Of a DNA stretch of 64,000 nucleotides, positions 1-64,000 are shown in pieces; the first letter of the stretch is position 1, and each line of letters opens with the position of its first letter. The DNA is taken from the NCBI GenBank assembly GCA_947502975.1, contig CANNBV010000001.1, positions 186,001 to 250,000 on the forward strand, given 5' to 3'. The DNA is from an uncultured Flavobacteriaceae bacterium (GTDB lineage Bacteria; Bacteroidota; Bacteroidia; Flavobacteriales; Flavobacteriaceae). The position numbers and the translations under genes were made by a program. Below the pieces are notes generated by a model. That model ran no database searches and was not told the DNA's origin. It saw nothing but the letters and a program-made list of their open reading frames with translations.

Positions 1-402
1 CCATTTGTAAGTGTCGTCCCAAACAATTGATGCTGTGTTTGGAGGATGTTCACAGCGTCTTGCGTAAGGATCTGCTTTTTCCGTTTTTATGTCATCATGA
101 TGGCTTTGTATCTTGTATTTATAGATAGCACCTTTTTCAACCATTGGAATAAAACCTTCCCAAATACCGCTAGAATCCCAGCGTACATTTAGTTGGTGTT
201 CGCCTTCCATCCAATAATTAAAATCTCCAATTACTGAAACTTGTTTAGCGCTAGGTGCCCAAACAGCAAAATAAACACCATCAATACCATCAACGGTAAC
301 AAGGTGAGATCCGAATTTTTCATAAAGTCTGAAATGTTTTCCGCCTTTAAATAAATTGATATCGAATTCGGTAAATAAACTGTACGGTTTAACGTGTGCC
401 AT
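1..402 (-). CDS. glgB: 1,4-alpha-glucan branching enzyme, N-terminal part (cut by window edge)
   Basis: Only the first 134 codons are present; the reading frame runs off the left edge. The ATG lies at 402-400 and the product begins MAHVKPYSLFTEFDINLF. A CBM48/E-set domain typical of GlgB follows (FAVWAPSAKQVSVIGDFNYW, then YKYKIQ). In the family, this enzyme introduces alpha-1,6 branches into linear alpha-1,4-glucan. It is the last visible gene of the minus-strand glucan operon, 9 bp downstream of the maltokinase stop, so co-transcription is very likely. The catalytic GH13 barrel is outside the window, so the call rests on the N-terminal domain and on context. Confidence 0.9.
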   Translation of the reverse strand, partial: MAHVKPYSLFTEFDINLFKGGKHFRLYEKFGSHLVTVDGIDGVYFAVWAPSAKQVSVIGDFNYWMEGEHQLNVRWDSSGIWEGFIPMVEKGAIYKYKIQSHHDDIKTEKADPYARRCEHPPNTASIVWDDTYKW

Positions 403-411
403 AGTTTGTTG

Positions 412-2037
412 TTAGTTGTTTATAATGTTTGATATTCCTTTTAGAGGAATGATTGCCCATTGAGGGCGAGAATTAAGCTCATAACCTAATTCGTAAACCG
501 CTTTTTCTAGCAAAGCGTATTTTAATAAAAATATACGTTCTTGATTGTAGCCAATATTTAAATTGGCATGTCGCACTTCAGCAATGTAAGTACCTAAAAA
601 CAAACCGATAATATAATCGTATAGAAGTTCTCCTGCTTGGAAAAGGGTTTCTGGTGTATTGTTGTTTTCAGAGTTTTTAAAAATGGTTGTATAAATAGCG
701 TAATGAAAGCTTCTAAACAAGCCTGCTACATCTTTTAATGGAGGCTGTTTTACCTTTCTATCTCTTATAGTGCTTTCTGGTTCTCCTTCAAAATCTAGAA
801 TATAAAAATCATTGTCTTTTACTAGAATTTGTCCCAAATGATAATCACCATGAACTCGTATGCGCTGTCCTTTTAGTTTCGTCCAATCAAAGTTTACAAA
901 ACGTTTTCTGATGCTATTCTTTTTATCAAGAAATTCTTGCGCCAGTTGCAAAGCCATGCCATCTAGTTTGTGCAGATTGTTTTCAACCGTATTTAATCTA
1001 TTTTGAAATTGATAAAGCAATCTGTTTTTTAACCAAACTTCGTAATCGCCATTATAATGTGCTGGCGTAAAAGCCATTTCTTCAAATTCAGAACCTAATT
1101 CAACATGCATTTCTGCAGTTCTATGAGCAAGCTTTTGTATTTTTTTTAGAAAATCTAAACCTACCCAATCAATCAGAACCGGAGGAATATCATTGATGCT
1201 TAATTTTAAAAAACGTTCAGTTTTAGCAACATTAGCAATATCAATATTTTTTATGTCGAAGTCATCAAAAATGCGTTCGAACTCTTTCAGCATATAATCC
1301 CATGCATCGCCTTGATTTGGAATCATTTTTTGCAATAATGCAATAGTAATAATATCTTTATCAGAATCTATAATATTGATACTTCCTAAATACGGAGGCG
1401 TGTTTTTAAATTCTCGTTTTTCAGATAAATAACGACTCATTTCGTAGTCTGGATTTTTATCAGAATAAATTCTTCTAAAAAACTTTAAAACATAGCTATC
1501 ATTATAAATGATAGATGTATTGCTTTGCTCCAGCCCCATAAATCTTGAAGATGTATAGCCTTTATCTTCAAGCAGTACACTTCTATGGTACCTCACTTTA
1601 GTACGATCTACGGGTTCTGCCGTTAGAATTCGCTCAAAAGTTAATTTTCTAAATGCTTCTAAGTTTACTGCATCAATAATATATCCTTTGTCACCCTTAA
1701 TTGAAACTGGAAGTATGCGGTCTTTCTCAACAAAGCTTTCATCGGTAACAAAAGCTATAGGTAAAAAGTAATGTTGATAAAATGCTTCAACGAAATTAAC
1801 CTCTAATATTAACCCAAAATACACTTCTTCCTTCTGTTGAATTCTGAAATATTCTGAAAGCTCTATATATTTTAATTTGCTTGCCTTGCCGCCATACCAA
1901 CGTTGTTTTTGGATGTACTCTTCTAAAACATCAGATAAGAACACTGATAGAAATTTTGAATCGTCTAGGAGTTGTTCCCAGGCAACATCAAAAACTAAAG
2001 GTGTTTTTATGTTATTTTTAGAAGAGGTTTCAAGCAT
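412..2037 (-). CDS. mak: maltokinase (phosphotransferase with aminoglycoside-kinase fold)
   Basis: 541 residues. An N-terminal cap region carries the QRWYGGKASK motif (about 45-54) seen in maltokinases and TreS-linked kinases. The catalytic loop HGDYHLGQIL (396-405) and the metal-binding LDFEGEP (414-420) are those of the APH-like kinase fold. The family phosphorylates maltose to maltose-1-phosphate with ATP, the substrate of GlgE. It lies 4 bp downstream of glgE and directly upstream of glgB, which fits that role. No trehalose synthase domain is fused to it and no treS lies in the window, so the source of maltose is not visible. Assignment to maltokinase rather than another sugar kinase rests on motifs plus context. 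Confidence 0.85.
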   Translation of the reverse strand: MLETSSKNNIKTPLVFDVAWEQLLDDSKFLSVFLSDVLEEYIQKQRWYGGKASKLKYIELSEYFRIQQKEEVYFGLILEVNFVEAFYQHYFLPIAFVTDESFVEKDRILPVSIKGDKGYIIDAVNLEAFRKLTFERILTAEPVDRTKVRYHRSVLLEDKGYTSSRFMGLEQSNTSIIYNDSYVLKFFRRIYSDKNPDYEMSRYLSEKREFKNTPPYLGSINIIDSDKDIITIALLQKMIPNQGDAWDYMLKEFERIFDDFDIKNIDIANVAKTERFLKLSINDIPPVLIDWVGLDFLKKIQKLAHRTAEMHVELGSEFEEMAFTPAHYNGDYEVWLKNRLLYQFQNRLNTVENNLHKLDGMALQLAQEFLDKKNSIRKRFVNFDWTKLKGQRIRVHGDYHLGQILVKDNDFYILDFEGEPESTIRDRKVKQPPLKDVAGLFRSFHYAIYTTIFKNSENNNTPETLFQAGELLYDYIIGLFLGTYIAEVRHANLNIGYNQERIFLLKYALLEKAVYELGYELNSRPQWAIIPLKGISNIINN

Positions 2038-2041
2038 ATAA

Positions 2042-3982
2042 TTACTTGTTTATATTGAAAATATGGAAAGGCAATGACGGATGTAACTCCACGAAATTCC
2101 ATTCATTATGCCAATTGTAGCGATTATCGGTTATTAGATCATGCATTTCTAAATTATGCCCGGCATGGACACCTAATTCGTGCAATGGCATCTGTACGGA
2201 GCCCTGCTGAGAGTTATGGTCATCTAAACTAATAACAACAAAAACGTGATTGGTTTTGGCATCGTTCCATTTATAAAATGCAATTAAATTATCATTTTCA
2301 ACATAACAGAATTTTATATTATTTGTTTGCTGTAATGCCTCATTGTGATGCCTTATATAATTTATTTTTGCAATTACCGTGGTGAGTTTGTTTTGAATGT
2401 TCCAATCATAATGTGCAATCTGGAATTTTTCAGAGTTGAGATATTCTTCCTTTCCAAGTAAAGAATCAGACAACATATATTCAAAAACAGGACCATATAT
2501 TCCAATACTTGAGCTTAAAGTGGCAGCTAACACATAACGTTGTATGTGTTTAGAATCTCCTGTGCCTTGTAAAGGAAAAGGGTTAATGTCTGGTGTGTTT
2601 GGCCAGAAATTAGGTTGCATATACTCCTTTAATTCGGTTTTGGTCAACTCTTCTACATACTCTATTAACTCATGTTTTGTATTACGCCAAGTAAAATAAG
2701 TATAAGACTGTGTATAGCCTTGTTTTGCCAATTGTTGCATAACTTTTGGCGCAGTGAATGCTTCTGCTAAAAAGATTACGTTGGGATGTTTCTTCTTTAC
2801 TTTTGTGATAATCCAGTTCCAGAAATAAAACGGTTTTGTATGCGGATTGTCTACTCTAAATATTTCTATTCCACAATCAATCCAGTGCAATAAAACGTCT
2901 AGGCATTCTTCCCAAAGTGCTTTATAATCTTCGCTTTCCCAATAAATTGGTAATATATCTTGGTATTTTTTTGGTGGATTTTCAGCATATTGTACAGTGC
3001 CATCGGGTCGCCATTTAAACCATTTTGGGTGTGCTTTTACCCAAGGATGATCTGGAGCAGCCTGTAACGCATAATCCATAGCAATTTCTAAATCTTGTTC
3101 TTTTGCTTTTTGAATTAAAGCTTTAAAATCATCTAGATTTCCCAATTGAGGATGGATCGCTTTGTGATCACCATGTTTTGATCCTACTCCCCAAGTAGAA
3201 CCTACATCACCATCCTTAGCTTCAGTAGTGTTGTTTTTACCTTTTCTGTTTACTTCACCTATTGGGTGAATTGGAGGTAAATACACCACATCAAACCCCA
3301 TGTTTTTAATTTTCGGCAATAAGCGCTCACAGTCTTTAAATGTACCATGAACTCCTTCTTGCTCTGAAGCAGAGCGAGGAAAGAACTCATACCATGTGCT
3401 GAATCTTGCTTTTTTTCTGTCTACATAAACTTGGTAGTCTTTTGATGTGTTTTCTAAGAACTTGATAGGGTTGTTGAAGAAAATCTCGTACAATTTATCT
3501 GAAGTTGCTTCATTAATAGCTTCTCCATAATTATCTTCATTTTGAAAAATAGTTTGCAGATGCTTTAAATAGGTTTTATCTTCTTCAGATGTTACTTTTT
3601 TAAGCATTTGTTTTATGTATTCCACACCTTCTAAAAGTTCAGAAATTACATATTGGCCGTCATCTATTTTTCGAATGATACCATGCCTCCAATTTAAAGC
3701 ATAATCTACCCAAGCTTCAACTTTATAGGTATAAAACCCTTGTTTTTTTACAGTAAATGCAGCTTGCCATTCGTCATTAAAATCTAATGACATTCTAGTT
3801 TCAGTCCATTTTTTTTCATTTTCATGCTTAATTAAAACCGAAGCGCCCAAAACGTCATGACCATCGGCTAAAATAAAAGCTCTTACATTAACAATTTCGT
3901 TTACTATTCTTTTTATATAATACGCACCACAATTTATACTTGGCGAAACATAATCAATTACAACTCGTCTTTGGTCTTGCAT
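2042..3982 (-). CDS. glgE: alpha-1,4-glucan:maltose-1-phosphate maltosyltransferase GlgE
   Basis: 646 residues, the usual GlgE size. An N-terminal domain (about 1-185) precedes a GH13_3 barrel. Visible motifs are YLPPIHPIG (234-242), the nucleophile region FRVDNPHTKPF with Asp378, the acid/base region FLAEAFTAP with Glu407, and the GlgE-typical stretch NFWPNTPDI. The enzyme transfers maltosyl units from alpha-maltose-1-phosphate to the non-reducing end of a growing alpha-glucan in the cytoplasm. The start ATG (3982) lies 31 bp after the glgC stop, and the 3' end is 4 bp from the kinase gene. All catalytic positions look intact. Confidence 0.95.
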   Translation of the reverse strand: MQDQRRVVIDYVSPSINCGAYYIKRIVNEIVNVRAFILADGHDVLGASVLIKHENEKKWTETRMSLDFNDEWQAAFTVKKQGFYTYKVEAWVDYALNWRHGIIRKIDDGQYVISELLEGVEYIKQMLKKVTSEEDKTYLKHLQTIFQNEDNYGEAINEATSDKLYEIFFNNPIKFLENTSKDYQVYVDRKKARFSTWYEFFPRSASEQEGVHGTFKDCERLLPKIKNMGFDVVYLPPIHPIGEVNRKGKNNTTEAKDGDVGSTWGVGSKHGDHKAIHPQLGNLDDFKALIQKAKEQDLEIAMDYALQAAPDHPWVKAHPKWFKWRPDGTVQYAENPPKKYQDILPIYWESEDYKALWEECLDVLLHWIDCGIEIFRVDNPHTKPFYFWNWIITKVKKKHPNVIFLAEAFTAPKVMQQLAKQGYTQSYTYFTWRNTKHELIEYVEELTKTELKEYMQPNFWPNTPDINPFPLQGTGDSKHIQRYVLAATLSSSIGIYGPVFEYMLSDSLLGKEEYLNSEKFQIAHYDWNIQNKLTTVIAKINYIRHHNEALQQTNNIKFCYVENDNLIAFYKWNDAKTNHVFVVISLDDHNSQQGSVQMPLHELGVHAGHNLEMHDLITDNRYNWHNEWNFVELHPSLPFHIFNINK

Positions 3983-4013
3983 TTGTTAGATTAAATAAGG
4001 ATAAACAAAAGTT

Positions 4014-5279
4014 TTATATTACGGTTCCTTTAGGAATTACCGCCCCCTTTTTGATGACAACGATACCTTGTTTTACCATGTAAGTATCGGTTTCTACTTC
4101 TTCCAGATGTGAGCCTCCATTTATTCTTACGTCATCACCAATACGACAATTTTTATCTAAAATGGCATTTTTTATGAAGCAGCGCTCCCCAATACCCATA
4201 AGAATAGGCACTTCATTTCTATCTGCTTCTAAAATGTTTTCGTAGGTATCAGACCCCATCATATAAGTATTTATTACTGTAGATTCGTCTCCAATTCTTG
4301 ACCGAATACCAATAACGGATTTTTCAATTTTCGCAGCACTAACGATACAGCCCTCAGCAATAACCGATTTTTCCACCATTGTACCCGCCAGTTTAGTTGT
4401 TGGTAGCATTCTTGCTCTGGTATAAATACGTTTTTTCTTGTCGTATAAGTCAAATTGAGGAATATCATCAGTTAAACCAATATTGGCCTCGAAGAACGAA
4501 TCAATGTTTCCTATATCTGTCCAGTAGCCTTCATACTGGTAGCTTACTGTTTTATGTTTGTCTATGGCTTGTGGAATAATTTCTTTTCCAAAATCATTAG
4601 TGTCTGGGTCATTCATGAGTTCTTCTAAAAGTTCACGATTAAATACGTAAATCCCCATAGAAGCCAAATAGTGTCGCCCTTCATTTTTCATATCATCACT
4701 AACATCAGAAGTCCAATCTGGTAATAAACTAGCATCTGGTTTTTCTATAAATGAAGTGATTACATTTTTATCATCAGATTTTAAAATACCAAATTCGGTA
4801 GCATCTTTAGCGTTTACAGGAATTGTAGCAATAGATATTTTGGCCTTACTTTTTTTGTGTTCGTTTATCAAACGTTCATAATCCATTTGATATAATTGAT
4901 CTCCAGACAGGATTAAGAAATATTTAAAATCATGTCTTAGGAAATGATGCATGCTTTGACGAACGGCATCAGCTGTTCCTTGAAACCAGGTTTTGTTGTG
5001 TGGTGTTTGTTCTGCAGCTAATACGTCTACAAACGCAGAACTAAAAAAACTGAAGTGATAGGTGTTTTTTATATGACGGTTTAAGGACGCAGAGTTAAAC
5101 TGCGTAAGCACAAACATGCGTTTTATGTCTGCATTGATACAATTTGAAATAGGTATATCAACTAATCTATACTTTCCTGCAATTGGAACTGCTGGTTTAG
5201 AGCGTTCTTTTGTAAGAGGATAAAGTCTTGAACCTTGTCCTCCCCCTAAAATTATAGCTAATACGTCGTTGTTTATCAT
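4014..5279 (-). CDS. glgC: glucose-1-phosphate adenylyltransferase (ADP-glucose pyrophosphorylase)
   Basis: 421 residues. The nucleotidyltransferase signature GGGQGSRLYPLTKERSKPAV begins near residue 12, followed by YRLVDIPISNC. Other family blocks are the WFQGTADAVRQ motif (about 99-109), SGDQLY, IEKPDAS and the YWTDIGNIDSF block. The C-terminal third is a left-handed beta-helix of hexapeptide repeats. It makes ADP-glucose from ATP and glucose-1-phosphate, the committed step for glycogen and for the GlgM route to maltose-1-phosphate. It sits between the GT4 synthase and glgE in the same operon with gaps of about 26-31 bp. Confidence 0.95.
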   Translation of the reverse strand: MINNDVLAIILGGGQGSRLYPLTKERSKPAVPIAGKYRLVDIPISNCINADIKRMFVLTQFNSASLNRHIKNTYHFSFFSSAFVDVLAAEQTPHNKTWFQGTADAVRQSMHHFLRHDFKYFLILSGDQLYQMDYERLINEHKKSKAKISIATIPVNAKDATEFGILKSDDKNVITSFIEKPDASLLPDWTSDVSDDMKNEGRHYLASMGIYVFNRELLEELMNDPDTNDFGKEIIPQAIDKHKTVSYQYEGYWTDIGNIDSFFEANIGLTDDIPQFDLYDKKKRIYTRARMLPTTKLAGTMVEKSVIAEGCIVSAAKIEKSVIGIRSRIGDESTVINTYMMGSDTYENILEADRNEVPILMGIGERCFIKNAILDKNCRIGDDVRINGGSHLEEVETDTYMVKQGIVVIKKGAVIPKGTVI

Positions 5280-5305
5280 TTTTTAGTTGTTTTAGTTTGT
5301 GCTTG

Positions 5306-6508
5306 TTATATTAATGACTTGTATAGTTCTTCTGTTTGTTTTGCAATGGCAATCCAGTCAAAATAATCTTCTACGCGTTTTCTACCTTTTTTTGCCATAG
5401 ACGCTCTTAAGTCTTTATCGCTTATTACTTTATTTACACCGTTTGCTAAATCCCTTGCAAATTTATCAGGATCAATAGGTTCAAAAGGCGCTTCTGTTTG
5501 TTGTTCTAATGGAATTAAAAAACCAGTTTCGCCATCAACTACCACTTCTTTTATGCCACCTACAGCACTCGCAACCACAGCAGTATTACATGCCATTGCT
5601 TCAATATTAATAATCCCAAAAGGTTCATAAATTGATGGACAACAAAACACATCTGCATGAGAATATAACTGAATAATTTCTTCTTTAGTCACCATTTTGT
5701 CAATCCAAATGATGTTATTGCGTGTCTTTTTTACCTCATTAACAGCGTCTTCCATTTCAACACCAATGTCTTTAGTATCAGGAGCCCCAGCACACAGTAC
5801 GATTTGAGTATCTGGATCTATATATTTTATGGCATTAACTAAATGAATAATACCTTTTTGACGTGTAATACGCCCAACAAAAAGCACATAAGGTTTTGTT
5901 TTATCAACACCATACTCATCTAAAGTTGAAGTCTCTGAAGTTTGTACATATTGCTGTAAATTAATACCATTATAAATGACTTTAACCTTATTTTCATCCA
6001 CATTAAAATGCTTGATAACATCTTCTTTAGTTTCTTCTGATACTGCAATTAAAGCATCTGCCATTTCAATAGCTGTTTTTTCAACCCATGAAGATGCATC
6101 ATAACCGCGACCTAATTGCTCACGTTTCCAAGGCCTTAAAGGTTCCAAAGAATGTGTGGTGATTACTAAAGGTGTGCCATAGCATAATTTGGACATTATA
6201 CCAGCAAAATGAGAATACCACGTGTGGCAATGCACTACATCAGCATCAACGGCATCTGCATTCATATGCAGTCCTGTGGTTAGCGTTTTAAAAACCGATT
6301 TTAATTTATCATCAGTATTTTCGAAAACGCCATCTTCAAAAGGAAATCCTTTTACACTCAAACTGCCTTCTTTTGAATCTTGATCTCCAAAACATCTCAC
6401 ATCCAAATCCATCAATTTTGATAGTTCATCCGCTAAATATTCAACATGTACCCCTGCGCCACCGTAAACATATGGAGGAAATTCTCTAGTGTAAAAAAGT
6501 GCTTTCAT
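5306..6508 (-). CDS. GT4-type glycogen synthase / maltose-1-phosphate synthase (GlgM-like)
   Basis: 400 residues, much shorter than GT5 GlgA. It begins MKALFYTREFPPYVYGGAGV and carries the GT4 features HCHTWYSHFAG, VGRITRQKGI and the donor-site ES-type motif YEPFGIINIEAM. This is the actinobacterial 'GlgA' type; the mycobacterial member GlgM uses ADP-glucose and glucose-1-phosphate to make maltose-1-phosphate. Being first in an operon with glgC, glgE, a maltokinase and glgB favours the GlgM activity, although elongation of glucan cannot be excluded from sequence. A 500-bp non-coding leader lies upstream. Confidence 0.85.
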   Translation of the reverse strand: MKALFYTREFPPYVYGGAGVHVEYLADELSKLMDLDVRCFGDQDSKEGSLSVKGFPFEDGVFENTDDKLKSVFKTLTTGLHMNADAVDADVVHCHTWYSHFAGIMSKLCYGTPLVITTHSLEPLRPWKREQLGRGYDASSWVEKTAIEMADALIAVSEETKEDVIKHFNVDENKVKVIYNGINLQQYVQTSETSTLDEYGVDKTKPYVLFVGRITRQKGIIHLVNAIKYIDPDTQIVLCAGAPDTKDIGVEMEDAVNEVKKTRNNIIWIDKMVTKEEIIQLYSHADVFCCPSIYEPFGIINIEAMACNTAVVASAVGGIKEVVVDGETGFLIPLEQQTEAPFEPIDPDKFARDLANGVNKVISDKDLRASMAKKGRKRVEDYFDWIAIAKQTEELYKSLI

Positions 6509-7010
6509 ATATAATTATTATCAAAGAAACGTTTAAAAACAGCACAAAAAAAGGAAATTTAGCACCTAAATACCTCATTTAGTGAGATTAATTTAAAAAT
6601 TTATCAAATCGATTTAAGAACAACGTGATCATTTGAAATATAACAAAGTACAAGCCACTAGAATGCGAAATTGTTAATAACAATTTTGAACTTTTAAGAC
6701 AAACACTTAATAACACCAAACGACTGTAACATAGGGTATTTGGGGTTTTTGGCTGTCTATACTTATGTTTAGAAAGCCAGAGATGTAATTTACAAAATAA
6801 ATTATTAACAATTTTGAACTATAAAATTTTTACAGAAAAAAAAGTGTTTCAGAGTAAACAAGAGATATTCTATAAAAATTTTACATTTATGATAAATACC
6901 ATTGAAGAATATTGATGATTTAATTAAAAATCATGAAGAAAACAAAAAAGCTACTCCTATGAGACTAGAAATAGCTTTTAAATAGATGAAACTTATTTTG
7001 GTTTAGCAAA
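6509..7010. promoter_or_regulatory. 502-bp intergenic region upstream of the glucan operon
   Basis: No coding sequence is visible. It holds an odd-length palindrome ATTGTTAATAACAAT (6670-6684), and the 14-mer AACAATTTTGAACT occurs twice (6679-6692 and 6807-6820), the first overlapping the palindrome. These could be operator half-sites for the glgA/M promoter. I did not find a clear TAnnTTTG box on the minus strand. A terminator for the neighbouring gene occupies the right end. Confidence 0.35.
6944..6979 (-). terminator. Rho-independent terminator of the 254-residue protein gene
   Basis: Read on the minus strand, AAAAGCTA and TAGCTTTT form a stem around a loop of about 18 bases, followed by a run of T. 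It lies about 30 bp after the stop codon at 7011. Confidence 0.6.
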
Positions 7011-7775
7011 TTACCTTTTAGAACTGGCTAAATTCCAAACTAGTGAAAGTGCCAATATATTATTTTGATTGATGAACCCCCAAGTGTTATCACTTTTAAA
7101 TTCGCCACCACTCTCTGGTTTAAACGTATTGTTAATGTGAGCCAATACATTTGTTTGTAGCATTAAAGAAAGCGTAGAGGTAAGAATAATTTGAAACCCT
7201 ACCACTAGAGCAAGTGTTAATCGTGTAAAATCTGTCTTGCCACCACCATCAAAATCGTCTGCACCAAACGCATAAGCTACCATAAGCCCATAAAGGAAAT
7301 TAACTTGGTTATATCTGGTTATAGGTGTAAACATTAGCGCTCTAAACTGTATTTCTAAAAGTGATCTACTAAAGGAATCGCTGCTTAGTCCGCTGTAAAG
7401 AATTCCCAAAGAAACGTATAATGCAGAATTACTAAACATTGCAGCTCTTAAGTAATAAGCGGCATGAAGGCACCATAGGGTATCATCATCACCAAAGCCT
7501 ATTCCAGCACCTAGGGCCAATAGTGTTCTTGCAAAAACAGCAGCGACTTCCTGCGTGTTTTGATCTTCTAGAATATAAGATTCTTTAAATTCGTCGGTAA
7601 CTCCAAAGAGCTCGTTGGAGGCGACTTCAAGGTTTTCGGTTGCAAAGGATTCAATGTTGAAACTATCTTGGGTGTTGTCTAAAATAGTTTTGAAAATGTT
7701 GTCTTGGGCAAAAAGGTTGCTTGAAAAAAATAAAAGCAACGCAATGTAAATTAAATAAGGGTGTTTTGTTTTCAT
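7011..7775 (-). CDS. exported outer-membrane beta-barrel-like protein, unknown function
   Basis: 254 residues with a clear signal peptide (cleavage after NLFAQ, about residue 24). From about residue 70 on, alternating hydrophobic and aromatic strands with short polar turns suggest a small beta-barrel; this is inferred from pattern only. The segment GGEFKSDNTWGFINQNN near the C-terminus closely matches GGEFKTDDTSLLLNKDN at the end of the neighbouring protein (8001-9404), so the two share at least a C-terminal module. It has its own terminator, and the gap to the next gene contains another, so it appears monocistronic. I do not recognise a named family. Confidence 0.6.
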   Translation of the reverse strand: MKTKHPYLIYIALLLFFSSNLFAQDNIFKTILDNTQDSFNIESFATENLEVASNELFGVTDEFKESYILEDQNTQEVAAVFARTLLALGAGIGFGDDDTLWCLHAAYYLRAAMFSNSALYVSLGILYSGLSSDSFSRSLLEIQFRALMFTPITRYNQVNFLYGLMVAYAFGADDFDGGGKTDFTRLTLALVVGFQIILTSTLSLMLQTNVLAHINNTFKPESGGEFKSDNTWGFINQNNILALSLVWNLASSKR

Positions 7776-7948
7776 AATATGTGGTTTGATTAGTTATTTG
7801 TTTTTGATAAAAGAAAGACTAAACCACACGGTAAATCGAAGCGAGTGTTTCAAATTACAATAAAATTTTGAATTAAGCAACTGTTTTACAGTGTTTTAGA
7901 CTTTTTGAATGAGTATTGTGTTCTTAATGAAATTGATGAACTAAGGTT

Positions 7949-7980
7949 AAAAAGAGGTTTCGTAAATAGAAACCTCTTTT
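7949..7980 (-). terminator. Rho-independent terminator after the 467-residue protein gene
   Basis: AAAAAGAGGTTTC / GAAACCTCTTTT forms a 12-bp stem around CGTAAATA-type loop bases, just past the stop at 8001 on the minus strand. The same GAGGTTTC stem sequence is reused in the terminator at 9495-9530. Confidence 0.75.
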
Positions 7981-8000
7981 CAAAAGGGTCTCAATTAAAC

Positions 8001-9404
8001 TCAAAAATTAAATCTTATACCTAGTTTTAGTGGATTATCTTTGTTTAACAATAGGGAAGTATCATCTGTTTTAAATTCGCCACCAGCATCATTTTTAAAA
8101 GTTATGGTTTCATAATTAAGTATTGGAAATTGTCCGAACAGTGACCAATTCTCACACACGCGAATATTAATACCACCATAAATACAGGCTCTTATTCCAG
8201 AGAGATCATCCATAGAAAACCCGTTATCACTATTTCCTGTGACATAACTACCCATTAATCCGGCTACAAATTGGGTATCGTTGTTTTCAGTAATTCCTGT
8301 ATGGTATTGTATTTTTGGGCCTATTTTGAATCTATTCGAGCTGGCGTCATTGAATGACCAATTTGAATACGAACCTTCCAATCCAGCATACCAAGCGTTT
8401 TCATCTCCTGGGCTAATCTTTAATAAATATTCTGCAAATGCGCAATATGATATCTCTTCAAAATCTCTAGCAGCTCCAAAACCTACACCTCCTCCGATAT
8501 ATTGGTCAGGCATTATATCATCGATGTATGCTATTTGAGGCTCTGTTGAAATAGGTTCTTCTTCTTGTTTTAATGGACAACATTCTAATTCTTTTACTGT
8601 TGCGGTGGGGTTTACAGGCTGATTAAAGGAAATTTTTTTGCTTGTAAATAAACCTGAAACAGTTGCTTCATATTCGAACAAGCCTTTTTTAAGTTTTCTT
8701 TCTTCTCCTTTAAATTTGCACTCACAGTCTACCGTTACAATTGTTTTAATGCTGTAGACAATATTCGGATAATCAAATTTTATTATTTTTAATTCTGAAT
8801 TCATTTTTAATAAGCAACCATCAGAAGTAAAAGGACCATTATACCCAACATTAAGTTTTGGTTGGTTAAAGAAAAGTTCATAATTTTCGTAAAGGCTTCG
8901 TAAAGCTTCAACATCGCTTCTCATTTTACCTTCTAGATTCCCATTTGCATTATACTCCAGTACAGATTTTTCCCCCTTTATATCTCCTATATCTTTGCCT
9001 GTTAAAGCGTATACAAAATCATTAAAGTTTTTAGTGCTACTATATGCATTTAGTGCTTTATCGGTAAGAGTATTAAAATTTCCTTTATCAAATTCTTCGG
9101 CAAAACTATTTTGTATTTCATCATTAGTAATCATCACTAGGCTTAAATTAATGCTAGCATATAGATTCACTATTTTTTCCGAATCAGGAACCTTATCAAT
9201 GAGCTCTTGAGCATTGCAATTACCTTTGCTAAATGACGAGACGAGTTTAGCATTTTTCATCATATCGCTAAAGGCGTCCTGTATTTGTTTTTTAGAATTC
9301 TCATCAATTTTTGATAAATAACGATTAAGTTGAGCAGAGACAGTTGTGACGTTTAGAAAAATAACAAAAATAAATAATAGCTTAATAAATTGTTTTGTTT
9401 TCAT
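8001..9404 (-). CDS. exported two-part protein with C-terminal outer-membrane barrel-like domain, unknown function
   Basis: The chosen start is the ATG at 9404, giving 467 residues and the signal peptide MKTKQFIKLLFIFVIFLNVT (cleavage after VSAQ). An upstream ATG would add 16 residues ahead of the signal and is less likely. Residues about 25-270 look globular, with Cys pairs such as VDCECKF and ECCPLKQ. From about 300, a glycine-rich start (QYIGGGVGFGAARDF) leads into alternating strands ending in an aromatic-terminated strand (KLGIRFNF), typical of a small outer-membrane barrel of PorT/OmpA-like type. The C-terminal GGEFKTDDT motif is shared with the 254-residue neighbour. No named family recognised. 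Confidence 0.65.
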   Translation of the reverse strand: MKTKQFIKLLFIFVIFLNVTTVSAQLNRYLSKIDENSKKQIQDAFSDMMKNAKLVSSFSKGNCNAQELIDKVPDSEKIVNLYASINLSLVMITNDEIQNSFAEEFDKGNFNTLTDKALNAYSSTKNFNDFVYALTGKDIGDIKGEKSVLEYNANGNLEGKMRSDVEALRSLYENYELFFNQPKLNVGYNGPFTSDGCLLKMNSELKIIKFDYPNIVYSIKTIVTVDCECKFKGEERKLKKGLFEYEATVSGLFTSKKISFNQPVNPTATVKELECCPLKQEEEPISTEPQIAYIDDIMPDQYIGGGVGFGAARDFEEISYCAFAEYLLKISPGDENAWYAGLEGSYSNWSFNDASSNRFKIGPKIQYHTGITENNDTQFVAGLMGSYVTGNSDNGFSMDDLSGIRACIYGGINIRVCENWSLFGQFPILNYETITFKNDAGGEFKTDDTSLLLNKDNPLKLGIRFNF

Positions 9405-9458
9405 AATGTATGGGTTTAAATTGATTATCAATAAAATTAACCACGGTAACACTTTAAC

Positions 9459-9478
9459 ACAATACCAGAGTTCAGGTA
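9459..9478. repeat. 20-bp direct repeat, copy 1 (upstream of the 467-residue protein gene)
   Basis: ACAATACCAGAGTTCAGGTA is identical to 9673-9692. This copy lies 55 bp upstream of the start at 9404, between that gene and the kinase terminator. Confidence 0.7.
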
Positions 9479-9494
9479 GATTTTATGTTGTAAT

Positions 9495-9530
9495 GAAAAA
9501 AAAAGAGGTTTCAGCATAAGTTGAAACCTC
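9495..9530 (-). terminator. Rho-independent terminator after the 7TM sensor kinase gene
   Basis: On the minus strand the stem GAGGTTTCA / TGAAACCTC (9505-9513 with 9522-9530) is followed by a run of about ten T residues. It ends the RR-HK operon that runs from 12128 to 9695. Confidence 0.8.
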
Positions 9531-9672
9531 CTAATCTAAGATAAGTGTTTAATCAATTTAAAACATACATCTCGATTGTTGGTTATAATAAATATTGATT
9601 AATAGCATTTAAATTATGAGATATGCGTCTTAAAAACGATTGCTTAAAATTAGCACAAGTAGTTATGAACAT

Positions 9673-9692
9673 ACAATACCAGAGTTCAGGTA
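9673..9692. repeat. 20-bp direct repeat, copy 2 (next to the sensor kinase stop codon)
   Basis: Identical 20-mer to 9459-9478, placed 2 bp beyond the kinase stop. It is too long to recur by chance within 214 bp, so it reflects either a duplication or a paired binding site. Confidence 0.7.
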
Positions 9693-9694
9693 AA

Positions 9695-11515
9695 TTATAA
9701 AGGAAGTGAAATTAATATTGAAGTACCGTAGCCTACTTTAGAATCAATAGATAGTGTGCCGCCAATTTGTTTTATTCTTGAGCTCATATTTTTCAAACCC
9801 AAACCCATGTCGATGTCTTTTGAATTAAAACCCACACCGTCATCTTCAATAGATATTGTAATAGAATCATCATAACCGATAAGCTGTACATCAACAAGTT
9901 TAGCATCAGAATGTTTCAGGATATTATTAAAAGCTTCCTGGGTAACACGATATATTTGTATGGCAATTTCTTCATCTATAGTTTCAGGAAATTGATACTC
10001 ATGAAAATCAATCTTTAAAGAGGTTTGGTCTGATAATGTTTTTGACAACTCTTTAATACTGTCTTTAAAACCAACTATTTTTAAATCTGAAGGCGAAATT
10101 TCATGAGATAAATTTCTAACATCATTGCAAATACCATCGATAGTATTGGTAACATTTTCATCTTTAAATTTATCAGAAACAAAACGCTTTAAATAGCTTA
10201 ATTTACTTCCAATATTATCATGCAGTTCTTTACCTATACGTTTGCGTTCTTGATCTTCACCTTTAATGAAAGCAGTTAAGTTTTTTTGTTCCTGAATTAC
10301 GATGCGTTCTGAAAGCACATTACGTTCGTCATAAATATCTTTTACCATAAATACAACTGTAAATGTCAAGAATAAGATTTCTAAAAAAGAGGTATAAAAT
10401 AAAAGCGGTAAATCGTAGAAATAGGTGTTTAAAATACCATAACCGTGGTACAAAATACTAGCCATTGTTCCTAAAATCATAAATATATAAGCCAAAGCAA
10501 AAAGCGATGTGCGTTTATTGTTTTTACGATAGTATATCGCTATTTGTACAATAATGATGCCTATAAGAATGATAAAAAAACTATACCATATTTTCATAAA
10601 TATAGCCACAGCACTTTCAAAAACATGAGTAAACACAAAATGTAACCCTAACCTTAGTATGATAACAATAGCTAAAAGTATTTCAATACCTTTTTTTAGC
10701 TTGGGTGTATAAGTTTTAGCTTCAAGTATTTTTTGTGAGAATAGCGCAAACAAAACCAAAGAAATTTCACTGAACACAACGTAGTGCGAGTACTTATTTA
10801 TAGTATTACTTTCGGATAAAAAAAATTGTGAAAACACACCGATGTATGCACTGATAAAAAGGCCAAGAAAAACAACATAAGCCGCATAGATAAGGTAAGT
10901 ACTATTTCTTAGGAATGAAAAAATGAAGAGACTAAATACTACAGAGAGGAGACTGACACCAAAATAAGACCCTATAAATATCTGTTGAATGAAGTTTTGC
11001 TTCGTAAATACTTTTTCACTTTTTATACATGCTGAAGTTACCAAAGGTTTACCTTCTTCTTTTTTTAATTTAAGCTGAAAGGTTGCGGTCTCGTTTGGTT
11101 TTAATGAAATAGGAAGAGAAAACAAACGGTGTTCAAGAGGTTTTGAAGAAATGGGGTGTTCAATACCTGTTGTATAAACAGGAACGAATGTATTGTTGTT
11201 TAATTTACAAAGTACAATTTCTTGAATGTAAACATAGGTAAGTTGAAGCACTAAATTTTTAGAGGTTTTTAGTTGATTTTTTAGTGTGAAATCAATAGTA
11301 TTATATGAATTGTTGAAACTGAAATAATAATAAGTTTTAGTATCTAATTCTTGATGTTGTGATGCACCATTTATTTTTGAAAATGGCTTTAGGTTAGTTA
11401 AAGAAAAATCAGCATCAATATAAAGCGTGTCTGCTTGTGCCTTTAAATTTAAACTATAGCTTAAACTTAAAAGCAAGAAATATATAAAATAGTTATGAAA
11501 GCAAGCTTTTTTCAT
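9695..11515 (-). CDS. sensor histidine kinase, 7TMR-DISM type with HisKA_3/HATPase_c
   Basis: 606 residues. A signal peptide (1-27) precedes an extracytoplasmic 7TMR-DISMED2-like domain (about 30-165) and seven predicted membrane helices (about 178-395). A short coiled coil leads to the NarL-type dimerisation box ERKRIGKELHDNIGS, with phospho-acceptor His432. The ATPase domain has N-box QEAFNNILKH (526-535), DDGVGF (558-563) and GLGLKNM (571-577), all intact. It should phosphorylate the NarL-type regulator encoded just upstream, whose coding region overlaps this one by 23 bp. The DISM module suggests sensing of a small, often carbohydrate-like, ligand; the ligand is unknown. Confidence 0.9.
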   Translation of the reverse strand: MKKACFHNYFIYFLLLSLSYSLNLKAQADTLYIDADFSLTNLKPFSKINGASQHQELDTKTYYYFSFNNSYNTIDFTLKNQLKTSKNLVLQLTYVYIQEIVLCKLNNNTFVPVYTTGIEHPISSKPLEHRLFSLPISLKPNETATFQLKLKKEEGKPLVTSACIKSEKVFTKQNFIQQIFIGSYFGVSLLSVVFSLFIFSFLRNSTYLIYAAYVVFLGLFISAYIGVFSQFFLSESNTINKYSHYVVFSEISLVLFALFSQKILEAKTYTPKLKKGIEILLAIVIILRLGLHFVFTHVFESAVAIFMKIWYSFFIILIGIIIVQIAIYYRKNNKRTSLFALAYIFMILGTMASILYHGYGILNTYFYDLPLLFYTSFLEILFLTFTVVFMVKDIYDERNVLSERIVIQEQKNLTAFIKGEDQERKRIGKELHDNIGSKLSYLKRFVSDKFKDENVTNTIDGICNDVRNLSHEISPSDLKIVGFKDSIKELSKTLSDQTSLKIDFHEYQFPETIDEEIAIQIYRVTQEAFNNILKHSDAKLVDVQLIGYDDSITISIEDDGVGFNSKDIDMGLGLKNMSSRIKQIGGTLSIDSKVGYGTSILISLPL

Positions 11516-12128
11516 TCACAAGTTTTACTAAATCTATAGAATTATGGATGTTTAATTTTTTGAAGATATTTTTCTTATGTGTTTCTACAGTGTAAGCACT
11601 AATAAATAGGTTTTCAGCAATTTGTGGAACATTATGACCCTTCAGTAATTCAGTAATAATTTCCTTTTCCCGTCTTGTAATTTTTATTTTTTCGACAAAA
11701 CCGTCGGTTTCTACAACAGCATTTTTAACACCTTTTCCAAGGTAAAAGGATTTGCTTTCAAAAACCGAATCTAAAGCATTTAAAAGATCGTTAGACGAAC
11801 AGTTTTTCAATAAAAACCCATCTGCTTTACATTGCTGGGCTTTTTTTACGATACTTTCTTTATTGTACATCGTAAGGATAATCACTTTAATTTTTGGATT
11901 TAGGGTTTTTATCTCTTTAAGAATATCTAAACCATTTTTTTCTGGAAGGTTAAGGTCTAATAAAACAACATCAGGAGGACTTGTTTTTATAGAGGGTATT
12001 ACATTATTACCATTAGTAATATAACCAAGGATTTGATACTCATTTTGAGTTTTGAATATAGACAATAAGCCATCAATAACTATTTGATGATCTTCACAGA
12101 TGAGGATTTTTTTTGGTTGGTTCTGCAT
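11493..12128 (-). CDS. NarL/LuxR-family response regulator
   Basis: 211 residues. The receiver domain (1-125) has acidic pocket Glu12/Asp13, phospho-acceptor Asp58 (VVLLDLNLPEKNG), Thr86 and Lys108, all in place. A LuxR-type HTH (about 148-207) carries TRREKEIITELLKGHN and the recognition helix region SAYTVETHKKNIFKKL. It is the first gene of a two-gene operon with the 7TM kinase and overlaps it by 23 bp, so translational coupling is likely. Confidence 0.92.
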   Translation of the reverse strand: MQNQPKKILICEDHQIVIDGLLSIFKTQNEYQILGYITNGNNVIPSIKTSPPDVVLLDLNLPEKNGLDILKEIKTLNPKIKVIILTMYNKESIVKKAQQCKADGFLLKNCSSNDLLNALDSVFESKSFYLGKGVKNAVVETDGFVEKIKITRREKEIITELLKGHNVPQIAENLFISAYTVETHKKNIFKKLNIHNSIDLVKLVNEKSLLS

Positions 12129-12221
12129 GTGAGCAATCTACATGAAGAAAGATACAAAAAACCAACAATATAACTTGGGAGAGGTTTTTGGGAGCTAACA
12201 TAATTATACTGTTAAGATTAC

Positions 12222-12275
12222 CTAAATTCTAAACTAAAGAAACTGACAATGTGTTATTTTTAACAACAACTCATT
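12222..12275 (-). pseudogene. fragment of a lost barrel-protein paralogue (C-terminal end only)
   Basis: Read on the minus strand, this 54-bp stretch encodes NELLLKNNTLSVSLV, a TAG stop, then NL. It matches the last strand of both nearby exported proteins (SLLLNKDNPLKLGIRFNF and FINQNNILALSLVWNL), with Trp of the second replaced by TAG. At DNA level, about 33 of 41 bases match 7028-7068 by hand count. It lies in the 335-bp divergent gap between two two-component operons (12129-12463), where I see no other feature. A short match can arise by chance, so confidence is moderate. Confidence 0.45.
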
Positions 12276-12463
12276 AAATTTTGTTAGTTTTCTGTTGTGA
12301 ATCTCAAGTTAAGAAAACGAACTCTAATACGGATAGTTATAATAATTTTAGTGATTAAGCCTGACTGTTAGATGTAACATAAATTGTAAAAACCATTCTA
12401 ATTTATAGTGGAGTTAAAGACTTAAGACAAAAAGCGATACTTGTTTCTCTACCCTAATTTTAA

Positions 12464-14530
12464 ATGCGTAAATATTTATCACATACATTCTTCTTTTTTT
12501 TATTTGCTGTTTTGGCACATGCACAACAGACAGAGGTTTTCAAAGAGCAATTAGATAGTATTCATAAACTTAGGCGGTTAACTGAAAATGAAAATCTAGA
12601 TTTAGAAACCAGAATACTACATGCTAAAACAGCAAGTACATTATCTCATAAAACAGGAATAGATTCGGTTATTCTTAAATCGAATATGGATTTAGCATGG
12701 ATTTATTTGCAGCATAAAAAGTACTCCAAACAATCAAGGGACTTAAACCATAAAAACTTAAAGATGGCATATCATCTCAAGGACTCTTCGAGGGTGGCTT
12801 TTATTAGTAACTATTTGGCCTATTATTTCGATGAGTATAATGGTGTAAATAGCGATAGCTCATATTATTACTACAATAATGCATTAAAAATATATGATAA
12901 TCTAAATCCAGAAACAAAAAGTATAGATGATATTATTGGTGAAGTTGAAGTACTAGATGGAATAAACTTTTTACAGCAAGACGAATTAGATTATCTAGGC
13001 AGTCAGGCTACCTCTATTAAAGCTATTAATTTGTTGAATAAGCTTCCTGATGGCGAAGAAAAATTTTATAATTTGTGTGATCTGTATAGTGGTTTAGGCG
13101 TAAATTTAAAACGACTTAAACATTATGAAAAGGGTCTGGAGTACTATAAAAAAGGATTAGAAATAAGTAAAAAACTAGAAGATAATTGGAAACCTTATTT
13201 ATATATTAATATAAATATAGCTGAGCTATATAAAGATAAAGGAGATTACAAACAAGCTCTAAATATTTATAATCAGCTCTTAGGAGAAAACAGAGCTCTC
13301 GAAAACAAAGATCCAGAATCCTATGGCTCCATATTAAATAATGTGGCACATACCAAATTTTTATCAGGAGACAAAGATCATAGAACTATCGATTCTTTAT
13401 TTACAACAGCCTATGCTATTTTTAATGATTTAGATTTATCCTATGAGATTTCAGCTTCAGGAAATGATATGGCAGATTATTATTATGCTATTGGAGAAAA
13501 AGCAAAAGCTCTGGAATTAACAAGTCATTCTTATGAGTTAGCCAAGACAGGTAGAGAATATAGAGAAGTTTTAAGAGCCTTAACAATGCTTTCTAACCTA
13601 AAGGAAGGTGATTCAGGAAAAGCCTATTTGCATGAGTATATCCGACTTAATGATAGCCTAATTACTAAAGAGCGCCAAAATCGTAATAAGTACGCTCGTA
13701 TACAATACGAGACCGACCAATACATCAAAGAAACAGAACGTCTTAATACCCAGAATGTACTAGTTATCATTATTGCTATGATATTGGTACTACTTACCCT
13801 ATTGATATATTTTATAAAGCGGCAACAAACCAAGCATGAACTATTAATTTATGAGCGAGAGCAACAAGAGGCCACCCAACAGATCTATGAATTACTATTA
13901 AACCAACAAAGCAAGCTGGAAGAAGGCCGTTTAAAGGAACGGCATCGTATATCAGAAGAAGTACATGATGGCATATTGAGTCATTTATTTGGAGCTAGAT
14001 TAGGACTGGGCTTTTTACCAATAGAAGGTGATACGGAGACTAAACGACAGTTTCAGGATTTGTTAGTAGAATTACAGGAAGTAGAACGCGAAATGCGAGA
14101 CATCTCACATAAATTAAAGCAAGACGATAGCATAACAGCCACCAATTTTGAAGCCTTGTTAAAAGAATATGTAGCTACTCAGAGTAAACGAGGGAGGATT
14201 AATTATAAAATAGACAATAGTGTAGTATGGGAAAAGATACCAAATACAGTAAAAATAGCGTTGTATAGGTTGGTGCAGGAGGCAATGAAAAATATTATCA
14301 CCCATGCCAAGGCTAAAATGGTAACTATAGATTTAAAAACTAAAGAAGATAAACTAGAAATAAAGATAATAGATAATGGTATAGGGTTTGATGCACAAAC
14401 CTTTAAAGAAGGCATAGGGTTAAGGAATATGGCTTCAAGAATAGAAAAGCTAAAAGGCGAGTTTACGATAATTTCACAAAAAGAATTAGGAACAACAATA
14501 CAATGTAGTATACCCATAATAAGAAGATAA
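12464..14530 (+). CDS. TPR-domain sensor histidine kinase (HisKA_3/HATPase_c)
   Basis: 688 residues. A signal peptide (MRKYLSHTFFFFLF, cleavage after AHAQ at about 21) precedes a periplasmic TPR-rich region (about 50-400; clear repeat around YEKGLEYYKKGLEISKKL). One membrane helix spans 431-451, followed by a coiled coil. The dimerisation box is ERHRISEEVHDGILSH with His501, and the ATPase N-box is QEAMKNIITHAKA, followed by DNGIGFD and GIGLRNM. It phosphorylates, by inference, the regulator encoded 2 bp downstream. The TPR sensor suggests a protein or peptide partner in the periplasm. Catalytic residues appear intact. Confidence 0.92.
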   Translation: MRKYLSHTFFFFLFAVLAHAQQTEVFKEQLDSIHKLRRLTENENLDLETRILHAKTASTLSHKTGIDSVILKSNMDLAWIYLQHKKYSKQSRDLNHKNLKMAYHLKDSSRVAFISNYLAYYFDEYNGVNSDSSYYYYNNALKIYDNLNPETKSIDDIIGEVEVLDGINFLQQDELDYLGSQATSIKAINLLNKLPDGEEKFYNLCDLYSGLGVNLKRLKHYEKGLEYYKKGLEISKKLEDNWKPYLYININIAELYKDKGDYKQALNIYNQLLGENRALENKDPESYGSILNNVAHTKFLSGDKDHRTIDSLFTTAYAIFNDLDLSYEISASGNDMADYYYAIGEKAKALELTSHSYELAKTGREYREVLRALTMLSNLKEGDSGKAYLHEYIRLNDSLITKERQNRNKYARIQYETDQYIKETERLNTQNVLVIIIAMILVLLTLLIYFIKRQQTKHELLIYEREQQEATQQIYELLLNQQSKLEEGRLKERHRISEEVHDGILSHLFGARLGLGFLPIEGDTETKRQFQDLLVELQEVEREMRDISHKLKQDDSITATNFEALLKEYVATQSKRGRINYKIDNSVVWEKIPNTVKIALYRLVQEAMKNIITHAKAKMVTIDLKTKEDKLEIKIIDNGIGFDAQTFKEGIGLRNMASRIEKLKGEFTIISQKELGTTIQCSIPIIRR

Positions 14531-14532
14531 TT

Positions 14533-15210
14533 ATGACAAAAACATATAGTGTTTTAATAATAGAAGACCATCCATTAATCATTGAAGCCTACAAAAGAGC
14601 TTTTTCCCAAATAAGTACAAACAATAAGACACTTAATTTTAACATTGAAACCGCCACCAATTGCGATAGTGCCTACTTAAGAATTAATGATGCTAAAGTA
14701 AACAACAACATTGATATCGTGTTTTTAGATATAAAACTTCCACCTTCTAAAGATGGAAATATAATGTCTGGAGAAGATTTGGGTGCTATTATAAGAAAGA
14801 ATCTTTCTAAGGTAAAAATAATAGTTGCTACCACATTTAGTGATAATTATAGGTTAAATGCCATATTTAAAAACATAAACCCAGAAGGGTTTTTGGTAAA
14901 GAATGATCTAAATCCAAAAGAACTAGTTTTAGCTATTAACACTATGCTTAACAATGAATCTTACTACTGTAAAACGGTTTTAAAACTGATGCGAAAACAT
15001 GTTTCCAACGATATTATTGTAGATACTATTGATAGAAGATTATTGTTTGAATTATCTAGAGGAAGTAAAATGACAGAGTTGCCTCAAATAATACCATTAT
15101 CGCTGGCAGCTATAGAAAAAAGAAAGCGACGTTTAAAACAAGTATTTGGAATAGGAGATAAAAGTGATAGAAAGTTGTTACAAATTGCTGAAGAAAAAGG
15201 ATTTATATAA
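14533..15210 (+). CDS. response regulator with NarL-like C-terminal DNA-binding region
   Basis: 225 residues. The receiver has Glu11/Asp12, phospho-acceptor Asp66 (VFLDIKLPPSKDG), Thr100 and Lys123. The C-terminal part (about 160-225) ends with an HTH-like segment AIEKRKRRLKQVF and the tail LLQIAEEKGFI. The start lies 2 bp after the kinase stop, so the two form an operon. A paralogue of the same length at 34929-35603 shares the end (KRRLKEVF, LAEEKGFI) but has lost the phospho-acceptor Asp. Target genes are unknown; the Cys-rich lipoprotein downstream is a candidate by position only. Confidence 0.88.
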   Translation: MTKTYSVLIIEDHPLIIEAYKRAFSQISTNNKTLNFNIETATNCDSAYLRINDAKVNNNIDIVFLDIKLPPSKDGNIMSGEDLGAIIRKNLSKVKIIVATTFSDNYRLNAIFKNINPEGFLVKNDLNPKELVLAINTMLNNESYYCKTVLKLMRKHVSNDIIVDTIDRRLLFELSRGSKMTELPQIIPLSLAAIEKRKRRLKQVFGIGDKSDRKLLQIAEEKGFI

Positions 15211-15402
15211 CCTTTAATGCATTGCTATTGTATGTATATAATAAGTTTTATCTGTTGTATGATTTATAGACTTTGTTTCTAAACAAAGTTTTTAAAATGG
15301 TAACTAGAATAAAACATGCAGAAATAATTTTTTTCATTAGCGTATTTTAAGTTATTTTGCGATTAAGGTTAATTTGACGTTTCTAAAATTATACTATTTG
15401 TT

Positions 15403-15645
15403 ATGAAAAAATTTTTAATATTAATCCCTTTATTAGGAGTACTGGTTTTTTCAGCTTGTGGTGGAGATGATACAAAACCTACAGTTACCGAATCTTCATG
15501 TGTAATTTGTAAAGTTCCTGGAGAACCAGATTTTGGTGTTTGTAGGGGTGGAAATGGAAATGCTATTGTAGGAAGTACTGATACAGGTATTACTTATGAA
15601 GAATATATTTCGGGTGTAGAATTGGCTGGGGCAAATTGCGAGTAG
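15403..15645 (+). CDS. small Cys-rich lipoprotein, unknown function
   Basis: 80 residues. A lipoprotein signal (MKKFLILIPLLGVLVFSACG) has its lipobox Cys at residue 19, followed by the GGDD stretch typical of lipoproteins exported to the flavobacterial surface. Four further Cys (CVIC, VCRGG, ANCE) could form two disulfides or bind a metal. I recognise no family. It follows the TPR-kinase/regulator pair on the same strand after 192 bp, so it might be a target or partner of that system. Confidence 0.7.
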   Translation: MKKFLILIPLLGVLVFSACGGDDTKPTVTESSCVICKVPGEPDFGVCRGGNGNAIVGSTDTGITYEEYISGVELAGANCE

Positions 15646-15712
15646 CCAATAAATCAGAGGCTATACGCACTATTTTATTCTCAGAAAAGCTTTAATTTTT
15701 AAAGACTGAGCC

Positions 15713-15945
15713 TTAATCATTAAGTTTCAGCATCGCCATAAATGCCAGTTGAGGTATCTCTACATTACCAATTTGGCGCATACGGTTTTTACCTTTTTTC
15801 TGTTTTTCCATAAGTTTATGTTTACACGAAATATCACCGCCGTAACATTTAGAGCTCATATGTTTGTCAAGTGTTCTAATTAATTCACAAGAAATAATTT
15901 TGTGCTAATACCCCTTTTTAATAGCAGGAATATCGAACATTAACA
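15713..15945 (-). pseudogene. lepA 3'-end remnant (EF4 C-terminal fragment)
   Basis: On the minus strand this reads [13 protein letters not shown], then [20 protein letters not shown], then [20 protein letters not shown] and LND plus stop, aligning with the last 61 residues of the intact LepA (20999-22795). By hand count, 44 of 61 residues match. Further upstream, FDIP is still recognisable (15931-15937 region), but an in-frame TAG and mismatches break the frame, and beyond about 15945 the similarity stops. It is in the same orientation as lepA and 5 kb from it, with a four-gene plus-strand cassette between the two. No start or ribosome site is present, so it cannot be a functional GTPase. 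Confidence 0.88.
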
Positions 15946-16082
15946 AAAATTAATTACAGCTTACGGGATCTGTTATACCTAAAAACAACCAATTCACCCC
16001 TTTTTTCACCCGTTTTATAAAATTGAGTTTCTTTAATTAGGTCTTTTTGTAGAGTTTTACACTATCAAAAAACGATACAATT

Positions 16083-18467
16083 ATGAAATCATCAATCCAA
16101 TTTATTTTAGTGTTTTTATTAAGTGCTTTTTACAGTAATGCTCAAAGCACAATTTCTGGAACAATTAAAGAAACTAACAATCGTGTTTTAGAGTTTGCCA
16201 ATGTGATACTGTATAACGCTGATACAAATCAAGTTATAACAGGAGTTATTTCAAATGAAAAGGGTATTTATCTTTTTGAAGATGTTACAAATAGCAGCTA
16301 TTATATTGAAGTATCTACACTAGGGTTTAAGACAAAAAAGTCTGAAGTTTTTGAACTACTTGAGAATAAAACCTTAGACTTTACTTTAGAAGAAGAAACA
16401 CAAGTTTTAAATGAAGTTGTTGTAAAAAGTAAACGACCAGTAATTAGACAAACAGCCGAAAAACTTGTGGTTGATTTAGAACAGTCAGAAATGATAAATT
16501 CTAATTTACAAGATGTTATAAAGCGCGTTCCTGGAATAATTATTACCAACAACGGAATTAATTTTGCTGGAAGAAGTGATGTTAGAATTTTGATAAATGG
16601 TAAAACTACCGATTATATGGACATGACAACGTTACTTCAAGATTTACCAGCAGATAACATTGCAAAAGTAGAGTTGATAGAGCAACCAGGAGCAGAGTTT
16701 GATGCAGAGGGTTCGGGCCCTATCATTAATATTATTCTAAAGAAAAACGTTAAGTTAGGTACTCATGGCAGTGTAAATGCCTGGATTGGAGAAGACGAAG
16801 GAGTAGAGCATGGTACAAGTTTTTCAATTGCCAGTTATAAAAACAAACTAAATTGGCAAGCAAATATTGGGCAATCTAGCCCAACTTGGAGGGACGATTT
16901 GTTCATCAAGCGACGCGTTCAAGACCCTAATTCAATGGAAGAAACGGTATACGATCAAGCTACAATAGAGCCTTACGACCCTAAAACCCTTAGATTTGGG
17001 GGTGGTTTAGACTATTACATAAATGATAAGCATTCCATTGGTTTCAGCACACGCTATATTAGCACCAATTCAGATAGAACATCTAGAAGTAACACATCTA
17101 TTTCGTCACCTAATTTTAGTGAGATGTTGGTGTCACAAAATGCATTCGATAGAGAACGACGTACACTAAATATAAATCCGTATTACGAGTTTAAAACGGA
17201 AGGACATAAATTGGTCGCAGATTTTAATTATGTGAACTTCACAAACGATAATGTTGATGAGGTTTTTTCAGCCAATGGAAATACAGTACCGTTTGCAAAT
17301 CAACGTTATTTACAAGACGGAGAGTTTACAATCAACACCTATAAAATAGATTATACCCGTACGTTTTCTGAAGATTTCAAACTTAGTTTTGGTAGTAAAT
17401 ATGCAGTTGTAGATACTGATAGTGATTTAAAGTCTTTTATTCAAAATAGTACTACGGGAGAATTTGAGTTTCAGGAAAACAATAGCAATCGTTTTTTAAT
17501 TGATGAAACCATTTTTGCTGTATACACAAAATTAAATGCACAATATGGGAAATGGTCTTTCTCTGGAGGTATTCGTTTTGAAGATAGTAATACAGAAGGT
17601 ATTTCAACAAATGCTGACGATAGTAGAACAAGAAAAATCACGAGGTTTTTTCCAAGTGCGTCAATAAGTAGAAAAATAAATAAAAATTTAGGCGCAAATA
17701 TTGCTTACAGCAACCGTATAAGAAGACCTTCCTATAACAGTTTAAATTCATTTGTACAGTTTTATGACCCTTTAACTTCTGAAGTTGGAAACCCGAACTT
17801 AAAGCCATCATTCACTAATAATTATCAATTTAATTTAACATTTGATAGCCAGCCGTTTTTCACCATAGCCTACAGTGAGACTAAAGACGATTTGTTTTTA
17901 TTCATTTCACAAGATGATGCCACAGCACAAGTAAGTCGTACTACAATTAATTTATCAGAAAGAAGAAACTGGAATTTTAGATTGTTTGGCCCCTTAGATT
18001 TTATAAAAGGTGTAGAAGGTTTTTCAGGTTTTATAGTAGATTATAATGAGTTTATGTCTTTCGATTTAAACCCGCAATTAGAACTTTCTAAATGGAATAT
18101 AGGGTGGTACACCCAAGCTAGTTACGAGTTGCCATGGGAAATAAATGCAGAAATGTCTAGTTATTTCGGTTCAGGAGCTTTAGAGGGGCAAATAGATGTA
18201 GGATGGATTGGTGATCTAAGCTTTTCTTTTGGGAAGAAATTTATGGACGATAGATTAAAAGTAAATTTAGGTATTAATAAGGTTTTAAATAGAGGTTTTG
18301 TAGGAACTGTAAACTACGATAATATTGATGCAGAAATTGAAGCTAATGGGTCAAGACAAAATGTACAATTAAGACTAGCCTATAGTTTTGGTTCTAAATT
18401 TGGTAAAAAGAAAAGCAGAAGAAATTCCTCTAGTGAAGAGCAAAACCGAATCGAAGAAAATAATTAA
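16083..18467 (+). CDS. TonB-dependent-receptor-like outer-membrane beta-barrel protein
   Basis: 794 residues with a signal peptide (cleavage after SNAQ, about 21). A carboxypeptidase-regulatory-like fold (about 23-105; ISGTIKETNN, EFANVILY) precedes a plug-like domain (about 110-220; LQDVIKRVPGIIIT, VRILINGKTTDY). A barrel of the OMP_b-brl_3 type (about 240-770) follows and ends in QLRLAYSFGSKFG plus a basic tail. It lacks a clear TonB box. Family members take up substrates or act as outer-membrane sensors. It is first of a tight operon with an HExxH membrane protein, a LytS kinase and a LytTR regulator, which suggests a signalling role. The ligand is unknown. Confidence 0.88.
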   Translation: MKSSIQFILVFLLSAFYSNAQSTISGTIKETNNRVLEFANVILYNADTNQVITGVISNEKGIYLFEDVTNSSYYIEVSTLGFKTKKSEVFELLENKTLDFTLEEETQVLNEVVVKSKRPVIRQTAEKLVVDLEQSEMINSNLQDVIKRVPGIIITNNGINFAGRSDVRILINGKTTDYMDMTTLLQDLPADNIAKVELIEQPGAEFDAEGSGPIINIILKKNVKLGTHGSVNAWIGEDEGVEHGTSFSIASYKNKLNWQANIGQSSPTWRDDLFIKRRVQDPNSMEETVYDQATIEPYDPKTLRFGGGLDYYINDKHSIGFSTRYISTNSDRTSRSNTSISSPNFSEMLVSQNAFDRERRTLNINPYYEFKTEGHKLVADFNYVNFTNDNVDEVFSANGNTVPFANQRYLQDGEFTINTYKIDYTRTFSEDFKLSFGSKYAVVDTDSDLKSFIQNSTTGEFEFQENNSNRFLIDETIFAVYTKLNAQYGKWSFSGGIRFEDSNTEGISTNADDSRTRKITRFFPSASISRKINKNLGANIAYSNRIRRPSYNSLNSFVQFYDPLTSEVGNPNLKPSFTNNYQFNLTFDSQPFFTIAYSETKDDLFLFISQDDATAQVSRTTINLSERRNWNFRLFGPLDFIKGVEGFSGFIVDYNEFMSFDLNPQLELSKWNIGWYTQASYELPWEINAEMSSYFGSGALEGQIDVGWIGDLSFSFGKKFMDDRLKVNLGINKVLNRGFVGTVNYDNIDAEIEANGSRQNVQLRLAYSFGSKFGKKKSRRNSSSEEQNRIEENN

Positions 18468-18468
18468 G

Positions 18469-19017
18469 ATGATCACAAAAAATAATTTAATAAAGTATAC
18501 TATTGCTATTGTAGTAGCTACATTTATAACGTTCTTTTTTCACGAAATGTCTCATTGGGTTTCGTATGAATTATTGGGATATGATGCAGGTTTTACTCTA
18601 AATACAGCTAACGTAAAAAATCCTGAAATTAAACTTTCAACAAATCAAAGGATTATAACAAGTGGCTCTGGCCCTTTGTTTACAATCATACAAGCGACTG
18701 TTTTCTATTTTATTTTAAAGAAAAAAAATAATTTAATGCTATATCCCTTTTTGTTTCTTCCTTTTGTAATGAGATTAGGTGCAGGTATAGCCAATGTTTT
18801 TGAAGCTAATGACGAAGGTAGAATTAGTTTATACTTAGGCTTAAACTTGTATACGATATCCGTTATTGTAGTTACTTTCTTGTTTTTTTTAGTTTATAAA
18901 ACTTCAAAAAGAGGGAAGTATGGATTAAAAACTAATATTTTTACTTTCATAATGGCACTATTACTAATACTTTTTATTAGCTACGCAGATAATAAATTTA
19001 ATCTAAGATTTATTTAA
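18469..19017 (+). CDS. integral membrane protein with HExxH motif, M50-like
   Basis: The start is taken at the ATG 18469, 1 bp after the receptor stop, giving 182 residues; a longer frame from 18388 would overlap the receptor. There are about five membrane helices. The first carries HEMSH (His25, Glu26, His29), and a later helix region has ANVFEANDEG (108-117), reminiscent of the NxxPxxxxDG second motif of M50 site-2-type proteases. This suggests intramembrane metalloprotease activity, but conservation around the motif is weak, so it is inference. Its stop overlaps the next start (TAATG), so it is coupled to the LytS kinase. Confidence 0.65.
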   Translation: MITKNNLIKYTIAIVVATFITFFFHEMSHWVSYELLGYDAGFTLNTANVKNPEIKLSTNQRIITSGSGPLFTIIQATVFYFILKKKNNLMLYPFLFLPFVMRLGAGIANVFEANDEGRISLYLGLNLYTISVIVVTFLFFLVYKTSKRGKYGLKTNIFTFIMALLLILFISYADNKFNLRFI

Positions 19018-20024
19018 TGAACACTAAATTAAACAGATCCGACTTTATAGTTCTTGCAGTATATTTTCTGGTGTCTTTTGGGATACAATCTAAAGATTAT
19101 TACGATAGAGATGCGTTTTTAATAGAGTATTTGGTTGATTTCCCAGCACAGATCATCGCTATTTGTGGCACTATTTTCGTGTTTGTTTTTTGGTTAATTC
19201 CGAAGTTTGTAAACGACAAAAAGAAGTATATCCTTTTTGCGATATTTGGAGTATTAACACTAATTCTCTTTACAGCGTTCGAGTATACCATTGGGTTTTG
19301 GTCTGGGAATAACGATTGGGAAAAATATCCAAAAGGCTTGAATTTTGTGATTTATATGATAAATACTGGATCGCAGCAAACAGCATTTCCCTTTGCCTTA
19401 TTTCTTACCAAAAAGTTCTACGAAGGGCAAAATCAATATTTAAAAATAGAAAAGCAACAAAAAGAAAATGAATTGAAGTTATTACGCTCTCAAATAGACC
19501 CTCATTTTCTATTCAATAACTTAAATACTTTAGATTCTTTAATAGACAGCAATACCGAAAAAGCTAAGGAATACATCAACAGATTGTCATTAATCTATAG
19601 ATATCTTATTCAAACCAAAGATGCTGAAGTTATGGAATTATCTAAGGAAATAGAATTGGCAGAAAACTACATGTTTTTAATAAAAACACGTTTTGAAAAC
19701 GATTATGATTTCCAAATAGATATTAAAACTAATATTGAAGATAAGTTTGTTCCAACAGGAGCCATACAAACACTTTTAGAAAATGTTGTAAAACATAATA
19801 AACCCCAAAACGGAAATGCCATAAAAACAGATATTATTGTGGAAGACAATGTCCTAAAAGTAATTAATACAAAATCGAATATCAATCCTAAAAACGAATC
19901 TTTTGGAACGGGTTTAGATAATTTAAAAACACGCTATCAATTACTTTCAGATAAAGAGGTCATCATCATAAATACAGATAAAGAATACAATATTTCTATT
20001 CCAATTATTAAACTTATTGAATAA
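19017..20024 (+). CDS. LytS/YehU-type sensor histidine kinase
   Basis: 335 residues. There are four membrane helices (about 10-25, 42-62, 72-92, 110-130), then a coiled linker and the His_kinase domain with RSQIDPHFLFNNLNTLDSL, phospho-acceptor His163. The ATPase part has LLENVVKHNKP (N-box) and FGTGLDNLKTRYQLL. The ATG overlaps the preceding stop by one base. It pairs with the LytTR regulator that begins at 20128. Autophosphorylation residues look intact; the signal is unknown. Confidence 0.92.
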   Translation: MNTKLNRSDFIVLAVYFLVSFGIQSKDYYDRDAFLIEYLVDFPAQIIAICGTIFVFVFWLIPKFVNDKKKYILFAIFGVLTLILFTAFEYTIGFWSGNNDWEKYPKGLNFVIYMINTGSQQTAFPFALFLTKKFYEGQNQYLKIEKQQKENELKLLRSQIDPHFLFNNLNTLDSLIDSNTEKAKEYINRLSLIYRYLIQTKDAEVMELSKEIELAENYMFLIKTRFENDYDFQIDIKTNIEDKFVPTGAIQTLLENVVKHNKPQNGNAIKTDIIVEDNVLKVINTKSNINPKNESFGTGLDNLKTRYQLLSDKEVIIINTDKEYNISIPIIKLIE

Positions 20025-20127
20025 AATTAGAGATATAAAATGAGATTTATGAATCAAATAGTAATACACTCAACATGTTTAATTGCGAATTACATCTGAC
20101 CTATGTGAAACAATAAAATTTAAACAG

Positions 20128-20892
20128 ATGAAAATTTTAATTTTAGAAGACGAAATACCAGCATATAAAAAACTTCAAACATTCGTAAACGAATATTTTG
20201 AAACAGAAGTGCCACACGATTGGGCACGATCTAATAAAGACGGGAAAGCCTTTCTCCTAAAGCATCAATACGATTTTATACTATCAGACATTCAACTTTT
20301 AGATGGTATTTCTTTCGATTTATATAACGATATCGAAATAACATCACCAATAATATTTTGTTCCGCACACGACGAGTATTTATTTCAAGCCTTCAACACC
20401 AACGGTATTGCCTATATTTTAAAACCCTATACCAAGTTAGACTTTAAAAAGGCCATGGAAAAATACCAAGCACTGTTTCAACAAGGCGATTATAACACCT
20501 TGAACAAACAAACTATTACAGAATTAAAATCAGCTTTAAAAGAAGAACATACAAATTACAAAAAGCGTTTTGTTATTAAAAAGGCTAAAGGCATTCAATT
20601 GCTAAATGTGTCAGACATCAATCTAATTGAGGCTTCAGGAGATTTTTGTATCGCTACAGATAACAAAGGAAAACGGCATACTATTTCCCAAAGTTTAGGT
20701 GCTATACACCAACAATTACAACCCACAAAGTTCTTTAAAATCAATCGCAGTGAGATTATAAATATCGATTATATCGATAATATAGAAAGCCATTTCAAGA
20801 ATAGGTTGCTCATCCAGATGACTCATGTAAAAGAAAAAGTAATGACGAGTTCCTCTACAACATCAGATTTTAGAAAGTGGTTAGAGCAATAG
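20128..20892 (+). CDS. LytTR-family response regulator
   Basis: The start is ATG 20128 (MKILILEDE), 254 residues; an in-frame TTG 45 bp upstream is less likely because the receiver domain begins at once. The receiver has Glu7/Asp8/Glu9, phospho-acceptor Asp54 (FILSDIQLLDG), Ser79 and Lys99 (YILKPY). A LytTR DNA-binding domain occupies about 150-250 (RFVIKKAKGIQLL, INLIEASGDFC, FFKINRSEIINIDYI). It is the last gene of the cassette. LytTR regulators often control the operon or membrane proteins beside them; no target site was identified. Confidence 0.93.
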   Translation: MKILILEDEIPAYKKLQTFVNEYFETEVPHDWARSNKDGKAFLLKHQYDFILSDIQLLDGISFDLYNDIEITSPIIFCSAHDEYLFQAFNTNGIAYILKPYTKLDFKKAMEKYQALFQQGDYNTLNKQTITELKSALKEEHTNYKKRFVIKKAKGIQLLNVSDINLIEASGDFCIATDNKGKRHTISQSLGAIHQQLQPTKFFKINRSEIINIDYIDNIESHFKNRLLIQMTHVKEKVMTSSSTTSDFRKWLEQ

Positions 20893-20897
20893 TTTTT

Positions 20898-20976
20898 GGG
20901 CGTTACCCGCAAGGGGTCGGGCTTTCACTAGTCGCTCTCTGCGAGGAGCTCCAACATACCGTTCAATCCCTAACGC
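20898..20976 (+). ncRNA. structured intergenic element, copy 1 of 5 (possibly Flavo-1-type RNA or REP-like repeat)
   Basis: It starts GGGCGTTACCC and ends CAATCCCTAACGC. The end helix is GCGTTA with TAACGC. Hairpin A is ACCC-GCAA-GGG(G)T, the conserved strand is GTCGGGCTTTC, and hairpin B is GCTCT / AGGAGC. It lies between the LytTR gene stop and the convergent lepA stop. Related copies are at 25145, 29640, 43296 and 53904. Whether it is transcribed is unknown. Confidence 0.6.
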
Positions 20977-20998
20977 AACTATCTACTAAATTCTGTTA

Positions 20999-22795
20999 TT
21001 AATCATTAAGTTTTAAAACCGCCATAAACGCTTGTTGAGGTATTTCTACATTACCAACTTGGCGCATACGTTTTTTACCTTTTTTCTGCTTTTCTAGAAG
21101 TTTTCGTTTACGGGAAATATCACCACCATAGCACTTAGCGGTTACGTCTTTACGTAAAGCTTTAACCGTTTCTCTGGAGATGATTTTGGCGCCAATGGCC
21201 GCTTGAATTGGAATATCGAACTGTTGACGTGGAATCAACTCTTTCAATTTTTCACACATCTTTTTACCAATATGTTGCGCATTATCCGCATGAATTAAGG
21301 CCGAAAGTGCATCAACAGATTGCGCATTCAATAAGATATCTAAACGTACTAATTTTGATGGTTTCATACCAATTGGATGATAATCAAAAGAAGCATAGCC
21401 TTTGGAAACTGTTTTTAGTCTATCATAAAAATCAAAAACAATTTCTGCTAAAGGCATTTCAAAAGTTAATTCAACCCTTTCGGTAGTCAAATAGGTTTGA
21501 TTAATAATAAGTCCGCGTTTTTCAATACAAAGAGACATCACATTCCCCACAAAATCAGATTTTGTAATAATGGTTGCCTTAATAAAAGGTTCCTCTACAC
21601 GATTTAATGTAGATGGTTCAGGCAAATCAGAAGGATTATTTACAATAATAATCTCGTCTGGGTTTTTATTTGTAAAAGCATGGTAAGACACATTGGGGAC
21701 AGTTGTAATCACGGTCATATCAAACTCACGCTCTAAACGCTCTTGGATAATTTCCATGTGAAGCATGCCTAAAAACCCACAACGGAAACCAAAACCTAAT
21801 GCTGCAGAACTTTCTGGCTGAAACACCAAAGAGGCATCATTAAGTTGCAATTTTTCCATAGAAGCCCGAAGCTCTTCATAATCTTCAGTATCTACAGGAT
21901 AAATACCTGCAAATACCATAGGTTTTACGTCTTCAAAACCTTCAACAATATTGGTCGTTGGTTTTGCAAAATCGGTAATAGTATCACCTACTTTTACTTC
22001 TTTCGCCGTTTTAATTCCTGTAATTAAATAGCCAACATCACCCGTTTTTACAGTCTGTTTTGCAACCTGATTGAGTTTTAATGTCCCAATCTCATCTGCA
22101 TAATAATCTTTATCTGTTGCAACAAATTTTATATGCTGTCCTTTTTTAATTTCACCATTAAACACTCTAAAATAGGTTTCGATACCTCGAAATGTATTGT
22201 AAACGGAATCAAAAATTAAGGCTTGCAAAGGCGCGTTGGGGTCGCCTTCTGGTGCTGGAACACGCTCTATAATTGCTGATAAAATGTTGTCTACACCAAA
22301 ACCAGTTTTACCACTAGCGTGAATAACTTCTTCTGGGTCGCAACCTAATAAATCAACAATATCGTCAGTCACTTCTTCAGGATTTGCACTTGGTAAATCA
22401 ACCTTATTCAACACAGGAATAATTTCCAAATCATTTTCTAAAGCCAGATATAAGTTTGATATGGTTTGCGCTTGTATACTTTGTGCCGCATCAACAATTA
22501 ATAAGGCGCCTTCACAGGCTGCAATTGAGCGAGATACTTCATAAGAGAAATCTACGTGACCAGGCGTATCAATTAAATTTAGAATGTATTTTTCTCCTTC
22601 ATATTCATAATCCATTTGGATCGCGTGAGATTTTATGGTAATACCACGTTCACGTTCTAAATCCATATTATCCAATAATTGATCTTGTTTTTCTCGTGCA
22701 GTTACGGAGCCTGTATAGTCTAATAAACGATCCGCAAGAGTACTCTTTCCATGATCAATATGTGCAATAATGCAAAAATTCCTGATATTCTTCAT
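20999..22795 (-). CDS. lepA: elongation factor 4 (LepA) ribosomal back-translocase GTPase
   Basis: 598 residues, full family length. The G1 motif is [10 protein letters not shown] (11-20); it is followed by [19 protein letters not shown] and [11 protein letters not shown]-like domains II, III and V follow, then the LepA-specific C-terminal domain ([19 protein letters not shown]). EF4 binds stalled ribosomes and is thought to back-translocate them or assist biogenesis. It is monocistronic on the minus strand with a TATATTTG box upstream. A degenerate copy of its last 77 codons lies at 15713-15945. Confidence 0.97.
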
Positions 22796-22824
22796 AAATC
22801 AAATCTCGTCTAAAAAAGATGTTG

Positions 22825-22832
22825 CAAATATA
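22825..22832 (-). promoter_or_regulatory. -7 box of lepA (TATATTTG)
   Basis: On the minus strand TATATTTG matches the Bacteroidota TAnnTTTG -7 consensus, 29 bp upstream of the lepA ATG. No good TTG -33 element was found at the usual spacing. Confidence 0.5.
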
Positions 22833-22943
22833 ACTGTTTTTTATTCAGACCGAATAGCTTTTTATCTTGAAACGATACGTGTATCAAGTGTTTCGAGTAT
22901 TGTTTAAATGTTTGGTATTTTTACATAAAGAAAAACAGTAAAA

Positions 22944-23327
22944 GTGCTAAAAACTAAATGTGATATTATCAATAAAATACATTTAATTATTTCGATAATT
23001 ATCGTGATTCCAGTGTCGCTTTTGTACGGATTCAATCCTAGTTCTGAGTTTAACATTCACTTAGACACTATAGATGAACAAAATGCTTTTAAAGCCATAA
23101 TGGGATTATACCTGGGGTTTTCAACACTTTGGATTCTAGGAATTTTTAAAGCCAATTATTTAAAACTAGCGTTAGTAAGTAACATGATTTTTATGCTCGG
23201 ATTGGGTTTTGGAAGATTGCTAAGTACCATTCTAGATGGCACGCCAACTTTTGCATATGTATTTGGAACAATAGGTGAACTTGTTCTGGGGTTTTATGGC
23301 GTTTGGCTATTAAAAACCCGCAATTAA
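22944..23327 (+). CDS. DUF4345-like four-helix membrane protein
   Basis: 127 residues starting with GTG at 22944. Four membrane helices are visible (about 12-30, 47-65, 75-92, 103-122). The pattern AIMGLYLGFSTLWILG, then LGFGRLLSTILDGTP and IGELVLGFYG, matches what is known of DUF4345 proteins, whose function is not established. It overlaps the convergent small membrane protein gene on the other strand by 18 bp. Confidence 0.7.
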   Translation: MLKTKCDIINKIHLIISIIIVIPVSLLYGFNPSSEFNIHLDTIDEQNAFKAIMGLYLGFSTLWILGIFKANYLKLALVSNMIFMLGLGFGRLLSTILDGTPTFAYVFGTIGELVLGFYGVWLLKTRN

Positions 23328-23519
23328 GGCACCACATATTCCTAAACTAATGATAAGATAAACAGCAGCTAGAATAAATAGAACTTTGGCTGCTTTTTTG
23401 TTTTTCTTGAGTAGAAAAGCACCAATAATTGCTAATATAATTGCAGGACCAAACATGATGGCTACAATTAGTAATATAAGACCATCAAAATTCATATTGG
23501 GACTTAAAAAGTGTATCAT
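23310..23519 (-). CDS. small two-helix membrane protein, tandem paralogue A
   Basis: 69 residues with two hydrophobic helices (about 13-36 and 45-66) separated by a basic loop LLKKNKKAAK. It resembles the 65-residue product of the gene just upstream (23532-23729): both have a basic KNK loop, then AAVYLIISLGICG / AAVVYILIGLGICG. Function unknown. The two lie downstream of the radical SAM gene on the same strand and may be co-transcribed with it. Confidence 0.65.
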   Translation of the reverse strand: MIHFLSPNMNFDGLILLIVAIMFGPAIILAIIGAFLLKKNKKAAKVLFILAAVYLIISLGICGALIAGF

Positions 23520-23531
23520 TTTTTCATCAAT

Positions 23532-23729
23532 TTAAATCATCATTGAGCCACATATTCCTAGGCCTATCAAAATATAAACTACTGCTGCAATTAGGAAATT
23601 CTTAGATTTTTGTTTGTTTTTATTTCTCAGTGAAATACCAATTATCAATAAGATTAATGGTACCCCAAATGCAACAAAAATCCAAAGTAAAATTAAAAGG
23701 CCTAAATCAGTCACCTCTATTAAACACAT
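23532..23729 (-). CDS. small two-helix membrane protein, tandem paralogue B
   Basis: 65 residues with two hydrophobic helices around a basic loop RNKNKQKSK, paralogous to the next gene (shared end GLGICG). The start is 3 bp from the radical SAM stop, which implies co-transcription and possibly coupled translation. Function unknown. Confidence 0.65.
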   Translation of the reverse strand: MCLIEVTDLGLLILLWIFVAFGVPLILLIIGISLRNKNKQKSKNFLIAAVVYILIGLGICGSMMI

Positions 23730-23732
23730 AAT

Positions 23733-25127
23733 TTAGATAATTTCTTTTCTTAATTCCTCCAAACGTTCTTTCTTATCATCCCGATAAAACAAATTCATCG
23801 TTTCAAACGGAATAATTTTATTGTCTTTATCCACAATATGCACACACGATTTTTTTATGGCACGCACATCAAAATTATAAGCATCAATAAATTGCATGAT
23901 AATAATACGAAATAAATTGTCGTAACCCAGATTCGGCGCATCAATATTTGGCAAACAACACATAATACTTTTTAAGTTTTCTTCAGCAACTTCAACAGAA
24001 TTTCCAGTGCTAAATAACTCAATCATTTTACCATGTAGCTGTTCATCTTGCTCATAAATAATGGTGTTTTTGCTGTTGTCTAATAGGTCATTCGGATTAA
24101 TATATCGCGTTAACGGAAACACCTCACCATCCAATTTCAACGCATAACCCATTACCAAAGCATCGGGGTTACAAGGTACAGGCAATAAATCATCAGGATT
24201 AAAAATAGCGGTTTGTTCCATTATTTTTCGCCGTACTTCGGTCAAGGTCATTCTATCTGTTTCAGGATTAAAATTATCTAAACGTCCTGCAATTTGCGTG
24301 GGTTGAAACGTTACACCTCGCACACATTTTTGTTGCAGTGCATAATTAATAATTTTTCCGATTTCGTGATCATTCAAACCTTTTTGAAGTGTCACCACCA
24401 AAGTTGTAGATAAATTAAGTGCATTTAAATGATCCAAAGCTTGGGTTCTAATATCATTTAAATCTGCACCGCGCAATTCTTGCAATACACTATTTTCAAA
24501 CGAGTCAAATTGTAAGTAAATCTCAAAATCTGGCGTGTAGCTTTTTAAGCGCTTTGCAAATTCAAAATCCTTAGCAATTTTAATCCCATTGGTATTCAAC
24601 ATTAAATGTCGAATTGGTAACGATTTGGCATAATCCATAATCTCCCAAAACTGTGGATGAATCGTCGGCTCCCCTCCCGAAATTTGCACCACATCAGGCT
24701 CCTTTTCATTCTTAACAATCGTATCTAACATGGCTTTGACCTCATCCAAAGTACGATGCCTCCCATAGGTTGGCGAAGACCCCGCATAACATGTAGGGCA
24801 TGTTAAATTACAACGGTCTGTCACTTCAACAACCGTTAAGCAAGAATGCTGCTCATGGTCAGGACATAACCCGCAATCATACGGGCATCCATAATGTGTT
24901 TTTGTATTAAATGTATAGGGCGTTTCACTGGGCTTATTGTAATTTCTAATGTTTTTATAATAGTCAATATCATCTGCAATTAACACCTTAGAATTCCCGT
25001 GGGCATTGCAGCGTTTCATCATATAAACATTGCCATTTTCAAACACAATTTTAGCATCCACACGCCTCAAACATTCTGGACATAAGCTTAATGTAAAATC
25101 GTAATAGGTATATTTTCTTGTAGGCAT
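23733..25127 (-). CDS. radical SAM enzyme of the tetraether-synthase/MJ0619-like type
   Basis: 464 residues. The radical SAM cluster motif CNLTCPTC gives Cys106, Cys110 and Cys113, followed by the SAM-binding ISGGEPTIHP. Upstream are CPEC (16/19), Cys40, and GCPYDCGLC (81/85/88) plus Cys96, the extra-cluster layout known for archaeal tetraether lipid synthase (Tes) and the MJ0619 methyltransferases. Such enzymes act on lipids or pterins; the substrate here is unknown. It sits in a minus-strand run with an Lgt-like membrane protein and three tiny membrane proteins, which makes a membrane-lipid role plausible but unproven. Confidence 0.85.
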   Translation of the reverse strand: MPTRKYTYYDFTLSLCPECLRRVDAKIVFENGNVYMMKRCNAHGNSKVLIADDIDYYKNIRNYNKPSETPYTFNTKTHYGCPYDCGLCPDHEQHSCLTVVEVTDRCNLTCPTCYAGSSPTYGRHRTLDEVKAMLDTIVKNEKEPDVVQISGGEPTIHPQFWEIMDYAKSLPIRHLMLNTNGIKIAKDFEFAKRLKSYTPDFEIYLQFDSFENSVLQELRGADLNDIRTQALDHLNALNLSTTLVVTLQKGLNDHEIGKIINYALQQKCVRGVTFQPTQIAGRLDNFNPETDRMTLTEVRRKIMEQTAIFNPDDLLPVPCNPDALVMGYALKLDGEVFPLTRYINPNDLLDNSKNTIIYEQDEQLHGKMIELFSTGNSVEVAEENLKSIMCCLPNIDAPNLGYDNLFRIIIMQFIDAYNFDVRAIKKSCVHIVDKDNKIIPFETMNLFYRDDKKERLEELRKEII

Positions 25128-25144
25128 AAATTTAATTTTTATTT

Positions 25145-25250
25145 GGGCGCTACCACAAGGGTCGGGCTATCCGCTATATCTTTTTAGTATTGGTAGCTTC
25201 GAGAACCTCAGCCACCAATACTAAAAAGGATGCCGCTTCTATCCCTAGCG
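25145..25250 (+). ncRNA. structured intergenic element, copy 2 of 5
   Basis: Its ends are GGGCGCTACC and ATCCCTAGCGC. The terminal helix is GCGCTA / TAGCGC, a compensated change from GCGTTA / TAACGC in copies 1, 4 and 5. Hairpin A is ACC-ACAAG-GGT. The conserved GTCGGGCTATCCGCTATATC is followed by hairpin B, CTTTTTAGTATTGGT / ACCAATACTAAAAAG, a perfect 15-bp stem. It lies in the 165-bp gap between two minus-strand genes. Confidence 0.65.
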
Positions 25251-25292
25251 CGGGCGTATTTGCCGTAGCATGTGTTTTCTTAAAAGACTATA

Positions 25293-25496
25293 TTATTTAA
25301 GTAGCATTATTACAAATACAGTAAGGAGTCCGCTAGCCATTATTATACCAGTCCAGTAATACATTCTTACGTTCCATTGATTGAACATTTTTTTACCATT
25401 TACTTTTTCAGCATAGCCTTTAGTCATTTTCCAATACAAGAACGTAATGACTAAAAAGAGCGCTACAGCCATAAGTATGATCCATATATTTTCCAT
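25293..25496 (-). CDS. small two-helix membrane protein, unknown function
   Basis: 67 residues with hydrophobic helices at about 3-22 and 46-66, and a polar middle with KMTKGYAEKVNGKKMFNQ. It starts 5 bp after the Lgt-like gene stop, so the pair is almost certainly one transcript. No family recognised. Confidence 0.6.
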   Translation of the reverse strand: MENIWIILMAVALFLVITFLYWKMTKGYAEKVNGKKMFNQWNVRMYYWTGIIMASGLLTVFVIMLLK

Positions 25497-25501
25497 AAGC
25501 C

Positions 25502-26236
25502 CTAAGTTTTAATTTGTAGTAAAGTCTTTCTGTAATATAGCAAACAAATTATGCATAATATTTGAATTGTGCTCAACCCAAAGACATAAAAAACGTTTGG
25601 TTTTAAAAATTCAATACAAAATCGAAATGTAAAGTAAAGTATCATAAACCATTTAAAGAGGTCTCCATTTTCTAGAGTTACTCTTTTTTTTAGTTGTTTC
25701 AAACCTAAAAATAGTAACATTAAAAACATCAATTCATATAAAGATGTTGGATGCCTTAGTACACCATCGCCTAAATCCATACCCATAAAAAAAGACGTTT
25801 GTTTTCCATAAGTAAATTCATTTACACCCGATAAAAAACAACCAATTCTGCCAATAAAAACACCTAGAATTATAGGAAACGTAAATAAATCTCCAGATGA
25901 TTGGTTTTCTCCAATGTATTTCTTAGCAAGCTCAACACCTAGTAATCCGCCAAATAAACCACCCATAATCGTTTTGGTGTTTAATAACTGAATGATGTTT
26001 TGCTGCGAAAACTCAAAAACCGGATTTTCCAAAAAACCAACTAATCGAGACCCAATTAATGCCCCTAAAGCAGCACCAAGAATAATGGATAAGCGGTTAT
26101 TAGAAGAAATGGCATCAGCGCTTTTTCGTCTTAGAATTACATAATATCTATATGCCACAAAAAAAGCCAGGTATTCTAAAACCAAGTGAATATTTATAGT
26201 GTAACCAAAAAGTTGGGGTTCAAAAGGGATTTGCAA
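25502..26236 (-). CDS. Lgt-like (prolipoprotein diacylglyceryl transferase family) membrane protein, atypical
   Basis: 244 residues with about seven membrane helices, starting with TTG at 26236. It shows the family blocks GRIGCFLSG (Arg130), RHPTSLYE (161-168) and FRFCIEF (Arg205, Glu209). The usual HGG segment reads MGG (91-93), so the His regarded as important in E. coli Lgt (His103) is missing. The classical lipoprotein role is therefore doubtful; a different acceptor for a diacylglyceryl-type transfer, or loss of activity, is possible. It heads an operon with a 67-residue membrane protein and probably the radical SAM gene. Confidence 0.75.
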   Translation of the reverse strand: MQIPFEPQLFGYTINIHLVLEYLAFFVAYRYYVILRRKSADAISSNNRLSIILGAALGALIGSRLVGFLENPVFEFSQQNIIQLLNTKTIMGGLFGGLLGVELAKKYIGENQSSGDLFTFPIILGVFIGRIGCFLSGVNEFTYGKQTSFFMGMDLGDGVLRHPTSLYELMFLMLLFLGLKQLKKRVTLENGDLFKWFMILYFTFRFCIEFLKPNVFYVFGLSTIQILCIICLLYYRKTLLQIKT

Positions 26237-26275
26237 TTGCTGTATTTTTTATAAATATATATAAAAGATGTAGTT

Positions 26276-27289
26276 TTGCTGAAAAAATATCACTTGGTAA
26301 AAATAGATAACATAGAGCTTCCAGATTTTCCATTGCTTTTAGCGCCTATGGAAGATGTAAGCGATCCGCCATTTCGTGCCCTATGCAAGGAGCAAGGTGC
26401 CGATGTTGTATATACCGAGTTTGTATCTAGCGAAGGCTTAATCCGTAACGCTGCAAAAAGTGTGATGAAGCTAGATATTTATGAAAAAGAACGCCCCGTA
26501 GGCATTCAAATTTTTGGAGCTAACTTGGATAGTATGCTGCAAACCATTGATATTGTAGAGAAATCTAAACCAGACATTATCGATATCAACTTTGGTTGTC
26601 CCGTAAAAAAAGTAGTCAGCAAAGGCGCAGGAGCAGGCATTTTAAAAGACATTTGCTTGATGGAAAAGCTCACTGCCGAAATGGTAAAACGCACCAACTT
26701 GCCCATTACTGTAAAAACGCGATTGGGTTGGGATCATGATTCGATAAGGATTGTTGAGGTGGCTGAACGTTTACAAGATGTAGGCTGCAAAGCTATCGCT
26801 ATTCATGGACGTACACGTGCGCAGATGTATAAAGGAAATGCAGATTGGAAACCGATTGCTGCAGTGAAAAATAACCCAAGAATGCATATTCCAGTATTTG
26901 GAAATGGTGATGTAGATACACCTGAAAAGGCAGCGCTAATGCGCGATGAATTTGGATTAGATGGCGCCATGATAGGTCGTGCGAGTATTGGCAATCCGTG
27001 GTTTTTCAAACAGGTAAAACACTTTTTTGAAACAGGAAAACATTTAGCACCAATTTCTTTAGAAGAGCGTGTGGAAGCTGCACGTCGTCACTTACAAATG
27101 TCCATCGATTGGAAAGGCGAAACCTTAGGTGTTTTCGAAACCCGTCGACATTATACCAATTACTTTAAAGGCATTCCTCATTTTAAAGAATACCGTATGA
27201 AAATGGTAACTTCAGACCATTCTGAAGATGTTTTTGCTGCATTTGATGAAGTGCTTGAAAAGTTTGCTGACCACCAATTTACAGAATAG
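26276..27289 (+). CDS. dusB: tRNA-dihydrouridine synthase
   Basis: 337 residues. The FMN-dependent Dus barrel is clear: LLLAPMEDVSDPPFRALC, the INFGCPVKK motif with catalytic Cys, KTRLGWD, HGRTRAQMYKG and GNGDV. The enzyme reduces uridines in the tRNA D-loop. The start is uncertain. TTG at 26276 opens the frame, but a TAGTTTTG promoter-like box (26271-26278) overlaps it, and TTG at 26294 (giving MVKIDNIELPDF) fits the family N-terminus better. It is divergent from the Lgt-like gene. Confidence 0.93.
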   Translation: MLKKYHLVKIDNIELPDFPLLLAPMEDVSDPPFRALCKEQGADVVYTEFVSSEGLIRNAAKSVMKLDIYEKERPVGIQIFGANLDSMLQTIDIVEKSKPDIIDINFGCPVKKVVSKGAGAGILKDICLMEKLTAEMVKRTNLPITVKTRLGWDHDSIRIVEVAERLQDVGCKAIAIHGRTRAQMYKGNADWKPIAAVKNNPRMHIPVFGNGDVDTPEKAALMRDEFGLDGAMIGRASIGNPWFFKQVKHFFETGKHLAPISLEERVEAARRHLQMSIDWKGETLGVFETRRHYTNYFKGIPHFKEYRMKMVTSDHSEDVFAAFDEVLEKFADHQFTE

Positions 27290-27386
27290 GCTTATCGTAA
27301 CCATAGCCTAGAAACTTTTAGGATTAATTTACAAATATCTTTAGTACATTTAGTCGTGTAATTATGGACTATTTAAATCAAGACCC

Positions 27387-27854
27387 ATGCGTAACTTTTA
27401 TGCTTTTATTTTACTTATAAGTTTTACATACAATTATAGTGCACAAGCACAACAAGACACGATGCAATTCTCTGTAGATCACTATGCTATTAATGTTACA
27501 GATTTGCAGCGTAGCGTTAGTTATTATCAATCGGTTTTTGGCATAAAAGAAATCTACGATGGTACAGAAAAGGCACATATTAAATGGTTTCGATTAGGAG
27601 ATCGTCAAGAATTACACATTATAAGTGTAGATAAGTTAAACCTACAAATACCAAAAGGTGTGCATTTAGCATTAACAACTGCAGATTTATCTTTATTCAT
27701 TAAGCACTTAAAAACATTAAAAATCACTTATTTCGATTGGCCAGGTAAAGAAGGAGCAGTATCGGTAAGACCAGATAAAGTAAAACAAATATATATTCAA
27801 GACCCTGACGGCTACTGGATTGAAATAAACGATGGCGAAAAACGCTTTAAATAG
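27387..27854 (+). CDS. exported glyoxalase/VOC-superfamily protein
   Basis: 155 residues with a signal peptide (cleavage after AQAQ, about 22). A single VOC domain follows: VDHYAINVTDLQRSVSYYQ at the start, RQELHIISV, HLALTT and GYWIEINDG at the end. These supply the usual metal ligands His, Glu/His and Glu. A secreted VOC protein is unusual because most members are cytoplasmic. The reaction is unknown. It lies 31 bp upstream of a C1 peptidase gene on the same strand, so the two may form an operon. Confidence 0.8.
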   Translation: MRNFYAFILLISFTYNYSAQAQQDTMQFSVDHYAINVTDLQRSVSYYQSVFGIKEIYDGTEKAHIKWFRLGDRQELHIISVDKLNLQIPKGVHLALTTADLSLFIKHLKTLKITYFDWPGKEGAVSVRPDKVKQIYIQDPDGYWIEINDGEKRFK

Positions 27855-27885
27855 TAAAACAATAACTACCTAAAATAGATTAGCA

Positions 27886-29010
27886 ATGTTAAAACGTGTT
27901 CTCTTTTTCTTTTTAGTCTTATTTTCATTAAGCTTTACACATGCCCAAGAACCTTATAAATTTACAGAGGTAATCGATTTAGAAGCCACACCTGTTATAA
28001 GTCAAGGACGCACTGGTACCTGTTGGAGCTTTTCAAGTACGTCTTTTTTAGAATCAGAAATTATAAGACTTACAGGACAGCAAATTGACTTATCAGAAAT
28101 GTACACTGTACGTAATACGTATCCCAAAAAAGCAGATAATTTTGTAATGCGACAAGGCAAAGCACAATTTAGCGAAGGCGGCTTAGCCCATGATGTGATC
28201 AATTCTGTTGCAGAATTTGGATTAGTACCTAATGAAGCGTTTAGTGGGCTATTTGCAGATGAAACCAGGCATAACCATGCTGAGTTAGTTGCAGTTTTAA
28301 GAAGCATGGTAGAAACCTATGTTGATAATCCAGGAAAAAAATTAAGTAAAAAATGGAGACTAGCTATTGATGCTGTACTCTCTACGTATATTGGAGAAAA
28401 TCCTAAGGAATTTCAGTACGACGGTAAAACGTATACGCCACAGTCTTTTTTAGAGATGACCACGATTAATCCATCAGATTATGTGAGTATTACATCGTTT
28501 ATACATGCACCATTTTATTCCAAATTCATCTTAAATATTCCTGACAACTGGAGCTATGGTAGTTTTTACAATGTGCCTTTAGACGAGATGATGCAAACTA
28601 TTGATAACGCCCTAGAAAACGGGTTTACGGTAGAGTTAGACTGTGATGTTAGTGAGCGTACATTTTCTTCAAAAAATGGTGTAGCGGTAATTCCAGAAGC
28701 TTCTGAACATAATAAAAAAGCACTAAAAGCTAGTTATCCCGAAAAACAAATTACACAAGATTATCGACAAGATGAGTTTGAAAATTTTACTACAACCGAT
28801 GATCATTTAATGCATATCACTGGTATTTTAAAAGATCAAAATGGCACGAAATATTATAAAGTAAAAAATAGCTGGGGAACAGACGCTTCTAGAAACGCCA
28901 ATGGTGGCTATGTGTATTTTAGTGAAAGTTATATGCGCTTAAAGGCTATAAGTATTACTGTTCATAAGGATGCTGTTGGAAAGACGATTACTAAAAAGTT
29001 AGGGTGGTAA
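27886..29010 (+). CDS. exported C1-family cysteine peptidase (bleomycin-hydrolase-like)
   Basis: 374 residues. A signal peptide (cleavage after THAQ, about 20) precedes the papain-fold motifs: SQGRTGTCWSFSSTSF (Gln and catalytic Cys), DDHLMHITGI (His) and VKNSWGT (Asn). The layout is that of the C1B aminopeptidase C/bleomycin hydrolase group, which are cytosolic in other organisms. Here the signal peptide indicates the periplasm or outside. It is likely involved in peptide scavenging. All catalytic residues are visible. Confidence 0.88.
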   Translation: MLKRVLFFFLVLFSLSFTHAQEPYKFTEVIDLEATPVISQGRTGTCWSFSSTSFLESEIIRLTGQQIDLSEMYTVRNTYPKKADNFVMRQGKAQFSEGGLAHDVINSVAEFGLVPNEAFSGLFADETRHNHAELVAVLRSMVETYVDNPGKKLSKKWRLAIDAVLSTYIGENPKEFQYDGKTYTPQSFLEMTTINPSDYVSITSFIHAPFYSKFILNIPDNWSYGSFYNVPLDEMMQTIDNALENGFTVELDCDVSERTFSSKNGVAVIPEASEHNKKALKASYPEKQITQDYRQDEFENFTTTDDHLMHITGILKDQNGTKYYKVKNSWGTDASRNANGGYVYFSESYMRLKAISITVHKDAVGKTITKKLGW

Positions 29011-29012
29011 TG

Positions 29013-29546
29013 TTATATCTTTTTTAAGAAATCTATTGCTATAACATCAATTGTTTTTTGATGAGCTTCCCATGTATTGTAGACAAATAAAGCCCAATTT
29101 TTAATCAATTCTTTTGATTCTTTGGTTGTTGTTGGGTTTCTTAAAATATCAGTTGAAGTAATAGCACCTCTTTTAAATACGTTTGGCGGATTTAAATGTT
29201 CTTTTGGTTTTCTGGCTTTATATTCATTCAAACAATCGCTCAATTTAGGTGATAAATTGTATGTCCAATGCATGTGATATTTAAAAATTAAATGTAATCG
29301 TGAAAGGTGAAAATGGTTATTCCATCTACCATGAATTTCTGGATGTTGTAGTGCGTGTGCATCTACAATTAAGAATTTATAAATGTGATTTTCTGGTATA
29401 GAAAAGTCTAAGTGTTTAATGTCAAGATTAAATATTTCTATACATTCATGAACGCCTCTTCTGGTATGAGCTCCACAAAACTGACATCTTCCTTTTTCTA
29501 GAAGTTGTATTCCGTTCTTTTTAGCGAAATTTATATAGTCTTGCAT
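29013..29546 (-). CDS. DUF5946-like protein with N-terminal zinc-finger-like motif
   Basis: 177 residues. CQFCGAHTRRGVHEC looks like a zinc-binding knuckle (three Cys and a His), followed by a helical region with VDAHALQHPEIHG and HLSRLHLIFKYHMHW that fits DUF5946 as I know it. Function is not established. It converges on the C1 peptidase gene with a 2-bp gap. The family assignment is from memory of the motif pattern. Confidence 0.6.
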   Translation of the reverse strand: MQDYINFAKKNGIQLLEKGRCQFCGAHTRRGVHECIEIFNLDIKHLDFSIPENHIYKFLIVDAHALQHPEIHGRWNNHFHLSRLHLIFKYHMHWTYNLSPKLSDCLNEYKARKPKEHLNPPNVFKRGAITSTDILRNPTTTKESKELIKNWALFVYNTWEAHQKTIDVIAIDFLKKI

Positions 29547-29639
29547 TTTTTAAACAGTTTGAGGTTATAGTCTAATAATTTGATGAAGCAAAAATAGACT
29601 TTAGAAATTTTTTAGAAAATAAAGTTGGCAGACACCCCC

Positions 29640-29806
29640 CGCGAGAAGGATTGCAGCGGCATCCTTTTTGCGAAGCTTTAAATGCGGGATTAAAATTTTG
29701 GATAAGGTGTTAATGAGTAAAGAGATCCCGAAACAAGTTCGGGACTGTTTCGCAGAAAGATATAGCGGAAAGCCTGTTTGCCATTTTTGAAAATGGCAAC
29801 TCGCCC
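29640..29806 (-). ncRNA. structured intergenic element, copy 3 of 5 (minus strand, expanded)
   Basis: Read on the minus strand it starts GGGCGAGTTGCC and ends CAATCCTTCTCGCG. The terminal helix is GCGAG / CTCGC, a third compensated version. Hairpin A is TTGCCATTTT / AAATGGCAA, the conserved strand is CAGGCTTTCCGCTATATC, and hairpin B is CTTTCTGCGAA / TTCGCAAAAAG. Hairpin B has a large loop that contains a separate palindrome, TCCCGAA / TTCGGGA (29726-29744). It occupies the gap 29547-29858. Confidence 0.6.
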
Positions 29807-29820
29807 AAAGGAAATAGATA

Positions 29821-29841
29821 CTGAAACAAGTTCAGCATGAC
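29821..29841. repeat. short palindromic repeat (CTGAA..TTCAGCATGAC type)
   Basis: CTGAAACAAGTTCAGCATGAC contains CTGAA-ACAAG-TTCAG. A related, longer version is at 44564-44609. This type of short palindrome is commonly dispersed in flavobacterial intergenic DNA. Function unknown. Confidence 0.45.
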
Positions 29842-29858
29842 AATGAACTTTCTGGAAA

Positions 29859-31064
29859 TTAACTACTTGTAACTAACTTTTCGGTAACTCGAGTGGCACT
29901 TATTTTAGAGGATATGATACCTAGAACAGAAATGGTAATAAATACCAGAATAAAGTTTTCTAACTTTATACTTACGGGATAGGCAAGTGCTGGGGTAATG
30001 GGCACTAGCCCAAATGTTTGTTGAACAAGAACAATAAGAAACCCCAAACATAACCCTACAACACAACCTATAAGTGTGATAGCAGACCCTTGTAGAAAGA
30101 AAATTTTTCGCATATTTTTAATAGGCACTCCTAAATTGAAAAGCGTATTTAATGATGGTTTTTTCTCAAGAATCATCATAATAATAGAGCCAATAACATT
30201 AAAAATTAATAGCGCCGAAACCAATGTGAGCAATAAATAAATTAATAGATTTTCACTATTGAGCATTTTATAAAGTGCATCGTTAAGTTGCACACGGTTT
30301 TTTACAGTAACAGTGTCTCCTAGAATATTTTGAATTTGAGATTTTATAGCGGCCTCATCTGCGCCTTCTTTTAACTTAAATTCTATGGCTGAAATTTGAT
30401 TAGGCTTATAATTTAGTAAGCGGCGTGCTAAACTTATGGAGGCGTATAGGTAGGTGTCGTTTAGCTTTTCGTTGACATCAAAAATACCAACGTTAATAGC
30501 TCTTACGGTATTAAACGCATTTTTTGTGGAAGTTATTTGTCCTTTTCCGGGTTTTGGCACATAAATATTGACAGCTTTTCCATAATCTAGAACGCCAAAG
30601 GATAGGTTTTGTGATACGCCCCAACCTGCTACAATTTGATTGGTTTTTTGTTCTAACCAGCTTCCGTGAGGAATTACAGATTCTATATTACTTACTTCAT
30701 TGTAATTTCCATCAACGCCTTTTATACTGGCGAGATAGTTTTTACCTTCAGAATACACGATAACACGCTCTTCAATAACTTCAGAATATAGCGCGATATC
30801 TTTAATAGTATTGAGTTGTTCTTGTTGTGTCTCATTAAAAATAAAGGATTTACCAATTGTAGTTTCTGCTTTTAAATCGGGGTCTACAATGGTTGAAAAC
30901 TGCAGAGTAAAATCTTTTAACCCTGCAAAACCAGAGAGCACTACAAAAAGTGATGCGGCACCTAAAACGACTCCAATTAATGCAATTATGGTAATAAAAT
31001 TAATAGCATTGTTACTGCTCTTAGAGCGCAAATAACGTTTGGCTATGTATAAAGAAATATTCAA
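29859..31064 (-). CDS. FtsX/LolC-type ABC transporter permease
   Basis: 401 residues, TTG start at 31064 giving MNISLYIAKRYLRSKSSNNA, the usual N-terminus of this family. A first membrane helix (about 22-48) is followed by a large periplasmic MacB-PCD-like domain (about 50-260) and three C-terminal helices (about 270-300, 318-350, 368-390). Such permeases work with a LolD-like ATPase in lipoprotein release or export. No ATPase gene is adjacent. It lies downstream of rbfA on the same strand (68-bp gap) and may be co-transcribed. Confidence 0.85.
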   Translation of the reverse strand: MNISLYIAKRYLRSKSSNNAINFITIIALIGVVLGAASLFVVLSGFAGLKDFTLQFSTIVDPDLKAETTIGKSFIFNETQQEQLNTIKDIALYSEVIEERVIVYSEGKNYLASIKGVDGNYNEVSNIESVIPHGSWLEQKTNQIVAGWGVSQNLSFGVLDYGKAVNIYVPKPGKGQITSTKNAFNTVRAINVGIFDVNEKLNDTYLYASISLARRLLNYKPNQISAIEFKLKEGADEAAIKSQIQNILGDTVTVKNRVQLNDALYKMLNSENLLIYLLLTLVSALLIFNVIGSIIMMILEKKPSLNTLFNLGVPIKNMRKIFFLQGSAITLIGCVVGLCLGFLIVLVQQTFGLVPITPALAYPVSIKLENFILVFITISVLGIISSKISATRVTEKLVTSS

Positions 31065-31132
31065 TACTGTTGTCTAATAAAAAAGATGAATTTGAACTGT
31101 TACGAAATTACTGAAGGTTTTTAAAAAACCGA

Positions 31133-31528
31133 TTATGACTTCTTTCTTTTATCCAATAAATCAGGATTTTCAAGTGGGTTTTCTTTTCCTTTTAAGGACT
31201 GTTCTATACGGTCTATATACTCTAAAGAATCATCTATAAAAAATTCTAAATTAGGCATACGTCTCAATTGGTTTTTGGTACGTTGTGCTAATTCATGGCG
31301 AATTAAAGGTGTATTGCTTTTTATACCTTCTATCAGTTCCTTTGCTTTGTTGTTTGGAAAAATACTTAAATATACTTTTGCAACAGATAAATCTACAGTA
31401 ACCTTTACTTTAGATACAGATATAATAACACCCTGCATACCACCTTGAGTTGCTGCACTTTGTAATACATTAACTAAATCGCGTTGTAATACTGAACCGA
31501 TTTTTTTTTGTCTTTGACTTTCTTCCAT
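31133..31528 (-). CDS. rbfA: ribosome-binding factor A
   Basis: The start is ATG 31528 (MEESQRQKKIGSVLQRDL), 131 residues; a longer frame to 31780 overlaps the divergent epimerase gene and is spurious. KH-like fold features include VTVDLSVAKVYLSIFP and the tail region RRMPNLEFFIDDSLEY. RbfA binds the 30S subunit during 16S rRNA maturation. A TATTTTTG box (31533-31540, minus strand) sits only 4 bp from the ATG. If it is a real -7 element, the start or the promoter call needs checking. Confidence 0.92.
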   Translation of the reverse strand: MEESQRQKKIGSVLQRDLVNVLQSAATQGGMQGVIISVSKVKVTVDLSVAKVYLSIFPNNKAKELIEGIKSNTPLIRHELAQRTKNQLRRMPNLEFFIDDSLEYIDRIEQSLKGKENPLENPDLLDKRKKS

Positions 31529-31577
31529 GCTGCAAAAATAACGGATATTTTGTATCTTTCTATAAAAGTAACGTTTA

Positions 31578-31982
31578 ATGAATAAAATAGAACATATAGG
31601 GATAGCTGTAAAGAGTTTAAAAGATGCTAACGATTTGTTTTCAAAGCTTTTTGGCGAACCGCAATATAAAGTTGAAGATGTAAAGAGCGAAGGCGTAAGC
31701 ACTTCATTTTTTAAGGTGGGCGATAATAAGATTGAATTATTGGAAGCTACCAATGAAGACAGTCCTATTGCAAAATTCATTGATAAAAAAGGAGAAGGGA
31801 TTCATCATATCGCTTTTGATGTGGACGATATTGAAGCAGAAATAAAGCGCTTAACTAAAGAGGGGTTTAAGGTATTAAACGAAACACCTAAAAAAGGAGC
31901 AGATAATAAGTTGGTGGCGTTTTTGCATCCAAAATCTTCTAATGGAGTATTAATAGAGTTATGCCAAGAGATTAGCGAATAA
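31578..31982 (+). CDS. mce: methylmalonyl-CoA epimerase
   Basis: 134 residues, a single VOC-fold protein. Motifs: NKIEHIGIAV (metal His), VGDNKIELLEA (Glu), GIHHIAFDVDD (His) and GVLIELCQE (Glu). The enzyme interconverts (R)- and (S)-methylmalonyl-CoA in propionate metabolism. It is divergent from rbfA and followed by a tRNA gene. The mutase genes are not in the window. Confidence 0.93.
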   Translation: MNKIEHIGIAVKSLKDANDLFSKLFGEPQYKVEDVKSEGVSTSFFKVGDNKIELLEATNEDSPIAKFIDKKGEGIHHIAFDVDDIEAEIKRLTKEGFKVLNETPKKGADNKLVAFLHPKSSNGVLIELCQEISE

Positions 31983-32057
31983 ATTTCTTGTAGAGTTTTA
32001 ATAAATATAGTAATATTGCACTCTCTTATTTTTAAGAGGATTACATTTTATGTAATG

Positions 32058-32131
32058 GGGCCTATAACTCAGTTGGTTAGAGTATCTGACTCATAATCAG
32101 AAAGTCCCTGGTTCGAGCCCAGGTGGGCCCA
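32058..32131 (+). tRNA. tRNA with anticodon CAT (elongator Met, or Ile2 read by lysidine)
   Basis: It folds as a standard cloverleaf of 74 nt. The acceptor is GGGCCTA / TGGGCCC and the D arm is AACTCAGTTGGTTAGAGT. The anticodon stem is TCTGA / TCAGA with loop CTCATAA, and the T arm is CCTGG-TTCGAGC-CCAGG. The CCA end is not encoded. The identity (Met or Ile2) cannot be settled by eye. A terminator follows, then a region with mobile-element traits. Confidence 0.93.
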
Positions 32132-32135
32132 CATA

Positions 32136-32169
32136 AAAGCCTAAACTAGAAATAGTTTAGGCTTTTTTT
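32136..32169 (+). terminator. Rho-independent terminator of the tRNA gene
   Basis: AAAGCCTAAACTA and TAGTTTAGGCTTT form a long stem with a short loop (GAAA region), followed by T residues, directly after the tRNA 3' end. Confidence 0.85.
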
Positions 32170-32257
32170 GTGTTTTATTCTCCGGTATAACTGCATTGTA
32201 TGCATTTATTGCATTTTCCTTCTAGAAGTCAATTTGTCAAGTTATTTGGCAGAAAAA

Positions 32258-32296
32258 GGTTGCATATTAGGTTGCGATTCAAAATAAAAAGGTTGC
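32258..32296 (+). repeat. three direct GGTTGC repeats, possible integrase arm-type sites
   Basis: GGTTGC occurs at 32258-32263, 32270-32275 and 32291-32296, each preceded by A-rich or AT sequence (AAAAAGGTTGC, ATTAGGTTGC, AAAAAGGTTGC). Short direct repeats of this kind next to a tRNA gene resemble arm-type binding sites of tyrosine recombinases. No integrase gene is present, so this would be a scar. Confidence 0.4.
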
Positions 32297-32302
32297 CATT
32301 TT

Positions 32303-33406
32303 TTAATGGATTATAATGTCAACTTTCTCTCCGTTTTTAGCTATATGAGTCTTTACTAACTTGCCTTTTTCATCAAATTCCTGCATCTCTCCTTCAATTA
32401 AATCATTTATATAAAAGGCTTTGTATTTAATATTGCCATTTTCAAAATATTCATAACCGTATCCCTCTCTTTTTCCATTAATAAAAGTAATTTCATGAGA
32501 TAGGCTTCCATTTTCAAAATAAGCTTTAATAGGACCATCATAGTTATCGTTTATTTTTTTGAAAGATTGTTTTAATCTTCCATTTTTATGATAGTTATAT
32601 ATTATTTGGGAATATTTGGATGTAATAGTATCTAGGTTGGTAATTTCAATACCACTTAGAGTTTTATCATCAAAATAAAACTTACATGTGTCTTTAGGTA
32701 AATCATTCCAATATTGACATTCCTTTTGGATATTTCCATTCTCATGGTACCTATTAGATTTTCCATGAACGATATTATCTTTTAAAAAGTTAACTTCTTC
32801 AAGTTGTCCATTTTTATAGTAATGGTAGGACTTGCCGTTTTGTTTTCCATTAATATTAATGGTCTTACTTTTTAATTTTCCATTCTCCCAATAGTCTTCA
32901 CGGATGCCATTCAAAGTATCGTTTTTATACTCAACAATTTGTTTTATAGTTTCACCATCTTTGTAATAGAATATCCATTTTCCTTGCTGCATATTGTTTT
33001 TATATTGACCTTCTGATTTGAGTAAACCGTGGTTAGAGTGATAGCTATAAAAGTAACCATCTTCATGTGTTGATTTTACGAGCGAGTCAAATTCATAAAT
33101 ATTTATATGAGTTAGCCTATTTGACAAATCATAGCATTTAACTATTCTATTAGTGAAACTATCTATTACTTCAACTTCTGCATATTTATTTCCATTTGGG
33201 AAGAAATATGTTGAGAAAGATTTTGGAGGCTGAATTTTTAGGTCGGGGTTTATTTTCAGCCATTTCCCATTGTTGCCATCTTCTTGATAAAAAACATAGC
33301 TTTCATTCCGATATCTTTTATTAGAAATACTGTCTTTACAAGAGAGTAATATCAATGTAAGGAATAAAAGGCAAATTGATTTCAAGAAACACCTTGTCAT
33401 TAACAT
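32303..33406 (-). CDS. YwqK/MORN-like repeat lipoprotein
   Basis: 367 residues with a lipoprotein signal (LTLILLSCKD, Cys about 23). The body consists of about ten imperfect repeats with the pattern G-x-Y-x-NG-x-L (for example YWENGKLK, YYKNGQLEEV, YHENGNIQ, YFENGSLSH, YFENGNIKY), the YwqK/MORN_2 repeat. In databases such proteins are often labelled 'YwqK family antitoxin', a name not supported by function. The start ATG is adjacent to the upstream repressor stop, so the two are co-transcribed. A second lipoprotein of this type is at 58061. Confidence 0.82.
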   Translation of the reverse strand: MLMTRCFLKSICLLFLTLILLSCKDSISNKRYRNESYVFYQEDGNNGKWLKINPDLKIQPPKSFSTYFFPNGNKYAEVEVIDSFTNRIVKCYDLSNRLTHINIYEFDSLVKSTHEDGYFYSYHSNHGLLKSEGQYKNNMQQGKWIFYYKDGETIKQIVEYKNDTLNGIREDYWENGKLKSKTININGKQNGKSYHYYKNGQLEEVNFLKDNIVHGKSNRYHENGNIQKECQYWNDLPKDTCKFYFDDKTLSGIEITNLDTITSKYSQIIYNYHKNGRLKQSFKKINDNYDGPIKAYFENGSLSHEITFINGKREGYGYEYFENGNIKYKAFYINDLIEGEMQEFDEKGKLVKTHIAKNGEKVDIIIH

Positions 33407-34138
33407 TTATATCTGTTTCTTTATAATATTAAATAACTGATAGCACTCATTTAGCTTTAAAGGAAAATCTGTTTCAAACTCTGGGGAATTATTAAGGCTA
33501 TGGCACCAAATAATGCCCTTTTGTACCTCATGCTTTATTATTTGCTTACAAAAAATGCCTTTATGGTGTACAATAATCCAAAAAGGATAACCATTAATAC
33601 CATCTATCCTCAACTTATCTTTCCATAGTAATTTCTGAAGTTCACGACCCAAAACAACATCGCCGTGCAATATAGCGTCTCTAGATGGAGGCCTGTCTAA
33701 AGTAGCATCATTCATACTATCATTTTTAATTTCAAAGGCCATATACTTCCCTTGCGGCACTTTATCAACAATAAATGAAACTTTGGTTAAATCACTCACA
33801 TAGTCTGCATCTTCATACTCACTTATATAGGTTGCTTGAGCTTTATGAGGTACCAAAGGAACCGTCAATAAAAACTTTCCGCTAGGAAGTTCATCAATGA
33901 TATTCCCTGATTTAGTTTTAAATACCACTTCAGGCTGCGATACTTTCACATTTTGTGCAGAATTTGAATTTTCATTGAACACAATATGAAATATTGCGTA
34001 TTTGGATTTGGGTATTTTGCCTCCTGCTTCATAATTCTGAATAGTTCTTAGAGAAACGCCTATTTTTTCAGCTAAAAAAGATTGAGACCAACCTCTTAAT
34101 TCTCTATTTTTTTTGATATCTAAATCTTTATTAACCAT
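33407..34138 (-). CDS. S24-type (LexA/CI-like) helix-turn-helix repressor
   Basis: 243 residues. An N-terminal HTH_3/XRE domain (about 8-55; NRELRGWSQSFLAEKIGVSL, RTIQNYEAGGKIP) precedes a C-terminal S24-like domain with IKNDSMND (nucleophile Ser), LHGDVVLG and a later KQI Lys candidate. Such repressors control phages and integrative elements and can self-cleave. It faces a divergent cluster of short ORFs, with half-site repeats in the gap, and lies next to a tRNA, all of which points to a mobile-element control region. Self-cleavage ability is uncertain because the usual Ala-Gly cleavage site is not evident. Confidence 0.85.
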   Translation of the reverse strand: MVNKDLDIKKNRELRGWSQSFLAEKIGVSLRTIQNYEAGGKIPKSKYAIFHIVFNENSNSAQNVKVSQPEVVFKTKSGNIIDELPSGKFLLTVPLVPHKAQATYISEYEDADYVSDLTKVSFIVDKVPQGKYMAFEIKNDSMNDATLDRPPSRDAILHGDVVLGRELQKLLWKDKLRIDGINGYPFWIIVHHKGIFCKQIIKHEVQKGIIWCHSLNNSPEFETDFPLKLNECYQLFNIIKKQI

Positions 34139-34160
34139 AAATTTATAAAATATTATATGA

Positions 34161-34211
34161 AATATTTCGCAATTTATTATTTTTTACGTAATATTGCGTT
34201 ATTATTGCATA
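34161..34211. promoter_or_regulatory. operator-like half-sites between repressor and divergent ORFs
   Basis: There are three related half-sites: ATTGCGAAATATT (minus strand, 34173-34161), ATTGCGTTATT (34193-34203) and ATTGCATAATAT (34204-34215). The first two are in inverted orientation. They lie in the 103-bp divergent gap of the S24-type repressor, the classical place for its operator. Confidence 0.55.
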
Positions 34212-34241
34212 ATATAATGGCAAAGTAATAACAAAAAACAT

Positions 34242-34577
34242 ATGAAACCAAACGGTTTTGATGAAATACTATCAAAGGATCATAAAATGGAAACGATTAA
34301 AAAGCAAGAAATAAAATCAAGAATAAGACAAATCATTGAAGGTAACCCAGAGATGCCAATGATTTTGGAAGTTGGTCTTACAGGTTCTAGACTTCCCTTT
34401 GTTTCAAAAAGAGCTTTTGGAAAAAGAATTCTTAATCAAATAGAACAAAAAAAAGTGTGTGATATTGTATTTGAGGGGGTTGATAATAAGACCTTAAACT
34501 TTAGGACAAGGTACTTAGTAGATGATACATGGAGAAATTCAAGAGGTTACGGACAAGGTAAACACATGGGGGACTAA
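34242..34577 (+). CDS. hypothetical protein of a mobile-element cluster
   Basis: 111 residues, divergent from the repressor. It has no signal peptide or membrane helix; it is basic and charged (IKKQEIKSRIRQIIEGNP), with the short motif LEVGLTGSRLPF. An alternative start at residue 16 (METIKKQ) is possible. Family not recognised. It is the first of three closely spaced small ORFs, each following its predecessor at once (next ATG 1 bp after this stop). Confidence 0.55.
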   Translation: MKPNGFDEILSKDHKMETIKKQEIKSRIRQIIEGNPEMPMILEVGLTGSRLPFVSKRAFGKRILNQIEQKKVCDIVFEGVDNKTLNFRTRYLVDDTWRNSRGYGQGKHMGD

Positions 34578-34578
34578 A

Positions 34579-34758
34579 ATGGAAACAATTTCACAAGCTA
34601 GCAAAAAAATTCTTCTTGGGCTTATTAGAAAAGAATTTGATACTATGAACGATACTATGGATTGGGTTTACAATACCTCAAACAATTTAATAGATACAGC
34701 CAAAGAGCTAGGATTTGTTGAGTTGGTAACCGAAATGGAAAACGATAAAAAGTTTTAG
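34579..34758 (+). CDS. small hypothetical protein of a mobile-element cluster
   Basis: 59 residues from the ATG at 34579, preceded by the G-rich run GGGGG that could act as a ribosome site. A longer frame from 34522 overlaps the previous gene and is less likely. It is helical and acidic at the end (FVELVTEMENDKKF). Function unknown. Confidence 0.5.
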   Translation: METISQASKKILLGLIRKEFDTMNDTMDWVYNTSNNLIDTAKELGFVELVTEMENDKKF

Positions 34759-34760
34759 CT

Positions 34761-34913
34761 ATGGTATTCACAGTTCAGAAGAATGGTATAAAAAAGAGGT
34801 ATTGCCCTGTAACAGGAGAAACATTAACAGTAAGCATAAATAAAGGGATCATTATTGTAGATAGCAATACACCTCATTCAATTTTCGAAAAAAACTTAGT
34901 AAACAAAACTTAA
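34761..34913 (+). CDS. 50-residue hypothetical protein
   Basis: ATG 34761 to TAA 34913 gives MVFTVQKNGIKKRYCPVTGE and on to IFEKNLVNKT. The start is 2 bp after the previous stop, and the next gene (the degenerate response regulator) starts 15 bp later, so the spacing is that of an operon. It is short but in line with its neighbours. No family recognised. Confidence 0.45.
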   Translation: MVFTVQKNGIKKRYCPVTGETLTVSINKGIIIVDSNTPHSIFEKNLVNKT

Positions 34914-34928
34914 TATAAATTATTTATT

Positions 34929-35603
34929 ATGAACAACTCAATTAGTGTATTAATAATTGAAAATGAATCAATAATTGTTGATGCCATATTAGACGCCTTA
35001 GACTACACTGGTAAGTCTATGAATTTAAATATTAAAACAAAAATTGCAAAAGATTACAGGGAATCATTAGAACTAATGACAAGAAAAGATCCAAATAATA
35101 ACTTTAACATGATAATGCTGAATGTTGATATTCCACTATTAAACAAAGAGAAACCTCTTTTTGCTGAAGAATTAGGTTTAAAGATCAAAGCATTTTTTCC
35201 AAAAAGTAAACTTATCACTTTTAGTTTTCGTTGTGACAATTACAGAATTAATAACATATTTAGTACACTTAAACCTGAGGGCTTTTTTATTAAAAGCGAT
35301 ATAGACCGCAAAGAGCTTAAAAAAGCAATATGCCTTGTTTTATCAGAAGAGGTTTATTATAGTAAGATTATTATGCGCTTAGTGAGAAGACGCATCGTTG
35401 ATGATGTTGTTTTAGATAGCGCGGATAGACAAATTTTATACTTTTTATCTAAAGGTGTAAAAACAAAAGATTTGCCAAAATATGTTTACTTGTCCCAAGG
35501 AGGTATACAACGTCGTAAAAGAAGATTGAAGGAGGTTTTTGAAATAGATGGCAGGAATGATATGAAGCTGTTAAAATTAGCTGAAGAAAAAGGATTCATT
35601 TAA
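34929..35603 (+). CDS. atypical response regulator, receiver lacks phospho-acceptor Asp
   Basis: 224 residues, a paralogue of the regulator at 14533 over its full length. In that protein the key residues are Asp12 and Asp66; here they are Asn12 (LIIENES) and Asn65 (IMLNVDIPL). The Lys (122, FFIKSD) is kept. The C-terminal HTH-like region (QRRKRRLKEVF, LKLAEEKGFI) is intact. It therefore probably cannot be phosphorylated in the usual way and may be constitutive or controlled otherwise. No kinase gene is adjacent; it is the last gene of the mobile-element-like cluster. Confidence 0.85.
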   Translation: MNNSISVLIIENESIIVDAILDALDYTGKSMNLNIKTKIAKDYRESLELMTRKDPNNNFNMIMLNVDIPLLNKEKPLFAEELGLKIKAFFPKSKLITFSFRCDNYRINNIFSTLKPEGFFIKSDIDRKELKKAICLVLSEEVYYSKIIMRLVRRRIVDDVVLDSADRQILYFLSKGVKTKDLPKYVYLSQGGIQRRKRRLKEVFEIDGRNDMKLLKLAEEKGFI

Positions 35604-35739
35604 AGAGTCTTCTCGTTTAAAAAAAGCATTTGACAATCTACCTTAGAATCAATTTGTACAATATTAAAAATTCTTGGTATATCTTTTGTGGCATTTCATA
35701 ATATCAGAGTTATTTTAATTCTTTTAATACTAACCTATT

Positions 35740-37122
35740 ATGAAATCAATACAACTGCTTTTTATTTTTTTATTTGTGGCCATCAACAGTTCTTTTTCAC
35801 AAGAAAATTTAGATGAATGCAAAACAAAACTTTCTATTTTCCATGAATATGTGAAGTCTAAAAATTATGATGCAGCCTATGAACCATGGGTTTATGTGAA
35901 AAACAATTGCCCTAAACTAAGTATTGCGATTTATATAGATGGAGAAAAAATATTAAAGCATAAAATAAAAATATCTAAAGGTATAGAACACAAAGATTTT
36001 GTAAAGGAGTTATTGGAAGTATGGCAAATGCGTTTAGAGTATTTTCCAGATAAAACCCCAAAAGGTTTGTTTGGAGCGAAAAGATGTCAATTGATGTTTG
36101 ATAAAAAAGGCATTCTTCAAAAAACAGATGATGACTTATACGATTGTTTTGATGCGGCATATAGAATAGATAAAGGCACATTTACACACCCCAAAAGCTT
36201 ATACACATATTTTTCTTTGACGGTGGATTTGTATAATGATGGTAAAAAAACCATTCAAGAGGTATTTGATACATATGATGCTATTATTGAAAAAATTGAA
36301 GAGGAAGTAAAAAACTATGCTAAAAAGTTAAATAAACTAGTAGCTAGAGAGCAAACAGGAGCGACTTTATCGAAAAAAGAGCAACAACAAAAAAGTGTGT
36401 ATCAAGATTATTTAAAAAACTATGATTTAATTTTAAAAAGTATTGAGACCAAAACGGGTACTATTGCTGATTGTAAAAATTTAATTCCGCTATATACTAA
36501 AAATTTTGAATCTAACAAAAATGATTCAATTTGGCTTAAACGAGCAGTAAGTAGAATGTACCATAAGAAGTGTACAGAAGATCCTTTGTATGAAAAATTA
36601 GTAAAAGCTTATGATGAAGTGGCGCCTTCCGCAGATACAAAATATTTTGTTGCTACTATTCTAATAAAAAAAGGAAAACTTAAAGAAGGTGAAAAGTATT
36701 TAAAGGAGTCTTATAATTTAGAGGTTGAAGATTTCAAGAAGTCAAAACGAGCATACAGCATTGGAATACTTTTAAAAAATCAGATAAAATATTCTAAAGC
36801 AAGAACCTATTTTAGGTATGCACTAAAGCATAATCCGTCAAACGGAAAACCTCATTTAGCTATTGCTTCCATGTATGCCGAAAGTGCAAAAAACTGTGGT
36901 GATACTAATTTTAATAAAAGAGCCGTGTATTGGTTAGCTGCTAAAGAAGCTGCAAAAGCCTCTAGAGTCGATCCAACTTTAAAAAATGTTACTGCTCAAA
37001 GTGTAAAGCGATATAAAGCTCTAGCGCCTTCTAAACAGGAGATACACAAATGTGCCTGTTCAGGTAAACCTATAGAAATTGGGTGTTGGATTAATGATAA
37101 AATTACTGTACCCGAAATATAA
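35740..37122 (+). CDS. exported TPR-containing protein, unknown function
   Basis: 460 residues with a signal peptide (cleavage after SSFSQ, about 21). TPR-like helices are seen at about 25-60 and 290-400 (KYFVATILIKKGKLKEGEKY, RTYFRYALKHNPSNG), with a charged coiled-coil segment (EEVKNYAKKLNKL). The C-terminal end has a CACSG motif. I recall similar proteins across Flavobacteriia without an assigned role. It lies outside the mobile-looking cluster. Confidence 0.65.
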   Translation: MKSIQLLFIFLFVAINSSFSQENLDECKTKLSIFHEYVKSKNYDAAYEPWVYVKNNCPKLSIAIYIDGEKILKHKIKISKGIEHKDFVKELLEVWQMRLEYFPDKTPKGLFGAKRCQLMFDKKGILQKTDDDLYDCFDAAYRIDKGTFTHPKSLYTYFSLTVDLYNDGKKTIQEVFDTYDAIIEKIEEEVKNYAKKLNKLVAREQTGATLSKKEQQQKSVYQDYLKNYDLILKSIETKTGTIADCKNLIPLYTKNFESNKNDSIWLKRAVSRMYHKKCTEDPLYEKLVKAYDEVAPSADTKYFVATILIKKGKLKEGEKYLKESYNLEVEDFKKSKRAYSIGILLKNQIKYSKARTYFRYALKHNPSNGKPHLAIASMYAESAKNCGDTNFNKRAVYWLAAKEAAKASRVDPTLKNVTAQSVKRYKALAPSKQEIHKCACSGKPIEIGCWINDKITVPEI

Positions 37123-37372
37123 TTAAAGCTAATATCTTTTCTAAAAATGAGTTATTAACTTAACTTTTGTTAATAAAATTGCCAGGTCTTTATACTTGTC
37201 TTTAAATCTTTTATATATTTGTTCGTAATTATATAATATAGAAGGGATTAATTTATTTTATAATTATACTTTTGGAGCTTTTTTTGCGTTAAAACTTAAA
37301 AGTTTACAAAACAAAAATTGCATTTCATCGGTATTTTTTAGCGTTTCACAGATGTTTTTTGCTGAATTTCTT

Positions 37373-37401
37373 TTGTTAAGTCCCTTTTTTTTATACATTT
37401 G
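37373..37401 (+). promoter_or_regulatory. Bacteroidota promoter (TTG-N18-TACATTTG)
   Basis: -33 TTG at 37373-37375 and -7 TACATTTG at 37394-37401 are separated by 18 bp, matching the TTG / TAnnTTTG consensus. The predicted transcript start (about 37406-37409) falls on or next to the ATG codons at 37409 and 37412, so the mRNA may be leaderless or nearly so. Confidence 0.65.
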
Positions 37402-37408
37402 CGTCCCA

Positions 37409-37606
37409 ATGATGATACAAAATAAAAGAATATTAGCCTCAATCTTATTTGTATTAATAAGTTTCGTCTGTGTTGCTCAAGGTGATGGAGATTTACCTCC
37501 GCCTCCGCAACCTCCACCTCCAGTAGGGCTTCCTATTGATGGCGGTGTTCTAGTTGGTGTTTTTGTTGCGCTACTTTATGGAAGCAAAAAGCTGATAAAA
37601 AAATAA
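37409..37606 (+). CDS. small exported protein with Pro-rich linker and PID-CTERM-like tail
   Basis: 65 residues from ATG 37409 (or 64 from 37412). A signal peptide (IQNKRILASILFVLISF, cleavage after VAQ) is followed by GDGDLPPPPQPPPPVG, then LPIDGGVLVGVFVALLYGSK and LIKK. A P-I-D motif, hydrophobic helix and basic end is the layout of the PID-CTERM sorting signal described for Bacteroidota, where an exosortase-type enzyme may process the tail. That assignment is from memory of the motif. The protein consists almost only of sorting signals. Function unknown. Confidence 0.65.
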   Translation: MMIQNKRILASILFVLISFVCVAQGDGDLPPPPQPPPPVGLPIDGGVLVGVFVALLYGSKKLIKK

Positions 37607-37624
37607 GTAACTTATCTTATCATT

Positions 37625-38212
37625 CTAGGCATTACGCATCAATTTAGCAACATATTTGCCTAAAACATCAAATTCTAGATTAACCTCAGTCCCTTTTTCA
37701 AAGGTTTTAAAGTTGGTATGTTCATAGGTATAGGGTATGATGGCGACACTAAATGTGTTTTTTCCAGAATTAATTACTGTTAAACTAGTACCATTTACAG
37801 TAATTGAGCCTTTTTCAATAGTAATATTATTTAAGTTAGAATCATATTCAAAAGAGAAATACCAACTACCATCTGCATTTTCAATGTTTGTACAAATAGC
37901 AGTTTGATCTACGTGCCCTTGCACTATATGACCGTCTAGTCGGTCTCCCAACTTCATGGCACGTTCCAAATTTACTTCATCTCCAACCTTTAGTGTATTT
38001 AGATTAGTTTTTGCTAAAGTTTCTTGAATAGCTGTAACGGTGTACTCATCACCTTCAATTTTCACAACAGTCAAGCAAACTCCGTTATGAGCAACGCTTT
38101 GGTCTATTTTTAATTCACCAGTAATATCGCTTTTAATAGAGATATGTAAGTTATCTTGTTCTTTTTCTAAATGAGTTACAGTTGCAAGAGACTCAATAAT
38201 TCCTGTAAACAT
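37625..38212 (-). CDS. ribE: riboflavin synthase, alpha subunit
   Basis: 195 residues with the two lumazine-binding repeats: MFTGIIESLATV and NGVCLTVV in the first half, then GDRLDGHIVQGHVDQTA and VNGTSLTVI in the second. The enzyme dismutates two 6,7-dimethyl-8-ribityllumazine molecules to riboflavin. Divergent from pdxA. No FMN riboswitch is evident in the 78-bp gap. Confidence 0.95.
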   Translation of the reverse strand: MFTGIIESLATVTHLEKEQDNLHISIKSDITGELKIDQSVAHNGVCLTVVKIEGDEYTVTAIQETLAKTNLNTLKVGDEVNLERAMKLGDRLDGHIVQGHVDQTAICTNIENADGSWYFSFEYDSNLNNITIEKGSITVNGTSLTVINSGKNTFSVAIIPYTYEHTNFKTFEKGTEVNLEFDVLGKYVAKLMRNA

Positions 38213-38290
38213 AGTATTATGTGTTTATTTGGTTAAATTTGCCACACTAAAAATTGTTAATCAAAATTACAAACAAAAGTTAGGGTATTC

Positions 38291-39349
38291 ATGAAGAATC
38301 AAGAAAATATTGTCGTAGGAATATCAGTTGGAGATTTAAATGGTATAAGTGGAGAAATTATTCTAAAAACCTTTGAAGATTCTAGAATATTAGAATTATG
38401 TACTCCAGTAATTTTTGCATCAATAAAAGTAATGGGCTTTTTTAAGAATCATTTCAAATCGTCTATAGATTTTAATAGTGTTCACGACATAAATAGTATA
38501 AAACAAGGAAAAGTAAATGTACTAAACTGTTGGAAAGAACATGTAGATATAAACTTTGGAGCAGAAGAGACTAAAATAGGAGAGTATGCACTAAAGTCAT
38601 TAGAAAAAGCAACTAATGCTCTGAAACAAGAACAAATAGATGTTTTGGTTACAGCACCAATTAATAAGCACAACATACAGTCTGAAGCATTTACATTTCC
38701 TGGACATACCGATTATTTAGCTAAAGAATTAGGAGGTAATAGTTTAATGTTTATGGTAACCGATACCTTAAAAGTGGGGTTGCTAACCGATCATGTCCCT
38801 GTTAAAGACGTGTCTGAACATATTTCTGAAGCATTAATTATTGAAAAAATAGATACGGTTTACCAAACACTAAAGAAAGATTTTAAAATAGTAAAGCCTA
38901 AGATTGCTGTTTTAGGTATTAATCCGCATACAGGTGACAATGGGGTTATTGGTAGTGAAGATGATGATATAATGCGACCAACATTGAAAAAAATTAAGGA
39001 AGAGGGTAAGCTAGTTTATGGCCCATATGCAGCAGATAGTTTTTTTGGTTCCAATAATTACAAAAATTTTGATGCTATAATTGCATCGTATCACGACCAA
39101 GGTTTAATTCCGTTTAAAACATTATCCTTTGGACAAGGAGTTAATTTTACTGCTGGTTTAACGCGAGTTAGAACCTCTCCAGATCATGGGACAGCCTATG
39201 AAATTGCAGGAAAAGGCATTGCAGATGAAAGTTCTTTTAAAGAAGCTCTTTTCACAGGGATTCAAATTTTTAGAAACCGAATTGATTATGAAGAACTTAC
39301 GGCAAACCCTCTAAAAAGACAACCCAGAAAAGTAGGGGTGAAAAAATAA
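38291..39349 (+). CDS. pdxA: 4-hydroxythreonine-4-phosphate dehydrogenase
   Basis: 352 residues. Motifs: GISVGDLNGISGEI at the N-terminus, TAPINKHNIQ, FPGHTDYLA (metal-binding His), LGINPHTGDNGVIG, and SYHDQGLIPFKTL with a further His, then RTSPDHGTAYE. The enzyme acts in DXP-dependent pyridoxal phosphate synthesis. A TAAATTTG box (38234-38241) upstream is a possible -7 element. Confidence 0.95.
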   Translation: MKNQENIVVGISVGDLNGISGEIILKTFEDSRILELCTPVIFASIKVMGFFKNHFKSSIDFNSVHDINSIKQGKVNVLNCWKEHVDINFGAEETKIGEYALKSLEKATNALKQEQIDVLVTAPINKHNIQSEAFTFPGHTDYLAKELGGNSLMFMVTDTLKVGLLTDHVPVKDVSEHISEALIIEKIDTVYQTLKKDFKIVKPKIAVLGINPHTGDNGVIGSEDDDIMRPTLKKIKEEGKLVYGPYAADSFFGSNNYKNFDAIIASYHDQGLIPFKTLSFGQGVNFTAGLTRVRTSPDHGTAYEIAGKGIADESSFKEALFTGIQIFRNRIDYEELTANPLKRQPRKVGVKK

Positions 39350-39360
39350 TATTATCACTG

Positions 39361-39390
39361 TTGCTCTAAGCTAAAAAATTTATATATTTG
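39361..39390 (+). promoter_or_regulatory. promoter of the yceD-rpmF-fabH-acc cluster (TTG-N19-TATATTTG)
   Basis: -33 TTG at 39361-39363 and -7 TATATTTG at 39383-39390 are separated by 19 bp. The yceD ATG follows 22 bp later. Good match to the Bacteroidota housekeeping consensus. Confidence 0.7.
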
Positions 39391-39412
39391 CAGGCTCAAA
39401 ATAGATGTGATC

Positions 39413-39949
39413 ATGAAGCCAATGAAAGAATATACTATCTCATTCGTGGGGTTAAAGGTTGGAAATCACAATTTTGAGTACAAAATAGACCAAACGTTCT
39501 TTGATTGTTTTGAGTATGAAGATTTTAATGATGTAGACGTTAATATTGATTTAGTTTTAAACAAAAAATCAACATTACTCGAATTACATTTTGAAATTTC
39601 TGGACACGTAAATATAAATTGCGATGTTACTAACGAACCGTACAATCAAAATCTAGAAAATAGTTTTGATTTAGTGGTAAAGTTCGGACAAGAATATAAT
39701 GATGAAAATATTGATATTCTTATTTTACCACACGGCGAACACGAAGTAAATATTCAGCAATATATTTACGAACTTATTGTACTAGCAATACCTGCAAAAC
39801 GTATTCATCCAGGAGTTGAAGATGGTACATTAAGTTCTGAAATACTTGAAAAACTTGAAGAGTTAAGTCCTAAAGAAAAAAAGGAAAAAACAGACGAGGA
39901 TATTGATCCGCGTTGGAATACATTAAAAAAATTATTAACGGATAAATAA
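39413..39949 (+). CDS. yceD: YceD family (DUF177) protein
   Basis: The start is set at ATG 39413 (MKPMKEYTISFVGL), 178 residues; a GTG 6 bp upstream is possible. The family core HFEISGHVNINCDVTNEPYN and the acidic tail (EKKEKTDEDIDPRWNTLKKL) are present. YceD proteins are linked to 23S rRNA or large-subunit assembly in other bacteria. It immediately precedes rpmF, the classical arrangement, and shares the promoter at 39361. Confidence 0.9.
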   Translation: MKPMKEYTISFVGLKVGNHNFEYKIDQTFFDCFEYEDFNDVDVNIDLVLNKKSTLLELHFEISGHVNINCDVTNEPYNQNLENSFDLVVKFGQEYNDENIDILILPHGEHEVNIQQYIYELIVLAIPAKRIHPGVEDGTLSSEILEKLEELSPKEKKEKTDEDIDPRWNTLKKLLTDK

Positions 39950-39957
39950 TATAAAAA

Positions 39958-40161
39958 ATGGCACATCCTAAAAGAAAAATCTCTAAAACAAGAAGAGATA
40001 AAAGAAGAACACATTACAAAGCAACTGCGCCACAGATTGCTACATGTCCTACAACAGGAGAGGCTCATTTATATCACAGAGCACATTGGCATGAAGGAAA
40101 ATTATATTACAGAGGCCAGGTGCTTATAGATAATTCTGAAGAAACAGAAAATTTAGCATAG
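39958..40161 (+). CDS. rpmF: 50S ribosomal protein L32
   Basis: 67 residues starting [20 protein letters not shown], the typical L32 start, followed by [14 protein letters not shown]. Only one of the zinc-ligand Cys positions is a Cys, as in many zinc-free Bacteroidota forms. It follows yceD by 8 bp and is closed by a terminator at 40184. Confidence 0.97.
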
Positions 40162-40183
40162 ATTAGTATGCATGCATATAACC

Positions 40184-40210
40184 AAACGCTCACTTGTGAG
40201 CGTTTTTTTT
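40184..40210 (+). terminator. Rho-independent terminator after rpmF
   Basis: AAACGCTCAC / GTGAGCGTTT forms a strong stem with a TT loop, followed by a run of T. Confidence 0.9.
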
Positions 40211-40341
40211 ATGATATGTATTTCTAAATGGTAAAAAAGCATTAATTTGCTCTGTAATTGTTCAAAATTCCCTATTTTTCACCCAAAATTGTTCAATTTT
40301 GATTCAATTAGAGCGTTTTTCGTTCAAATTTGTTAAAAAGT

Positions 40342-41343
40342 ATGAGTAAAATCTCAGCAGCAATTACCGCAGTTGGAGCCTATGTTCCAGAGTATGTATT
40401 AACCAATCAAATTCTTGAAACAATGGTTGATACTAATGATGAATGGATTACGTCGCGTACAGGTATAAAAGAACGCCGCATTCTAAAAGAAGAAGGTAAA
40501 GGTACATCTTACCTTGCCATAAAAGCAGCACAAAACCTTATTGAAAAAAAAGGAATAGATCCTAAAGAGATAGAACTTGTAATTGTGGCTACTGCAACGC
40601 CAGATATGAAAGCTGCTTCAACAGCCGCATATACAGCCTCGCAGATAGGTGCAACAAATGCGTTTTCATTCGATATGGATGCTGCTTGTTCTAGTTTTTT
40701 ATACGGCATGTCTGTAGCTTCAACTTATATCGAGTCTGGACGTTATAAAAATGTACTGTTAATTGGTGCTGATAAAATGTCATCTTTGATAAACTATAAA
40801 GATAGAGCTACATGTATCATTTTTGGAGACGGCGCAGGCGCAGTGTTGTTTGAACCTACTACTGAAGATTTAGGGCTTAAAGACGAATACTTAAGAAGTG
40901 ATGGTACCGGACGTGAGTTTTTACAAGCTACCTATGGAGGATCTTCGCATGCACTAACACCAGAAGCTTTAGAGAAAGGCGGTCATTATGCATTTCAAGA
41001 AGGACGAACTGTATTTAAAAACGCAGTATTTAATATGGCAGATGCAACGGTTAAGGTATTAGAGAAAAATAACCTTGATAAAGACTCTGTAGATTGGCTG
41101 GCAGCACATCAAGCTAATAAACGTATTATTGACGCGACAGCACAACGCATAGATTTAGACGAAAATAAAGTGATGATGAATATCCAGAAATATGGAAATA
41201 CAACATCAGCTACACTACCATTATTACTTAACGACTACGAATCGCAATTAAAAAAAGGCGATAATATTATATTTGCCGCTTTTGGTGGCGGATTCAATTG
41301 GGGTGCCATTTACTTAAAATGGGCCTATAACTCTAAAAACTAA
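40342..41343 (+). CDS. fabH: beta-ketoacyl-ACP synthase III
   Basis: 333 residues from ATG 40342 (MSKISAAITAVGAYVPEYVL). Catalytic triad positions are visible: DAACSSFLYG (Cys), AAHQANKRI (His) and YGNTTSAT (Asn). FabH condenses acyl-CoA with malonyl-ACP to start fatty acid synthesis; in this phylum branched primers are common. It is followed by accB and accC, so the genes of malonyl-CoA supply lie downstream. Confidence 0.96.
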   Translation: MSKISAAITAVGAYVPEYVLTNQILETMVDTNDEWITSRTGIKERRILKEEGKGTSYLAIKAAQNLIEKKGIDPKEIELVIVATATPDMKAASTAAYTASQIGATNAFSFDMDAACSSFLYGMSVASTYIESGRYKNVLLIGADKMSSLINYKDRATCIIFGDGAGAVLFEPTTEDLGLKDEYLRSDGTGREFLQATYGGSSHALTPEALEKGGHYAFQEGRTVFKNAVFNMADATVKVLEKNNLDKDSVDWLAAHQANKRIIDATAQRIDLDENKVMMNIQKYGNTTSATLPLLLNDYESQLKKGDNIIFAAFGGGFNWGAIYLKWAYNSKN

Positions 41344-41366
41344 CCATTAAAACCAATAGCTGAATT

Positions 41367-41861
41367 ATGGATTTAAAAGAGATTCAAAACTTAATCAAGT
41401 TTGTTGCTAAATCTGGAGCAAGCGAGGTTAAATTAGAAATGGATGACGTAAAAATCACCATTAGAACAGGATCAGATAACGATGCACCAGCTGTACAGTA
41501 TGCACCCGTTGCTGCTCCTCAAATAGCACAAGCACCTGCAGTTCCAGTTGCAGAAACTCCCGCTCCCGCTACTGAAGATAAAGCAGAAGCACCAAAGGCA
41601 GCCGCAGATGATAGTTCAAAATATATTACAATCAAATCTCCGATAATAGGAACATTTTACAGAAAACCAGCTCCAGACAAACCATTGTTTGTAGAGGTTG
41701 GGCAAACCATTGCCGAAGGTGATGTATTATGTGTCATTGAAGCGATGAAACTTTTTAATGAAATAGAATCTGAAGTTTCTGGAAAAATAGTTAAAATTTT
41801 AGTTGACGATGCTTCTCCTGTAGAATTCGATCAACCATTATTTTTAGTAGATCCATCTTAA
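41367..41861 (+). CDS. accB: biotin carboxyl carrier protein of acetyl-CoA carboxylase
   Basis: 164 residues. An N-terminal helix region precedes an Ala/Pro-rich linker (APVAAPQIAQAPAVP) and a biotinyl domain with VIEAMKLFNEIE, whose Lys is biotinylated. It carries CO2 from AccC to the carboxyltransferase. It lies 23 bp after fabH and 44 bp before accC. Confidence 0.96.
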   Translation: MDLKEIQNLIKFVAKSGASEVKLEMDDVKITIRTGSDNDAPAVQYAPVAAPQIAQAPAVPVAETPAPATEDKAEAPKAAADDSSKYITIKSPIIGTFYRKPAPDKPLFVEVGQTIAEGDVLCVIEAMKLFNEIESEVSGKIVKILVDDASPVEFDQPLFLVDPS

Positions 41862-41868
41862 AAATTCA

Positions 41869-41888
41869 GAATTCAGAATTCTGAATTC
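41869..41888. repeat. perfect 20-bp palindrome in the accB-accC gap
   Basis: GAATTCAGAATTCTGAATTC equals its own reverse complement. It contains three nested GAATTC units and lies 8 bp after accB and 17 bp before accC. It could be a stem in the mRNA or a dispersed repeat. Confidence 0.6.
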
Positions 41889-41905
41889 ATAATTTATTAT
41901 AAGTT

Positions 41906-43258
41906 ATGTTTAAAAAAATATTGATTGCCAATAGAGGTGAAATAGCGCTACGCGTTATTAGAACCTGCAAAGAAATGGGCATTAAAACAGTAGCGGTGTA
42001 TTCAACTGCTGATGCTGAAAGTTTACACGTTAAGTTTGCTGATGAAGCTGTTTGTATTGGTCCAGCCGCAAGTGTCGATTCTTATCTAAAGATGTCTAAT
42101 GTAATTTCTGCTGCAGAAATTACAAATGCAGATGCAATTCATCCAGGATATGGTTTTTTATCTGAGAATGCTAAATTTTCAGAAATTTGTGAAGAGCACG
42201 GTATAAAATTCATTGGAGCTTCTGCAGAAATGATTGAGCGCATGGGAGATAAGGCAAATGCCAAGGCTACCATGAAAGCTGCTGGTGTACCTTGTGTACC
42301 TGGAAGCGATGGTATCATAGAAACGTTTGAAGAATGTAAAAAACTTGCTAAAAAAGCAGGGTATCCAGTAATGCTTAAAGCTAGTGCTGGTGGTGGTGGA
42401 AAAGGAATGCGAGGTGTTTTCAAAGAAGAAGATCTTAAAGACGCTTGGGATTCTGCAAGACAGGAAAGTAAGGCAGCTTTCGGTAACGACGATATGTATA
42501 TGGAAAAACTCATTGAAGAGCCAAGACATATAGAAATTCAAGTTGTCGGCGATTCCCGTGGAAAAGCATGCCACTTATCAGAAAGAGACTGTTCAGTACA
42601 ACGTCGTCATCAAAAATTAACCGAGGAAGTACCATCGCCATTTATGACGCCTCAACTGCGTAAAAAAATGGGTAAAGCTGCTGTAAAAGCTGCAGAATTT
42701 ATAAAATATGAGGGTGCAGGAACGGTAGAGTTTTTGGTAGACAAACACCGTAATTTCTACTTTATGGAAATGAATACACGTATTCAGGTAGAGCACCCAA
42801 TTACAGAGCAAGTTATTGATTTCGATTTAATTAGAGAGCAAATTCTAGTGGCTGCAGGTGTGCCAATTTCTGGTAAAAATTACGATCCAAAGTTACATTC
42901 TATCGAGTGTCGTATCAATGCAGAAGATCCTTATAATGGATTTAGGCCATCACCTGGAAAAATCACAACATTACATGCTCCAGGAGGCCATGGTGTACGC
43001 TTAGACACACACGTTTATGCAGGCTATACCATTCCGCCAAATTACGATTCTATGATTGCAAAGTTGATAACCACTGCGCAAACCAGAGAAGAAGCGATTA
43101 ATAAAATGAAGCGCGCTTTAGATGAGTTCGTTATAGAAGGTATTAAAACTACCATACCTTTCCACCGACAACTTATGGAACATCCAGACTATCTCGCTGG
43201 TAACTATACCACGAAGTTCATGGAAGATTTCGAAATGAAAAAACCATCAGAAGCATAA
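41906..43258 (+). CDS. accC: biotin carboxylase subunit of acetyl-CoA carboxylase
   Basis: 450 residues with the family features: [34 protein letters not shown], the ATP-grasp glycine loop [27 protein letters not shown], and [14 protein letters not shown] near the active site. It carboxylates biotin on AccB using ATP and bicarbonate. Operon partner of accB, ended by a terminator at 43265. Confidence 0.97.
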
Positions 43259-43264
43259 ATAATT

Positions 43265-43293
43265 AAAACTCCGAAAATTTTCGGAGTTTTTTT
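43265..43293 (+). terminator. Rho-independent terminator after accC
   Basis: AAAACTCCGAAAA / TTTTCGGAGTTTT forms a near-perfect palindrome with T-run, 7 bp after the stop. Confidence 0.9.
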
Positions 43294-43295
43294 AT

Positions 43296-43400
43296 GGCGT
43301 TACCACAACACTTCGACAGGCTCAGTGCAAGTGGTCGGGCTTTCACTACTCAATCCCTCCTGCGTCGGGGATTTTAAACATGCCGTTCAATCCCTAACGC
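43296..43400 (+). ncRNA. structured intergenic element, copy 4 of 5 (another repeat inserted in hairpin A)
   Basis: Its ends are GGCGTTACC and CAATCCCTAACGC. The terminal helix is GCGTTA / TAACGC. Hairpin A is ACCAC / GTGGT with the dispersed repeat ACTTCGACAGGCTCAGTG in its loop. The conserved GTCGGGCTTTC is followed by hairpin B, AATCCC / GGGGATT. It lies right after the accC terminator. Confidence 0.6.
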
Positions 43401-43439
43401 GAATTACGTCTATCTAACATAAAGCAGTAAATTAGCATT

Positions 43440-44555
43440 ATGAATTTGTCCTATTGGGAAATAAAGTCATGGCTAACTAACGTCGATTTTTGCGTCGTAG
43501 GCAGTGGTATTGTTGGTCTCAATTGTGCATTACAACTTCGTGAGCTTTATCCTCAAGCAAAAATTATCATATTAGAAAATGGAATATTACCTCAAGGCGC
43601 AAGCACCAAAAATGCAGGATTTGCTTGCTTTGGAAGCCTAAGTGAAATTTTAGATGATTTAAAAACACATACCGAAGAGGAGGTTTTTCAACTTGTAAAA
43701 AAACGAGCAGATGGTCTGAAATTATTAAGAAAAACCATTGGAGATAAAGCACTTAACTATCAACAATTAGGAGGCTATGAGTTGTTCTTAGAAAAAGATG
43801 AGCAATTATTTGATTCCTGTATCAGGAATAAAGAACAGATTAACAAATTACTAAAACCTATTTTTAAAGACGATGTATTCAGTCTCAGAGACAATATCTT
43901 TAAATTTGAAAACATAAATGAGGATTATATTTTAAATCAGTTTGAAGGGCAAATTGATACTGGAAACATGATGGAAGCATTGCTAAAACTTGCACAATCA
44001 AAAGGTATTAAGATATTAAATACTGTTATGGTTGAAAGCTTTTCTGAGGACAATAACTCAGTAAAAATTAAAACCAATTATTTTGAGTTTTCAGCATCAA
44101 AATTATGCATAGCTACAAACGGATTTGCATCTGAAATTTTAAGTGAGAACGTCGTACCAGCGCGTGCCCAGGTGCTGATCACAAAACCGATTAAAAACCT
44201 TCATATTAAAGGTACGTTTCATCTAGACAAAGGCTATTTTTACTTCAGAAATATTGATGATAGAATTTTATTTGGTGGAGGCAGACACCTGGATTTTATA
44301 ACTGAAGAAACTTCAAGATTTGGACAAACCGAGATTATTCAAAATAAATTAGAAAGCATATTAAAAACTACTATTTTACCAGAGCAATCTTTTGAAATAG
44401 AACATCGATGGAGTGGTATTATGGGCATAGGTCATCAAAAAAAAGCAATTGTAAAGCAAGTATCAAACCATGTGTTTTGTGGTGTACGCTTAGGAGGAAT
44501 GGGCTTAGCAATTGGTAGTTTGATTGGTAAAGAATTAGCAGATTTGACAACATAA
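43440..44555 (+). CDS. FAD-dependent oxidoreductase (DAO family)
   Basis: 371 residues. An N-terminal Rossmann motif VVGSGIVGLNCAL (about 18-30) is followed by GASTKNAGFACFGS, which fits an FAD-binding loop of D-amino-acid-oxidase-like enzymes. Later blocks are LCIATNGFASEIL, VPARAQVL, and RWSGIMGIGH near the C-terminus. The likely reaction is oxidation of an amine or amino acid; the substrate is unknown. Monocistronic by position. Confidence 0.85.
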   Translation: MNLSYWEIKSWLTNVDFCVVGSGIVGLNCALQLRELYPQAKIIILENGILPQGASTKNAGFACFGSLSEILDDLKTHTEEEVFQLVKKRADGLKLLRKTIGDKALNYQQLGGYELFLEKDEQLFDSCIRNKEQINKLLKPIFKDDVFSLRDNIFKFENINEDYILNQFEGQIDTGNMMEALLKLAQSKGIKILNTVMVESFSEDNNSVKIKTNYFEFSASKLCIATNGFASEILSENVVPARAQVLITKPIKNLHIKGTFHLDKGYFYFRNIDDRILFGGGRHLDFITEETSRFGQTEIIQNKLESILKTTILPEQSFEIEHRWSGIMGIGHQKKAIVKQVSNHVFCGVRLGGMGLAIGSLIGKELADLTT

Positions 44556-44563
44556 AATTTTGT

Positions 44564-44609
44564 TATGCTGAAGCAGCTTGTGCTGAATTTATTTCAGTAT
44601 TTCAGCATC
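44564..44609. repeat. intergenic palindromic repeat
   Basis: ATGCTGAA at the left end pairs with TTCAGCAT at the right end, with internal TGCTGAAT / ATTTCAGTA sequences. It is related to the short repeat at 29821-29841. Position: 9 bp after the FAD oxidoreductase gene. Function unknown. Confidence 0.45.
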
Positions 44610-44645
44610 TCATAGTTATTAGTTTCAGAATTAAATATCTAAAAA

Positions 44646-45095
44646 TTGAACATAAAACAACATTTATATAATCAGTGCCTTGAATTTGTAGATAACCGCA
44701 TGCAAGCGATTCAAAACACCATAAAAGACATTCAAAAATCATTACTTTCAGAAACTAAAAGTACCGCAGGTGATAAACATGAAACTGGTCGTGCCATGTT
44801 GCAGCTAGAACGTGAAAAAACCGGGAATCAGTTAGCCGAAATTCAAAAAGTAAAAGAAGTATTATCTAAGATTGATGTTGATAAAACCATAAAAACAATA
44901 GGTTTGGGCAGCTTAGTTTACACTTCAAATCTTAATTATTTTATTGCTATTAGTGCAGGTGAATTAGATTATAATGGTGGTAAGTTTTATGCAATTTCAC
45001 CGTCTACTCCAATTGCAAAACTATTGCTATCAAAAACAGTGGGGGATACCATAAAATTTAGAAGCACTACCTTTGCAATTACAAAAATAGAATGA
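44646..45095 (+). CDS. GreA/GreB-like C-terminal-domain protein
   Basis: 149 residues, TTG start at 44646 (MNIKQHLYNQ). A long N-terminal coiled coil (about 15-80) is followed by a small beta domain (LGSLVYTSNLNYFIAISAG, then AISPSTPIAKLLLSKTVGD). That arrangement resembles transcript-cleavage factors of the Gre group, in which the domain binds the RNA polymerase secondary channel. Acidic tip residues are not obvious. I suspect a Gre-like polymerase regulator, but this is fold-level inference. Confidence 0.7.
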   Translation: MNIKQHLYNQCLEFVDNRMQAIQNTIKDIQKSLLSETKSTAGDKHETGRAMLQLEREKTGNQLAEIQKVKEVLSKIDVDKTIKTIGLGSLVYTSNLNYFIAISAGELDYNGGKFYAISPSTPIAKLLLSKTVGDTIKFRSTTFAITKIE

Positions 45096-45127
45096 TACAT
45101 GCTTAGAAATTTTATGTTATTGTCGTA

Positions 45128-47380
45128 ATGAAACGCTTAGAAAATATCATAAAAAAAATTGTTGCGTTTCGATTTGCTATTATAGCAACCCTTGCAATTT
45201 TAATGGCACTTGCTGGCTACCAAACGGTCAACAAATTAAGTATAGATAATTCTTTGTCTATCTGGTTTTTAGAAGACGATCCGAGTTATAAAGCTTATAT
45301 TGATTTTCAAGAGGAATTTGGTTCAGATGAAATTTTTATCGCTATGTTTCCTGTGGATAATGCTGTTGGGAAAGCAGAGCGAATAAGACTTTTACAACTT
45401 CATAAAGCGATAGATACATTATCATTTGTAAAAACGTCTTTCAGTTTAGCAAAAGCAAAATACCCTATTTATAACAATGGCGACATTGTTTTTGACGAAC
45501 TATACAATACAGAGCGCAGCGAAAAAGGATTGAAAAACTTATTATCTAAGTTGCCAAGCATTAGCACACAATTATTTACTCAGGATTATAAGTATCAATT
45601 TTTCTACATACAATTAAATCCGACACCTCAAATTGAGGAAAAGCGTGAGATCATTGCTGGAGATATTAGGAATACCATTGAAACATATTATAAAGATTAT
45701 TTTTTGACTGGACCTCCAGTTTTAAATGAAGCGTATAGTAAAGGGATTTACAAAGAGAGTTTACTTTTTGGAGTTTTAACGATTTTAGTTATTACGCTTA
45801 TGCTACTGTTTTTATTGCCTAACAAACGGTATTTAATTATTTCTCTACTGGCAGTTGCGGTGCCTGTCTCGTTATTATTTGGTATTATCACGTCTTTTGG
45901 TTATGCACTGAATATGATTTCAATGCTCATCCCTACAATCTTAATGGTATACAGTGTGAGTGATGCAGTACATATTATTAACATCTATCATAAAGAAGGT
46001 CTTTTAAATAAAAGCCTCAACAAAATTCAACTAATAACATTAGCAGTTCGTAAAAGTATTACGCCTTGTTTTTATACTACGCTTACGACGTTTGTGGGGT
46101 ATTTTGCGTTGTATATATCACCGCTCCCCGCATTTAAAAATATGGGAGTGTTTACTTGTATTGGTTTGATTTTAAGTTTTTTACTGGTTTATATTATTGT
46201 TATTATTGGATTCAGCTTTATGCATCTTAATTTCGAGAATAGTAAACCTGTTTTATCATTAAAAACTTTTAGTCAAACGAATTTCATCAATTGGATAAAT
46301 CGTGTAACCTCTCACTATAAGAATTCCATTATTACAGTATTTACCCTAGTTTTACTTTACGGGTTATTTGCTGTTTTTCAAGTAAAAATAGATACAGATT
46401 CTCTAGACCTTTTAGCGGAAGGAAAAGCAAAACAAGATTTACGTATTGTTGAAGAACAGCTTAATGGAAGTTCTAGGTTACAGCTGGATATTTCTATGGT
46501 AAACGGCAAAAGTATTTTGAATAAAGATGCCATGCGCCGATTGGAGGATTTCCAAAACAAGTTAGAGCAAAACCCAATAATTACGGCACCAGTTTCTATA
46601 GTTAACATTAAGTCATTTTTGGAGAAACGCTCACCCGTTTTATTTCAACCTAATATTTCTGAAGAAAACATAAAAAACACTTTAGCTTCTATTGAAAATA
46701 CAGATAACAGCTTTTTTAAACTTTTTGCAGACGACTTGAGTTCTGCAGGTATCACGATAAGTTTTAAAGAAGTAAAAACCTCACAACTCGAACAACTTTT
46801 AGTTGATATTGAAGATACTTTTAAATCATCTTTTGATACTAAAATTCATAAGCTAAAAATTAACGGATTTGCGGTGGTTTTTGCACAACTTAATAACTTC
46901 ATCTTAGAAACACAATTCAAATCGTTTTTTGCTGCCTTTTTTGTAGCGTTTTTATGCCTTTGGTTTTTTATTAAAAGTTTGAGAACAACAATTTTAGTAT
47001 TAATTCCCAATGTTTTACCACTGGCTATTTTGGCTATTTTTATGAGTTTATTAGATATTCCTTTAGATGTGTCTACAGCCATGATAACGCCAATAATGTT
47101 GGGTATTGCCATGGATGATACTATTCATTTGGTACATAAATACCGAAAGAGTAAACGTGTGCAAGGTACTGCAGAAGAACGTATGGATCGGGCCATGCAT
47201 TACACTGGTGGCGCACTACTGTCAACTACGATTGCTTTGGTAGGAGGGTTTTTAATTATAGCATCAAGTGCAACACCATCGGTAAGAGATTTTGGTGCGT
47301 TATGTGCCATTACAGTCGCTATTGCATTAATAACAGATATCTTTTATTTACCAGCGTTGTTGAAGAAGTTTGATAGATAG
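45128..47380 (+). CDS. RND/MMPL-family membrane transporter
   Basis: 750 residues with the RND duplication: one N-terminal helix (14-33), a periplasmic loop (about 34-210), a six-helix bundle (about 212-420), a second periplasmic loop and a last six-helix bundle (about 600-745). GIAMDDTIHLVHKYRKSK is the conserved segment of the fourth helix in the second half, with Asp residues, and VSDAVHIINIYHKEG is its counterpart in the first half. Such proteins move lipids or hydrophobic compounds by proton motive force. The partner is unknown. Confidence 0.85.
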   Translation: MKRLENIIKKIVAFRFAIIATLAILMALAGYQTVNKLSIDNSLSIWFLEDDPSYKAYIDFQEEFGSDEIFIAMFPVDNAVGKAERIRLLQLHKAIDTLSFVKTSFSLAKAKYPIYNNGDIVFDELYNTERSEKGLKNLLSKLPSISTQLFTQDYKYQFFYIQLNPTPQIEEKREIIAGDIRNTIETYYKDYFLTGPPVLNEAYSKGIYKESLLFGVLTILVITLMLLFLLPNKRYLIISLLAVAVPVSLLFGIITSFGYALNMISMLIPTILMVYSVSDAVHIINIYHKEGLLNKSLNKIQLITLAVRKSITPCFYTTLTTFVGYFALYISPLPAFKNMGVFTCIGLILSFLLVYIIVIIGFSFMHLNFENSKPVLSLKTFSQTNFINWINRVTSHYKNSIITVFTLVLLYGLFAVFQVKIDTDSLDLLAEGKAKQDLRIVEEQLNGSSRLQLDISMVNGKSILNKDAMRRLEDFQNKLEQNPIITAPVSIVNIKSFLEKRSPVLFQPNISEENIKNTLASIENTDNSFFKLFADDLSSAGITISFKEVKTSQLEQLLVDIEDTFKSSFDTKIHKLKINGFAVVFAQLNNFILETQFKSFFAAFFVAFLCLWFFIKSLRTTILVLIPNVLPLAILAIFMSLLDIPLDVSTAMITPIMLGIAMDDTIHLVHKYRKSKRVQGTAEERMDRAMHYTGGALLSTTIALVGGFLIIASSATPSVRDFGALCAITVAIALITDIFYLPALLKKFDR

Positions 47381-47400
47381 TTTCAATATAAATGGTATAA

Positions 47401-48312
47401 TTATTTTTGAATTTCAAGATAAACTACCTCACCTTTCCTGAGCAAAGCATTATGTTGGAATAGAATAGTTTTTCCATTTAAATCTGCTTCAATCAAATAA
47501 AATGCACCTTTGTAATATGATGTTTTAACTGTGCTTTTTAGTCTAGATTCTGAAACTACATTTAATTCATGTGCGTAAATAATAGTGCCATCAATTTCAT
47601 TGAACTCTCCAAAAAATGCAGCAATTAATGGAGATTTTGGATTTTGAAATAAGTCTTTTGGATGTGCATTAGCAACGACATTCTTGTCATGCAGTACTAG
47701 AACTCTATCTGCAAACCCTAGTACATCTTCTTTATCATGAGTCGCTACAATACAAGTAACATTATGTGCCTTTAGGTACTTAAAAACATTGCGCCTTAAG
47801 CTTTGTTTTTTGAAATTATCAATATGACTAAATGGTTCATCTAATAATAAAATCTCAGGCTGTTTAGCTAAAGCTCTGGCAAGTGCTACGCGTTGCTTTT
47901 GTCCACCACTTAATGTTTTCACCTTAGTTTTAGCAAAGGCTTCAAGTTCTACAACCTCAATAAGCTCATCTACGCGTTGTTGCGTTTCCTCTGGGAAAAA
48001 TCTTGACAAATGTTTAGCTATGTTCTCCTCAACAGAAATGTAAGGCATTAAATCAAATTCCTGTGCTACATATTTCATAAAATCATAGCCAACAACTAGA
48101 TTATATTTAGGACCTAAAACTTCTGTGTCTTTCCAAAAAATTTGCCCGTCATTTAAATCGTATTCACCATATAAAATTTTGAGTAAAGTACTTTTACCAG
48201 AGCCACTTTCTCCAATTATAGCAATGTTTTCGCCTTGTTTAGCATTAAAAGAAATGTCTTTTAAAACTGAATTTTTTCCATATGAAAACTGAAGTTGATT
48301 TACCTTTAACAT
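47401..48312 (-). CDS. ABC transporter ATP-binding protein with C-terminal TOBE-like region
   Basis: 303 residues. Walker A GESGSGKST (33-41), signature LSGGQKQRVALARA, Walker B ILLLDEPFSHID and switch His (VATHDKED) are all present. The last 70 residues (YLEIQK end) look like a TOBE domain, as in metal and polyamine importer ATPases. No permease gene is adjacent, so its partner is elsewhere. It follows a prolyl oligopeptidase gene on the same strand, separated by a terminator. Confidence 0.88.
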   Translation of the reverse strand: MLKVNQLQFSYGKNSVLKDISFNAKQGENIAIIGESGSGKSTLLKILYGEYDLNDGQIFWKDTEVLGPKYNLVVGYDFMKYVAQEFDLMPYISVEENIAKHLSRFFPEETQQRVDELIEVVELEAFAKTKVKTLSGGQKQRVALARALAKQPEILLLDEPFSHIDNFKKQSLRRNVFKYLKAHNVTCIVATHDKEDVLGFADRVLVLHDKNVVANAHPKDLFQNPKSPLIAAFFGEFNEIDGTIIYAHELNVVSESRLKSTVKTSYYKGAFYLIEADLNGKTILFQHNALLRKGEVVYLEIQK

Positions 48313-48316
48313 GAAC

Positions 48317-48356
48317 TAAAAAATAAGACCTACAAAGTATCGCAACTTTGCAGGCC
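48317..48356 (-). terminator. Rho-independent terminator between prolyl oligopeptidase and ABC ATPase genes
   Basis: On the minus strand CCTGCAAAGT / ACTTTGTAGG forms a stem with the loop TGCGAT, followed by TTATTTTTT. Confidence 0.75.
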
Positions 48357-48384
48357 TAAAAATAGTGTTTATTCTTTTTCTAAA

Positions 48385-50547
48385 TTATCCTTTTAGCTTT
48401 TCATTCGCTTTGCTAGGTAATGTTTCAAAGCCCATATTGTAAAGTGTAAAACCAAAAATATCGGCATATTGCTCAATGGTTTTGCTCACAGGAGTTCCAG
48501 CGCCATGGCCAGCATCAGTTTCAATTCTTATTAAAGTTGGGTTGTTTCCTGTTTGCTTACTTTGTAATTCTGCAGCAAATTTAAAACTATGTGCAGGAAC
48601 TACGCGGTCATCATGATCACCTGTTGTTACTAAAGTTGCAGGGTATTGCACACCCTCTTTTACATTGTGTACAGGTGAATACCCTTTTAAATATTCAAAC
48701 ATTTCTTTATCGTCTTCAGCAGTACCATAATCGTAAGCCCAACCAGCACCAGCAGTAAACGTGTGGTAACGCAACATATCTAAAACGCCAACAGCTGGTA
48801 GTGCCACTTTTGCTAAATCTGGACGCTGCGTCATTACCGCTCCAACTAATAAACCGCCATTAGAACCGCCTCTTAAAGCCAAATAATCAGAAGATGTGTA
48901 ATTGTTTGCAATTAAGTATTCACCGGCAGCGATAAAGTCATCAAATACATTTTGTTTTTGCAATTTAGTACCAGCTATGTGCCATTTTTTACCATATTCA
49001 CCACCACCACGAAGGTTTGGCACTGCTAAAATACCGCCTTGCTCCATCCAAACAGCATTTGTTATGCTAAAAGAAGGGTTCAAACTAATATTGAATCCGC
49101 CATAACCATATAAAATTGTTGGGTTTTTACCGTTTAGTTCAAGGCCTTTTTTATGGGTTATAATCATTGGGACTTTGGTACCATCTTTTGAAGTAAAGAA
49201 CACTTGGTTGCTTTCATAGTCTTCACTATTAAACGCAATTGATGGTTTCCAGTATAATTCAGACTTACCTGTTTCAATATCTAGCTTATAAATACTGCTA
49301 GGCGTATTGTAGTTGGTAAAAGAATAATAATCGGTTTTTTCTTCTTTTTTAGCTCCAAAACCGTTGGCATTACCAACCCCTGGAAGCTCAATTTCTCTTA
49401 CTAATTTTCCATTGTAGTCGTATTGTAATACTTTAGAAATGGCATCAACCATATACTCTGTCATAAAATACCCGCCACTTGTAGAAGGTGATAATACGTG
49501 CTCTGTTTCTGGAATAACATCTATCCAATTTTCAGGTGAAGGATTTGAGGCATCTACAGAAACGATTTTCTTATTTGGCGCATTTAAATTTGTAACTAAA
49601 AACAACTTGCTACCTTTATTATCAATTAGATAGGTATCACTATCTGTATGATCTAAAATAGTAACCAATTTACTATTAGGTTTCGTTAAATCTTTAATAT
49701 AAAGTTTGTTTCCAGAAGTTGACACTCTTGGAGATATCAATAAATAACGATTGTCTTCAGTAACACCGCCATATATATATCTGTGTTTTTCTTCAGGAGT
49801 TCCACCAAAAATAATAGCGTCACTTTTTTGAGCAGTACCTAACTTGTGATAATAAACTTTATGCTGATCGGTTTTAGCAGAGAGCTCACTGCCTTCTGGT
49901 TTATCATAACTAGAATAGTAAAACCCTTCATTTTTATACCAAGAAATACCACTAAATTTGACGTCTATCAAAGTATCTTCAACGATTTCTTTGTGTTCAA
50001 CATCCATGATTAAAATTTTGCGCCAATCACTTCCTCCTTCGGAAATAGAATATGCTGCTATTTTACCATTTTCAGAAAAACTTACATTTCCTAAAGACAC
50101 TGTTCCATCTTCAGAAAAGGTGTTTGGGTCTAAAAATACGGTTGCTGTACTTGGGTCTTCATCTGTTTTATGTCGATAAATAACATACTGATTTTGTAAA
50201 CCATCATTTTTATAGAAATAGGTATAATCTCCCTCAATAAATGGGGCACTAACTTTTTCATAGTTCCAAAGCTTGGATAAGCGTTCTTTTAGGTCTTCTC
50301 TAAACGGAATGTTGTCCAAATAACCGAAAGTGGTTTTGTTTTGCGTTTTTACCCAAGCTTCAGTCTCTTCACTTCTATCATCTTCTAGCCATCGGTAAGG
50401 GTCTTTCACTTCAATACCAAAATATGTATTTACAGTGTCAACAGTTTTAGTTGTTGGATAATTCACTACAATATTGTTTTTCTCTTGATTTTCTTTACAG
50501 CCCATTATTATTGTGAAAACGAGTGCAGTTAGTATTAATTGTTTCAT
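48385..50547 (-). CDS. prolyl oligopeptidase lipoprotein (S9A)
   Basis: 720 residues from ATG 50547 ([17 protein letters not shown]), with lipobox Cys17; an ATG 12 bp upstream is less suited to the signal. An N-terminal S9 beta-propeller (about 35-430) is followed by an alpha/beta hydrolase domain. The catalytic Ser is at RGGSNGGLL (Ser562), the Asp lies in GDHDDRVVP and the His in DAGHGAGTP. It cleaves short peptides after Pro in the periplasm or at the outer membrane. A TACTTTTG box is 20 bp upstream. All catalytic residues are intact. Confidence 0.94.
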
Positions 50548-50566
50548 AATGTCGCTCAAATTTTAG

Positions 50567-50574
50567 CAAAAGTA
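50567..50574 (-). promoter_or_regulatory. -7 box of the prolyl oligopeptidase gene (TACTTTTG)
   Basis: On the minus strand TACTTTTG matches TAnnTTTG, 19 bp upstream of the ATG at 50547. No TTG -33 element was found at the expected spacing. Confidence 0.4.
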
Positions 50575-50787
50575 GCTGATTTATGAAGTAAAAACTGTTT
50601 ATGTATTGTTAATGTTTTTTAATTAACACAAAGGAAATTAGAACATCAAAAGTATATATAAACCTAGTAATAGATTATTAGCTTCCTTCAAAATTTACAT
50701 TTCTTCTAAAAATTTGGTTATTTGGCAATTATATTAACAAGCTTAGCTTTTGATTTTTTATTATTGGCAGTGCAAAAATAGATAAAA

Positions 50788-51129
50788 ATGAATTTTAGAA
50801 ATTACTTAAGTGCGTTATTCATTTTGTTACAAATTGGAGGAATTGTTTTTGCTCGTTTCACTGAGCAGCGATTTTTTTGTTGGGCGCCTTATGATATTCA
50901 AACCAATTACAAAGTCACAGCAGTAATAAATAATGAAATTCTTGGGCCAGATGAGTTAGAGCAAAGATATGGTTACAGAATGGAAGGGTGGGAACAGCGC
51001 TCTATTTATAATATATTTTCGATTATTGAACAGTATGAAGCAACATATGGCAAAAATGATAGTGTCAGTATAACAGCTAATTACGCTATAAATGGGCATG
51101 AAGAACAAGTGTGGACGCTTGAACATTAA
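50788..51129 (+). CDS. hypothetical protein with N-terminal membrane segment
   Basis: 113 residues. A hydrophobic segment (about 8-24; LSALFILLQIGGIVFA) may be a signal anchor; the rest is soluble and rich in aromatic residues (FFCWAPYDIQTNYKV, GWEQRSIYNIFS). The gene ends 14 bp before an HTTM-like membrane protein gene on the same strand, so they probably act together. No family recognised. Confidence 0.6.
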   Translation: MNFRNYLSALFILLQIGGIVFARFTEQRFFCWAPYDIQTNYKVTAVINNEILGPDELEQRYGYRMEGWEQRSIYNIFSIIEQYEATYGKNDSVSITANYAINGHEEQVWTLEH

Positions 51130-51143
51130 TAGTTGCTATTTAG

Positions 51144-52226
51144 ATGATTTTCAATAAGCTTTTGAGATTTGAAGATACACCAATGCAGGGGAATGTATTG
51201 ATAATGTGTAAACTATTAATCTTGCTGTTGTTATATCATGGGCTTTTTTCTAAAATTGGAGATCCTTTTGTGCCATTCGTTCAGTGGTTGGATATTTTTA
51301 ATACTATTCCGGGGTTTTTTGAGTTGTGTCTTAAAATTATATTTATAGTAGCTACAACGTTATTGTTTTTTAATTATTGGGTACGTACTTCTAGTTTTCT
51401 TTTAGGGTGTGTGGTGATCTTAACAATTTTAGCCTCGCGAACAGCATATTATAATCATAAACTTATTTGTGGTTGTGCTCTTTTGTTGGCTGGCTTAACA
51501 AATAAAAACCAACTGCCATATTTCATTATTTTACAATTTGTAATATTGTACATAGGCGCATCCTTTAACAAAATACTAGATACAGATTGGTGGTCGGGTG
51601 CATTTATGCACAATTGGTTACTCAATGCACGAGAAAATGTGTTCTATACAAATATATCTCAATTATTACCCGATATGTTTCTTGCAAAAGCTATGTCATA
51701 TATGGCTTTTACTACAGAGTTTTTAATAGGTATAATGTTATTAATAAAGCGTTATAGAAACTTTGCAGTATGGTTCATTATCGTATTTCACACCTTATTG
51801 TTTACAATTATTACAATTAGATTTGGACATTTTTTAGAATCCATAGCTATTATTTTATTAGCATTTTTAAACTGGCCAAAGAAAAAAATGATAATAGATT
51901 TTAATCCAGAAAAACTAAAAGTTTTCAGAAAAGTCATTTCTTTTTTTGATTTTGATAAAAAAATAATTTGGCAACACAGAACAGGAGAAGAAGATTTTGC
52001 AATTAAATTAAAAAAAGATGGAGAGACTGTTAAAGGATTACAAGCAGTAAAAGATATTGTATTATATACCCCATTTTTCTATGTATTATTATTTGTTTCA
52101 GATCTTATTATTAGAGAAGTGTTCCTTTTTAATTGGAAGTATTTATTTACTATAAACGCGATTTTAGTTTGGGCACTAATCTTGTTTTTCTCTCCTATCT
52201 CTAACAAAATATTTAGTAGAATATAA
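51144..52226 (+). CDS. HTTM-like polytopic membrane protein
   Basis: 360 residues with about seven to eight membrane helices. The motif DTDWWSGAFMHNWLL resembles the HTTM (vitamin-K-dependent carboxylase-like) domain, in which a WW-type motif follows a helix. The soluble stretch (about 245-300) precedes two final helices. Such proteins have been found in flavobacteria next to small unknown membrane genes; the reaction is not known. Likely operon with the preceding 113-residue protein. Confidence 0.65.
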   Translation: MIFNKLLRFEDTPMQGNVLIMCKLLILLLLYHGLFSKIGDPFVPFVQWLDIFNTIPGFFELCLKIIFIVATTLLFFNYWVRTSSFLLGCVVILTILASRTAYYNHKLICGCALLLAGLTNKNQLPYFIILQFVILYIGASFNKILDTDWWSGAFMHNWLLNARENVFYTNISQLLPDMFLAKAMSYMAFTTEFLIGIMLLIKRYRNFAVWFIIVFHTLLFTIITIRFGHFLESIAIILLAFLNWPKKKMIIDFNPEKLKVFRKVISFFDFDKKIIWQHRTGEEDFAIKLKKDGETVKGLQAVKDIVLYTPFFYVLLFVSDLIIREVFLFNWKYLFTINAILVWALILFFSPISNKIFSRI

Positions 52227-52241
52227 ATAAATTGATAAAAC

Positions 52242-52266
52242 AAAAGCCTCCACAAATATGGAGGCC
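52242..52266 (-). terminator. Rho-independent terminator after asd
   Basis: GGCCTCCATA / TGTGGAGGCTTTTG on the minus strand: an 8-bp GC-rich stem GCCTCCA / TGGAGGC followed by T. It may also serve the plus-strand HTTM-like gene. Confidence 0.8.
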
Positions 52267-52292
52267 TACTTACACTTAAAAATATATTTGTT

Positions 52293-53282
52293 TTAAACTA
52301 AATTATTTTCAATTAAATATTCTGCAATTTGTACAGTATTCGTTGCTGCACCTTTACGTAAGTTATCTGCAACAATCCACATGTTTAATGTATTGGGTTG
52401 TGTTTCATCACGACGAATACGTCCCACAAACACTTCATCTTTTTCATGAGCAAACATAGGCATTGGGTAGCTGTTGTTGGCTGTATCATCTTGTACCACA
52501 ACACCAGGAGTTTCACTTAATAACAGACGCACCTCGGCTAAATCAAAATCATTTTCAAACTCAACATTAACAGATTCAGAATGTCCACCAGCTGTTGGAA
52601 TTCTTACAGCAGTAGCTGATACTGAAAACGTACGATCATTCATGATTTTTTGTGGCTCACGAGCTAATTTCATTTCCTCTTTGGTATAACCATTTTCCTC
52701 AAATACGTCACAATGCGGTAATGCATTTCTCCCAATAGGATAAGGATAAGCCATTTCGCCTTCTACACCAGCAATTTCATTTTCTAGTTGTCGCACAGCT
52801 TTTACACCAGTTCCAGAAACCGATTGGTATGTAGATACCACAACGCGTTTCATTTTATATTTTTTGTGAAGCGGATTTAAAGCCATAACCAACTGAATTG
52901 TAGAACAGTTAGGGTTAGCGATAATCTTATCGTCTTTAGTTAATTCGTTAGCATTAATTTCTGGAACCACTAGTTTTTTAGTAGGGTCCATTCTCCAAGC
53001 CGAAGAATTATCAACTACAGTAGTACCAGCTTCAGCAAACTTTGGTGCCCATTCTATAGATGTGCTACCTCCAGCAGAAAACAATGCAATATCTGGTTGC
53101 ATAGAAACCGCAGTCTCTAAACCTACAACCGTATAATCATTTCCTTTATAGGTTAATATTTTACCAACCGAGCGTTCAGACGCTACAGGAATTAATTCCG
53201 TTACAGGAAAATCACGTTCTGCTAGAACCTTTAACATGACTTCGCCCACCATTCCGGTGGCACCAACTACAGCTACTTTCAT
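52293..53282 (-). CDS. asd: aspartate-semialdehyde dehydrogenase
   Basis: 329 residues. The NADP-binding GATGMVGEVMLKVL motif is at the N-terminus, the active-site Cys lies in ANPNCSTIQLVMAL, and GGHSESVNVEF supplies the His. It makes L-aspartate-semialdehyde for lysine, threonine and methionine synthesis. A TAGTTTTG box lies upstream (53309-53316). Monocistronic. Confidence 0.96.
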   Translation of the reverse strand: MKVAVVGATGMVGEVMLKVLAERDFPVTELIPVASERSVGKILTYKGNDYTVVGLETAVSMQPDIALFSAGGSTSIEWAPKFAEAGTTVVDNSSAWRMDPTKKLVVPEINANELTKDDKIIANPNCSTIQLVMALNPLHKKYKMKRVVVSTYQSVSGTGVKAVRQLENEIAGVEGEMAYPYPIGRNALPHCDVFEENGYTKEEMKLAREPQKIMNDRTFSVSATAVRIPTAGGHSESVNVEFENDFDLAEVRLLLSETPGVVVQDDTANNSYPMPMFAHEKDEVFVGRIRRDETQPNTLNMWIVADNLRKGAATNTVQIAEYLIENNLV

Positions 53283-53308
53283 CTGTTTAATTTTAATAAA
53301 TGTGTCCG

Positions 53309-53316
53309 CAAAACTA
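53309..53316 (-). promoter_or_regulatory. -7 box of asd (TAGTTTTG)
   Basis: On the minus strand TAGTTTTG matches TAnnTTTG, 26 bp upstream of the ATG. A TTG lies at 53340-53342 (minus strand), a spacing of 23 bp, at the long end of the expected range. Confidence 0.5.
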
Positions 53317-53340
53317 AGTATTAATTACAATTCAAGGTAC

Positions 53341-53376
53341 AAAAAAAGCCCTCATTTTAATAAAACAAGAGCTTTT
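53341..53376 (-). terminator. Rho-independent terminator after mscL
   Basis: AAAAAGCTCTTGTTTTATTAAAATGAGGGCTTTTTTT on the minus strand: an AAAGCTCT / GGGCTTT-type stem with a short AT loop and T-run, about 40 bp after the mscL stop. Confidence 0.7.
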
Positions 53377-53415
53377 TAACAACAAATAACAGATTGTTAT
53401 TTAATTAACACTTTG

Positions 53416-53817
53416 TTATTTTTTAAGTGCGTCTCTAATTTCCATTAGCAATTCTTCTTGAGTTGGACCAGCTGGTTCCTCTGGAGCAGGCTCCTCTTCC
53501 TTCTTCATTTTATTCACGCCTTTTACAACTAAGAACATTACAAAAGCTACAATTATAAAGTCAAGAACATTAGTTATAAATTGACCATGTTCTAACCAAA
53601 CTTCTCCAACCATTTCTCCTGCGTCGTTTTGTACACCATCTCTTAATTTCATTCTTAAGTCTTTAAAGTCTGTGTCGAATAATAAGCCAATTAATGGAGA
53701 TACTATACCTCCAGTAAATGATGTTACCACTTCTTTAAAAGCAGCACCCATTACAAAACCCACTGCAATGTCTACAAGGTTGCCCTTCATTGCAAATTCT
53801 TTGAATTCTTTTAACAT
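53416..53817 (-). CDS. mscL: large-conductance mechanosensitive channel
   Basis: 133 residues. N-terminal FKEFAMKGNLVDIAVGFVMG is the conserved start of MscL (helix 1 with the pore), a periplasmic loop follows and TM2 is at about 78-98 (VLDFIIVAFVMFLVVKGV). The C-terminal helix is charged (EEEPAPEEPAGPTQEEL). It opens on membrane tension to release solutes during hypo-osmotic shock. Confidence 0.96.
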   Translation of the reverse strand: MLKEFKEFAMKGNLVDIAVGFVMGAAFKEVVTSFTGGIVSPLIGLLFDTDFKDLRMKLRDGVQNDAGEMVGEVWLEHGQFITNVLDFIIVAFVMFLVVKGVNKMKKEEEPAPEEPAGPTQEELLMEIRDALKK

Positions 53818-53903
53818 ATTTATAAATTTTTAGTTAGTGAGTAGCTAATTTACTGAAAAAAAAAGAAATTTTAACATTTGTTAAATTTGTTGAAGTTTTA
53901 TTT

Positions 53904-53991
53904 GGGCGTTACCCTATCGGGTCGGGCTTTCCGTTAATAGTTTTGGCTCGATGCGCGCCTCGCCAAAAGCTGCCACTTCAATCCCTAACGC
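53904..53991 (+). ncRNA. structured intergenic element, copy 5 of 5
   Basis: Its ends are GGGCGTTACCC and CAATCCCTAACGC. The terminal helix is GCGTTA / TAACGC and hairpin A is ACCC-TATC-GGGT. The conserved GTCGGGCTTTCCG is followed by hairpin B, TTTTGGC / GCCAAAA. It lies in the 214-bp gap between mscL and alr, which holds no gene. Confidence 0.62.
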
Positions 53992-54031
53992 ACCTTTCTG
54001 CCAAAGCAGTTTCTTAAACTAAAGCACAGTG

Positions 54032-55144
54032 TTATTTTAAAATCACCCGTTTTACCCGTTGCGATATACCAGTAATCAATTCATAAGAAATTGTACCAGC
54101 ACTTTCTGCCAAAGTTTCTGCCGATGTTATTTTTCCATCAAAAATAATCACCTCATCCCCTTCTTTACAATCAATATCAGTAATATTTACCATAATCATA
54201 TCCATGCATACATTGCCAATTATTGGTGCTTTTTTACCATGTATGGTCACAAACCCTTTACCGTTACCATAAATTCTACCAATACCATCGGCATGCCCTA
54301 AAGGTAATGTTGCAGTTTTGGTAAATAGTCTATCGCTTTTATATGCGCGATTATAACCTACAGATTCTCCTTTTTCAATGTGGTGAATTTGTGAGATCAC
54401 AGTTTTTAAACTCGCACTAGGTTTCAAATTGGCGCTTTGTATTTCTGAATTTCCAAAACCATATAAACCAATACCACAGCGCACCATATCAAAATGTGCT
54501 TCAGGATAATTTAAAACCCCCGAAGTATTGCACATATGTAATAGTGGTTGATAACCAATAGCCTTAGAGAAATTTTCAGCAATGGTTTTAAAACTATTTA
54601 TTTGATTTAAGGTAAATTCTTTTTCGTTTAAATCCTCGCTGGCTGCCAAATGCGAAAACAACGATTTCACTTTTATAGCTTTAGTAGCTTTCACTTTAGA
54701 AACTAAATAATCAATATCATTCTCCCAAAAGCCTAAACGATTCAAACCTGTATTAAATTTAATATGCACAAGATATTCGTTTTGATTTTTTTCTTCTGCA
54801 AATGCAATAAACTCGTTTAAAATTTTAGCATTATATAAATTTGGCTCAAGATTGTTTTCAAGAATCGCATCAAAATTTACAGCCAAAGTATGTAATACTA
54901 AAATAGGAGTAGTAACACCAGCTTGCCGTAATGCAACACCTTCGTTTGCATATGCTACAGCAAAATAATCAACCTCTAAATCTTGCAAGTATTTCGCAAT
55001 TTCTTGAGCATCATTGCCGTACGCAAATGCTTTTACAACTGCTAAAAAAAGAGTTTTAGGTTTTAGCTTCGATTTTAGATACTCAAAATTATGTTTAAGC
55101 GCATTTAAATCTATTTCAAGAATGGTTTCTTGGACTTCTGGCAT
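54032..55144 (-). CDS. alr: alanine racemase
   Basis: 370 residues. The PLP Lys is in AVVKAFAYGND (Lys38), the second catalytic residue is Tyr in SVGYNRAY, and CGIGLYGF is the central signature. It supplies D-alanine for peptidoglycan. The start ATG overlaps the tdk stop by one base (TAATG), so the two genes are translationally coupled. Confidence 0.95.
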   Translation of the reverse strand: MPEVQETILEIDLNALKHNFEYLKSKLKPKTLFLAVVKAFAYGNDAQEIAKYLQDLEVDYFAVAYANEGVALRQAGVTTPILVLHTLAVNFDAILENNLEPNLYNAKILNEFIAFAEEKNQNEYLVHIKFNTGLNRLGFWENDIDYLVSKVKATKAIKVKSLFSHLAASEDLNEKEFTLNQINSFKTIAENFSKAIGYQPLLHMCNTSGVLNYPEAHFDMVRCGIGLYGFGNSEIQSANLKPSASLKTVISQIHHIEKGESVGYNRAYKSDRLFTKTATLPLGHADGIGRIYGNGKGFVTIHGKKAPIIGNVCMDMIMVNITDIDCKEGDEVIIFDGKITSAETLAESAGTISYELITGISQRVKRVILK

Positions 55145-55785
55145 TAGGATTTCTTTTGTTTAGAAGATAGATCTTCAACATCTTTCACTTTCATTGTTTT
55201 TATCTTTTCTCGCATGGTGGCCTTATAATATGCTGCTCTACTTAAAGGTTCGTACTCGTCAACTTCACCCAACATAACAATATCATCATTCTTAGATTTT
55301 CTAAAACTATATTGCGCTAAATTTCCTGTTCTGGTACATACTGCATGTACTTTGGTAACATATTCTGCTGTTGCCATCAAGTTGGGCATCGGCCCAAAAG
55401 GGTTACCTTTAAAATCCATATCCAACCCAGCCACAATTACACGAATACCTTTATTTGCCAAATCGTTACATACGCGTACTATTTCATCATCAAAAAATTG
55501 AGCTTCATCAATACCAACTACATCACAACCATCGGCCAAAATTGGAATATTTGCAGCAGCTGGAACAGGTGTAGAACGAATTTGATTTTCATCATGACTC
55601 ACTACCATATCTTCATCGTACCGCACATCGATTGCAGGTTTAAAAATCTCAACTTTTTGTTTTGCAAATTGTGCGCGTTTAAGCCTACGGATTAATTCTT
55701 CAGTTTTTCCAGAGAACATAGATCCGCAGATGACTTCAATCCATCCAAATTGTTCTTTATGATTTACGGTATTTTCGAGAAACAT
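55144..55785 (-). CDS. tdk: thymidine kinase
   Basis: 213 residues. The P-loop motif is [15 protein letters not shown] (about 22-36), with [18 protein letters not shown] and IDEAQFFDD following. The usual zinc-finger Cys set of type II thymidine kinases is mostly missing (only one Cys remains in HAVCTRTGN), as in some Bacteroidota. The enzyme phosphorylates thymidine. Operon with alr through overlapping stop and start. Confidence 0.94.
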
Positions 55786-55894
55786 TTTGTAATTTTAACA
55801 CTAAAACAAGGCAACGACTCGTTTTGTATAAAGGTGGCGTAAATTTATTAAAATCAAAAGTGTAAAACGCATAAATTTTTAAAATTATAAAGTA

Positions 55895-56644
55895 ATGAAG
55901 AAGAAGCTAGAATCTGAGTTGGTAAGTATTGCTCATAGAATTCTTAAATTAAAAGGAAAGGAAGATGTTTTAAAGATGCATGATGAAGCGCGTGCCCTCT
56001 ATGAAAAACTTTCGGTTTTGAAATTTGCACACGAAAATTTTGAGGATGACATTCCCACTATTGGTAACAATTCTTCATTTTTTGATATGCTAGATACAGC
56101 ATTCAATAATAAGATAAGTGATAATATAGAAGTTGAAGATAAAATTTATATTAACCTTGATGATGTTGTTGACGATGAGATTTCTGAGCCAGTGATGAAC
56201 AAAATTAAGGACATGGTAGAATTTATGCCAGAACAACCAGAGCAGGACGAGGTAGATGCGATTATTGAATCGATTGTACCCAAAGAACAAAGCCATAAAG
56301 GGGATTTGGAGGATTTAACAGCAGATTTTAGAGATTTGCCTGTTTTTGAGCCAATTTCTAAAGTGCATAAACAAAACGGGCAAGAGAAAAAATCGCTTAA
56401 TGACCGTATTAAAAGTGGTGGATTAAGTATTGGGTTAAATGACAAAATTGCATTCATTAAGCATTTGTTTGATGGAAATAATACAGATTACGATCGTGTA
56501 ATTTCTCAATTAAACACTATTCAAACTTTGGAGGATGCCACCCGTTTTGTGGAAACTATTGTAAAACCTGATTATAATAATTGGATAGATAAAGAAGAAT
56601 TCGAAGAACGTTTTATGGAAATTATTGAAGCTAAATTTAGTTAA
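55895..56644 (+). CDS. hypothetical conserved cytoplasmic protein upstream of rsmI
   Basis: 249 residues without signal peptide or membrane helix; strongly acidic in the middle (about 90-160), with helical ends. The C-terminal block LNDKIAFIKHLFDGNNTDYD, then VISQLNTIQTLEDATRFVET resembles flavobacterial proteins of unknown function that I recall beside tdk or rsmI. The stop overlaps the rsmI start (TAATG), so they are coupled. The start used is ATG 55895. Confidence 0.7.
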   Translation: MKKKLESELVSIAHRILKLKGKEDVLKMHDEARALYEKLSVLKFAHENFEDDIPTIGNNSSFFDMLDTAFNNKISDNIEVEDKIYINLDDVVDDEISEPVMNKIKDMVEFMPEQPEQDEVDAIIESIVPKEQSHKGDLEDLTADFRDLPVFEPISKVHKQNGQEKKSLNDRIKSGGLSIGLNDKIAFIKHLFDGNNTDYDRVISQLNTIQTLEDATRFVETIVKPDYNNWIDKEEFEERFMEIIEAKFS

Positions 56645-57315
56645 TGAGTAAGCTTTATCTAGTCCCCACACCAATTGGAAATTTAAAAGATATTACGTTT
56701 AGAGCTGTTGAAGTTCTAAAAGAAGTCGATTTAATTCTAGCTGAAGACACTCGTACTTCAGGAAAACTATTAAAACATTTTGAAATCACAACTCATATGC
56801 AATCGCACCATATGCATAATGAGCATAAAACTGTGGAAAGTATTGTGCAAAGAATAAAGGCAGGAACATCGGTTGCTTTAATTAGTGATGCAGGGACCCC
56901 TGCTATTTCAGATCCTGGGTTTTTATTGTCTCGCGCATGTATTGAAAACAATATAGAAATTGAATGCCTACCGGGAGCAACAGCATTTATACCAGCATTG
57001 GTAAATTCAGGATTACCAAATGATAAATTCATTTTCGAAGGTTTTTTGCCTGTTAAGAAAGGGAGGCAAACACGACTACTACTTCTAGCAGAAGAAACGA
57101 GAACTATGATTTTTTATGAAAGTCCGCATAAATTAATAAAAACCCTTGGGCACTTTTGCGAGTATTTTGGAGAAGACAGACCCGTTTCAGTGTCAAGAGA
57201 ATTAACCAAATTATACGAAGAAACCATTCGTGGCACTGCTAAAGAAGTTTTGCAATACTACACTAATAAATCACCAAAAGGTGAAATTGTTATTGTGGTT
57301 GGTGGCAAAAAATAA
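56644..57315 (+). CDS. rsmI: 16S rRNA (cytidine-2'-O)-methyltransferase
   Basis: 223 residues. TPIGNLKDITFRAVEVLKEV and AEDTRTSGKLLKHF are characteristic N-terminal motifs, with SDAGTPAISDPG, PGATAFIPALVNSG and FEGFLPVKKG following. It 2'-O-methylates C1402 of 16S rRNA using SAM. ATG overlaps the previous stop by one base. Confidence 0.96.
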   Translation: MSKLYLVPTPIGNLKDITFRAVEVLKEVDLILAEDTRTSGKLLKHFEITTHMQSHHMHNEHKTVESIVQRIKAGTSVALISDAGTPAISDPGFLLSRACIENNIEIECLPGATAFIPALVNSGLPNDKFIFEGFLPVKKGRQTRLLLLAEETRTMIFYESPHKLIKTLGHFCEYFGEDRPVSVSRELTKLYEETIRGTAKEVLQYYTNKSPKGEIVIVVGGKK

Positions 57316-57384
57316 TTTTTAATACTCTAAATATGTCGCCCAGAACGCAGTCGAAGGGTTGACCCAGAGTCTTATCTAATAAAA

Positions 57385-57954
57385 ATGGAAAATCTTTTAG
57401 AGGACATAAAACAATGCAGTATCTGTAAAGCGCATTTACCTTTAGGTCCACGTCCTGTAGTTTCTGCACATCCCAATTCTAAAATTGTAATTATTGGACA
57501 GGCTCCAGGAACTAAAGTTCATGCTTCTGGAGTTCCTTGGGATGATGCTAGTGGAAAGCAGTTACGAAAATGGTTAAATGTAAGTGATGAAGATTTTTAT
57601 GATGCGTCTAAGTTTGCCATAATCCCAATGGGATTTTGCTACCCAGGAAAAGGAAAAACAGGCGATTTACCACCACGACCTGAATGTGCTCCACAATGGC
57701 ACCAACCTTTATTTAACGAATTGCAACATGTAGAATTGGTGATTTTAATTGGCATGTATGCTCAAAATTATTATTTAGGAAAAGCAGCTAAGAAAACCTT
57801 AACCGAAACTGTAAACAATTTTCAAAATTACTTGCCAAAGTATTTACCATTACCCCATCCGTCACCACGAAATAGATTTTGGTTGACGAAAAACCCTTGG
57901 TTTGAAGAATTGGTGGTTCCCGAATTGAGGACAATAGTTAAAGAATTAATCTAA
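57385..57954 (+). CDS. uracil-DNA-glycosylase-family protein
   Basis: 189 residues. CSICKAHLPLGPRPV (start), IGQAPGTKVHASGVPWDD (motif 1 with the water-activating region) and PLPHPSPRN (final motif) correspond to the UDG fold of the family 4/5-like group. A Cys-rich N-terminus is seen, but the full four-Cys iron-sulfur set of family 4 is not visible. It is likely involved in base-excision repair; substrate not certain. Confidence 0.85.
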   Translation: MENLLEDIKQCSICKAHLPLGPRPVVSAHPNSKIVIIGQAPGTKVHASGVPWDDASGKQLRKWLNVSDEDFYDASKFAIIPMGFCYPGKGKTGDLPPRPECAPQWHQPLFNELQHVELVILIGMYAQNYYLGKAAKKTLTETVNNFQNYLPKYLPLPHPSPRNRFWLTKNPWFEELVVPELRTIVKELI

Positions 57955-58009
57955 CCTCCAAAAACATAATTTTAGCCGCCCAGAAAGTCTCAAAATAATT
58001 AATAAATAA

Positions 58010-58035
58010 AAAGCCTTTCCATAAAGGAAAAGCTC
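58010..58035 (-). terminator. Rho-independent terminator between UDG-like and YwqK-like genes
   Basis: On the minus strand GAGCTTTTCC / GGAAAGGCTT forms a stem with TTTAT loop, followed by T residues. It ends the YwqK-like lipoprotein gene and may also act on the convergent plus-strand gene. Confidence 0.7.
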
Positions 58036-58060
58036 TTATAGTTTATTTTACTAAAATTTA

Positions 58061-58693
58061 TTAATCTCTATCAATATCATTGATGGTAATTTGAGTGTTA
58101 CTAATGCTGTATGGTACAATGTCTTCAGAAAGTATTTTACCATCTTTGTAGGTCTTAATAGTTTTTAAATTGTTTTTTACTGATATTTTTGATGTTAGAT
58201 TACCATTTTCATCAAAAACCATAGATGAAACAATTTCATCATTCTTCTTTCTAGATTCAGAGCGTACTTGTCCACCCTCGTAATACTCTATTACCTTACC
58301 ATATTGAATACCTTTGTTGTATGCAGAAAACTTTTTAAGTTTTCCAGACATGTAATATTGCAGGTCTTCCCCATGAAGTTGCCCATCATAATATTTAGAA
58401 TGTGTAAACGTTTTGCCATTGTTATGATAAACAATATAGTCACCATATAAAACACCTTGTTTTACAGTAAACTCTTCCCATTTTTTAGATGAATCACCAA
58501 CAATGTAATAACCATCCATTACATTTTTTGTAGTATTATCTCTATAAATATTTTTTCCATTATGAGAATAAATAGAGTAAGAATCTCTAGGAATAAAGTT
58601 TGGACCTTCGTTTTTTACTTCATTCTTACAATTAAATAAAGATAAAAACGCACATAGAAGTAGCGTTTTTAAAGCGGTTGTAGATTTTTTCAT
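58061..58693 (-). CDS. YwqK/MORN-like repeat lipoprotein (second in the window)
   Basis: 210 residues with a lipoprotein signal (LLLCAFLSLFNCKNE, Cys about 22). The body has MORN_2-type repeats: YGDYIVYHNNGKTF, HGEDLQYYMSGKLKKF, YGKVIEYYEGGQVRSE and FDENGNLTSK. It shares the repeat type with the 367-residue lipoprotein at 32303 but not its length or context. Function unknown; probably a surface or periplasmic protein. Confidence 0.8.
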   Translation of the reverse strand: MKKSTTALKTLLLCAFLSLFNCKNEVKNEGPNFIPRDSYSIYSHNGKNIYRDNTTKNVMDGYYIVGDSSKKWEEFTVKQGVLYGDYIVYHNNGKTFTHSKYYDGQLHGEDLQYYMSGKLKKFSAYNKGIQYGKVIEYYEGGQVRSESRKKNDEIVSSMVFDENGNLTSKISVKNNLKTIKTYKDGKILSEDIVPYSISNTQITINDIDRD

Positions 58694-59035
58694 ATTAAGA
58701 TTGGTATATTTGGTTATGCCGAATGTAGTAATAAACGTTTAAAAAACAAGTTATTATGCAAAAAAAATCGGCGAAATGTATTTTTATGTAGGGTTTTTTC
58801 TAAAAAATACAGATTATTGTTTAATCTAAATTAAAAATATTGGTTTGAGATTGAGGTGTTGCCTGGGGTGAAGAAGAGAATTTCTAATATATTGAAAGTG
58901 TAAAGATTAACTACAATTAATATCATCCACCGCTATTATCATTTAATCGATTTAATTTGATGAAAAAATGCGACATGTGTTTTTTATTGTATTTTCATAT
59001 CTCAACTAAAAAGTAAATTGAAGCATACTTAACTC
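58694..59035. other. 342-bp intergenic region, nothing recognised
   Basis: It is AT-rich, between the divergent YwqK-like lipoprotein and the secreted adhesin-like gene. I see no repeat, promoter consensus match or ORF of interest in it. Confidence 0.3.
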
Positions 59036-61357
59036 TTGAAAAAAAATATTCTTAATATAATATTTTTGTTGCTTGGTATGTTTTTAGGGCATGCGCAACT
59101 GTCAGACACCCATTGGGTTCCTCCTATACACTCCCGATCTTCAATTAGTTTAGAGGATTATCATATCTATGTATCTTCACCTATTGAAGGAATTCTAAGT
59201 GGAAGTGGGCGTGAGGGAACATCAGATTCAGGGTGGGGTTTTACATTACCTTTCGGAAATGTAACAGGTGTTTTTGGATTCAAAGCTACCTACAGAGGAA
59301 GTAATTTAAGTGTATTTGTAGATACTTCAGAACTTAATACGGTTTTAAGAGATAAGGGGTTAGTTGTTACATCAAGTCCTGCCCCCATTTATTTGAGCCT
59401 TAGAATCCGTTCGGAGTTCCACGCTGGACATTTAACTCCAAAAGGTATGGCTGCTTTAGGTACTTCTTTTAGGTTGGGAAGTATCCCACAAGGTTCTGAT
59501 TTAGGGGATACTAATTTTTTTGCCAGTTTTATGGCCACAGAAGATAATACAACAGTAACTATTTCAGATTATGATAGTAATGTTGTTTTTGCAGGTCCTA
59601 ATGCTCAAAATGTTGGAAGCGTAACCTTTACATTTGATAAAGAGGAAACGTATGTGGTGTCTGGTTATACTAATGACGTTGCAAATTATAATGGGTTTAT
59701 TGGTGCCTTGGTAACATCTAATAAGCCTATAGCTGTAAATACAGGAAATGCTTTGGGTAGTTTTGCTAATACTAATGGAGCTAGAGACTTTGCTATGGAT
59801 CAAGTTGTACCTGTTGATAAAGTAGGTAAATCTTATATTGTTATTGAAGGGAAAGGGAGTGCCGATATAGAAAGGCCTATGGTAATTGCTACAGAGCCAA
59901 ATACCGAAGTTTACGTCAATGAGGCTTTAGTTACCGTACTTAATGATGCTGGAGACCATGTTTTAATTGACAATGTACATTATCAAGGAATAACTCACCG
60001 CAATATGTATATTTCTTCCTCAAAAGACGTCTATGTATATCAGTTTTTGGCTGGTGATGCAAATCCTGAAACTGTCGGTATGAACTTTATACCTCCTTTA
60101 AGCTGTTCTTTTGAAAAAGAGCTTAATAGAATCCCTTTTGTTGATGAAATAGGAGAGGAATTCTATGAAACCGCACTTCTTGTAGTTACAAAAACAGGGG
60201 CAACTTTAAAGGTAAACGATGAAGAAGTAACCCAAGAGCCTGAGTCTGTTGTTGGTAATCCTAATTGGGTAACCTATCGTTTAGAAGGGTATACAGGCAA
60301 TGTGAGCATAGTATCTACAGAGCCTCTTTCTGCAGGTCTTATTGGTTTTAACTCCTCGGCGGGTTTTGCAGGACATTATTCCGGCTTTGGAGCTGGACAT
60401 TCTGAACAGGAAACGGAATTATGTGATAATGTTGTTACAGAATTGTATACTAAAATTGATGATGCCCCAGAGGAGGCAGGTGTGTGGACTAACCCTAATG
60501 GTATAATGCATAGTGGGTTTTTTGACCCTAATACAGATATAACAGGGATATATAATTATAGAGCAGATACAGATTGTGGTATTGTTGAAGTGGAACTAGA
60601 TGTCTCAAATATTGTTGTTGCAAAAAATTCTGGTGGAGACAATTCTATTACTGTTTGTGAAACAGATACAAGCTTCAATTTATATGATATGCTTGAAGGT
60701 CAGCCTGATATCGGAGGCATATGGCAAAATGCCGAAAATGGAGAAACATTTAATGGTAATTTTGATCCAAGTACTTTTACCAGTGGAATTTATAGTTATG
60801 GTTTTCCTGAAAACCCTCCGTGTGATGCTGTTGAAGCAGTTATAGATGTTGAAGTTGTTGCAGAGATAGATAGTATAGAAGCGGTATTACTCTCGCCACA
60901 ACTTGCAAAAAACGGGTCATCTGTTCAAGTGAATACTATCGGAGGTGTAGGGAATTTTGAATACCGTATAGACGGTGGTCCTTGGCAAGAGAGCCCAATT
61001 TTTAATAATTTGAACAATGGAGATCATGTGATAACCATGAGGGACGATTCTGGATGTAATCCTGAATTTACTACCACTATTTACACGCTCAGTTATCCTA
61101 CATTTTTTACGCCAAATGGGGATTCCTATAACGATACATGGAAAATTGACGGATTGGATATCTCCACGTCAAGTGAGATTTATATTTTCAATAGGTATGG
61201 AAAACTATTAAAGCAAATTGATCCGTTAGAGGAAGGTTGGGACGGCACTTATTTAGGTCATAATCTTCCTTCAGACGATTACTGGTTCAAAATTTTATAT
61301 ACCAATCGAGATGGTGAAAGAAAGGGGTTTGTGGCTCACTTTACTCTAAAAAGGTAA
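59036..61357 (+). CDS. T9SS-secreted IgGFc-binding-like surface protein with type B sorting domain
   Basis: 773 residues, TTG start at 59036 giving the signal peptide MKKNILNIIFLLLGMFLGHA. An IgGFc-binding-like N-terminal region (about 110-440; GTSFRLGSIPQGS, FFASFMATEDNTTVTISD, YVVSGYTNDVANYNG) is followed by short Cys-containing segments (about 455-610) and an SprB-like repeat (GGVGNFEYRIDGGPW). The C-terminal type B sorting domain of the gliding-motility-associated kind starts near YPTFFTPNGDSYNDTW and ends FVAHFTLKR. It is exported by type IX secretion and likely attached to the cell surface; ligand unknown. Confidence 0.88.
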   Translation: MKKNILNIIFLLLGMFLGHAQLSDTHWVPPIHSRSSISLEDYHIYVSSPIEGILSGSGREGTSDSGWGFTLPFGNVTGVFGFKATYRGSNLSVFVDTSELNTVLRDKGLVVTSSPAPIYLSLRIRSEFHAGHLTPKGMAALGTSFRLGSIPQGSDLGDTNFFASFMATEDNTTVTISDYDSNVVFAGPNAQNVGSVTFTFDKEETYVVSGYTNDVANYNGFIGALVTSNKPIAVNTGNALGSFANTNGARDFAMDQVVPVDKVGKSYIVIEGKGSADIERPMVIATEPNTEVYVNEALVTVLNDAGDHVLIDNVHYQGITHRNMYISSSKDVYVYQFLAGDANPETVGMNFIPPLSCSFEKELNRIPFVDEIGEEFYETALLVVTKTGATLKVNDEEVTQEPESVVGNPNWVTYRLEGYTGNVSIVSTEPLSAGLIGFNSSAGFAGHYSGFGAGHSEQETELCDNVVTELYTKIDDAPEEAGVWTNPNGIMHSGFFDPNTDITGIYNYRADTDCGIVEVELDVSNIVVAKNSGGDNSITVCETDTSFNLYDMLEGQPDIGGIWQNAENGETFNGNFDPSTFTSGIYSYGFPENPPCDAVEAVIDVEVVAEIDSIEAVLLSPQLAKNGSSVQVNTIGGVGNFEYRIDGGPWQESPIFNNLNNGDHVITMRDDSGCNPEFTTTIYTLSYPTFFTPNGDSYNDTWKIDGLDISTSSEIYIFNRYGKLLKQIDPLEEGWDGTYLGHNLPSDDYWFKILYTNRDGERKGFVAHFTLKR

Positions 61358-61388
61358 TCTTCTTGGAATAGTAAATACCGCCTTTAAC

Positions 61389-61418
61389 AAAAAAACCTCC
61401 CCATTTCTGGAAAGGTTT
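61389..61418 (-). terminator. Rho-independent terminator after the alpha-2-macroglobulin gene
   Basis: On the minus strand AACCTTTCC / GGGGAGGTT forms a 9-bp stem around AGAAAT, followed by a run of T. It lies about 30 bp after the stop at 61450. Confidence 0.8.
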
Positions 61419-61449
61419 CAAAAATTATTCGGAGACTAGTGGCTATAAA

Positions 61450-64000
61450 TTACTCCAGAATTTCTAAACTATTTCCAAAAATCCAAGTTTTAAACTCATC
61501 ACCATAGTATAAATACGCTGTACTGGCAGGTGCTTTATAACTTCCTGCAATATCTGCTTTAAGGTCTAAACGAATGGTTTTGGTTTCAGTAGCATCAAAG
61601 TCTCGCCAATAAAATACTAGATAGTTATCAAATATTTCATAATAGGCTACTTTGTTTTGTTCTAAAATTTCTTTGAGTTGCCATGGTTGAGCTGTAGTTC
61701 CAGATGGTATACCAATAATTGCTGTAACCATACCTAGTTTTTCATCTTTTTTGTTGGAAACATCAATCGTCATACTTACGTTATCACCAACCTTGTAAGG
61801 TACTTTTGTAATTTTTGTTTCTAAATGAAGCGGACATTCTTTTGAAGTATCTGGTAATGAACTATCCCATTTCATATTCAAGGCGTAAGGAAATGTTGCT
61901 TTTGGATTCGTATAACATACTTCTAGTGTTTGAGCGCCTTCAGTAAAGTAGTTTGCAATAGTATCAAAAGTAATTTTACCATTTTTATTCAATTTTAATG
62001 TTTCTTGAAGTTTATCACCGTTGATTATTAACTCTACAGTATCATTTTCATTTATCATTTTTTGTTTTTCAAGTTTTGTAAATTCTATTAACGCTTTTAA
62101 TGCCATAGCTGTAGATTGTGTGGAACCAAATCTGCCATATTTTCTATTACTAACCAAAAACTCAATACCTTTTGCAATGAGTGTTTTATTATCTGCTGTA
62201 TAACGTATTAGGGCAAGTAAGCTAAACGCAACAGTTTCAATATTTTTTGAATCGCCATAAGAGCGTGTTATAGTATTTGTAACAGGCAACTTATTGAAAC
62301 CATATATGTCAATATTTGCTTTAATTTTTTTAATTAGAATATCAACTTTTTGAGATTGATTCAAATTATGACTGGTTAATGCTAAAAGAGCCATTTTGTA
62401 AGTGTCGTTACTGTTTATGGCATCATTATATGCTGTTTCATATTCAAAGTTAAAATCTGCATTTATTTTAGCCTCACTTAAAGCATATACTATATATGCA
62501 TTGGCAACATCGGCAGGAGAACTTCTAAAACTATCATACCCTTTCGTGCTTTTGTGGAAACCACCTTCGCCATCTTTTCTGCTTAACAACCATTTTACAG
62601 TTCTATCAATCATGTTTTGATCGACACCACTAAACACTTCTTTCATTTCGGTAAATTCCAAAACACCATAAGCTGTTAAAGTTTCATGTGGCGGTGTATG
62701 CCCAAACCATTCAAAGCCGCCTTCTTTGGTTTCGAAACTTATGAGTCGTTCGTATCCTTTTTTGATAAAATCTAGGGCTTTAGCTTCAACTTCTGGATTA
62801 CTTTTCCCTGCTTCTTTCAAATATTTCAATACCATAATATTGGGATAGGTTGATGAAGACGTTTGTTCAAAACAACCATATGGCTGCCGTATGATGCCTT
62901 CAATCCCGTTCATTACATCTCCTATAACATCCATATAAATATTGAATTCTGCTTCTAAACTGTTATTTACAACATTGTTGATATCAAAAGTATATGCTTG
63001 TGATTTAGACCCAGAAATGGATAGTTCTGTTGGGAAATATGGACTTAAAATAGTAGCTGTTCTTTTTACAGTATCAGCATTATTTTTTGATTTAAAATTT
63101 ACTTGAATCGTAATATCTATGGCCTTTTTTATTGGAATAACCTTCACGTTTTTAATAACAGTCTTTTTTGTATCAATAGTGATTTTAGCATCAAAATTTT
63201 CAGCTAGTTTTAGGTGTTCTGGTAAAATTAATTCCAGGTTACCAGTAATGCTTTCCTCTGTTTCGTTTGTAATTGAAACTGGTAAAACCACAGTATCATT
63301 CAAAGCCATATAATTAGGTGCTTTAAAATCTACGCTTAGCAGTTTGTTGGTAGCATATGTTTTTTCTTTTCTACCAACTAACCCATTAAAGCCAATACCT
63401 TCAGCAGTAATCTTAAAAGAGGTAATGGCATCAGAATTGTAAAACTCAAATTCAGCTTTTCCATTTTCGTCCGTTTGCACAACTGGATTCCAATAAATGG
63501 TTTGTCTAAAATCGGTACGCTCCTCTGGAATTACCTCGCTATCATATTTTGGCACATAAAATACTTTGGCTGTATAGGTTTTTTGGCTATTATGTATATC
63601 ATAGTTATAAAAAATAGCTGATGCATAATTATTGAATTTTGCATTATTTAGTTTTTTCTTCCCCCAGTTTTTATAAAAGCTTTGGTTTTTAGTAGTGATT
63701 AAAATAACACCGTTTGCACCTCTACTTCCATAAATTGCTGTAGAAGCTGCATCTTTGAGTACACTAACAGACTCAACAGAATTTATAGATATTAATGGAT
63801 CTCCATCGTAAGGTACACCGTCAACTACATATAATGGAGAACTATTTCCTGTGACTGAACCTATGCCTCTTATTCTAATAGTTGAAGTTCTACCTGGAGA
63901 ACCTGATGCCCCTACCACTTTTACTCCCGCTACACTCCCTTGAAGTGTATTTGCTAAATCACCTTCTTCAGAAATATCATCATTTTGAATTTGAGATACC
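61450..64000 (-). CDS. alpha-2-macroglobulin with embedded SusC/TonB plug domain (5' end outside window)
   Basis: At least 849 residues; the frame stays open to the right edge, so the start is not visible and the GTG at 63918 is internal. The first about 105 residues are a SusC-like plug (SQIQNDDI at the edge, TSTIRIRGIGSV, VVDGVPYDGDP, STAIYGSRGANGVILITT). Macroglobulin domains follow, then the thioester motif GCFEQ (codons near 62874-62863), in which the Cys and Gln of the CxEQ type are kept. A helical thioester domain and a final beta domain complete the protein. In bacteria such proteins trap or inhibit attacking proteases in the periplasm. The plug inside it is unusual. Confidence 0.9.
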   Translation of the reverse strand, partial: VSQIQNDDISEEGDLANTLQGSVAGVKVVGASGSPGRTSTIRIRGIGSVTGNSSPLYVVDGVPYDGDPLISINSVESVSVLKDAASTAIYGSRGANGVILITTKNQSFYKNWGKKKLNNAKFNNYASAIFYNYDIHNSQKTYTAKVFYVPKYDSEVIPEERTDFRQTIYWNPVVQTDENGKAEFEFYNSDAITSFKITAEGIGFNGLVGRKEKTYATNKLLSVDFKAPNYMALNDTVVLPVSITNETEESITGNLELILPEHLKLAENFDAKITIDTKKTVIKNVKVIPIKKAIDITIQVNFKSKNNADTVKRTATILSPYFPTELSISGSKSQAYTFDINNVVNNSLEAEFNIYMDVIGDVMNGIEGIIRQPYGCFEQTSSSTYPNIMVLKYLKEAGKSNPEVEAKALDFIKKGYERLISFETKEGGFEWFGHTPPHETLTAYGVLEFTEMKEVFSGVDQNMIDRTVKWLLSRKDGEGGFHKSTKGYDSFRSSPADVANAYIVYALSEAKINADFNFEYETAYNDAINSNDTYKMALLALTSHNLNQSQKVDILIKKIKANIDIYGFNKLPVTNTITRSYGDSKNIETVAFSLLALIRYTADNKTLIAKGIEFLVSNRKYGRFGSTQSTAMALKALIEFTKLEKQKMINENDTVELIINGDKLQETLKLNKNGKITFDTIANYFTEGAQTLEVCYTNPKATFPYALNMKWDSSLPDTSKECPLHLETKITKVPYKVGDNVSMTIDVSNKKDEKLGMVTAIIGIPSGTTAQPWQLKEILEQNKVAYYEIFDNYLVFYWRDFDATETKTIRLDLKADIAGSYKAPASTAYLYYGDEFKTWIFGNSLEILE

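Follow-up and report, generated by a model that had tools for sequence, protein, structure and literature searches.

At positions 25142 to 25251 of a 64,000-nt stretch of DNA from an uncultured Flavobacteriaceae bacterium (assembly GCA_947502975.1, contig CANNBV010000001.1, positions 186,001 to 250,000; hereafter the window) lies a short element whose relatives in the same window share its helices while differing in their sequence. Is this element a structured RNA, or a dispersed DNA repeat that is selected for its fold? The original prediction, made by reading the letters, favoured selection on a fold, tentatively suggested the Flavo-1 motif and named a REP-like mobile repeat as the main alternative. 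The suggested name proved correct: the family is Rfam RF01705, and the element under study (e2) scores 58.1 bits against a gathering cut-off of 42, with Rfam-drawn bounds of 25156-25260.

A table in the original description answers “probably” to whether Flavo-1 is a biological RNA and regards a cis-regulatory role as improbable (Weinberg et al., 2010; PMC2864571), and a review counts it with the sRNA families of highest abundance (PMC9029176). No function for Flavo-1 was found in the open-access papers searched, and its treatment as a DNA-level element was not found in print in the open-access literature on palindromic repeats, MITEs and RAYT in Flavobacteria and Bacteroidetes. The family itself is thus already known; what is new here is an extended shell, a modular inner hairpin and evidence against a simple small RNA.

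Copies of Flavo-1 in the window

All five predicted copies are present in the window, with lengths of 82-169 nt (strands follow the Rfam model). Copy e1 (20895..20976, minus strand, 82 nt) has the shell GCGTTA/TAACGC, hairpin B CCCCTTGCGGG and an inner hairpin of class T5 (AACGGTATGTTGGAGCTCC..AGAGCGACTAGTG); e2 (25142..25251, minus, 110 nt) is of inner class T1 (CATCCTTTTT..AAAAAGATAT). Copy e3 (29641..29809, plus, 169 nt), supported also by a genus-wide search for its shell pattern, has a rarer shell (GCGAGAAGG..CCTGTTTGCCATTTTT..GGCAACTCGC) around a T1 inner class that contains another palindrome (TCCCGAAACAAGTTCGGGA). In e4 (43292..43400, minus, 109 nt), of inner class T5, another palindrome (CACTGAGCCTGTCGAAGTG) makes up hairpin B, and e5 (53901..53991, minus, 91 nt) is of class T2 (AGCTTTTGGC..GCCAAAACTAT). 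Only e2 reaches the gathering cut-off: e3 (39.9 bits) and e5 (34.5 bits) fall under it, and e1 and e4, which were located by weight matrix, give no Rfam match at E<=1.

The weight matrix was built from arm sequences with a small pairing bonus for one base triple, and its training copies, taken from the genome, include e2. At a threshold of 18 the five copies score 41.9-91.4, and one extra weak match near 47328 (18.4) is probably spurious; one shuffled window scanned on both strands at the same threshold gave zero matches. The terminal pairs read from the sequence are those first proposed, GCGTTA/TAACGC in e1, e4 and e5, GCGCTA/TAGCGC in e2 and GCGAG/CTCGC in e3. The words said to be shared by the copies are not literal in all, being CGGGCTATC/CTATCCC in e2 and CAGGCTTTC/CAATCC in e3. 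A separate resemblance was seen between 15713-15902 and 20999-21188 of the window, two 190-nt stretches with 77% identity that are possibly paralogous genes, the second of which adjoins e1.

Architecture of the element

The element is larger than the Rfam model, its core being enclosed by an outer pair (P1) and accompanied by a second hairpin (B). In Rfam orientation the layout is P1 (GCGTTA), three pairs, a box ATWG, a mismatch region, two pairs and an inner helix with a variable tip, followed by the return strands with a box AWAG, hairpin B, P1' (TAACGC) and a tail CCAAA. Column information content places the edges of conservation at P1, or 1-2 bases before it, and after the CCAAA tail.

In e2, all parts of which lie on the minus strand, the 5' strand of P1 (GCGCTA, 25246..25251) and its 3' strand (TAGCGC, 25147..25152) are supported by P1 pairing over 84 copies. 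The core-pair covariation count described below supports the 5' strand of the first three core pairs (GGG, 25243..25245), their 3' strand (CCC, 25164..25166) and the 3' partner of the box (ATAG, for AWAG; 25167..25170), and the box itself (ATAG, for ATWG; 25239..25242) is marked by conserved G.A mismatches flanking a covarying base. The inner-class word CATCC (25228..25232) and hairpin B (CCCTTGTGG, 25153..25161) come from reading the sequence, the variable tip hairpin (25181..25227) from sequence, comparison with congeners and fold, and the conserved tail CCAAA (25142..25146) from column information content, conservation ending there. P1 is paired in 478 of 504 cells over the 84 copies (GT 1, AC 1, other 24), a count in which the 3' partner was chosen by likeness to the consensus and which is biased towards pairing; its alternatives include GCATTA/TAATGC and GCGCTA/TAGCGC. 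The copies read from G111, a member of another genus, have a different shell (TAGCC..AGCTCC) and no hairpin B.

Flavo-1 as modelled in Rfam has the same core stem with GATTG/AAAGC internal loops and is likewise a Bacteroidetes family. The copies here differ from it in that P1 and hairpin B lie outside the model and several inner classes fall under the cut-off or are unmatched; Rfam types the family as a small RNA, whereas what is found here tends towards a DNA-level element.

In some copies (43300-43335 of the window; C1:1151273 of the same genome) hairpin B is a palindrome CACTGAGC(C/T)TGTCGAAGTG, which gives the impression that the hairpins of Flavo-1 take up other repeats.

Covariation and retained mismatches

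Outside the window, too, pairing is kept rather than sequence, and the covariation on which the original prediction relied is confirmed genome-wide and is very strong. Four genomes supplied 113 copies, whose six core pairs make 678 cells: 647 are Watson-Crick, 14 GT, 1 AC and 16 other. The set comprises 55 of the 56 matches in the window's own genome (that at C1:13848 was left out), 18 of 126 in G111, 21 of 45 in G062 and 19 of 41 in G142, where one given match without flank was left out; the right arm is misplaced in at least two copies, which adds non-pairs, and one pair (p2) scarcely varies. Of the cells at the five variable pairs a fraction of 0.949 is Watson-Crick, whereas 500 shuffles, in which relatedness is not preserved, reach 0.559 at most; mutual information is 0.55-1.18 bits inside these pairs as against a mean of 0.09 between different pairs.

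Since a covariance model favours paired copies, detection was repeated with the tested columns blanked. This recovered 115 copies, overlapping the 113, with WC 647, GT 15, AC 6 and other 22 of 690 cells, and gave zero matches on one strand of shuffled sequence; the matrices and patterns derive from model-found copies. The second shell type gave WC 364, GT 3, AC 1 and other 4 of 372 cells in 62 copies, with 107 pattern-anchored copies omitted, their left arm being fixed by the pattern. A few box bases were required in both searches. A further 16 copies from named records gave WC 72, GT 4, AC 4 and other 16 of 96. Two other counts were set aside: a first regex count that admitted many false copies (WC 552, GT 60, AC 38, other 178 of 828), and a tip-helix count (WC 797, GT 45, AC 9) in which one tip is common to many copies and loop positions are included.

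What do the exceptions to Watson-Crick pairing say about the molecule that folds? GT exceeds AC by 22 to 11 in the combined counts (p=0.08), as would suit RNA. G-U pairs, on the other hand, amount to about 2% in Flavo-1 as against 6% in 19 tRNAs of the analysed sequences (WC 386, GT 25, AC 0 of 411 pairs), a comparison in which tRNA detection itself demands pairing. At pair p5 the 113 copies have T-A 66, A-T 32, G-C 12 and A.A 3, with zero G-U. Beside such flipping pairs, three mismatches (A.G, G.A and A.G) are retained in 113, 111 and 105 of the 113 copies, although the detection model and patterns leaned on some of the same columns. Pairs kept beside kept mismatches point to selection on a folded strand, because template-switch correction alone should not give both. 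The element is a shell, made up of the outer pair, the 3' tail and, in this genus, hairpin B, around an imperfect stem that covaries by near-strict Watson-Crick rules and keeps its G.A mismatches.

Folding energy is weak evidence, three of the five copies being no better than shuffles as RNA. As RNA, e1 to e5 have z-scores of +0.29, -3.85, -2.77, -1.00 and -0.47, and in e1, e3 and e4 the fold of lowest energy differs from the covarying one. For e1, e2, e4 and e5 the opposite strand as RNA gives -0.83, -2.94, -1.42 and +1.07 and the Rfam strand as DNA gives -0.60, -5.24, -1.78 and -0.20, so that energy does not separate strand or molecule type.

Inner-hairpin classes and their possible exchange

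The inner hairpins belong to a few classes (here T1 to T5) which reassort with the shells and differ between species at one locus. Class tests in the window's genome covered 55 copies, comprising T1, T2, T3 and 2 unclassified, with T4 and T5 missing because the Rfam model listed no such copies. Here inner class shows no dependence on p0p1 (p=0.35), p5 (p=0.82) or P1 (p=0.95) but a link to the bases immediately within the box (p9p10, p=0.0005; m7, p=0.0025 and 0.0065). One identical 21-nt tip occurs in 10 copies with 10 different arm pairs and in both shells. The independence of class and shell is clearest in the window's genome and has weaker support elsewhere: the link of class to p9p10 recurs in G111 (p=0.002) and G062 (p=0.0005) and is absent in G142 (p=0.29), and in G062 class is also linked to p5 (p=0.042).

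Congeners allow the same question to be put locus by locus, with classes assigned by eye. The e1 locus, comparable on both flanks in three congeners, holds T5 here, T1 in G154 and G150 and a decayed element in G152. At the e2 locus T1 is found here and in G154 and G150, T4 in G153 and G158 and a decayed element in G152, and the element is absent in G149, G151, G156 and G157. The e3 locus has T1 here and in G153, G154 and G116, T5 in G152 and G158 and T4 in G150, while its unusual shell is constant up to small changes across those congeners; no element was seen at this locus in G151. At the e4 locus T5 is found here and T1 in G154, the other five genomes compared having no intact element, and the e5 locus, with one comparable congener, has T2 here and no element in G154. 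The unusual shell of e3 recurs, with one mismatch to the pattern, at a second locus of the window's genome (C3:471477), where this genome and G157 have T4, and G152, G154 and G158 have T5; G155 has T5 in the same unusual shell with a different left flank. At two orthologous loci, then, one outer shell encloses different inner classes (T1, T4, T5) across related species.

How could a hairpin change in place? Gene conversion over short tracts, or else template switching, may carry inner hairpins from copy to copy, with tract edges that would fall at the conserved ATWG/AWAG box. Part of the class change is replacement of the middle helix, because T4 and T5 have much of their tip in common, and ordinary gene conversion is possible because the two unusual-shell loci could donate to each other. 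A more specific proposal, that an undescribed dedicated system acts on the folded single DNA strand and swaps inner hairpins at the ATWG/AWAG box, so that shells would stay fixed while hairpin cassettes circulate, is distinctly unlikely.

A palindrome GATTGCCACGTCG..CTCGCAATGACG sits within Flavo-1 tips of the window's genus. It resembles another, CATTGCGAGGAACGAAGCAA..TTGCTTCGTTCCTCGCAATG, which, in the genus of G111, stands in place of Flavo-1 in some species and next to it in others (L252, L257, L270 and L263, upstream of the ATGAAAAA.. gene).

Distribution, orientation and persistence

Whole-genome search of the window's own genome gave 56 Rfam matches, 35 of them above the cut-off, and 56 is a lower bound since e2 is the only one of the five window copies listed. 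G111 has at least 126 copies, and within this one family numbers range from none detected to at least 126. With strict filters, which lose weak matches, Flavo-1 is present in 100 of 149 genomes of the family and 44 of 296 of the phylum.

If the element acted within transcripts, would its copies be oriented with the neighbouring genes? Of 55 copies in the window's genome, 17 lie sense, 16 antisense, 13 between convergent and 8 between divergent genes, with 1 undetermined, and 3 of the 55 overlap a called ORF (ORFs by a simple rule). Across three genomes, this one and two complete ones (20 of 22 listed copies placed in G062, 19 of 22 in G142), 27 tandem copies are sense and 34 antisense (p=0.44); in G142 by itself 3 are sense and 12 antisense. 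Replication-strand bias is not significant, with 17 leading and 27 lagging copies (p=0.17; change points set by eye).

In the genus of G111, 121 genomes were searched for one locus and the 30 best loci examined. The element is still there, with the same gene downstream, in 22 of the 30; in 7 it is missing or reduced to a remnant, and 1 is not resolved. Such persistence hints that the element moves little or is of use where it lies. Three of the 7 loci without an intact element carry a different palindrome at the site, and in G220 the element was lost between short ATAG repeats. Neither a target-site duplication nor a clean empty site was seen in congeners, where flanks are about 69-88% identical and intergenic flanks too diverged. 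The 11 intervals between closely spaced copies, judged by eye from first residues, showed ordinary-looking genes and no mobiliser. Carriage of e2 by phages or plasmids was rejected, as it gave zero matches in 50,697 phage records, and of 72,556 plasmid records 2 matched it in part.

Relationship to RAYT transposases and other repeats

The window's genome encodes two RAYT-type Y1 transposases. Their tyrosine motifs, YIHQNP and YIHNNP, agree with subclass 2.6 as published; for the HUH motif they have NHVH and SHVH, where the published form is NH[LIV]H. TnpAREP of this subclass (group 5) are described as having atypical structures on their flanks, of which further copies lie in other parts of the genome (PMC6006769). 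Flavo-1 could accordingly be the REP of the local RAYT, mobilised by it in trans. Across 149 genomes, presence of Y1 and of Flavo-1 is indeed positively associated (49 with both, 51 with Flavo-1 only, 10 with Y1 only, 39 with neither; odds ratio 3.7, p=0.0007, genome size and relatedness uncontrolled). However, the two RAYT genes each adjoin a GCTGGCGC-type palindrome with Flavo-1 not beside them, as judged from a permissive Rfam scan and by reading, and one RAYT read in G111 likewise adjoins a GCTGGCGC palindrome and not Flavo-1. None of the three is an obvious mobiliser, because a different palindrome adjoins each, and RAYT was rejected as the partner of Flavo-1 on the strength of these three genes. 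Moreover, 12 of 25 genomes with at least 15 listed copies have no Y1 gene at E<=0.001, as is true of 51 of the 100 Flavo-1-positive genomes (Y1_Tnp), in which a diverged or lost RAYT is possible. The reading that makes Flavo-1 the REP of the local RAYT is therefore very improbable.

The palindromes flanking these three RAYT-type Y1 genes, from two genera, start GCTGGCGC(T/G)AG (L001 1030-2160; L002 1200-1920; L230 4730-5440), and L001 carries a second palindrome, CACACGAAAGGATTCGTGCGGTAG, too. The GCTGGCGC(T/G)AG palindrome is apparently the REP of RAYT group 5, called “atypical” in the part of the literature that covers it (PMC6006769).

In a wider sense the likeness to REPs and REPINs is considerable: Flavo-1 is short, intergenic, multi-copy and hairpin-forming and has persistent populations. 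The RAYTs checked, however, do not adjoin Flavo-1, which occurs also in genomes with no Y1 match and differs in being larger, with three helices; no GTAG/CGTC foot was noticed in the copies read. Bacterial MITEs are similarly non-coding and dispersed with inverted terminal bases, but no target-site duplication was seen for Flavo-1 at the divergence of the congeners, and its inner sequence varies by class while the shell is kept. The attC sites of integrons lie in cassette arrays and have the R-box order AAC..GTT. Flavo-1 shares with them an imperfect stem, a terminal structure that varies, and GTTA/TAAC close to its ends; identity with attC was rejected because these ends are reversed (GCGTTA 5', TAACGC 3') and the copies are dispersed, not in cassette arrays.

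Nature of the element

On balance Flavo-1 is probably, if by no great measure, a REP-like, non-autonomous, intergenic DNA element that is inherited at fixed sites over the long term and occasionally amplified. Selection would then act on a single DNA strand in its folded form, to which a protein would bind in trans; strand-neutral dispersal, rare G-U pairs and kept mismatches would all be accounted for in this way. Points against this DNA reading are that no mobiliser was found and no target-site duplication seen at the divergence of the congeners, the persistence at one locus and the association with Y1, and the lack of a significant replication-strand bias also counts against it, because single-strand transposition would predict one. 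Of the original prediction, the preservation of pairing over sequence stands, whereas its reading as a structured RNA is made doubtful by the neutral orientation, scarce G-U and high copy number; the REP-like alternative fits better, with the reservation that a fold with fixed mismatches is kept and that the RAYTs checked are not adjacent.

A structured RNA element within transcripts, whether a stabiliser in a 3' or 5' UTR, a protein-binding RNA or a small RNA as Rfam and the original prediction have it, accounts for the strong covariation. G.A mismatches kept on one strand are a form well known in RNA internal loops, and the excess of GT over AC agrees with an RNA as well, as does the element's retention, at one locus in the genus of G111, ahead of one and the same gene. 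In F. psychrophilum, according to the relevant part of a transcriptome study, several 5' transcribed regions coincide with Flavo-1 matches (PMC9723704). The same part of that study gives no sense or antisense preference and many matches outside transcribed regions (PMC9723704), and with the near-neutral orientation overall, the G-U fraction below that of the tRNAs and a copy number so variable within one family, an RNA seems rather unlikely. Covariation might alternatively arise with no selection on the fold, through template-switch mutation (quasi-palindrome correction) that perfects hairpins by changing both arms together; mismatched intermediates are scarce and of mixed type, and p5 passes between T-A, A-T and G-C with no G-U, which would suit it. 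The three mismatches retained beside flipping pairs weaken it, because a correction tract should erase them, and we regard it as quite improbable.

If the favoured reading of a DNA-level element is true, sRNA annotations of Flavo-1 mislead and sRNA counts are inflated. Change of an inner hairpin in place, with shell and pairing preserved, would be an unusual way for a repeat to evolve, and a question that dates from 2010 becomes testable: whether some protein recognises the folded strand, and which one.

Among the matches listed for the Flavo-1 pattern, most are Flavobacteriaceae by name. A Bacteroidales MAG from water-buffalo cecum has three exact matches to the pattern, on three contigs (L322, L345 and L362).
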